From: Gallionellaceae bacterium | Lineage (GTDB): Bacteria > Pseudomonadota > Gammaproteobacteria > Burkholderiales > Gallionellaceae | Assembly: GCA_006218055.1 (NCBI GenBank) | Contig: VBWD01000019.1 | Coordinates: 1-34,243, forward strand | DNA: 34,243 nt | Direction of reading: 5' to 3' | Part shown: one piece after another, positions 1 through 34,243 of the stretch | Layout: each line of letters starts with the position of its first letter | How positions within the stretch are numbered: the stretch's first letter is position 1 | Made by a program: the position numbers and the translations under genes | Notes under the pieces: generated by a model | The model's database searches: none | Told to the model about the DNA's origin: nothing | What the model saw: only the letters and a program-made list of their open reading frames with translations

Positions 1-39
1 CATGTCATACTTTACTGGTGTCGCTTGAGTAGCTGCCAC
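1..39 (-). CDS. 5' end of a leftward gene cut by the window edge
   Basis: A GTG codon at 39-37 is preceded on the minus strand by GGAGGAG (52-46) with a 6-nt spacer, a near-ideal ribosome binding site. The 13 codons left in the window are open and read MAATQATPVKYDM. This is too short to identify a family, so no function is assigned. An FNR-type palindrome lies about 230 bp upstream and could serve this gene. The main doubt is that only 39 nt are visible. Confidence 0.45.
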   Translation of the reverse strand, partial: MAATQATPVKYDM

Positions 40-265
40 AGTAATCTCCTCCCCAGAGCAAGTTAAAAAACCAATGCGCCCAACACACCGATGAACTGGA
101 ATGCGTGGCGCACCCTTTTACTACCTATTCCTAAAGCGCGGCAAATTGTCGCAGTGCTTCGACGACAAGTAAAGCCAAAACTAGTTCCACCCCCAGCATA
201 CCCAACTAAAACCGTCGGGATGGTGCGGCCGGAATGTGGCAGATACTAGGCAATATCTTTGCGGG

Positions 266-289
266 GCTTTTTGATTTAAATCAAAAAGC
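266..289. promoter_or_regulatory. Perfect 24-bp palindrome containing an FNR/Anr-type box
   Basis: Positions 266-289 form an uninterrupted perfect palindrome. Its core, TTGATTTAAATCAA at 271-284, matches the FNR/Anr consensus TTGAT-N4-ATCAA exactly. Being symmetric it could act on either side; the best candidate target is the leftward gene starting at 39. A terminator role is possible but less likely, because the stem is AT-rich and no T-run follows. Confidence 0.5.
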
Positions 290-321
290 ATTCGGATTAA
301 CTATCGGGAGAAGAAAGAAGA

Positions 322-402
322 TGGAGCGGGTGAAGGGGATCGAACCCTCGTATGCAGCTTGGGAAGCTGCCGTTCTACCATTTGAGCAAAGTGATCACCC
401 TC
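322..402 (-). tRNA. tRNA-Gly (CCC anticodon) with a disrupted 5' part, possibly a pseudo-tRNA
   Basis: Read on the minus strand, the 3' three quarters are a textbook tRNA-Gly: D-arm 3' strand, anticodon stem GCAGC/GCTGC around the loop TTCCCAA (anticodon CCC), T-arm with TTCGATC, acceptor strand CACCCGC, discriminator T and an encoded CCA ending at 322. The 5' part is abnormal. The best acceptor partner, GAGGGTG at 402-396, has one mismatch and is followed by about 7 extra nucleotides before the D arm, whose stem GCTC/GAAC also has a mismatch. These same bases encode the first codons of thiS on the other strand. A functional tRNA would need an unusual structure; a degenerate copy is more likely. 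Confidence 0.6.
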
Positions 403-594
403 AGCATCAATGGCATATCGCGCCAATTCCAAACAGAACTCACTGTCACCACACTCATTGAAGAGATGGGACTGACCGGCAAACGTATCGCCCTTGAGCG
501 AAACGGAGACATCGTGCCGCGCAGCACCTTCACTACGCAGTCCTTGGCAGATGGCGACAAACTGGAAGTCGTCGTCGCGGTAGGCGGCGGCTAG
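391..594 (+). CDS. thiS: ThiS, sulfur carrier protein for thiazole synthesis
   Basis: This small ubiquitin-like protein carries sulfur as a C-terminal thiocarboxylate to ThiG during thiamine thiazole formation. From the GTG at 391 it is 67 residues, the usual ThiS length. It begins MITLSING and ends in VGGG, giving the required terminal Gly-Gly. A longer reading from 352 would add residues encoded by the opposite-strand tRNA-like sequence and is rejected. thiG follows after 22 bp, so the two are probably co-transcribed. The odd point is that the start codon lies inside the 5' end of the tRNA-Gly-like sequence, leaving little room for a normal leader or a strong ribosome binding site. Confidence 0.88.
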
Positions 595-616
595 AACAAC
601 AATCAGGAACGCAACC

Positions 617-1411
617 ATGAACGACAAACTCATCATCGCAGGCAAGAGCTATTCTTCCCGACTATTGGTCGGTACTGGGAAATATAAAGACTTCACCGAG
701 ACACGCGCCGCATTGGATGCCAGCGGAACCGAGATCGTCACCGTGGCGATTCGTCGCACCAACCTCGGCCAGAACGCGAACGAGCCCAATCTGCTTGATG
801 CCGTACCGCCTTCGAAATTCACCTATCTGCCCAACACCGCAGGTTGCTACACAGCAGAAGACGCGGTGCGCACATTACGGTTAGCGCGCGAACTGCTGGA
901 TGGCCATAGCTTGGTCAAGTTGGAAGTATTGGGCGACCCGCAATCGCTGTATCCCAACGTGATCGAGACCATTGCCGCCGCAAAGACCTTGGTGGCCGAA
1001 GGATTCCAAGTGATGGTGTACACCTCGGACGACCCTATCATCGCCAAGCAACTGGAAGACATCGGCTGCGTCGCCATCATGCCGCTGGCCTCGCTCATTG
1101 GTTCCGGCATGGGTATCCTCAATCCGTGGAATCTGCAACTCATCATGAATAGAGTGAGCGTACCCGTCATCGTGGATGCGGGCGTGGGCACAGCTTCGGA
1201 TGCGGCGATCGCAATGGAGCTAGGCTGTGCAGGCGTACTCATGAACACCGCCATCGCGGGCGCACAAAATCCTGTACTGATGGCAAGTGCGATGAAAAAG
1301 GGCGTAGAAGCGGGACGTGAAGCCTTCCTCGCGGGACGTATGCCTAAGAAGTTGTACAGCGCCAGCCCCAGCTCCCCCACTACTGGCATCATCTCTTCGG
1401 CACGAAACTAA
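617..1411 (+). CDS. thiG: ThiG, thiazole synthase
   Basis: ThiG builds the thiazole phosphate ring of thiamine from deoxyxylulose 5-phosphate, a dehydroglycine-derived imine and sulfur delivered by ThiS. The protein has 264 residues, normal for the family. The lysine that forms the imine with the sugar substrate is visible in [12 protein letters not shown] (about K101). The phosphate-binding and barrel segments [18 protein letters not shown] and [11 protein letters not shown] are intact. The start follows AGGAA with a short spacer. The stop overlaps the trmB start by one base (TAATG), indicating translational coupling in a thiS-thiG-trmB unit. No TPP riboswitch is visible upstream. Confidence 0.95.
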
Positions 1412-2100
1412 TGAGCGACACAGAAGACCTCAGCACTAGGCATATTCGTAGTTTCGTATTGCGTCAAGGCCGCGTATCCGTGGCACAGCAACGCGCCATC
1501 GACACTCTGCTGCCACGCAGCGGCATCCCGTATGCAGCCCATCCATTCGATCTCGATGTGGCTTTCCGCCGCACGGCGCCCAAAATTTTGGAGATTGGCT
1601 TCGGGATGGGGGACAGCACAGCGACTATCGCTCAGGCCAATCCTGATACTGATTATCTAGCGCTAGAAGTTCACACACCCGGCGTCGGCAACCTACTCAA
1701 ACTGATCGAGTCAGAAAATCTAGAGAACATCCGCATCATGCAACACGATGCAGTTGAAGTTCTGCGCGACATGATTGCTGATGCCAGCTTGGATGGAGTG
1801 CACATCTTCTTTCCCGACCCTTGGCACAAGGCACGCCACAACAAGCGCCGCCTCATCCAGTCGCCCTTCATCGCGCAACTCGTAAAGAAGATAAAAGTCG
1901 GCGGATACATCCATGTCGCCACCGATTGGCAGGATTACGCTGAGCAAGTGCTGCGAGTATTTGATGCAGAGGCCTTGCTGGAGAACACGGCGACCGATTA
2001 CGCACCACGCCCAAGCTACCGCCCGCTCACCAAGTTCGAAAAACGCGGCCTCAATCTAGGGCACGGCGTTTGGGACCTAGTCTTCCGCCGTAAGAAATAG
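1411..2100 (+). CDS. trmB: TrmB, tRNA (guanine-N7-)-methyltransferase
   Basis: TrmB methylates G46 in the variable loop of tRNAs using S-adenosylmethionine. The 229-residue protein shows the SAM-binding motif [13 protein letters not shown] (about residues 55-67) and the family signature [15 protein letters not shown] (about 130-144), which carries catalytic and tRNA-contact residues. The C-terminal [17 protein letters not shown] is typical. It is coupled to thiG by a 1-nt overlap. Its 3' end overlaps the end of hemW, on the opposite strand, by 24 bp, so there is no room for separate terminators. Confidence 0.94.
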
Positions 2101-3276
2101 CTCCAGCAAGTCATTCAAGAAGCGCTGCCCCAATAGGGTCGGGGCGATGCGCTGATGGTCGCGCGATAACAATCCTCGCCTCTCCGCTTCCAACAACTCG
2201 TTTTGAATAGAAAGCAACGTCAAACTTGTGCGTTCCGCAAACAAGCTGCTATCGAATCCCCCGTTCAAACGTAGCGCATTCATTATGAACTCGAACGGCA
2301 GCGCATCGATCCCCACTTCATTCTCAGCTTGTATCGGTGAACCCGTAGCAATCTGTTGCATATAAGCCAGCGGCTGTTTGTAGCGCGCTTGGCGTAGCAC
2401 CCTATCCGGAAAACTCAGTTTACTGTGCGCCCCCGCTCCAATACCTAAGTAGTCACCGAACTGCCAGTAATTGAGATTGTGCTTGGCACGTCGCTTGGGT
2501 TGCGCGAAGGCGGAGGTCTCGTAATGCTCATAGCCCTGTGCAGCTAACAACTCTTCGATGCGCTGTTGCATCTCGGCGCTCACATCATCATCTGGCAACA
2601 CAGGCGGGTTGTGATGGAATTGCGTATTCGGCTCCAGCGTCAGGTGGTAACAGGACAGATGTTGTGGTTTGTATCGCAACGCAGACTGCACATCCAGCAA
2701 TGCTTCATCCAACGTCTGTGTCGGCAGTGCATACATCAGGTCGAGATTGATGTTGTCGAAGTGCTGTTGCGCGATCTCTATGGCGCGCCTCGCCTCATCT
2801 GCCGAGTGGATACGCCCCAAGGCTTTTAAGTGCATGTCATTGAAACTCTGGATTCCCATCGACAAGCGATTCACCCCCGCCTCGCGGAACGCCGCGAATT
2901 TATCCGCCTCCACCGTGCCGGGGTTCGCCTCCAGCGTGATCTCGGCATTCATATCCAAAGGCAACAACATGCGCACATTGCGCAGGATCTCTCTCACCGC
3001 CTCGCCACTCAACAAACTGGGCGTACCGCCACCGAAGAACACCGTATAGACTTTGCGCCCCCAGATTTGCGGCAACGCCATCTCCAGATCGCGCACCAAT
3101 GCCGCCACATACTCCTTCTCCGGCAAGGCATTGCGTGCCTCATGCGAATTAAAATCGCAATAGGGACATTTGCGCACGCACCAGGGGATGTGGATATATA
3201 AGGACAGCGGAGGTAAGGCTTGAAAGGCTACGCCACGGGAGCGCAGCCCGATTGCTTGCAACTGATGCGAGGTCAT
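2077..3276 (-). CDS. hemW: HemW, radical-SAM heme chaperone (HemN-like)
   Basis: A 399-residue radical SAM protein. The 4Fe-4S ligands lie in the CxxxCxxC motif of [16 protein letters not shown] (about residues 32-46). The next position is Phe rather than the extra Cys of true HemN (CxxxCxxCxC), which places it with HemW heme chaperones rather than oxygen-independent coproporphyrinogen oxidases. GGGTPSLL and the C-terminal HemN domain are present. Its ATG overlaps the rdgB stop by 4 nt (ATGA), so it is translationally coupled as the last gene of the PP2C-rph-rdgB-hemW operon. The N terminus is about 25 residues longer than the shortest homologues, so a later start is possible. Confidence 0.92.
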
Positions 3277-3869
3277 TCGATGCCGCGAGCCTTTAACTTC
3301 TCTAACAATACTTTCATCGCTTTGCCACGATGACTGATGGCATGCTTCTCATCGTGCGTCAGCTCGGCACTCATCTTGCCCAGCTCAGGCAACCAGAAAT
3401 ACGGGTCATAACCGAAACCGCCAGCCCCGCGCGCCTCGCGTGCAATCTCACCATGCCACTCACCCTCGGCGATGACGGGCTGCGCATCACCTGCCCAACG
3501 CACCAACACCAACACGCAGTAGTAATGCGCACGACGGTCGTCGTGCGTCTTCATTGCTTCCAGCAACGCTTGATTATTACGCTCATCCGAACGTGGCATC
3601 CCAGAAAAACGCGCGGATATCACACCCGGCATACCCTTGAGCGCATCCACACAGATACCGGAATCATCCGCCAAGGCAGGCAAGCCGCTTTCACGGCTGG
3701 CGTGGCGTGCCTTTTCCAATGCGTTCTCTACGAAGGTGATATGCGGCTCTTCTGCTTCCGAGATACCAAGTTGCGACTGCGTCACCACCTCAATACCCAA
3801 CGGGGCGAGCATGGTCTGAAATTCAGCCAGCTTGCCTTTATTGTTGGAGGCGATGACCAGCTTCTTCAT
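3273..3869 (-). CDS. rdgB: RdgB, XTP/dITP diphosphatase
   Basis: RdgB hydrolyses non-canonical purine triphosphates (dITP, XTP) and so keeps deaminated bases out of DNA and RNA. The 198-residue protein has the family motifs [11 protein letters not shown] at the N terminus, [11 protein letters not shown] (metal-binding acidic residues, about 68-78), GFGYDPYFW and SHRGKAM near the C terminus. It overlaps both neighbours by 4 nt (rph upstream, hemW downstream), the usual coupled arrangement in proteobacteria. Confidence 0.96.
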
Positions 3870-4582
3870 TGCTTCAGCGCCTCGCGTTGCATGGCAATCA
3901 ATTCGGTGATGCCTTTGTGTGCCAGCCCCAGCAACACGTCCATCTCTGCGCGCGAGAAGGCATGACCTTCCGCCGTGCCTTGCACTTCGACGAAATTGCC
4001 GTTGCCCAACATCACCACATTCATATCGGTGTCGCAGGCGGAGTCTTCGACATAGTCCAGATCGAGTACTGGCGTGCCTTCATAGATACCGACCGAGATG
4101 GCGGCGATTCCATCTTTGAGCGGATTCTCTTTCACCAGACCTTTATTCATCAGGCTGGCCACCGCATCGTGCAAGGCAACGAAGGCGCCCGTGATACTCG
4201 CCGTACGCGTGCCGCCATCAGCTTGAATCACGTCGCAATCTAGCGTGATGGTACGTTCGCCCAACTTACCGAGGTCAACCACTGCACGCAGACTACGACC
4301 GATCAAACGCTGAATCTCTTGCGTACGCCCAGATTGCTTACCTTTAGCTGCTTCACGCCCCATGCGTTCACCAGTGGAGCGCGGCAACATGCCATATTCC
4401 GCCGTCACCCAACCTTCACCACTGCCTTTTTTATGTGGAGGTACGCGCTCTTCCACGCTGGCAGTACAGATTACTTTGGTGTCGCCGCACTCGATGAGTA
4501 CAGAGCCTTCGGCGTGTTTGGTGTAGTGACGGGTAATACGGATCGCACGAAGTTGATCGGGCTGACGCTGACTAGGACGCAT
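3866..4582 (-). CDS. rph: Ribonuclease PH
   Basis: RNase PH is a phosphate-dependent 3'-5' exoribonuclease that trims tRNA 3' ends. The 238-residue product is full length, with the N-terminal [39 protein letters not shown] (conserved in RNase PH) and [18 protein letters not shown]. The ATG follows GAGGT at a good distance. It lies between the PP2C phosphatase gene (44 bp upstream) and rdgB (4-nt overlap). Confidence 0.97.
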
Positions 4583-4626
4583 GGTGATACCTCTTAAAAA
4601 TTGCGGGAAATCTAGGGAATAACGAC

Positions 4627-5433
4627 TTAGGCAGGCGCTTGGCGCTCGTCAAGGATGATACATACAGGTGTCTCAGAACTGTGTTCTTTTTCGGTATCGC
4701 CCAAACGGGCGACAACGGCTGTAGTGTTGTCGGCACGCGCTCCTTCACGGAACACAGCGACCTCGACCAATTCGACCAACAGATCACCGATCGGTTGAGC
4801 ATAAATAAGCTTCACCAACTCTTCCTGCAACAACGGACTCCAAAAGCCATCACTACATAGCAGCAAAGTATCGCCGCTCATTGCCTCCATGCTGGGCGAA
4901 ACTTCGACATAGAACATATCTTCCACACCGCCCAGGCAATTGGTGATCTTATTGCGATCCGGATGGGTCTTCATCTCCGCTTCGGTGATGATTCCCCAGT
5001 CCGCCCATTGCTGCACCACAGAATGGTCTTTGGTCACATTCGCGACCGCATTGCCACGCAATAGATAGAAGCGCGAATCGCCCGCATGAGCGAACCACAC
5101 TTTGCCATCCTGCACCAACGCCACCACACAAGTCGTTCCGGGATTACCACCTAATTGGTTCTCGCGCGCATAGTCGATGATCGCATCGTGGCCCGCGCGC
5201 ATGGTGGCGCGCAAGAACACTTCAGGCTCTTTTGCACGCCCCTGTTCAAGACGGCTGAATGCTCGCATAAAGGTATACACCGCGATCTGCGCAGCGATCT
5301 CTCCATGCAGATGGCCGCCCATGCCGTCGGCAAGCACCAACAACAGGGCATCATTGGTATAGGCGTAACCCACCCGATCCTGGTTGTATTTGCGACCGCC
5401 GATGTGATTGGCCTGATGGACAGCGAACTTCAT
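4627..5433 (-). CDS. PP2C-family serine/threonine phosphatase
   Basis: A 268-residue PPM/PP2C phosphatase that removes phosphate from Ser/Thr residues using two metal ions. Metal-site motifs are in order: YNQDR (about 16-20), [12 protein letters not shown] (33-45), [18 protein letters not shown] and [12 protein letters not shown] near the end. No membrane segment or extra domain is seen. It is the first gene of the operon leading to rph, rdgB and hemW, with AGGA before its ATG. The likely partner is a Ser/Thr kinase; the only one in this window is at 29127, about 24 kb away. The substrate is unknown. Confidence 0.9.
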
Positions 5434-5496
5434 TGTTTTCCTGATTATTTAGTCGCCAGCGTCGCTGTGTTCAGCGGTGACAGGGTGCAATCGTAA

Positions 5497-5502
5497 TATA
5501 AT
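5497..5502 (+). promoter_or_regulatory. Candidate -10 element for yicC
   Basis: A consensus TATAAT lies 45 bp before the yicC ATG, in the divergent region between the PP2C gene and yicC. No good -35 hexamer stands 16-18 bp upstream, so this is only a candidate promoter. Confidence 0.35.
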
Positions 5503-5546
5503 GCGCGGCATTCAGCCCGTGTTTTTTCCTATCCTCTGGAGTCCCG

Positions 5547-6413
5547 ATGATCTACAGCATGACCGGCTTTGCCGTCGCCTCCACCGAACTCGATAGTGGC
5601 TCCCTCTCGCTTGAGTTGCGTGCCGTCAACCATCGTTATCTTGATCTACAGTTGCGCATGCCGGATGAGCTGCGCTCGCAAGAATCCGCCTTGCGTGAGG
5701 CCATCTCAGCCCAATTGACCCGAGGCAAGGTGGAATGCCGTATCGGTTATGCACCTCGCGCTTCCACTCAGAATCCAGCCCACCTCAACCAAGACATGGT
5801 TCAGCAACTGGCCGCATGGAGTATTCGAGTGCGTGAAGTGATGCCTGATGCGCGCCTCTTGTCCGTTGCGGATGTACTGCGCTGGAACGGTGTATTGGAA
5901 AGCCCCGCACTTTCAGCAGACACGATGCAGGCCACATTGCAAAGCCTGATGAAGCAGGTACTGCACGACTTCGCCGCCGCTCGCCAACGCGAAGGGGAGA
6001 AGCTCTTGAGCTTCTTGCTAGAACGCGTCGCTCAGATCGAGGCCTTACGCATCAGCGTCGCACCGCGCATCCCCAATGCGATCATCGCTTACGAAACCAA
6101 GTTGCGCGCGAAATTGTTGGAAGCTTTGGGCAGCGAGGATGACGAGCGCGTGCGCCAAGAGATCACGCTGTACGCAAGCAAGGTCGATGTGGACGAGGAA
6201 CTGTCGCGCCTACAGACGCATCTGGATGAAGTCAAACGTGTGTTGACCAAAGGCGGCACGGTCGGTAAGCGCTTGGATTTCCTGATGCAGGAGTTGCACC
6301 GCGAAGCTAACACTCTGGGCTCAAAATCAGTGGATGCCGAAGTCTCGCGCTGTGCGATGGAGATCAAGATCCTCATCGAACAAATGCGCGAGCAAGTACA
6401 GAACATCGAATAG
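5547..6413 (+). CDS. yicC: YicC-family endoribonuclease
   Basis: A 288-residue YicC family protein, the usual length. The N-terminal MIYSMTGFAVA and LELRAVNHRYLDLQLRMPDE (about 20-40) and the C-terminal KRLDFLMQELHREANTLGSKS are diagnostic. E. coli YicC has been linked to endoribonuclease activity and small-RNA turnover; that role is inferred here from family membership only. CTGGAG stands before the ATG. gmk follows after 9 bp, so yicC-gmk-rpoZ-spoT is probably one unit. Confidence 0.92.
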   Translation: MIYSMTGFAVASTELDSGSLSLELRAVNHRYLDLQLRMPDELRSQESALREAISAQLTRGKVECRIGYAPRASTQNPAHLNQDMVQQLAAWSIRVREVMPDARLLSVADVLRWNGVLESPALSADTMQATLQSLMKQVLHDFAAARQREGEKLLSFLLERVAQIEALRISVAPRIPNAIIAYETKLRAKLLEALGSEDDERVRQEITLYASKVDVDEELSRLQTHLDEVKRVLTKGGTVGKRLDFLMQELHREANTLGSKSVDAEVSRCAMEIKILIEQMREQVQNIE

Positions 6414-6422
6414 GAGAGAACC

Positions 6423-7043
6423 ATGTCCGGCAGTCTTTTCGTCATCAGCGCGCCCTCTGGCGCAGGCAAAACCAGTTTGGTGCATGCCCTGCTCAACATC
6501 AACCCGCAGATCGATCTGTCAGTGTCCTACACCACACGCCAGCCACGTGCCGGAGAGGTTGACGGCAAGGACTACCACTTCGTCAGTCGCGAACTATTCC
6601 TCAGCATGGCACAACGCGGAGAATTTTTAGAGAGCGCCGAGGTGTACGGCAACCTTTATGGCACGTCGCAGAGTTGGATCACGCAAGAGAACGCGAAAGA
6701 TAGAGACATCCTGCTGGAGATCGATTGGCAGGGTGCTGCACAGGTACGCAAATTGTTCCCACACTGTGTCAGTGTATTCATCCTCCCGCCTTCGATAGAA
6801 GCACTTGAGCAACGATTGAAAGGGCGCGGCAAAGACGATGCTTCAGTCATTGAGAAGCGCCTGTCCGCAGCGCGCGAGGATGTATCGCATGTCGCTGAAT
6901 TCGATTATGTTATTATCAACGACAACCTGAACGAGGCGTTACGCGAGCTCAATTCTGTCGTGCTTGCCGCCCGTTTGCGAGGGTCTAGCCAACTGGCAAG
7001 ACATCAGCAGCTCATCAACCAATTACAGACATCGGAGAAATAA
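6423..7043 (+). CDS. gmk: Guanylate kinase
   Basis: This enzyme phosphorylates GMP to GDP with ATP. The 206-residue protein has the P-loop APSGAGKTSL (about residues 10-19), the GMP-binding SYTTRQPRAGEVDGKDYHFV and the LLEIDWQGAAQV segment. A strong TAGGAG site precedes the ATG. rpoZ starts 3 bp after the stop. The coupling to spoT makes sense because Gmk supplies GDP and is itself a known (p)ppGpp target in some bacteria. Confidence 0.97.
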   Translation: MSGSLFVISAPSGAGKTSLVHALLNINPQIDLSVSYTTRQPRAGEVDGKDYHFVSRELFLSMAQRGEFLESAEVYGNLYGTSQSWITQENAKDRDILLEIDWQGAAQVRKLFPHCVSVFILPPSIEALEQRLKGRGKDDASVIEKRLSAAREDVSHVAEFDYVIINDNLNEALRELNSVVLAARLRGSSQLARHQQLINQLQTSEK

Positions 7044-7046
7044 ACC

Positions 7047-7253
7047 ATGGCACGTATCACCGTCGAAGATTGCATGAAGAACATCCCTAACCGTTTCGAG
7101 CTGACACTGGCAGCCGCTTATCGCGCACGTCAGTTGGCCAATGGCGCCAATCACTTGGTAGAAAGCGGCAAAGATAAGCCAACCGTCGTCGCCCTGCGCG
7201 AGATCAGCGAAGGCAAGGTAGGTATCGAGATTCTGAATCGCGGTATGGCCTAA
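7047..7253 (+). CDS. rpoZ: RNA polymerase omega subunit
   Basis: A 68-residue omega subunit that helps assemble RNA polymerase and forms part of a ppGpp-binding site. It starts [30 protein letters not shown], typical of proteobacterial RpoZ, and includes [16 protein letters not shown]. It sits in the conserved gmk-rpoZ-spoT order, 3 bp after gmk, with GGAG just inside the end of gmk. Confidence 0.97.
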
Positions 7254-7260
7254 TGTCATT

Positions 7261-7281
7261 GCCGCCGAACACTTCGGCGGC
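7261..7281. other. Stem-loop between rpoZ and spoT
   Basis: A 9-bp perfect stem (GCCGCCGAA with TTCGGCGGC) and a 3-nt loop sit in the 39-bp gap. No T-run follows, so it looks more like an mRNA processing or partial attenuation structure than an intrinsic terminator. It ends 11 bp before the spoT ATG and could affect its translation. Confidence 0.4.
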
Positions 7282-7292
7282 ACTTTCCCTAC

Positions 7293-9416
7293 ATGTCGCA
7301 AGCCGATGCTGACGCGCTCCTGCAAGAGGTTTCCGCCTACCTGAAGTCCGAGGACGTGGCGCTGATCCAATCTGCGCTTGATTTCAGTCACGCCGCTCAT
7401 GCAGGCCAGTTGCGCGAATCGGGCGCTCCCTACGTAACACACCCCATCGCGGTCGCCCGCATCCTCACCCCGCTACACCTTGATGTGCATGCCATCACGG
7501 CCGCCTTGCTACATGACGTAGCAGAAGACACCAATGTCACCATCGAGCAGATCTCGACTCGTTTCGGCAAACAAGTGGCTGACCTGGTCGATGGCCTGAG
7601 CAAGATCGACAAACTACAGTTTGAGACCAAAGAGGACGCTCAGGCGGAGAACTTCCGCAAGATGTTGATGGCGATGGCGCGCGATGTCCGCGTCATTCTC
7701 ATCAAACTTGCCGACCGCTTGCACAACATGCGTACATTGGGTTCGGTATCCAAGGGAAAGAGCGAGCGCATCGCACACGAGACGATGGATATTTATGCCC
7801 CCATCGCCAATCGCCTCGGTTTGAACAACGTCTACCAAGAGTTGGAAGATCTCAGCTTCAAATACCTTCACCCCAACCGTTATTCGGTGCTTTCAAAAGC
7901 ACTCAAAGTCGCACGCGGCAATCGGCGCGAGGTAGTCAGCAAGATATTGGAGGCCATCAGTCAGCGCTTGGCGGACAATCATCTGAAAGCTGAAGTCAAA
8001 GGCCGCGAGAAGCATCTGTACGGCATCTACGAGAAGATGCAGACCAAGTCACTGGCGTTTGCGCAGGTATTGGATATCTACGGCTTCCGCATCTTGGTCG
8101 ATGACGTGCCCTCCTGCTATCTCGCGCTGGGTGTTTTACACGGCCTATATAAGCCATTCCCCGGTAAATTCAAAGACTACATCGCCATTCCCAAAGCCAA
8201 TGGATATCAGTCTTTGCACACGGCATTGTTCGGTCCTTTTGGCACGCCGATCGAGGTACAGATACGTACGCATGAAATGAACAAGTTGGCCGAGAGTGGC
8301 GTAGCCTCTCACTGGCTGTATAAGACTTCCGAAACGCAGATCAACGAGTTGCACCAGAAGACCCATCAATGGTTGCAAAGCTTGTTGGAAAGTCTGGCGC
8401 AGAGTGGTGATTCGGTCGAGTTCCTCGAACACCTGAAAGTCGACCTCTTCCCCGACGAGGTCTATGTATTCTCACCCAAGGGCAAGATATACGCCATGCC
8501 ACGCGGCGCCACCACGGTGGATTTTGCTTATGCGGTACACACCGATATCGGCAATCGCTGCGTTGCCACCAAAGTGAATTCTGAGCTCGTTCCTCTGCGT
8601 ACCGAGCTACGCAACGGTGACCGCGTAGAGATCGTCACAGCACCGCACGCACATCCGAATCCCGCGTGGCTGGGCTACGTCGTCACCAGCAAAGCACGCA
8701 GTGAGATACGACATGCATTGAAGACGATGCATCTTGATGAGTCATCCAAGCTGGGCGAGCGACTTCTCAGCCAAGCACTCACCTCACTCAGCATCAAACT
8801 CCAAGATATTCCTGAGATTTGCTGGGATAGGGTATTAAAGGAAACCGGTAGCAAATCACGTCAAGACCTACTCACTGACATCGGCCTGGGTCGTCGCTTA
8901 AACATGGTCATCGCGCGCCAACTCGCCAAGATGAGCGAAGGCGACAACACAAGGCAAGAATTCAATTCTGGCGGCGTCATCACATTGTTGGGCAATGAAG
9001 GCATGGCCATCCAGTACGCGAAATGTTGCCGCCCTATACCCGGCGATCCGATCATTGGTGTCATCAAGAGCGGGCAGGGGCTGATCGTACATACGCATGA
9101 TTGCCCGACACTGCGTAAAGGTCGCAGTGGTGATGAATGGCTGGATGTAGTGTGGGACAAGAACATCTCTCGACTCTTTGATGTCAGTCTCAAACTTATC
9201 GTAGCCAATCGCCGGGGGGTGCTAGCCAAAGTGGCCGCTGCTATTGCCGAGGCGGAGTCCAACATTGAGAACGTCAACTTCAGCAACGAGGGTGAGTACA
9301 CCGCGACCTATTTCACACTGCAAGTGAATAATCGCCTGCACCTCGCTACCATCATGCGCAACCTGCGCAAGATTCAAGAAGTAATACGCATCATCCGCGT
9401 GAAGAATACAGGCTGA
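7293..9416 (+). CDS. spoT: SpoT/Rel, bifunctional (p)ppGpp synthetase/hydrolase
   Basis: A 707-residue long RSH enzyme that makes and degrades the alarmone (p)ppGpp. The hydrolase HD domain is intact (H50, H74-D75 in LLHDVAEDT, then DRLHNMRTL). The synthetase domain carries GFRILVD and the basic GKFKDYIAIPKANGYQSLHT segment. A basic residue before FKD is typical of bifunctional enzymes, against the acidic ExDD of RelA-only proteins. A TGS domain (EVYVFSPKGKIYAMPRGATTVDFAYAVHTDIG) and a C-terminal ACT domain follow. The gmk-rpoZ-spoT context supports the call. In E. coli, recG is close to spoT; here it lies 21 kb further on. Confidence 0.96.
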   Translation: MSQADADALLQEVSAYLKSEDVALIQSALDFSHAAHAGQLRESGAPYVTHPIAVARILTPLHLDVHAITAALLHDVAEDTNVTIEQISTRFGKQVADLVDGLSKIDKLQFETKEDAQAENFRKMLMAMARDVRVILIKLADRLHNMRTLGSVSKGKSERIAHETMDIYAPIANRLGLNNVYQELEDLSFKYLHPNRYSVLSKALKVARGNRREVVSKILEAISQRLADNHLKAEVKGREKHLYGIYEKMQTKSLAFAQVLDIYGFRILVDDVPSCYLALGVLHGLYKPFPGKFKDYIAIPKANGYQSLHTALFGPFGTPIEVQIRTHEMNKLAESGVASHWLYKTSETQINELHQKTHQWLQSLLESLAQSGDSVEFLEHLKVDLFPDEVYVFSPKGKIYAMPRGATTVDFAYAVHTDIGNRCVATKVNSELVPLRTELRNGDRVEIVTAPHAHPNPAWLGYVVTSKARSEIRHALKTMHLDESSKLGERLLSQALTSLSIKLQDIPEICWDRVLKETGSKSRQDLLTDIGLGRRLNMVIARQLAKMSEGDNTRQEFNSGGVITLLGNEGMAIQYAKCCRPIPGDPIIGVIKSGQGLIVHTHDCPTLRKGRSGDEWLDVVWDKNISRLFDVSLKLIVANRRGVLAKVAAAIAEAESNIENVNFSNEGEYTATYFTLQVNNRLHLATIMRNLRKIQEVIRIIRVKNTG

Positions 9417-9452
9417 TCTTATTTTCGATTCCCTTCATAACTAGGAGGCGAC

Positions 9453-9872
9453 ATGAAAGACTCTCTTAAACCCGGTATCAGATACGAACATAAATTCCTC
9501 GTCCCCTCCTCCAAGACGGTTCCTGCTTTATATCCTGAAGCTGAAGAATTCCTAGCGATGCCCGAGGTGTTCGCCACTGGTTTCATGGTGGGCTTCTTGG
9601 AATGGGCATGCATCAAGTGCATCAATCCCCACATCGATTGGCCTAGAGAGCAGACCGTGGGTACGCATGTGAATGTGACTCATCAGGCCGCCACCCCGCC
9701 CGGCTTGGAAGTCACAGCGAGCGTCGAGTTGATCGAAGTCGATGGGAAAAGATTGGTTTTTAGCGTCGAAGCGCATGACGGGGTAGATCTCATCTCCAAA
9801 GGACGGCATGAACGCTTCGTCATCAACAAGGAGAGGTTCGATGCGAAGCTGGGGGAAAAACTAAAACGCTGA
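9453..9872 (+). CDS. FlK-like hotdog-fold thioesterase
   Basis: A 139-residue single hotdog domain resembling the fluoroacetyl-CoA thioesterase FlK family. Recognisable are LEWACIKCI (position of the FlK catalytic Glu), VGTHVNVTHQAATPPG (position of the FlK catalytic His) and VELIEVDGKRLVFSVEAHDG followed by KGRHERFVINKERF. It most likely hydrolyses a small acyl-CoA, but the substrate cannot be told from sequence and a fluoroacetyl-CoA role is not implied. AGGAGG precedes the ATG with ideal spacing. Its last 12 bp overlap the end of pabB on the opposite strand. Confidence 0.75.
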   Translation: MKDSLKPGIRYEHKFLVPSSKTVPALYPEAEEFLAMPEVFATGFMVGFLEWACIKCINPHIDWPREQTVGTHVNVTHQAATPPGLEVTASVELIEVDGKRLVFSVEAHDGVDLISKGRHERFVINKERFDAKLGEKLKR

Positions 9873-11234
9873 TCCGCCGAAACGTTCCATCAGTTTCAAC
9901 ATGGCTGAGGCTTTGTCCAGCGTCTCTTGATATTCCGCTTCGCACTCAGAGTCTGCCACGATGCCACCTCCCGCCCAGCAGGATAGCTCCCCATCCTTGA
10001 GTGTCAGTGTACGGATCGCGATATTGGTATCCATATTGCCGTCGAACCCGACATAACCTATCGCCCCGCAATAGACCCCGCGACGTTGTGATTCCAACTC
10101 TTCGATGATCTGCATCGCTCTTAGCTTGGGAGCGCCCGTGATGGAGCCTCCAGGGAAACAATCACGCAGTACGTCGAGTGCATCATGTCCATTGGCTAAT
10201 CGCCCTTCGACCGTGCTCACCAAGTGATGCACATTTGCGAAGCTTTCCACTTCGAACAACTTAGGCGCCTTCACCGATCCCACTTCGCAACTCCGGCTGA
10301 GATCGTTGCGCAACAGGTCGACGATCATCAGATTCTCCGCCCTATCCTTCGAGTGATTGCGTAACTCATCTGACAAGCGGCGGTCTTCGTCCACATCATC
10401 ACTGCGCGGTCGCGTTCCCTTGATGGGCTTGGTCTCTACCTTGTCTTGCTGCACTTTGAGGAAGCGCTCGGGAGAGGCACATAATATGTTCAGTTCGGGA
10501 TATTCCAGATACGCCGAATAGGGTGCGGGATTCGAGATTCGCATCGCTCGATAAGCTTCGAATGTATCACCCGTGGCTTGCGCCGAGAACCTTTGCGCCA
10601 GATTGACTTGATAGCAATCGCCCTCTTTCAGGTAAGCCTTGACCTTATCAAAAGCAGATCGATAGTCATCTCGGTTTAAATCTGCGCGAATCTCCCCTGT
10701 CACACTAAAAGTCGTCTGCTGCTGCGGTGACCGTACAACTGCCGCAGCAATACGCGCGCTTATCTGGGCTAACTTTTGCTCTGTCTCCGGATAGCGCAGA
10801 CGCGAGACCAATCTGGCATTCGCTTGTTGGTGATTGACGACGATAGCCCAATCGAAGATACCGACCGCCATCTCGGGAACCTCCTGATTGCTCGACATCA
10901 AATTTGACACTTGATGGTATCGGCGACCGAGATCGTAGCTCCAATATCCTAATGCACCGCCGGAAAAGGGTAACTCGGGGATTGCATCCAGCTTCTGCCC
11001 CAGAATATCCTGCAACAATGCGATAGGGTCAGCAAATGATTCGCTTGTTTGCCCACCTTCCTTGATCTCAGAGGCCTGTCCGCGCGTGGTCAGCGTAGCC
11101 ACGGGTTGCGCGACGATGATGTCGAATCTATCCCTGCCTCCACTATCCAACCAAGCCGCCCAAGGCAGATCGCGTACTGCCTCGAAATAGGCGCTACTAT
11201 CAGACAAATAGGGTAAGGGAGAGCTATAGAGCAT
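9861..11234 (-). CDS. pabB: PabB, aminodeoxychorismate synthase component I
   Basis: PabB converts chorismate to aminodeoxychorismate on the way to p-aminobenzoate and folate, using ammonia from a PabA-type glutaminase. The chorismate-binding domain is complete: KPIKGTRPR (the lysine typical of PabB), NHSKDRAENLMIVDLLRNDLSR, CFPGGSITGAPK and GVYCGAIGY. I start it at the ATG at 11234 (457 residues); the TTG at 11249 would lie inside the short divergent promoter region. No PabA gene or fused PabC domain is nearby. TrpE is the main alternative, but KPIKGT favours PabB. Confidence 0.9.
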   Translation of the reverse strand: MLYSSPLPYLSDSSAYFEAVRDLPWAAWLDSGGRDRFDIIVAQPVATLTTRGQASEIKEGGQTSESFADPIALLQDILGQKLDAIPELPFSGGALGYWSYDLGRRYHQVSNLMSSNQEVPEMAVGIFDWAIVVNHQQANARLVSRLRYPETEQKLAQISARIAAAVVRSPQQQTTFSVTGEIRADLNRDDYRSAFDKVKAYLKEGDCYQVNLAQRFSAQATGDTFEAYRAMRISNPAPYSAYLEYPELNILCASPERFLKVQQDKVETKPIKGTRPRSDDVDEDRRLSDELRNHSKDRAENLMIVDLLRNDLSRSCEVGSVKAPKLFEVESFANVHHLVSTVEGRLANGHDALDVLRDCFPGGSITGAPKLRAMQIIEELESQRRGVYCGAIGYVGFDGNMDTNIAIRTLTLKDGELSCWAGGGIVADSECEAEYQETLDKASAMLKLMERFGGSAF

Positions 11235-11275
11235 CGGTGATAGAATCAAAGACAGACTTAATTTGGGTACTCGAT

Positions 11276-11842
11276 ATGACCACGATCGTCGCTGTTAAAA
11301 AGAATGGATATGTCGCCATCGCCGCTGACACCCTGACCACCTTCGGCAACACGCGCCTGCACGCCACCAAGGATGCATCACACGACAAGATATTACGTGT
11401 CGGCGACAACTTCGTCGGCGTGTGTGGCAGTGCCGCTCACCACCTCGTACTTACCAGCCTGCTAGCGAAGATGCCTGACGTACAGCTTAACAGCAAGGAA
11501 TCCATCTTTGAAACTTTCAAGAAATTGCACCCCATCTTGAAAGAGGAATGCTTCTTGAACCCCAAGGAAGATGAAGAAGATCCCTATGAATCGAGCCAGA
11601 TCACCGCACTGATCGCCAATGCCAGCGGCATCTTCGGCGTCTATTCGATGCGTGAGGTGTTCGAGTTCACCCAATTTTGGGCGATCGGCTCTGGGCACGA
11701 GTTCGCGCTTGGCGCCATGCACCAAGCCTATCTTCACGAAGAGAATGCCGCAGATATCGCACGCGCCGGCGTCGAAACCGGTATCGCTTTCGACAAGAAC
11801 AGCGATGCTCCCATCACTTCCTACCTCGTCAAACTGAACTGA
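11276..11842 (+). CDS. Proteasome-like Ntn hydrolase of the betaproteobacterial BPH type
   Basis: From the ATG at 11276 the product is 188 residues; removal of Met exposes Thr1, the catalytic nucleophile of proteasome/HslV proteases. The start MTTIVAVKKNG and Asp17 (IAADT) fit beta-type subunits. The KILRV segment (lysine at about 37) corresponds to KKVRRL of HslV with a 4-residue insertion. AIGSGHEFALGAM matches the conserved GSG region. It differs from HslV around residues 25-40, has a mid-region rich in Glu and Asp, and no hslU is beside it. This fits the betaproteobacterial proteasome homologue (BPH), a self-compartmentalising peptidase without a known dedicated ATPase. It diverges from pabB across only 41 bp. 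Substrates are unknown. Confidence 0.78.
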   Translation: MTTIVAVKKNGYVAIAADTLTTFGNTRLHATKDASHDKILRVGDNFVGVCGSAAHHLVLTSLLAKMPDVQLNSKESIFETFKKLHPILKEECFLNPKEDEEDPYESSQITALIANASGIFGVYSMREVFEFTQFWAIGSGHEFALGAMHQAYLHEENAADIARAGVETGIAFDKNSDAPITSYLVKLN

Positions 11843-11971
11843 TCGAATGACGTTTATTTAGAGGAAACGAAGCTCTCCAAGGATTTGGATGCTTGTTTAC
11901 CACCTGATTCGCAGAGGACACAAACCCCTCCACATCATGCGGTAAAAATTTTTGAACCTGCCGTCAGATAG

Positions 11972-12060
11972 CGGTGCGAGCCTTAACGCAACGCAGACGA
12001 ACCACGATACGCCAACGGTGCGAGCCTTAACGCAACGCAGACGAACCACGATACGCCAAC
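11972..12060. repeat. Two exact tandem copies of a 44-bp unit
   Basis: Unit one is 11972-12015 and unit two 12016-12059, with identity continuing one base further. Each begins CGGTGCGAGCCTTAACGCAA. With 44-bp periodicity (not a multiple of three) the repeat reads differently in each copy in any frame, which argues against coding. Confidence 0.9.
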
Positions 12061-12100
12061 CTAAAACAACGCCTTGCCTATTTCAGAGGACAATGCCCCA

Positions 12101-12118
12101 CGCACTTTTTCAAGTGCG
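12101..12118 (-). other. Small hairpin with a GAAA loop downstream of the histone-like gene
   Basis: On the minus strand CGCACTT-GAAA-AAGTGCG gives a 7-bp stem with a stable GNRA-type tetraloop, about 105 bp after the histone-like gene stop. No T-run follows, so a role in transcript end stability is only a possibility. Confidence 0.35.
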
Positions 12119-12223
12119 ACCAAAAACCACTTCGAGCCTGTCCGGCCCGCCACCCGACAACCGTGAATCAGCCCCTAACTACAACAACTTGATCGGGGCC
12201 GCCTTCACAGCCTTTCAAACACC

Positions 12224-12712
12224 TTAGTTTGGCTTGCTGATGCCTGGTGTTGGGAAAGGCCAAGTCGCAGCTGGACGCACAGGAGCAGGTGCTGAAGGAG
12301 CCGGAGCGGCAGCCGGTGCTACTGCTGGCTTAGCTGCTACTGTCTTCTTCGCTACAGCTTTTTTCGCAGCTGGTTTCTTAGCTGCCGGTTTAGCTGCCGC
12401 CTTGGCTACTGGCTTAGCTGCTACTTTTTTAGCTGCTGGCTTCTTGGCAACGGCTTTCTTGGCTGCTGGCTTTTTAGCTACAGCTTTTTTCGCAGCGGGT
12501 TTCTTAGCTGCTACTTTTGCTGGCTTTTTAGCTACAGCTTTTTTCGCAGCGGGTTTCTTAGCTGCTACTTTTTTGGCTGCTGGCTTCTTAGCAACGGCTT
12601 TCTTGGCTGCTGGCTTTTTGGCGGCTACTTTTTTCGCAGCTGGTTTCTTAGCTGCTACTTTTTTAGCTGCCGGCTTCTTTGCTGCTGGTTTAGCTTTCTT
12701 TGCTGCTACCAT
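12224..12712 (-). CDS. AlgP/histone H1-like Lys-Ala-Pro repeat protein
   Basis: The start is set at the ATG at 12712, which follows AAGGAGG with a 5-nt spacer; the upstream ATG at 12742 has no such site. The 162-residue product is nearly all repeats of the type KKPAAKKVA or [10 protein letters not shown] (about residues 8-130), then an Ala/Pro-rich segment and a short non-repetitive end [12 protein letters not shown]. Such proteins mimic eukaryotic histone H1 tails and bind DNA nonspecifically; P. aeruginosa AlgP is a well-known example. Repeat number is expected to vary by slippage because the DNA itself is repetitive (12330-12700). The long open frame on the opposite strand is a by-product of this repeat. 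Confidence 0.85.
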
Positions 12713-12812
12713 TTCAACCTCCTTAGTGGTGAAAGTTAACAAAAAACAACACTACAACGAACAACTACTACACCTTCATCACACCGCAAGCGGCATGAAT
12801 GAAGCCCTTGCA

Positions 12813-12838
12813 ACAAAGGCTGCAAAAGCAGCCTTTGT
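12813..12838 (-). terminator. Stem-loop just downstream of nrdB
   Basis: An 11-bp perfect stem (ACAAAGGCTGC with GCAGCCTTTGT) and a 4-nt loop begin 8 bp after the nrdB stop. On the minus strand the loop is TTTT but no T-run follows the stem. It probably ends or stabilises the nrdAB transcript before the histone-like gene. Confidence 0.55.
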
Positions 12839-12845
12839 CATCGAT

Positions 12846-13985
12846 TCAATCCCAAGATAGCGCGCCACCCGTCTGATATTCGGTGACTCGCGTCTCAAAG
12901 AAATTCTTTTCTTTCTTAAGGTCAATCATCTCCGCCATCCATGGGAATGGATTGGTCGCACCTTGATACAGAATGTCCACGCCGATCTGCTGACAACGAC
13001 GGTTCGCGATGAAGCGCAGATATTCCTTGAACATCCCCGCATTCAGACCCAATACGCCGCGCGGCATAGTGTCCTCTGCATAGCGATATTCCAGTTCGAC
13101 ACCCTTCTGGAACAAGCCGCGGATCTCTTCGCGGAATGCTGGCGTCCACAGATGCGGATTCTCCAACTTGATCTGATTGATGACGTCCACACCAAAGTTC
13201 AGGTGCATGGATTCGTCACGCAAGATGTACTGATACTGCTCGGCAGCACCCGTCATCTTGTTCTGACGGCCCAGTGCCAAAATCTGCACAAAGCCCACGT
13301 AGAAGAACAAGCCTTCCATGATGCAGGCGAACACGATCAGACTGCGCAGTAGTTTCTGGTCGTTCTCTGGCGTACCCGTTTTGAATTCTGGATTGGTCAG
13401 CACATCGATAAAGGGCAGGAGGAATTCATCCTTGTCGCGAATGCTGGGTACTTCGTGATACATGTTAAACACTTCACCTTCGTCCAGCCCCAGACTTTCC
13501 ACGATGTATTGATAAGCATGGGTATGGATTGCTTCTTCGAACGCTTGGCGCAGTAGGTACTGCCTGCACTCCGGATTGGTGATGTGGCGGTAAGTGCCGA
13601 GCGCGATGTTGTTGGCCGCTAAGCTGTCTGCCGTACTAAAGAAACCCAGATTGCGTATCACCAATCGACGCTCGTCGTCGGTCATACCATTGGGGTTCTT
13701 CCACAATGCGATGTCCGCAGACATATTGACCTCTTGCGGCATCCAATGGTTGGCGCAACCTGCAAGATACTTCTCCCACGCCCACTTGTACTTGAACGGG
13801 ACTAGTTGATTCACATCCGCGTTGCTATTGATAATTCGCTTGTCTTCAACACGGATGCGCCCAGTCGAAGTAGAGGCAATCGTATAAGTGTGGTCAGCTA
13901 CATTACTTGCACCCGCCCCCATCGCCGGCATGCGTGCCGCAACTGGTGTCGCTGTGGTTGTTACTTCGTCATCAAAATTCAGCAT
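12846..13985 (-). CDS. nrdB: Class Ia ribonucleotide reductase, beta subunit
   Basis: NrdB holds the diiron-tyrosyl radical that starts ribonucleotide reduction in NrdA. The 379-residue protein has the iron-ligand helix [12 protein letters not shown] with E151, H154 and the candidate radical tyrosine Y158, equivalent to E115, H118 and Y122 of E. coli. It also has SADIALWK (metal Asp) and DESMHLNFG (Glu/His ligands). The N-terminal 45 residues, rich in Ala and Thr, look flexible. It lies 152 bp downstream of nrdA with hairpins in the gap, so the beta subunit may be tuned separately. Confidence 0.95.
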
Positions 13986-14116
13986 GGCATTCCTTTGTTC
14001 CTATTGTTTGCCGCACGCGCAGCAAAGGTATCAATTATTGGCAAGCCTCACAAACCGATTGTGGTTCTGGCCACCCCTTCGGGGTTTAACTTGCTGCGCA
14101 AGTTAGCCTTCACCGC

Positions 14117-14164
14117 AACCCTGAATGTGAATCTTGCCTACTGGCAGGCTTCACATTCAGGGTT
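14117..14164. other. 15-bp inverted repeat spanning the nrdA stop codon
   Basis: AACCCTGAATGTGAA (14117-14131) is the exact reverse complement of 14150-14164, with an 18-nt loop that contains a further GCC/GGC pairing. One arm encodes the last residues of NrdA and the other is untranslated. In the mRNA this would form a strong hairpin around the nrdA stop, a candidate attenuator or stabiliser between nrdA and nrdB. Confidence 0.7.
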
Positions 14165-17050
14165 GTCAATCGAGCAGAACTTTGCCTCTTCCGCCGCAGG
14201 CGCAGCAGCGAATGCACCACCCACACCCTCACCATTCGACACTGCATTCAACGAACCCGCGCGCGATGTCGACTTCTCTGCCGAAGTCGCACCCAAAGTG
14301 CGCAGGTAGTAGGTCGTCTTCAGACCGCGCAACCACGCCAACTTGTAAGTGTCATCCAACTTACGGCCCGATACACCAGACATATAGATGTTGAGGGATT
14401 GTGCTTGGTCTATCCATTTCTGACGACGCGATGCCGCTTCGATCAACCAAGTCGGCTCGACCTCGAACGCGGTTGCGTACAAGCTGCGCAACTCAGCAGG
14501 GATACGATCGATCTTGGCCAAACTGCCATCGAAATACTTCAAGTCAGCGATCATCACCTCATCCCACAAGCCCATCTCCTTCAGGTCAGCCACCAGATGC
14601 TCGTTGATGACCGTAAACTCGCCAGACAGATTGGATTTGACGAAGATGTTCTGATAGGTCGGCTCGATACACGCTGAGACGCCAATGATGTTGGAGATCG
14701 TCGCGGTCGGCGCAATCGCCACACAGTTGGAGTTGCGCATGCCGAACTGTTTGATGCGTGCACGCAATGCGTCCCAATCCATCGTCGCAGACATGTCGAC
14801 CTCGACATAACCACCGCGTTGCTCGCGCAACATATCCAAACTGTCCTGCGGCAAGACACCCTTGTCCCACAGACTGCCACGATAGCTAGCGTAGCGACCA
14901 CGCTCTTCAGCCAACTCGGAAGATGCCCAGTAGGCGTAGTAACACACCGCCTCCATCGAACGATCTGCGAACTCGACCGCCTCCGGTGAGGAGTAAGGGA
15001 TGCGCAAATCGTGCAAGCAATCTTGGAAGCCCATGATGCCCAAACCGACCGGACGGTGCTTCAAGTTCGAATTACGCGCCTTAGCCACAGCGTAGTAGTT
15101 GATGTCGATGACATTGTCCAGCATACGCATCGCTGTCGTCACTGTCTGCTTCAACTTCTCATGATTAATCTGCCCGGCTTGTGCATGGCCTTTAGGGAAC
15201 AGATGCGCCTCCAGATTGACGGAGCCCAAGTTACACACAGCGATCTCGCTATCCGAGGTGTTCAGTGTGATCTCGGTACAAAGGTTAGAGCTGTGCACCA
15301 CACCCACATGCTGTTGCGGGCTGCGAATATTGCATGGGTCTTTGAAAGTGACCCAAGGATGGCCCGTTTCAAACAGCATGGTCAACATCTTGCGCCACAG
15401 ACTTTGCGCTGGCACTTTCCTGAACAGCTTTAGATCGCCACTCGCAACTTTCGCCTCGTAACCGAGATAAGCCTTTTCGAACTCAATGCCAAACTTATCG
15501 TGCAGGTCTGGGCAGGTGGATGGCGAGAACAATGTCCACTCGGCACCTTCCATGACTCGCTTCATGAACAGATCAGGGATCCAGTTCGATGTATTCATAT
15601 CGTGCGTACGGCGACGATCATCACCGGTGTTCTTGCGCAAGTCCAAAAACTCTTCGATATCCAGATGCCAGGTCTCCAAGTACGCACACACCGCACCCTT
15701 GCGCTTGCCACCCTGATTCACTGCTACAGCCGTATCGTTCACCACTTTCAAGAACGGCACGACACCTTGTGATTTACCGTTGGTTCCTTTGATGTGACTG
15801 CCCAGGGCGCGCACATTGCTCCAGTCGTTACCCAAACCGCCCGCGAACTTTGACAACAAAGCGTTCTCTTTCAAAGCCTCATAGATGCCATCCAGATCAT
15901 CAGCCACCGTCGTCAGATAGCAAGAAGACAGTTGCGAACGGCGCGTACCCGAATTGAACAGGGTCGGCGTAGAACTCATAAAATCAAAGCTGGAGAGCAA
16001 ACGATAGAACTCAATGGCGCGCTCTTCGCGATTGATCTCGTTCAGGCACAAGCCCATGGCGACACGCATGAAGAATGCCTGCGGCAGTTCGATGCGCTTG
16101 TCCTCCACGTGCAAGAAATAACGGTCATACAAGGTTTGCAGGCCGAGGTAATTGAATTTCAAGTCACGACTGGCATCCAGCGCTTTGCCCAGACGCACCA
16201 AGTCGAAATGCCCCATATCTTCATTCAGCAACTCAGCTTCGATGCCGCGCTTGATGAACTTGGGGAAATACTCGGCATAACGCTCGGTCATTTCAGCTGG
16301 CGCAACCTCTTCGCCAATGATCTCGCAGCAGATATTGTTCAGCAGCAGACGTGCGGTGACAAAACTATAAGCGGGATCTTGCTCGATCAGTGTACGCGCA
16401 GACAGGATGGCGCATTTGCGCACCTCTTCGATAGGCACACCGTCATAAAGATCCTTCAAGGTCATTTTGAGGATCTTGTTCGCATCGACAGCGGAGCCCA
16501 AACCTTCGCATGCCGATTCAATGCGCCCAGTCAACACAGCCACATCAAGCGGACGCGACACCTCGCCGTCTTTCACATTCAAAACGTGTTCAACCACATC
16601 CGCTTTGACCTTGGCGCGCTCTTGCATACGTTTTTCACGATACAACACGTATGAACGTGCGACGTCGTGTTCGCCCGAACGCATCAAGGACAACTCGACC
16701 TGGTCTTGGATGTCTTCGATATGGAAAGTGCCGCCATGAGGCTGACGACGCACCAATGCATTCACCACACCCGCAGTCAATTGCTCGACCATCTCGCGCA
16801 CACGCGCAGAAGCCGCACCCTGACCGCCGTTCACGGCGATGAACGCCTTGGTCAAAGCGATAGATATCTTGGATGGCTCAAAAGCGGCCACCGAACCATT
16901 ACGGCGAATGGTCTTGTATTGATCTAAAGGCAAACTGGCAGAGGAGGCTACGGAATCAGATTCCTTGTGCTTGAACACAGGCGCAGAAGTGGATGGTGAA
17001 ACGTTTTCTGAAGCATGCAACATGTGGAACCCCTTTGAATTACTCGGCAT
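14138..17050 (-). CDS. nrdA: Class Ia ribonucleotide reductase, alpha subunit
   Basis: NrdA reduces ribonucleoside diphosphates to deoxyribonucleotides. Starting at the ATG at 17050, which follows AGGGAGG with a 6-nt spacer, it has 970 residues; an upstream start at 17092 would fall in the NrdR-like box. An ATP-cone for allosteric activity control is at about residues 46-135. Catalytic segments are RRSQLSSCYLTTVADD, NLCTEITLNTSDSEIAVCNLGSVNLE (active-site Asn/Cys/Glu and the second redox Cys) and the radical-transfer tyrosines in LKTTYYLRTL. The C terminus ends CEACQ, the mobile thiol pair for rereduction. The protein is longer than E. coli NrdA (761), as in many betaproteobacteria. Confidence 0.95.
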   Translation of the reverse strand: MPSNSKGFHMLHASENVSPSTSAPVFKHKESDSVASSASLPLDQYKTIRRNGSVAAFEPSKISIALTKAFIAVNGGQGAASARVREMVEQLTAGVVNALVRRQPHGGTFHIEDIQDQVELSLMRSGEHDVARSYVLYREKRMQERAKVKADVVEHVLNVKDGEVSRPLDVAVLTGRIESACEGLGSAVDANKILKMTLKDLYDGVPIEEVRKCAILSARTLIEQDPAYSFVTARLLLNNICCEIIGEEVAPAEMTERYAEYFPKFIKRGIEAELLNEDMGHFDLVRLGKALDASRDLKFNYLGLQTLYDRYFLHVEDKRIELPQAFFMRVAMGLCLNEINREERAIEFYRLLSSFDFMSSTPTLFNSGTRRSQLSSCYLTTVADDLDGIYEALKENALLSKFAGGLGNDWSNVRALGSHIKGTNGKSQGVVPFLKVVNDTAVAVNQGGKRKGAVCAYLETWHLDIEEFLDLRKNTGDDRRRTHDMNTSNWIPDLFMKRVMEGAEWTLFSPSTCPDLHDKFGIEFEKAYLGYEAKVASGDLKLFRKVPAQSLWRKMLTMLFETGHPWVTFKDPCNIRSPQQHVGVVHSSNLCTEITLNTSDSEIAVCNLGSVNLEAHLFPKGHAQAGQINHEKLKQTVTTAMRMLDNVIDINYYAVAKARNSNLKHRPVGLGIMGFQDCLHDLRIPYSSPEAVEFADRSMEAVCYYAYWASSELAEERGRYASYRGSLWDKGVLPQDSLDMLREQRGGYVEVDMSATMDWDALRARIKQFGMRNSNCVAIAPTATISNIIGVSACIEPTYQNIFVKSNLSGEFTVINEHLVADLKEMGLWDEVMIADLKYFDGSLAKIDRIPAELRSLYATAFEVEPTWLIEAASRRQKWIDQAQSLNIYMSGVSGRKLDDTYKLAWLRGLKTTYYLRTLGATSAEKSTSRAGSLNAVSNGEGVGGAFAAAPAAEEAKFCSIDNPECEACQ

Positions 17051-17088
17051 GTTCAGCCTCCCTGGCCGAATCACCCAAAAACCTAAAA

Positions 17089-17136
17089 CCACTAGATGTA
17101 GTGGTCCAAACCACGAATTGGGGCTAATTCTAGTGT
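17089..17136 (-). promoter_or_regulatory. Two tandem NrdR-like boxes upstream of nrdA
   Basis: CCACTAGATGTAGTGG (17089-17104), inside a longer 18-bp palindrome, matches the NrdR consensus ACACWATATATWGTGT at 12 of 16 positions. A weaker copy, GGGCTAATTCTAGTGT (17121-17136), matches at 10 of 16. Their starts are exactly 32 bp apart, the spacing known for paired NrdR sites that face the same side of the DNA. NrdR represses nrd genes when dATP/ATP is sufficient. Confidence 0.65.
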
Positions 17137-17182
17137 CTGTTTGAATTTATGCAAGTAGAATTTTGGCCTATATATTTTGCAG

Positions 17183-17198
17183 ATAAGCACATGCTTAT
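17183..17198. promoter_or_regulatory. Short palindrome between ampD and nrdA
   Basis: ATAAGCA and TGCTTAT, separated by 2 bp, form a 7+7 bp inverted repeat just downstream of the ampD stop and upstream of the NrdR-like boxes. It could be an operator in the nrdA promoter region. No known binding motif is recognised. Confidence 0.3.
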
Positions 17199-17218
17199 TG
17201 AGCAGTATCGCCATGCCC

Positions 17219-17755
17219 TTATCGTGCCTGAATCAGGTAGCGATTCCAGTCGAAAAACGGGCCAGGATCAGTTTTTCGACCAGGCGCAATATTGGAATGT
17301 CCCGTGATATCGCGGATAGGATAGGAACGTCTGAGCAAGCGCGTGAGCTTGGATAGGGATTGGTATTGCGGCGATTCGAACGGCACGAAATCGCTCCCTT
17401 CCAGTTCGATGCCGATGGAGAAGTCGTTACAGCGCGTCCGCCCCTGCCATTCCGACACCCCAGCATGCCACGCACGACGGCGACAAGGCACGAATTGGAT
17501 GATGCGCCCGTCGCGTCGCACCAAGAAGTGTGACGACACCTTCACCCCTTTCAATCGCTCATAGTAAGGATGGGTGGTGCAATCCAAAGTATTGGTGAAT
17601 AGTTCACAGATAGCAGAGCCGCCGAACTCATCGGGCGGAAGGCTTATGTTATGGATGACCAAGAGAGTGATTGGCGTGCGTACTGGTCGGGCATCGTGGT
17701 TGGGCGAGGGAATGCGCGCAACGCCGCTCAACCAGCTGTTGGCATCGACTCTCAT
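17219..17755 (-). CDS. ampD: AmpD, 1,6-anhydro-N-acetylmuramyl-L-alanine amidase
   Basis: AmpD cleaves the anhydromuramyl-peptide bond during cytoplasmic peptidoglycan recycling. The 178-residue amidase_2 domain shows the zinc ligands: His in LVIHNISLPP, and His plus Asp in ITGHSNIAPGRKTDPGPFFDW near the end. SSHFLVRRDGRIIQFV and WHAGVSEWQGRTRCNDFSIGIELEG are typical. No signal peptide is seen, consistent with a cytosolic enzyme. It starts 2 bp after the pilR stop, so it is probably the last gene of the pilS-pilR transcript. Confidence 0.93.
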   Translation of the reverse strand: MRVDANSWLSGVARIPSPNHDARPVRTPITLLVIHNISLPPDEFGGSAICELFTNTLDCTTHPYYERLKGVKVSSHFLVRRDGRIIQFVPCRRRAWHAGVSEWQGRTRCNDFSIGIELEGSDFVPFESPQYQSLSKLTRLLRRSYPIRDITGHSNIAPGRKTDPGPFFDWNRYLIQAR

Positions 17756-17757
17756 CC

Positions 17758-19125
17758 CTATTTATCCTCTTCCGTGATGGAAAGTCGCTCCATGCGGTAG
17801 CGCAAGGCTCGGAAGGTCACCCCCAATATCTTGGCCGCCGCCGTGCGATTGAAGCCGGTTTCAGCCAAAGCCTGCAAGATAGCTTCGCGTTCGACGCGAT
17901 CGAGATAGTCGGTGAGCGGATATTTACCTCCCTCAGTCGCCTTTTGTGCCGTCGAGCAGGACTCGATAGGCGACAACTGCAGATCATCTGGCGTGATGAC
18001 ACCTTCAGCGCACAACGCCACCGCACGCTCGATGATGTTCTCCAACTCGCGTACGTTACCTGGGAAGTCGTAACTCGCTAGCGCCTTCAATGCTTCTTTG
18101 GAAAACTGCGCTCTGGAATCCCCGCGCAAACGTTCCAGCAACTTATTGGCGATCTGCGGCACATCCTCACGCATTTCGCGCAAGGCCGGCATCTGTAGTG
18201 AAATCACATTCAAGCGATAGTAAAGGTCTTGGCGGAACTTGCCTTCTTGCACGCGCTTCGCCAAGTCGTGGTGCGTAGCACTCAAGATACGCACATCGAT
18301 GACCTCCTCATCTGTCGCCCCCACACGGCGCACTTTTTTCTCTTGGATCACGCGCAGCAACTTCACTTGCATCGCCAAAGGCAGATCTGCCACCTCATCT
18401 AGCAGCAAGGTGCCCTGATTCGCCGCCTGGAAGAATCCTTCCTTGTCTTTGTCTGCGCCCGTGAATGCGCCCTTGCGATAACCGAAGAACTCGCTTTCCA
18501 TCAGATTCTCAGGAATCGCTCCGCAGTTCACTGGAACAAAGGGCTGCCCGCGACGGGCACTTTGTTCCACCAGCATCCTCGCTGCCAATTCCTTACCACT
18601 ACCGGATTCGCCACTGATGTGCACCGGGGCTTGGCTACGCGCAACACGAGACACCATGTCACGCACCTGCCGAATGGCAGGTGATTCGCCCAACAACAGC
18701 ATCGCGCCTTTGCCTGATTTATCCTCACCGTGCGGCAAGCGCAAGGCGGAACTCACCAGCGAGCGCAACTGATCTAGAGCGACTGGCTTGGACAGATAAT
18801 CGAACGCACCTGCCTTGAGTGCAGCGACGGCATTCTCTAGGTTGCCATGCGCAGTTATGACGGCTACCGGAAGATCGAGTTCGTTCTCGTTGATATGGCG
18901 CACCAACTCAAGCCCATCGCCCTCAGCCATGCGCATATCGGTCAGACACAAGTCGAATCGAGCCGAACCCAGTCGCTGCAAAGCCTGCTGCACGCCATTG
19001 GCGCAATCGACTTCCAAACCCATGCGAGTCAATGCCAATTCCAGCAACTCCAAGATGTCTGGCTCATCATCCACGATAAGAATACGCGGAATATTCGTCC
19101 CCAACTCACCCACCCCTTTCATCAT
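17758..19125 (-). CDS. pilR: PilR-like sigma-54 response regulator
   Basis: A 455-residue NtrC-type regulator. The receiver domain (about 14-125) has the acidic pair DDE and the phospho-acceptor Asp in LCLTDMRMA (D63). The AAA+ domain has the Walker A GESGSGKE and the GAFTGAD loop that contacts sigma-54, so it activates RpoN promoters. A Fis-type helix-turn-helix closes the protein (TGFNRTAAAKILGVTFRALRYRME). It overlaps pilS by 20 bp. PilR is assigned from the pairing with a multi-membrane-segment kinase of PilS type; type IV pilin genes are the expected targets but are not in the window. Confidence 0.88.
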   Translation of the reverse strand: MMKGVGELGTNIPRILIVDDEPDILELLELALTRMGLEVDCANGVQQALQRLGSARFDLCLTDMRMAEGDGLELVRHINENELDLPVAVITAHGNLENAVAALKAGAFDYLSKPVALDQLRSLVSSALRLPHGEDKSGKGAMLLLGESPAIRQVRDMVSRVARSQAPVHISGESGSGKELAARMLVEQSARRGQPFVPVNCGAIPENLMESEFFGYRKGAFTGADKDKEGFFQAANQGTLLLDEVADLPLAMQVKLLRVIQEKKVRRVGATDEEVIDVRILSATHHDLAKRVQEGKFRQDLYYRLNVISLQMPALREMREDVPQIANKLLERLRGDSRAQFSKEALKALASYDFPGNVRELENIIERAVALCAEGVITPDDLQLSPIESCSTAQKATEGGKYPLTDYLDRVEREAILQALAETGFNRTAAAKILGVTFRALRYRMERLSITEEDK

Positions 19126-20749
19126 TCATCGGCATCCCGAATGAGATGCGGAAACACGCCCCACCTTGCTCTACAGGAAGATACTCGATACGCGCGCCGT
19201 TGGCTTCACACAACTCACGAGCGATATACAAACCCAGCCCCGTCCCACCCGCATCCGTTGTATTGAATGGCTCGAACAGTTTCTGCACAGCTTCAGGCAA
19301 TACGCCTTTACCATCATCCGAGATATCCAACGTCACACGACCATCGTCACTACGCGCCACGCGAATATTGACGCTTTCCGTTTGTTTCTGACTATAGCGC
19401 AAAGCGTTGCGGCATAGATTCCACAAGACCTGTTCCAGATGACCTCGATCAAAATGTACCTGACAACCATCAGATATCTCTAATCTGAACACATCCAACG
19501 ACACGCCCTCGACCTGGCACAGATTCTCAAGGAAGGAAGGCAAGCGCATTCCCAGATCGAGACGCTCCGCCTGCACACGATCACGCCGATTGACCTGCAT
19601 CACGTCCTGCACAATACGATTGAGGCGCGAGGTGTTATCCAGAATGATCTGCAGCAAACGATCTTTGGCCGGATCTTGTCCGCCCTCTTTCAACAACTCG
19701 GTGGCGTAACTGATGGAAGACAAAGGATTGCGCACCTCATGCGCGATGTTCGCCGTGAGTCTTCCCAAAGCGGCCAATTTCACCTGCTGCGCCTGTTCCT
19801 GCGCCCGCTGGATATCTTCCAACACGATCACTGCCCCCCAGAAACCTTCGCGCTCCACTGGCAAAAAGCGGATGCGCGCCATTTGATTGCTGACGGGTAG
19901 GCGCAACACCTCATGTCCCAGTGCCTTGTTTTGACGCCACGCCGCAAACAGTGCTTCCAACAATGGGGAGCAATCGGCAAGCTTCACTGGCTCACTCGGC
20001 AAGAACGTGTAGCCCAGCATGCGTTCGGCACCCGGATTGGATTGACGCACCGTTCCGCGCTCATCCACCACCAACACACCATCGGGCATATCTTGAATCA
20101 TCAAGCGATTCGCCTCGGCCATGTTCGTCAGATCGACGCCGCGCAGAAAAGCCAATCGCTCACTCGCCACAGCATATTTGGACAAGGTGTGCGCCAGCCA
20201 TGCCACTGCAAAATAAGAAGTGCTGAGAATACCCGCCTGCAAGAATTGCGCTGTCGTCGCATCCCTCGCCAGCACCGCATAACTATGCTCGAGCAATATG
20301 GCGATACTGGCCAGTGCTGCGAACAAGAGGGTAATACGCCCACCGCGAGCGATCATGCCACCCAGCGCCAACGAGACCAATAGCAACATACCCAAGTTAC
20401 TTTGTATACCGCCACCGAAATAGGTCAGGAAGGTGATCGCCGCGATGTCTGCGCCAATCTGGAAGGCCAATTGCACAGTCGGGCGCGGCTTGCGTAACAC
20501 CGTAGCCAACACCGAGACACCTACCATCAAGGTATAGAACACCGACACCCAGAAGAACCAGCGCTGGTTATGGACGTTGAGTGTGAATATCTCGCCGAAC
20601 AGCGACGGCACCAACATCAACACGCCACCAAGTATCAATCGATACAGATTGAAAAGGCTGAGGGAACGCCAACGGCTCTCTTGCGAAAGCGGATCGGCCG
20701 CCTGCGAATTAGGAAAAGTCGGAACAGTAGGGGATGGACTATCCCGCAT
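19106..20749 (-). CDS. pilS: PilS-like membrane sensor histidine kinase
   Basis: From the ATG at 20749, 5 nt before which the upstream gene stops, this is 547 residues. The N-terminal part has about six membrane segments (roughly residues 30-185). A PAS-like sensor (MIQDMPDGVLVVDERGTVRQSNPGAE), the H-box ANIAHEVRNPLSSISYATELL with the phospho-His, the N-box WNLCRNALRYS and the ATP lid DISDDGKGV...GGTGLGLYIARELC follow. This architecture matches PilS. It would phosphorylate PilR, encoded next. Confidence 0.88.
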   Translation of the reverse strand: MRDSPSPTVPTFPNSQAADPLSQESRWRSLSLFNLYRLILGGVLMLVPSLFGEIFTLNVHNQRWFFWVSVFYTLMVGVSVLATVLRKPRPTVQLAFQIGADIAAITFLTYFGGGIQSNLGMLLLVSLALGGMIARGGRITLLFAALASIAILLEHSYAVLARDATTAQFLQAGILSTSYFAVAWLAHTLSKYAVASERLAFLRGVDLTNMAEANRLMIQDMPDGVLVVDERGTVRQSNPGAERMLGYTFLPSEPVKLADCSPLLEALFAAWRQNKALGHEVLRLPVSNQMARIRFLPVEREGFWGAVIVLEDIQRAQEQAQQVKLAALGRLTANIAHEVRNPLSSISYATELLKEGGQDPAKDRLLQIILDNTSRLNRIVQDVMQVNRRDRVQAERLDLGMRLPSFLENLCQVEGVSLDVFRLEISDGCQVHFDRGHLEQVLWNLCRNALRYSQKQTESVNIRVARSDDGRVTLDISDDGKGVLPEAVQKLFEPFNTTDAGGTGLGLYIARELCEANGARIEYLPVEQGGACFRISFGMPMNDERGG

Positions 20750-20754
20750 GGGAT

Positions 20755-20976
20755 TTACTTGGATTCGTACTCGCGACGATGCGCTTCGCCACAAAAGTGC
20801 TTGCCATCGGAAAGTGTCGCCTCACTCTTGGGCAGATGCACCCCACATTGCGCGCAGCGCACCATATCCTCGCTAGCCGCAGTCGGCACATCCTGCTTGG
20901 GGGATTGTTTGCGGTATGACTTGAGCAACCAATAGACGACTGCGATGACGACGAACAAAAAAAGCAAACGACTCAT
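20755..20976 (-). CDS. PP0621-family small membrane-anchored zinc-ribbon-like protein
   Basis: A 73-residue protein from the ATG at 20976, chosen because GGAG stands 7 nt before it (the ATG at 20982 is too close to that site). It begins with one hydrophobic segment (LLFLFVVIAVVYWLL) followed by a soluble part with CAQCGVHLPKSEA and HFCGEAHR, giving Cys and His residues suited to metal binding. Small proteins of this type commonly precede pilS in betaproteobacteria. Function is unknown; the context suggests a link to PilS signalling or pilus assembly. Confidence 0.75.
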   Translation of the reverse strand: MSRLLFLFVVIAVVYWLLKSYRKQSPKQDVPTAASEDMVRCAQCGVHLPKSEATLSDGKHFCGEAHRREYESK

Positions 20977-21016
20977 GCGCATTCTCCAAATTGAGGATTG
21001 CTGGGTGAGAAAATTC

Positions 21017-21979
21017 CTAGAACTGCCGTGTGGCAGCGAAGTGAGCCAATTCTAACAAACACTGTTTGTGTTTTGAATCAACGAGACCTGCGATACAAGC
21101 ACGTGCCGCTTCCGCTTCTTGCATGGCTTGTTGACGTGTGAAATCGAGTGCGCCGGTATCGCGAATGATATTCAACACCTCGGAGAATTTGCTCACATCA
21201 CCCTGCTCGATGGCATTGCGCACAACATCCGCCTGTTGCTGGCTACCGTGCTGCATGGCGTAGATCAGGGGTAGCGTTGGCTTACCTTCAGCCAAGTCAT
21301 CGCCCAGATGTTTACCGGTCTGCGCCTCATCAGCCGAATAATCCAGCACATCGTCGATCAATTGAAATGCTGTACCCAGATGCATGCCGTACTTGGATGC
21401 AGCCTCTTCCTCTGCCGCCGATGCTTTACCCAAGATGGCACCCAAACGCATCGCCGCCTCGAACAACTTGGCGGTCTTGCAATGGATGACGCGCATATAG
21501 TTCGCCACATCCACATCGGCATCATTGCAATTGAGCAGTTGCAACACCTCGCCCTCGGCGATGACGTTGGTCGCATCCGCCAATGTCTGCATCACGCGCA
21601 TCTCGCCCACATCCACCATCATCTGGAAGGCGCGCGAATAGAGGAAGTCGCCCACCAATACGCTGGCCGCATTGCCAAACAAAGCATTCGCCGTCTCGCG
21701 TCCGCGACGCAGATCAGACTCATCCACCACATCGTCATGCAACAGAGTCGCGGTATGGATGAACTCCACCACCGCCGCCAAATCATGCTGGTGTTTGCCT
21801 GTGTAGCCGAATGATTGCGCAGATAGCAACACCAACGCTGGGCGCAAGCGTTTGCCACCGCTATTGATGATGTACTCACCGATCTGATTGACCAGTGCCA
21901 CTTCGGAGTGCAAGCGGGTGCGTATCACCGCATCCACCGCCGTCATGTCCGATGCGATCAACTGTTTGAGCTTATCCAA
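21017..21979 (-). CDS. ispB: Octaprenyl diphosphate synthase (IspB-type)
   Basis: A trans-polyprenyl synthase that makes the side chain of ubiquinone. The 320-residue protein has the two aspartate-rich motifs, LLHDDVVDESDLRRG (about 80-95) and QLIDDVLDY (about 207-215), plus GGKRLRPALV and GDFLYSRAFQMM. It starts at a TTG (MDKLKQLIASDM), the reading that best matches E. coli IspB; GGGAA stands just upstream. Chain length is inferred from overall similarity. It complements the ubiC and ubiA genes at the end of the window. Confidence 0.92.
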   Translation of the reverse strand: MDKLKQLIASDMTAVDAVIRTRLHSEVALVNQIGEYIINSGGKRLRPALVLLSAQSFGYTGKHQHDLAAVVEFIHTATLLHDDVVDESDLRRGRETANALFGNAASVLVGDFLYSRAFQMMVDVGEMRVMQTLADATNVIAEGEVLQLLNCNDADVDVANYMRVIHCKTAKLFEAAMRLGAILGKASAAEEEAASKYGMHLGTAFQLIDDVLDYSADEAQTGKHLGDDLAEGKPTLPLIYAMQHGSQQQADVVRNAIEQGDVSKFSEVLNIIRDTGALDFTRQQAMQEAEAARACIAGLVDSKHKQCLLELAHFAATRQF

Positions 21980-22023
21980 GGAATTCCCTATTCTGAATCG
22001 TTACCGCTACTCGGCGCGTAGTC

Positions 22024-22043
22024 GCGCTCTTTTGAGGGAGCGC
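22024..22043. other. Hairpin between the MFS gene and ispB
   Basis: GCGCTC and GAGCGC, separated by 8 nt, form a 6-bp stem in the 82-bp gap. It could end the surface-glycan transcript, but no T-run is seen. Confidence 0.3.
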
Positions 22044-22061
22044 ATTGTCGCACAAAGGTTC

Positions 22062-23327
22062 TTAACTGATAACCGCCCTGCGTCGCATCAAATACAAGCC
22101 TATCCCCACCCCCACCATGCTCAACGCCACCACGTAATGCGCTGGCGCTAGCTTATCCAAGGGCAACAACAAACTGACCATCACAGGGGTCAATCCGCCG
22201 AACACGGCATAGGCGACGTTGTAGGAAAAGGATAGGCCGGAGAAGCGCACCACGGGCGGGAAGGACATCACGGCGGCGCTCGGCACCACGCCGATCACGC
22301 CGACGAAGAAACCGCACAAGGCATACAGCACATAGATGTTCTCTGGTGCGACGCCCAACTGCTGGTAGAGCAACCATGAAGTCGCCCCCAGCCCGACGCA
22401 ACCCGATGCCAACACACGCCCTGCGCCAAAGCGGTCAGCCAATGCGCCGAACAAGATGCAACCGATACTCAAGGAAAGGGTAGCGATGCTGTTCGCCTGC
22501 AAGGCTGTCGCCGCAGGAATGGCGAACAGCTTCTGCACCAAGGTCGGCGTCATCAGGATCATCACCACCACCGCAGCGGAGAGCAGCCAGGTCATCAGCA
22601 TCGTCAACACGATAGCGGGACGATGTTCGCGCACCACGGTCTTCAGCGGCAATTCGTCGGCCAACTGTTTGCGTGCCTGCATCTCTTTGAATACGGGCGT
22701 CTCATGCAAATAGCCGCGCAACCACACCGACACCAGACCGAATACACCACCGATGATGAACGGGATGCGCCACCCCTCGGCCAGTAAATCAGCGGGAGCA
22801 TAACTGCGGTTCACCGCCATCGCGACCAAGGAACCGAGCAGGATGCCGCCCGTCAATCCGGCTGTCAGTGTGCCGCAGGCGAAACCCACATGCCGTTGTG
22901 GCACGTGCTCAGCCACGAACACCCATGCCCCCGGCACCTCACCACCGATGGCAGCGCCCTGCATCACGCGCAAAGCCAACAATAATATGGGCGCCCAGAT
23001 GCCGATCACCGCATAGGTGGGCAACAAACCGATGAGTAGTGTCGGCACCGCCATCAACAGGATACTCAGCATAAACATGCGCTTGCGCCCGAACAGGTCG
23101 CCGAAATGCGCCATGATGATGCCGCCCAGCGGGCGCGCCAGATAGCCTGCGGCGAAGATACCGTAGGTCTGCACTTGGCGCAGCCAGTCTGGCATGTCGG
23201 GCGGGAAGAACAGTTGCGAGATAGCTGCCGCGAAGAAGATGAAGATGATGAAGTCGTAGAACTCCAGCGCACCACCCAAGGCGGCGAGCGACAAGGTTCG
23301 ATAATCGTTGCGATTCAAACTAGACAC
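22062..23327 (-). CDS. MFS transporter of the metabolite:H+ symporter (MHS) type
   Basis: A 421-residue integral membrane protein with about 12 hydrophobic segments. The start LAALGGALEFYDFIIFIFFAAAISQLFFP and the loop 2-3 motif GDLFGRKRMFMLS are typical of MHS transporters such as ProP-like and YhjE-like proteins, which import small organic acids or osmolytes with protons. The substrate cannot be deduced. The start is a GTG preceded by AAGG, and it overlaps the end of the upstream membrane-protein gene by 8 bp, so it is the last gene of the surface cluster. Confidence 0.85.
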   Translation of the reverse strand: MSSLNRNDYRTLSLAALGGALEFYDFIIFIFFAAAISQLFFPPDMPDWLRQVQTYGIFAAGYLARPLGGIIMAHFGDLFGRKRMFMLSILLMAVPTLLIGLLPTYAVIGIWAPILLLALRVMQGAAIGGEVPGAWVFVAEHVPQRHVGFACGTLTAGLTGGILLGSLVAMAVNRSYAPADLLAEGWRIPFIIGGVFGLVSVWLRGYLHETPVFKEMQARKQLADELPLKTVVREHRPAIVLTMLMTWLLSAAVVVMILMTPTLVQKLFAIPAATALQANSIATLSLSIGCILFGALADRFGAGRVLASGCVGLGATSWLLYQQLGVAPENIYVLYALCGFFVGVIGVVPSAAVMSFPPVVRFSGLSFSYNVAYAVFGGLTPVMVSLLLPLDKLAPAHYVVALSMVGVGIGLYLMRRRAVIS

Positions 23328-23934
23328 GTTCGACCTTTCTTGCGCGCATCATCACCTTGATCGTCTGCACGATGGCGTAGATCGCCAGCGGCACGTCGAT
23401 CAGGTAATCCCAGATGTTGGTAGATTCGTACCAGCCTAGACTCCACGCCAATACGGCCAAGGAACATGCAGTAGGTAGGAGATACGAACCGCGACGCATA
23501 GACCACAGAGACAACAGCGCCAACATCACCAGCAGACCGACTCCACCGAAACCCGAACGATAGGGATCGAGCATGCCGATGCCCAGCGCGAACGGATACA
23601 ACAGCAAAGCCAACACGCTAACGAAGAAGAACAGGGCGAAGCGTTCGCGCAGGCTCCACCAGACGACTCCATCGCCTCCCGCCAACTGACGCAAGCGCGC
23701 GACAAGTGCCGCGATCAAGAGCAATACGCTGGTGATACTCAGGTCGCCTATGTGGCCACGCAAGAAGCCGGCTAGCGAAAGTCCCAAGATGGGCAACAAT
23801 GCGACACCGTAAATGACCAATACGAACAACACGCGTTTAGCATGACTAAGGCGAATCGCCACAGGCAAACGCAATGCCAACAACATCCATACCAATGCGA
23901 CACCAGACAAACCTGTCCAATCGGTGAATGACAT
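23320..23934 (-). CDS. Unknown membrane protein in the surface-glycan cluster
   Basis: A 204-residue protein with about six hydrophobic segments and no motif I recognise. A charged loop lies near ARLRQLAGGDGVVWWSLRER (about 75-95), and the short C-terminal tail is basic (MMRARKVERV). It starts 1 bp after the stop of the neuraminidase-like gene and overlaps the MFS gene by 8 bp, so the three are probably translated together. A role with the adjacent neuraminidase-like protein is inferred from position only. Confidence 0.75.
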   Translation of the reverse strand: MSFTDWTGLSGVALVWMLLALRLPVAIRLSHAKRVLFVLVIYGVALLPILGLSLAGFLRGHIGDLSITSVLLLIAALVARLRQLAGGDGVVWWSLRERFALFFFVSVLALLLYPFALGIGMLDPYRSGFGGVGLLVMLALLSLWSMRRGSYLLPTACSLAVLAWSLGWYESTNIWDYLIDVPLAIYAIVQTIKVMMRARKVERV

Positions 23935-23935
23935 T

Positions 23936-25321
23936 TTATCTATCCCCCTTCAACCGCTGTTGCAACCACAAGCTGTCAAAAACCACATGTTTGATGAAGG
24001 TGCGGTTCCATGTGTAGGCCACATGGATGTCGCCGTTGTGCGCTTGGATCATGTAGGGGTAAGAGAACTCGAAATGACATCCGCCATCGCTACGCACCCA
24101 GTGCTTGGCCGATTCCACATACCCCGCGAGACGTTGTGCATCCTGTTCTAATTTCGCATCACTGCTACGTGCCAAGCCTTCGACTAGCCCCGTGCAAGCC
24201 GCCTCATCCAGCGCAGCACCACGCAGGCGGCTCATCTCTTCCAGTCGGCGCAGCTCTTCCCATGTCGCACCGCCATCTCTAGAAATCTGCAAGCTCAAAT
24301 TCTCACGCCCCTGCTCTTGGTCGTTGAACACCGCGAGCCATTTACCGTCGGGCAACACCATTGCCGCCAAAGCCGCGTTCGAATTTTTCATGGCCGACTC
24401 CGTTGGTTTGCTCCAACGGCTACCGCCATCTGCGGTCACCATACTCATTGCGCGCGGTGATTCGTCCTTGCCCGCATAGCGCGTCAGCACCGTCGCCTCT
24501 TTCTCATTGCGAATGAGCATCACGGGCTGCAAGGTGCCTTGGCCACCGGATGCCAGTCGCTGCTTGTCGATGACTTTGCCTGTCTTATCTAGGCGCAATA
24601 TCTCGGCGTACTTGCTGATGAACTCGTGATACACGGGCAAGCCCATGGTGCCGTCGGAGTAGAAGAATGGAGGCGACTTCACGAGCGTGCTGATGTTCAT
24701 GAAGGGCGAGGTGATGAGGCGGCGCGGCGCACTCCAGCTCTCACCCTCATCGTTCGAGGTCAGCATGCTGATGGAGCTACCCGCCCAGCCTCCCATAGAC
24801 ACGGTGACATAGAACATCCACAGCGAACCATCCGGTGCGCGCGTCGCCACCGGGTTGCCCACCTTGGAGATGTAACGATGCAAGCCGCGTTGCGTATCGC
24901 TGCGCCCCGTCACCACCTGTTCATCGCTCCACGCATCGTTTGCCGGATCGAACACCGCGCTGTTGATGGTCACATCCGATGCCCCCTCACGAGTACCGGA
25001 GAACCAGAATGCGCGCGCACGGCCATCGTTTAACTCGACTAATGACGCGGCGTGAGTCTGCACACCGAAGCGACTGGAAGCGAAGTAAGAATCGAGATGT
25101 CCTTGTGGTTCGACCGTTTCGGTGACGCGCACGGTCATTCGACGCCCCTTCTTGCGCACCACCATTTGCTTAACGATCACCGTCTTCTGCGCAGCCTTTA
25201 CTGCTGACACCGGCGGCATACGGAATCCATACGACACATGCCACCCCGAGGCCTTGAACAATGCCATCGAGAAGGCCGTGAGCACGAACGCCAATAGCGC
25301 CAACCTTTGATATTTCCCCAT
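23936..25321 (-). CDS. Predicted neuraminidase (BNR/Asp-box beta-propeller), membrane-anchored
   Basis: From the ATG at 25321, which overlaps the preceding stop as TGATG, this is 461 residues. An N-terminal hydrophobic stretch (ALLAFVLTAFSMALF) should act as a membrane anchor or signal, placing the domain outside the cytoplasmic membrane. Three Asp-box repeats are visible: SNDEGESW (about 189-196), TADGGSRW (about 296-303) and SRDGGATW (about 347-354), as in sialidase-type propellers. RxxSGTREG and YHEF resemble the predicted-neuraminidase group (COG4692-like) rather than a proven sialidase. The true substrate is unknown; the glycosyltransferases beside it suggest a surface glycan. An ATG at 25330 is an alternative start. 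Confidence 0.78.
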   Translation of the reverse strand: MGKYQRLALLAFVLTAFSMALFKASGWHVSYGFRMPPVSAVKAAQKTVIVKQMVVRKKGRRMTVRVTETVEPQGHLDSYFASSRFGVQTHAASLVELNDGRARAFWFSGTREGASDVTINSAVFDPANDAWSDEQVVTGRSDTQRGLHRYISKVGNPVATRAPDGSLWMFYVTVSMGGWAGSSISMLTSNDEGESWSAPRRLITSPFMNISTLVKSPPFFYSDGTMGLPVYHEFISKYAEILRLDKTGKVIDKQRLASGGQGTLQPVMLIRNEKEATVLTRYAGKDESPRAMSMVTADGGSRWSKPTESAMKNSNAALAAMVLPDGKWLAVFNDQEQGRENLSLQISRDGGATWEELRRLEEMSRLRGAALDEAACTGLVEGLARSSDAKLEQDAQRLAGYVESAKHWVRSDGGCHFEFSYPYMIQAHNGDIHVAYTWNRTFIKHVVFDSLWLQQRLKGDR

Positions 25322-27033
25322 CAGCGACATCCCTCTTCTTGTGTGCCCGTTTGATTTAGACGACTGGCCTGCGGCGCTTCCAGCAACCATTCGCGCTCAA
25401 ACAGATGTTGATACACCTCACCCTTCAGCATCGCGTGCAACTCCTCGCTGTTATGACGACTACGCATCTCCAAGCGCTGACCGATGACTGCACACCCCTC
25501 GCAAGGCTTGGCTTGCAAGGGCAAGCGCACCGCGAACAGCGAATAGCGTTCTGCCAATTGATCCATATTCAAATTCCAATTCTCCTGGTAGCCATGCACC
25601 AGTGCGCCTTTCAGCATGATGCCCGGGCCTTCGAAATGCGCGCGGAAATTGCACGGCACCCACACCGTCTTATCCTGCACGTATTGTTTGGCCTCTGCGC
25701 TATATGAACCGAGTGCACCATCGAACGGACGCAAGAAAGCCGCCAAGCCCAACAAAGTGAGGAGCGCCACCACATTGACTAGGCCGCGCGTCCAGGCACT
25801 TTTGAAGATGGCCAATAAACCCAACACCACCGTCACCCCCATCAACGACCAATAGCCAAAACCGTACAAGCCACCGACCTCGTTCTCCAGACTATTGGCC
25901 AACCAGCCGAACAAAGCGAGCACGACACCACAAGCAACCAGACTGATCACGAACACCCAGCGCGGGATGCGATGCCAATTCAACGCACACAACAGCGCCA
26001 CACCCGGCATCGCCTCCAGCAGATAGCGTGCAGTGCGCTGACTGGGGATAGCGAACACCACGAACAGCACCGCCATCCATATCCACACCAAGCGCTCTTC
26101 TTGACTCAGATAATGACGGCGGCGATAGGCCAGCACGAACACCGCCACCACGGGGAATGCCAACAACCCTGCGTTCATCGGATAGCCCAGCACCAACGCC
26201 CACACGCTGCTACCACCCCACAGCAACTGCCCCCAATAACTTCCCGAACGCGCGTCGAACTTGCTCGCGTTCTCGCCCAGCACGAACTCGCGCCATACCG
26301 ACTGCGGATCGGGATCGAAGGCGAACCACAGCGCGAATATACCCAGCGCGATACTGCCCGCCAGCACAGGCTTGAACGCATCGCGCAGCAAAAACTCACG
26401 CCATTGATACCGACGCTGATGCAGATACCACCAAACCAAGATCAAACCGATGGGCGCGAGTAGTGCGAAAGACTTGTACAGCAGCCCGATACCGATCTCG
26501 ACGCCCAGCAGCAACGGTATCCACAAGCGTGATGTGAAACTGAACGAACGCCAGTACAGCAAAGTGAAAAACGGCAAGAACAACCAGAACACCTCACCCG
26601 GATTGACCAAGAACGGACGGCCATAGCGATAGGTGCTGAAGAAGGCGAGATAGGTGAGTGCCGCGACGAAGCCCGTCTCGACCTTGCCCGTGATGCGCTT
26701 TGCCAACATGAACAGGAGCAAGGCCGTGAGCAAAGTGTAGGTCACACTCGGATAGCGCAGATGCCACCAATCCCAATCGCTCCCCCAGTTCGTCGAAGCG
26801 ATGCCCTGCCAGAACACCAGTGGCGGCTTGGTGTTACGCATATCGTCGAGTGACGATTGCAAAGGCAACCAGTTGCCACTCTGCGCTGTCATGCGCGTGA
26901 TGTGGGCGTACACCTCTTCATCGCCATTGCGCGGGATGTGGAGACCATCGAGACCGTAGAGATAGACGAACACCGCCAATAGCAAAGCCACCAAGTAACG
27001 CGTCACAGGAGTGGCAACGATACGACTCAACAT
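25321..27033 (-). CDS. GT39/ArnT-like membrane glycosyltransferase
   Basis: A 570-residue protein with about 11-12 membrane segments. The first periplasmic loop carries the paired acidic motif RNGDEEVYAHITRM (about 37-50), the hallmark of GT-C enzymes that use lipid-linked sugars, as in ArnT and protein mannosyltransferases. NTKPPLVFWQGI is also typical. I start it at the ATG at 27033, 1 nt after the gtrA-like stop; a TTG at 27063 is the alternative. It probably moves a sugar from undecaprenyl phosphate, possibly flipped by the GtrA-like protein, onto lipid A, O-antigen or protein. The acceptor is unknown. Confidence 0.82.
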   Translation of the reverse strand: MLSRIVATPVTRYLVALLLAVFVYLYGLDGLHIPRNGDEEVYAHITRMTAQSGNWLPLQSSLDDMRNTKPPLVFWQGIASTNWGSDWDWWHLRYPSVTYTLLTALLLFMLAKRITGKVETGFVAALTYLAFFSTYRYGRPFLVNPGEVFWLFLPFFTLLYWRSFSFTSRLWIPLLLGVEIGIGLLYKSFALLAPIGLILVWWYLHQRRYQWREFLLRDAFKPVLAGSIALGIFALWFAFDPDPQSVWREFVLGENASKFDARSGSYWGQLLWGGSSVWALVLGYPMNAGLLAFPVVAVFVLAYRRRHYLSQEERLVWIWMAVLFVVFAIPSQRTARYLLEAMPGVALLCALNWHRIPRWVFVISLVACGVVLALFGWLANSLENEVGGLYGFGYWSLMGVTVVLGLLAIFKSAWTRGLVNVVALLTLLGLAAFLRPFDGALGSYSAEAKQYVQDKTVWVPCNFRAHFEGPGIMLKGALVHGYQENWNLNMDQLAERYSLFAVRLPLQAKPCEGCAVIGQRLEMRSRHNSEELHAMLKGEVYQHLFEREWLLEAPQASRLNQTGTQEEGCR

Positions 27034-27034
27034 G

Positions 27035-27529
27035 TCAGTCTTGCTTGTCTTGCTTTGAGTCAACCATCAGCTTGGTACGGCCGAAAGTCCAGATGTCGTT
27101 GAGCAGGAAGTTCAACACACTGGTCACGCCGATCGCGATGAGGTTGGCGATCTGATAGTAGAAATGAGGGGCCAACAGATTGGTGAACACAATCTGCAAG
27201 ATGATGCTCAAGCTACACGCCAGCGAGTATTGCCCGAATTGCGCAGGCAAAGACAGATGGTGATATTGCTTGCGGTCCGCCCACGTCCACAGGCGGTTCC
27301 AAAAGAAGTTATTGAGCGTCGCCAAGAAGATGGCGAGCGCTAAAGAAAGATTGAGACGTATCTCAATCGTCTGCACTGTGTTGAACAGGAACTCCTGTGC
27401 CAAGTACAACACGCCGATATTGACCACCGTGCCGGATGCACCGACCGTGCCGAACTTCAGAAAACGCTTGGAGAATATACGGCGCAACAAGGAAGCTGTG
27501 CGCATCCTGACCTTGAACGGGGACGCCAT
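27035..27529 (-). CDS. GtrA-family membrane protein
   Basis: A 164-residue protein with four membrane segments, as in GtrA-like proteins proposed to flip undecaprenyl-phosphate-linked sugars. The FLKFGTVGASGTVVNIGVLYL start and NNFFWNRLWTWADRK loop are diagnostic, and the paired NFLLNDIWTFGR motif closes the domain. The ATG at 27529 lies next to the stop of the GT9 gene; a GTG at 27541 could also be used. Its position between two glycosyltransferases supports the flippase idea for the GT39 enzyme. Confidence 0.85.
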   Translation of the reverse strand: MASPFKVRMRTASLLRRIFSKRFLKFGTVGASGTVVNIGVLYLAQEFLFNTVQTIEIRLNLSLALAIFLATLNNFFWNRLWTWADRKQYHHLSLPAQFGQYSLACSLSIILQIVFTNLLAPHFYYQIANLIAIGVTSVLNFLLNDIWTFGRTKLMVDSKQDKQD

Positions 27530-27530
27530 C

Positions 27531-28742
27531 CTAGTGTGCACCCTGCAACAAAGTGCGCGCCTTCAGCAACACCTGCTCCGGCGTGATCTGTTGCAGACAC
27601 TGGTTGTTACCGTCGCAGGGCGAGTTGCGGTGGTTGTAAGCAGTAAGGCAGGGCGAACAGGACAGCGACGTGTACAAGCAATGGATGTTCGGTGCGAGCG
27701 GGCTGTACAACGCGGGCGTCTCCGGCCCGAAGAACACCAAAGTCTGCAAGGGCGTGAGCGCCGCGAACTGTCCTGGGCCGCCATCATTCGTCACCAGCAA
27801 GGATGCATGATGGAAGATCGCCAACAGATGACGCACCGACTTGGTGTAACCCGTGAGATCGATGCAAAGGTCATGTTTGCAATGTGCCACGATCTCCAGC
27901 GCCAGCGGTTTGGCATCCGGCAGACCGATAATGCCGACCGCATAGCCCTCCTTCAACAGCTCATCGCACAAGCGTTTGTAGTAGGCGGGCGGCCAAGCGC
28001 GGATAGGCAACAGCCCTCCGTCGGGATAGACCAACACCAACTTCTTACCTTGAATGACTGGGAAATCTTTGAGCAGTTGTGCCGTGATGCCTGCCGCCTC
28101 GCCCGCGTCGAACTGCAACAGCGGCGGCGCGTTCACTTCATGCGCGGGTGCTTTGGCGATGGGTGTGCCGCTGGATTCGATCGCATCCACCATGGTGAGG
28201 AACTGCTGCGACAGATGACGGTAGGGGTTGTACATCACCTTGCGGTTCACAAACGAGCCGCGATACAGGCCTTCTTGGGTATGCGGGTGGAACCCGACTT
28301 GCACTTTCGCGCCCGACAGGTAAGAGAAGATGCTGCTGGCGCGAGAGAACAACTCACAGTCGATGACCACATCGAAATCCAGCGAACGCATCTTGAGCAG
28401 CGCCTTGATGCTGTCACCCGCAAATTCGCCCAGCGCTTTGTCGTTTAGCGTGATGACGTTGTCTTTGGGCATCACCCCCAACAGATCCAACACCTCGCGG
28501 TTCTTGCGAAACATCAGCATGTGCAGCTCGGCATTCGGATAGCGGCGCTTCAATTCGGCGAACATGGGCTGCGCCAGCACCAGACTACCCATCTCGGACA
28601 GCAATACGATAAGGATGCGCTTGGGTTGCTCGACCTCGGCTTCGCCTACAAAGAAAACGCGTAGCTTCTCGATGAGCGACAGCACAGCACAAATCGGCAC
28701 ACCGACCAGCCTATCCACAGCCCGTTGGAAATTGATGTTCAA
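27531..28742 (-). CDS. Glycosyltransferase family 9 (heptosyltransferase-like)
   Basis: A 403-residue GT-B enzyme. KRILIVLLSEMGSLVLAQPMFAELKRRYP (about 41-69) is the GT9 N-terminal signature, with Glu in place of the usual catalytic Asp region, and VTNDGGPGQFAALT is the ADP-sugar site. A Cys-rich C-terminal segment (CSPCLTAYNHRNSPC...NQC) suggests a metal site, seen in a subset of GT9 proteins. The frame opens at a TTG (28742) after CAGGG; no better start is visible. It probably adds heptose or a similar sugar to an LPS-type glycan and is the first gene of the six-gene cluster. Confidence 0.82.
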   Translation of the reverse strand: MNINFQRAVDRLVGVPICAVLSLIEKLRVFFVGEAEVEQPKRILIVLLSEMGSLVLAQPMFAELKRRYPNAELHMLMFRKNREVLDLLGVMPKDNVITLNDKALGEFAGDSIKALLKMRSLDFDVVIDCELFSRASSIFSYLSGAKVQVGFHPHTQEGLYRGSFVNRKVMYNPYRHLSQQFLTMVDAIESSGTPIAKAPAHEVNAPPLLQFDAGEAAGITAQLLKDFPVIQGKKLVLVYPDGGLLPIRAWPPAYYKRLCDELLKEGYAVGIIGLPDAKPLALEIVAHCKHDLCIDLTGYTKSVRHLLAIFHHASLLVTNDGGPGQFAALTPLQTLVFFGPETPALYSPLAPNIHCLYTSLSCSPCLTAYNHRNSPCDGNNQCLQQITPEQVLLKARTLLQGAH

Positions 28743-29126
28743 GAAGCAGCCCTGTCAGTGATTGGAATGTCGGCGGCATGAGCAGCCCCGACGCTGCGCG
28801 ATTATCGGCGAAAGCATTCGCCCGAACAAGCCGAGATGCAACAAGGAGCCTCTAATAATCCAAATTTGCGAGCATCCGCCGTGCGGATTGCCTGCTTACC
28901 CCACTTCGTCGCAATACTGCGTTGCTCACAAAAATTTACTCCTCACATATCTGACCTGTGCCGCGTCGCAATTTTTCGTTCGCGCCTTGTCTTGCTTATA
29001 ACCAGCCACTTGCCAGCTTGCTGGCTTAGTGGATTGCTTTGAATTATTAGAAGCTCCCGCCATCTATTCGCCGCTGTCCGCATGGTGTAAATTGCCCCCA
29101 ATCCGCCAACCCCTAAGACACGTCAG
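28743..29126. other. Divergent intergenic region filled mostly by a MITE-like element
   Basis: This 384-bp gap separates the leftward GT9 gene from the rightward kinase gene. 28743-28844 has no clear promoter motif for GT9. 28845-29057 is the MITE-like element. 29058-29126 is the immediate leader of the kinase. Short open frames here match no known protein. Confidence 0.6.
28845..29057. mobile_element. MITE-like element, 213 bp with 20-bp terminal inverted repeats
   Basis: The left end (28845-28864, beginning GGAGCCTCTAATAATCC) is the reverse complement of the right end (29038-29057) at 18 of 20 positions. Inside, ATCCGC-CGT-GCGGAT (28874-28888) and a compound hairpin (29006-29032, CCACT/AGTGG around GCCAGC/GCTGGC) lie near either end. 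There is no transposase and no obvious target-site duplication. This is the form of a non-autonomous element moved by an insertion sequence elsewhere in the genome. Confidence 0.65.
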
Positions 29127-30404
29127 ATGAGCCATCCCTCACACATCGGCCAATACCGTCTGCTCAAGAAATTAGGCGCAGGTGCGACCAGTGTGGTCTA
29201 TCTGGCACACGACCCCAGCAAAGACAAAGAAGTCGCCCTCAAAGTCATCAACCAAGCCTTTCTTGAGAATCCCAGGAACGGGCGGCAAAACCGCAAGCAA
29301 CTACAAAATGAAGCCGGGTTAGCTGGAAAACTCTCACACCCCCATATCGTCACCACCTACGACGCCGTCATCAGCGACGATATCTGTTACATCGTGATGG
29401 AGCACATGCCGGGAGGTACCTTAGAAAAGCATATCCACTCGGACAATCTGTTGCCGCTGGATCGCGTGGTGGAATACATGTTCGAATGTTGCCGCGCCCT
29501 CAACTATGCGCAGTTCAACGGTGTCATCCATCGCGATATCAAGCCGGCGAACCTGTTACTGTGCGACGAGACCACCATCAAGATCTCCGACCTCGGCGCC
29601 GCCGTGCGCATGGACATCGAACAGACGCAAAGCAATGTTGGCTCGCCTAACTATATGTCTCCCGAACAGGTACGCGGCGAACCCGTCACCCACCTCACCG
29701 ACATCTACTCGCTCGGCGTGGTGATGTACCGCCTGCTCACCGGGCATTCGCCTTACAGCCCGAAGAACCTAGCTCATCTCTACCACCAGATATTGAACGA
29801 GACACCTGTCGCACCGAGCCAACTGCGTAAAGACCTTCCTGCCACACTGGAACGCATCGTCCAGACGGCTATGCAAAAGGATCCGGCCAAACGCTTTGCC
29901 ACATGGCGTGATTTCGGAAACGCGCTCGCCGCCGTCGGCCATTTCGAAAAGAGCGACTTTGAGGTGAACGAGACCGACAAATTCTCCTCGCTACGCAAGA
30001 TGCAGTTCTTCGAGGATTTTGCCGACATCGAACTGTGGGAGATCCTGCGCATCAGCGAATGGCAAAAGCAACCCGAGAAGACCGTCCTGATGCGCGAGAA
30101 CGAGATGGGGGACGAGTTCTATATCATCATCGACGGCAGCGTCAGCGTCACCCGTGGTTCGCGTCTTCTCATCGCTCTGCGCAAGGGCGACTGCTGCGGC
30201 GAGATGGCTTACATCCGGGGTCGCCGCATGCCACGCTCCGCCACCGTCACTGCCAATACCGATATCACCGTGATGAAGATAGACCCGCACCAACTCAGCC
30301 GGCTATCGGAGCAGTGCCAATCACACTTCAATCAATCGTTCATGTTCGTGCTGGCTGAGCGTCTGCGCATGTCAGATGATCGTGTCTCGAAACTAATCAG
30401 TTAA
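29127..30404 (+). CDS. Ser/Thr protein kinase fused to a cyclic-nucleotide-binding domain
   Basis: A 425-residue cytosolic protein. The Hanks-type kinase domain (about 8-265) has GAGATSVVYL, catalytic Lys39 in EVALKVI, HRDIKPANLL with Asp137, DLG (D155, in place of DFG) and GSPNYMSPEQ. The C-terminal part (about 290-415) is a cNMP-binding/Crp-type beta-roll with GDEFYIIIDGSVSV and the phosphate-binding cassette GEMAYIRGRRMPRSATV, keeping the key Glu359 and Arg370. The protein has no membrane segment. It is probably a kinase gated by cAMP or cGMP. Its natural opponent could be the PP2C enzyme at 4627. ridA follows 36 bp later. Confidence 0.88.
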   Translation: MSHPSHIGQYRLLKKLGAGATSVVYLAHDPSKDKEVALKVINQAFLENPRNGRQNRKQLQNEAGLAGKLSHPHIVTTYDAVISDDICYIVMEHMPGGTLEKHIHSDNLLPLDRVVEYMFECCRALNYAQFNGVIHRDIKPANLLLCDETTIKISDLGAAVRMDIEQTQSNVGSPNYMSPEQVRGEPVTHLTDIYSLGVVMYRLLTGHSPYSPKNLAHLYHQILNETPVAPSQLRKDLPATLERIVQTAMQKDPAKRFATWRDFGNALAAVGHFEKSDFEVNETDKFSSLRKMQFFEDFADIELWEILRISEWQKQPEKTVLMRENEMGDEFYIIIDGSVSVTRGSRLLIALRKGDCCGEMAYIRGRRMPRSATVTANTDITVMKIDPHQLSRLSEQCQSHFNQSFMFVLAERLRMSDDRVSKLIS

Positions 30405-30440
30405 AATCCGCCGCTCTTTTCACTCACGAGGCAACACTAC

Positions 30441-30827
30441 ATGGCAACCAAGACCATCATCAGCACCCCCGACGCACCCGCCGCCATCGGCACCTACTCA
30501 CAAGCCGTGCGCGTGGACGACACCGTCTATCTTTCCGGCCAGATCGGCCTCGACCCTGACACCATGATCTTGACTGATGGCATCGAAGCTCAAATCAATC
30601 GCGTGTTCCAAAATCTGCGTGCCGTTGCCGTCGCGTCTGGTGGCAGCATGGACGACGTGGTGAAACTCAACATCTATCTCACCGACCTCATCCACTTCGC
30701 CAAAGTGAACGAGATCATGGCGACCTATTTCAGCCAACCCTATCCCGCACGAGCCGCTGTCGGTGTCGCCACCCTGCCGCGCGGCGCATTGGTCGAGGCG
30801 GATGGGGTATTAGTCCTGCAGGATTGA
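30441..30827 (+). CDS. ridA: RidA, 2-iminobutanoate/2-iminopropanoate deaminase
   Basis: RidA hydrolyses reactive enamine/imine intermediates released by PLP enzymes. The 128-residue protein has the full family pattern: [23 protein letters not shown], the catalytic Arg in [16 protein letters not shown] and Glu in [12 protein letters not shown] stands 9 nt before the ATG. Its stop overlaps the TTG start of recG, so the two are coupled, as is common in betaproteobacteria. Confidence 0.95.
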
Positions 30828-32894
30828 GTACACCCTCCAAAATCTCCCCGTCCACGCTGGCGAAACTCGCCAAGCTCGGCATCCATCATCGTGCCGATCT
30901 GTTGTTGCATCTCCCGCTTCGTTACGAGGACGAGACGCAGATCACGCCCATCGCCGATGCGCAGCCGGGGATGGCGGTGCAGGTGCAGGGCGTCATCACG
31001 CACAGCGAGGTGATGTTCCGTCCGCGTCGCAGCTTGGTGTGTCGTCTGATGGAAGGCCACGAAGAACTCACCTTGCGCTTCCTCAACTTTTACCCAAGCC
31101 AGCAAAAACAACTCGCCGTCGGCAAGCAGATACGTGCCATCGGTGAAGTGCGCATGGGCTATTTCGGCTTGGAGATGGTGCACCCAAAATGTCGCGCGGC
31201 GGATGACGACACGCCCTTACAGCAAAGCCTCACACCCATCTACCCGACCACGGCAGGGTTGGCCCAGCCTGTGTTGCGCAAGCTCATCAACAATGCGCTG
31301 GCGACCATCCCGCTCACCGACACCCTGCCTGCGCCGCTATTGAAGCGCCTGAAGCTCGCCGACTTCGGCGACAGCCTGCGACTGTTGCACAACCCGGAAG
31401 CCGATGTCTCGGCGACCGAGTTGGAAGCGCACAACCACGCTGCGTGGCGGCGCATCAAATTCGACGAACTGCTGGCGCAACAACTCTCCATGCGCGTGCA
31501 TCACCGCGAACGCAGCAAACGCATCGCACCCGCATTGCCGCCCCATACAAAATTGACCGCCGCCTTGTTGAAGAAGCTGCCGTTCAAACTCACTGGCGCG
31601 CAACAGCGGGTATGGCAAGAGATCGCGCACGACTTAGCTCTTGCGCATCCGATGCAACGCTTGTTGTTGGGCGACGTCGGCAGCGGCAAGACCATCGTCG
31701 CCGTACTCGCCGCGCTGCAAGCCATCGAGAATGGTTACCAAGTCGCCTTCATGGCACCGACGGAGATATTGGCCGAACAGCATTACCTCAAGTTGAGCGA
31801 GTGGCTGGTTCCTCTCGGCATCGAACCTGTGTGGCTCTCTGGTAGCTTGAAGAAGAAAGAGAAGACCGCCGCCGCAGAACGCATTGCAACTGGCGACACC
31901 CTGCTCGCCATCGGTACGCACGCGCTGTTCCAAGCCTCGGTCGAATTCAACAAACTCGGACTCGTCATCGTGGATGAGCAGCACAAGTTCGGGGTGCAAC
32001 AACGGTTGGAGCTTCGGAATAAAGGAAAAAACAACATGCTCCTTCCCCCTAGCAGGGGGAAGGCTGGGATGGGGGTTGAGTCGTTAAGCACTCAAGCTTC
32101 TAACCCCCACCTTGGCGATGAGTTACTACGCCGACCTCGATGTATCGATCATTGACGAACTTCCGCCCGGGCGCACGCCCATCGTCACCAAACTGGTGAG
32201 CGATGCGCGGCGCGACGAGGTGTTCGAGCGCGTGCGTGCCGCTTGCCTCGCTGGTCGTCAAGCGTATTGGGTGTGTCCGTTGATCGAAGAGTCGGATGCG
32301 CTGGAAGTGGAGTTGCAAAACGCCATCGAGACACATCAACAACTGACCGAAACGCTTCCTGAGCTGAAAGTGGGCTTGGCGCATGGCCGCTTACCGCCTG
32401 CGGAAAAAGCGGCGGTGATGGCGGCATTCAAAGCAGGTGAGTTGCATCTGCTGGTCGCCACCACCGTCATTGAAGTGGGCGTGGATGTACCCAATGCCAG
32501 CCTGATGGTGATCGACCACGCGGAACGCATGGGGCTGGCGCAACTGCATCAGTTACGTGGCCGCGTCGGTCGCGGTGCAGCAGAAAGTATGTGCGTGTTG
32601 TTGTTCATGCAACCGCTGTCGGAGTTGGCGCGCGAACGCTTGAAGGTCATCTACGAGAACACAGACGGCTTTGTCATCGCACAACAAGACTTACAATTAC
32701 GCGGCCCCGGCGAATTGCTGGGCGCACGACAAAGTGGTGTGGCGATGTTGCGCTTCGCCGACCTGACCGAAGATGAAGACCTGCTGGAGCAAGCACGACT
32801 CACTGCAGACGAACTGCTGCGTGACGCACCCGATGTGGCACGCGCACACTTACAAAGATGGATGGCGAACAAGCATGACTTCTTGCAGGTCTGA
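30824..32894 (+). pseudogene. recG: recG, ATP-dependent DNA helicase, broken by an inserted palindromic element
   Basis: RecG drives branch migration at stalled replication forks. The frame opens at a TTG overlapping the ridA stop and encodes the wedge/OB part, Walker A (LLLGDVGSGKTIVAV) and the DEQH box (VIVDEQHKFGVQQRL). After RNKGKNNML at 32040 the sequence leaves the RecG pattern, and the frame ends at 32155. The rest of RecG resumes one frame over at 32112 (LAMSYYADLDVSIIDELPPGRTPI) through QLRGRVGRG and GPGELLGARQSG to 32894. The two parts total about 663 residues, close to a full RecG (about 680-690), but the PHQLMxxATPIPR segment (motif III) is missing. Unless the assembly is wrong, no complete helicase is made. 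Confidence 0.85.
32041..32109. repeat. Palindromic element inside recG
   Basis: Two nested structures: a perfect 9-bp hairpin CCTTCCCCC/GGGGGAAGG (32041-32063) and a longer one in which TGGGGGTT (32070-32077) pairs with AACCCCCA (32102-32109), enclosing TTGAGT/ACTCAA (32076-32081 with 32090-32095). This has the look of a REP/MITE-type interspersed repeat normally found between genes. It replaces about 40 nt of recG. Confidence 0.75.
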
Positions 32895-32900
32895 CCACCC

Positions 32901-32956
32901 TCTCCCCAAACCCTCTCCCGCCTACGGGAGAGGGAGGAGCGTAGCGGAGGGAGAGG
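32901..32956. repeat. Palindromic intergenic repeat downstream of recG
   Basis: CCCTCTCCCG (32911-32920) pairs perfectly with CGGGAGAGGG (32925-32934) across a 4-nt loop, flanked by outer TCTCCC-type and GGGAGA-type arms. It fills most of the gap between recG and ubiC. Together with the element inside recG it suggests that C/G-rich palindromic repeats are interspersed in this genome. It could also act as a transcript-stabilising structure. Confidence 0.65.
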
Positions 32957-32983
32957 GAATTGTCTGGCATATGGATTTGAGAA

Positions 32984-33523
32984 TTGACTAAGAACACCGA
33001 CCACTTCTGGAACGGCATGACCTCGGGTTGCGCTTCCGCATTACACCCGTGGTTGCACGACCACGGCTCGCTCACCCAACGCATCCAGCAACGTTGCGAT
33101 AGATTCACAGTGCAACCCGTGCGCAGCGGCTTGGCACGCATTGCCTACGACGAAGCAACGATGCTTGGCATCGCACCGCACCAACTCGCCCATTCGCGCG
33201 AAGTCTTCTTACATGCCGATGGCAAGCCCGTGGTGTTCGCCCACAGCACCTGTGCCAGCGAACATCTACGTGGTGCATGGAAAGCGATGAACGGGTTGGG
33301 CAATCGTTCGCTCGGTTCGCTGCTGTTCACCCACCCACTGGTGATACGTCAGCCGCTGCATTTCAAAGCACTGCGCACGCATCACCCGCTCTACCGCAGC
33401 GCCACCCAGACCTTGGGAATCGCGCCCGACACCCTATGGGCGCGTCGCTCGCTGTTCACGTTGCATGGCGCACCGCTGTTGGTGACGGAGGTGTTCTTGC
33501 CGGAGATATTGAAGCTCAAGTAA
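32984..33523 (+). CDS. ubiC: Chorismate pyruvate-lyase
   Basis: UbiC splits chorismate to 4-hydroxybenzoate and pyruvate, the first committed step of ubiquinone synthesis. The 179-residue protein starts at a TTG; a later ATG at codon 12 would remove part of the N-terminal helix. Typical features are WLHDHGSLTQRI, the REVFLHADGKPVVFAHSTC strand pair (Arg and Glu near the active site), GNRSLGSLLF and the C-terminal LWARRSLFTLHGAPLLVTEVFLPEI. ubiA follows 22 bp later, as in E. coli. Confidence 0.92.
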   Translation: MTKNTDHFWNGMTSGCASALHPWLHDHGSLTQRIQQRCDRFTVQPVRSGLARIAYDEATMLGIAPHQLAHSREVFLHADGKPVVFAHSTCASEHLRGAWKAMNGLGNRSLGSLLFTHPLVIRQPLHFKALRTHHPLYRSATQTLGIAPDTLWARRSLFTLHGAPLLVTEVFLPEILKLK

Positions 33524-33545
33524 GACCGCAGGTTAAAATGGCGAT

Positions 33546-34243
33546 ATGAAAATCGTCGAACGCCTCCACCTCTACATCCAACTCACTCGTCTGCATCGCC
33601 CCATCGGCATCTTGCTGTTGCTATGGCCCACGCTGTGGGCAGTGTGGATCGCAAGCCACGGACATCCCTCGTGGCTCGTCCTCGTCATCTTCACCCTCGG
33701 CACGGTGCTGATGCGCTCCGCCGGATGCGCGGTTAACGACTATGCCGACCGCCACATCGACAAGCATGTGAAGCGCACACAAGACCGCCCGCTCACCAGC
33801 GGCAAGGTGAGTGAACGTGAGACCTTGTGGCTGGCCATCGTGTTGGCACTGCTTGCCTTCGCGCTCATCCTGCCGCTCAATCCGCTGACTTGGCTGTTGG
33901 CCTTCCCCGCTGTGTTCCTCGCCGCGAGCTACCCTTTCACCAAACGCTTCTTCGCCATCCCGCAAGCCTACCTCGGCATCGCCTTCGGCTTCGGCATTCC
34001 TATGGCGTTCGCCGCGACACTCGGCCATGTGCCACCTGTCGCATGGGTGTTGCTACTAGCCAACGTGTTCTGGGCGATCGCTTATGACACTGAATATGCG
34101 ATGGTGGATAGAGACGACGACATCCACCTCGGCATCCACTCCTCTGCTTTGTTCTTCGGTAAGTACGACGTCATCGCCGTGATGGTGTGCTACCACCTCA
34201 CCTTGCTGTTGTTAGCGATAGCGGGATTGATGGCAGACCTGGG
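33546..34243 (+). CDS. ubiA: 4-hydroxybenzoate octaprenyltransferase, cut by the window end
   Basis: UbiA attaches the polyprenyl chain (made by IspB) to 4-hydroxybenzoate in the membrane. 232 codons are visible of an expected 285-290. The substrate-binding motif [23 protein letters not shown] (about 63-85) and the second motif [13 protein letters not shown] (about 180-192) are intact, and about seven membrane segments are present. The N terminus [25 protein letters not shown] is characteristic. It lies beside ubiC. Confidence 0.95.

Follow-up and report, generated by a model that had tools for sequence, protein, structure and literature searches.

The closest described systems to the repeats reported here are treated in a survey by Di Nocera et al. 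2013 (PMC3733652). There, short palindromic REP elements of the GTAG/CGTC kind are reported within conserved genes, many of them genes of replication and repair, and Rickettsia palindromic elements (RPE) are described as lying in frame in ORFs that likely encode functional proteins, so that in-frame REP and RPE inserts as such are already known from this source. The main text makes no mention of recG, and in the open-licence literature we found no account of the repeated use of one recG or mfd loop by unrelated repeat families. Like the GTAG/CGTC REPs, the repeats described below are dispersed intragenic palindromes, and one of their families, B, carries GTAG and forms an inverted pair; like the REPs associated with RAYT, family B surrounds a Y1 transposase match in two genomes. 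Unlike the GTAG/CGTC REPs, several unrelated families are found here at one recG site throughout a bacterial family, with a similar situation in mfd. The RPE are likewise in-frame palindromes in ORFs, but they belong to a different bacterial group, and the likeness is to their description in that survey.

The window, i.e., the whole stretch of 34,243 nucleotides that was analysed, is part of contig C97 of a draft Gallionellaceae MAG (1.66 Mb, 100 contigs, 71% complete), and the nearest named loci to its recG are those of Sideroxydans and Gallionella MAGs and of other Gallionellaceae. Coding of recG is intact up to about position 32035, and a palindromic repeat of 73 nt (32039-32111, plus strand) follows, behind which the frame is shifted by +1 and the segment EPHQLMMSATPIPR is absent. 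We refer to the RecG regions that flank this site as motif II and motif III. Matched to NF008166, the best NCBIfam RecG model, the 5' part of the gene (30824-32026, plus strand), which runs through the motif II region, covers profile positions 21-425 with its residues 9-404, and its ORF reads on across the repeat and stops at 32155. Between this part and the repeat lies the short linker KNNM (32027-32038, plus strand), which follows the last of the recG-like sequence and was assigned from the sequence and the comparison with relatives. The 3' part (32109-32894, plus strand), which extends from TLAMSYYADLD to the stop, lies in a different frame and matches profile positions 448-704 of 705. The junction itself, placed at 32111-32112 by comparison with five relatives (L015, L012, L010, L016 and L017), is where recG resumes without EPHQLMMSATPIPR, the motif III segment; four nucleotides, CACC, are common to the end of the repeat and the start of the 3' part. 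The window recG is therefore spread over two frames with EPHQLMMSATPIPR missing, in place of a single uninterrupted frame that carries the full set of helicase motifs. The original prediction had read the gene as a normal recG, then a palindromic repeat, then recG one frame over with the motif III segment lost, and both the profile matches and the relatives bear this out; it had put the net change at +28, however, whereas the distance between the anchors DEQHKFGVQQR and IDELPPGR is 202 nt in the window and 165 nt in relatives with an empty site, a net change of +37, which yields the same frame change of +1. A second palindromic repeat, of the CCCTCTCCC...GGGAGAGGG type, stands directly 3' of the recG stop at 32896-32960.

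The repeat within recG, a truncated copy of what we call family A, was delimited from its copies in the same genome, their alignment, its fold and the relatives. It forms a 5' hairpin at about 32041-32063 and a second one at about 32067-32111, and its stem-loop structure exceeds chance, with a folding energy of -20.8 kcal/mol for the 80 nt at 32036-32115 compared to -12.0 +/- 2.3 kcal/mol for shuffled sequences (z -3.9; 1 of 200 shuffles as stable). The element, likened in the original prediction to dispersed repeats, is indeed dispersed: a search of the genome for other copies returned 13 matches, the window copy counted. In all four of the other copies that were aligned a 3' hairpin is present, which the window recG copy lacks. 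The window repeat (LLPPSRGKAGMGVESLSTQAS) shares its frame with the recG insert of L016 as far as QAS, which immediately precedes the junction, and in the recG of relatives the family A insert reads LLPPSRGKAGMGVES...TPTLTLPLHGGG. The family A copies L002 and L006, neither of which sits within a spanning open frame, contain stops when read in the recG frame. No GTAG/CGTC end tag was seen on the aligned family A copies, and no Y1 transposase was found in the genome, as far as its 71% completeness covers. Family A also occupies mutM of the same genome, in the host frame and without a stop, at a site that is empty in relatives; among the 31 measurable mutM genes three contain it, and the remaining 28 leave little or no gap between the two flanking matches.

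The insert site was compared across the Gallionellaceae. In 11 of the 29 relatives that were fetched an insert occupies precisely the site of the window, between LRNKG (or LRGKG) and EPHQLMMSATPIPR, and all 11 inserts are in frame and free of stops, with motif III intact and with empty sites in other relatives; the window copy, which fails to keep the host frame, is unlike them. Five of these relatives (L016, L017, L029, L033 and L034) carry family A itself. The original prediction, according to which the element had itself replaced motif III and its presence at the site would destroy recG, is not supported in this respect: relatives share the same family at the same site, but there it is in frame and motif III is kept, and the break is limited to the window copy. 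The five intact family A inserts thus indicate that a tolerated insertion and a later loss are superposed in the window, and this later loss, whether real or artefactual, set in within the element and extended beyond EPHQLMMSATPIPR.

Among the named recG loci both anchors are present in 77 of 80, and the distance between them is a multiple of 3 in all 77; at least 8 extra residues are found at the site in 35 of 79 loci. A quick recG tree (87 distinct rows, insert columns removed, 31 of 84 inner branches open), counted after removal of 22 duplicates and of L071, which has no single frame, places inserts in 38 of the 71 rows on the Gallionellaceae side, the window included, and in none of the 16 other rows. 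By labels that are text patterns, apart from the window, L074 and L118, which were labelled by hand, 25 of the 38 inserted rows belong to families A to D and 13 to none. The fewest changes that this tree allows are 33 for the family states and 21 for presence, and a hand count within seven non-overlapping starred clades gave at least 12. Family B is present in recG as an inverted pair with the GTAG tag and reads VGRVSTRQ...VGLKPDLQ, and family C reads SVRPEPVEG or SVRGEPVEP; rarer kinds occur as well, and in L069 and L073 a C-like sequence appears to be nested within B. In-frame inserts of several families occupy one site with repeated turnover, and copies of the repeats are dispersed. In the outside rows, i.e., other Betaproteobacteria, the length of the loop varies without such repeats.

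A second, rarer insert site was observed in recG behind WVCPLIDES, in L060, L080, L093 and L094; the inserts of L080, L093 and L094 are nearly identical (GVSxKANVSAANVxRSGRSQ), and that of L060 is different and lies two residues on. As to structure, the remainder of the gene resembles RecG proteins of solved structure (1gm5; 9wm0-9wm3), the main insert site maps between residues 417 and 420 of the 9wm0 chain, and in the two solved RecG sequences that were aligned the matched blocks are two residues apart at this site. An AlphaFold2 model reached a mean pLDDT of 66, with about 24-34 in the insert blocks and less than 50 in parts of the second helicase domain, and owing to this low confidence little weight is placed on the model or on the fold search with it, in which RecG and Mfd chains ranked first.

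Matches to family B number 35-58 in each of five genomes as against 0-8 in the remaining 29, counts to which both strands of one palindrome can each contribute, and family B is present in recG in four of the five B-rich genomes as opposed to none of the 23 other genomes of the genus in which recG was read (Fisher p 0.00024). Its copies start with GTAG and end with CTAC, and Y1_Tnp matches lie within B clusters in two genomes (G021:C24:204217-204534 and G017:C228:5658-5903), so that in the relatives family B has the tag, the inverted pair and the associated Y1 transposase gene of a GTAG REP; no Y1_Tnp match was found in G015 and G002, both of them B-rich. These repeats are mobile within the genus. 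In G015, at 27 distinct B places drawn from the best 30 of 72 listed matches, at least seven are in frame within conserved genes and have a family match that spans the repeat, namely in recG, purL, folC, ybbP, bioH, a TIGR03862 flavoprotein and a SAM methyltransferase, with two further candidates (L192 and L204).

A comparable situation was observed in mfd, whose product is a DNA translocase related to RecG: in 18 of 31 genomes, the MAG's own among them, a single open frame runs through an insert, and the 12 inserts that were read are of several kinds. Any mfd match confined to one frame necessarily has a length divisible by 3, so what counts as evidence here is solely that the open frame continues unbroken through the insert. 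As controls, two proteins and one gene neighbourhood were used. Net inserts, a measure that an insert offset by a loss would escape, were found in none of 27 full-length SpoT matches and in none of 26 NrdA matches. In the neighbourhood, the window's other genes, compared with six syntenic genomes, contained one repeat-like insert of at least 15 residues in 156 comparisons (ubiC of G015) and five inserts of at least 8 residues (in hemW of three genomes and in ubiC and trmB of one each), and a recG insert of at least 20 residues was present in four of the six. The insert load at the recG and mfd sites is thus not general across genes. Some further observations were made in the course of these comparisons. 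A split SpoT match in G028 (L249, around 852) was rejected as an insert: it contains no repeat but an NN join whose two flanks overlap and are unlike each other, an assembly fault of the same kind as discussed below in another draft genome. The eight-residue insert at hemW residue 49 (G015, G007 and G005) reads PVLSLSKG and resembles a remnant of family C. The window is longer than its relatives at two places, a sialidase-like ORF (by 25 residues) and the ORF at 23320-23934 (by 9). Finally, a ribonucleotide reductase paralogue has frames of 1267-1497 residues in G015, G020, G021, G028, G031 and others, compared to 948-1029 elsewhere; about 1.1-1.4 kb separates its matches, between query positions near 606 and near 618, and looks intein-like.

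Regarding the break in the window recG, the state of the MAG at other genes is informative. The last base of the window lies inside ubiA (33546-34243, plus strand, cut at the window end) and is followed in C97 by a run of 84 N, where G015 has a sequence of about equal length (100 nt); since N can also stand for withheld sequence, the run need not be a scaffold gap. On the same contig, hemF, which encodes the oxygen-dependent coproporphyrinogen oxidase (L229:5568-6388, minus strand; about 39.6-40.4 kb in C97), is 91 nt short of its counterpart in G015, and on contig C29, mfd (L040/L208; loss at about 72.0 kb) is 26 nt short of that in G027, in both cases with no N and with the frame broken. The loss in mfd immediately follows the motif III region, where SVIA gives way to a stop; a repeat-like insert lies in frame further upstream. 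In total, the frame changes in three of the 69 genes of this genome that were compared with relatives (mfd, recG and hemF), recG being the sole gene flagged within the window; in five relatives five of 123 genes were flagged, four of them tandem paralogues and one a possible break. Runs of N occur in two of ten stretches of this genome versus none of 13 stretches of six relatives. The losses in hemF and mfd without an N, together with the N run in ubiA, suggest a single assembly cause for the recG break as well, which is probably an assembly fault.

Taken together, we consider it probable that two things combine in the window, a RecG loop that tolerates repeats and a break that stems from a faulty join at the repeat. 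The Gallionellaceae RecG loop, which leads from the motif II helix to the motif III strand, would tolerate added residues, and several unrelated REP-like palindromic families would enter it repeatedly. Since growth of this loop leaves the motifs untouched, in-frame, stop-free insertions would survive and be translated as additional RecG loop, and others would be lost. In the window genome, a family A repeat would occupy the loop in the usual frame, and an erroneous join at the repeat, in contig or scaffold, would have removed the 3' repeat end and the motif III segment and changed the frame. The recG insert is presumably translated in the relatives and the loop presumably no more than tolerant of inserts, tolerance being the simplest account of them. 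Alternatively, a real and recent deletion may have taken place between the repeat and recG, such that RecG activity was lost or the lineage is polymorphic. The original prediction had offered a lost RecG and a mis-assembly as the two possibilities, and the latter is now the better supported, by hemF, mfd and ubiA. In favour of a deletion, both sides of the junction are recG, on one contig with no N between them, the CACC microhomology is what a deletion might use, recG is the sole frame change flagged in the window, and the remainder of the window repeat differs by one nucleotide in length from the other copies. A second recG was sought as well and none was found in this 71% complete MAG, where the only other match is mfd, a result that fits a loss as far as the completeness allows. 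RecG is dispensable in E. coli. The dN/dS values of the 5' part (0.037-0.064 vs. the five nearest relatives) are slightly above those among pairs of intact relatives (0.026-0.043), with overlapping ranges, and those of the 3' part are 0.013-0.019 compared to 0.010-0.031; against L047, a sixth and more distant comparison, the two parts gave 0.081 and 0.050. Both halves are therefore strongly constrained, which argues against a long-standing pseudogene and means that a real loss, if any, is very recent. This, along with the internal losses elsewhere in the same MAG, makes a real deletion rather unlikely in our view, and an artefact most likely of the two; we infer that the break is one.

The inserts themselves could also be explained if the repeats targeted the recG and mfd loops preferentially, or if selection had made these loops landing sites, and the enzymes were affected. 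The load in recG (38/71) and mfd (18/31) against that in the two control proteins, SpoT (0/27) and NrdA (0/26), and in the one gene neighbourhood (1/156) argues for this, as does the finding in PMC3733652 that many REPs lie inside genes for replication and repair. Yet the families that use the one site are unrelated and presumably mobilised by different enzymes, metabolic genes (purL, folC and bioH) carry inserts too, and the loop varies in length in outside rows without repeats. Tolerance suffices, and such preference or selection is quite improbable in our view. That the insert is skipped or removed, by RNA splicing or a ribosome hop, with the window version as a variant, is hardly conceivable: although the hairpins on the coding strand are strong, skipping needs no frame, and the frame is kept in 11 of 11 relatives and in 77 of 77 anchor distances, for which reason splicing and hopping were set aside. 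Moreover, the two family A copies outside spanning frames do carry stops in the recG frame, and motif III is absent from the window either way.

To return to the tolerant loop and the faulty join, what looks in a draft genome like the loss of an almost universal repair helicase can stem from mis-assembly at a repeat. A bolder reading, in which RecG and Mfd would each offer one fixed loop as a reusable in-frame landing site to unrelated selfish palindromes across the family, with fast turnover and nesting and by way of targeting or enzyme tuning, seems to us doubtful at present. The RecG (and Mfd) proteins of the Gallionellaceae form a natural series in which a loop made by a repeat is present or absent at one site, and this series makes it testable whether in-frame palindromic insertion is neutral, targeted or functional, a question posed by REP- and RPE-decorated genes.
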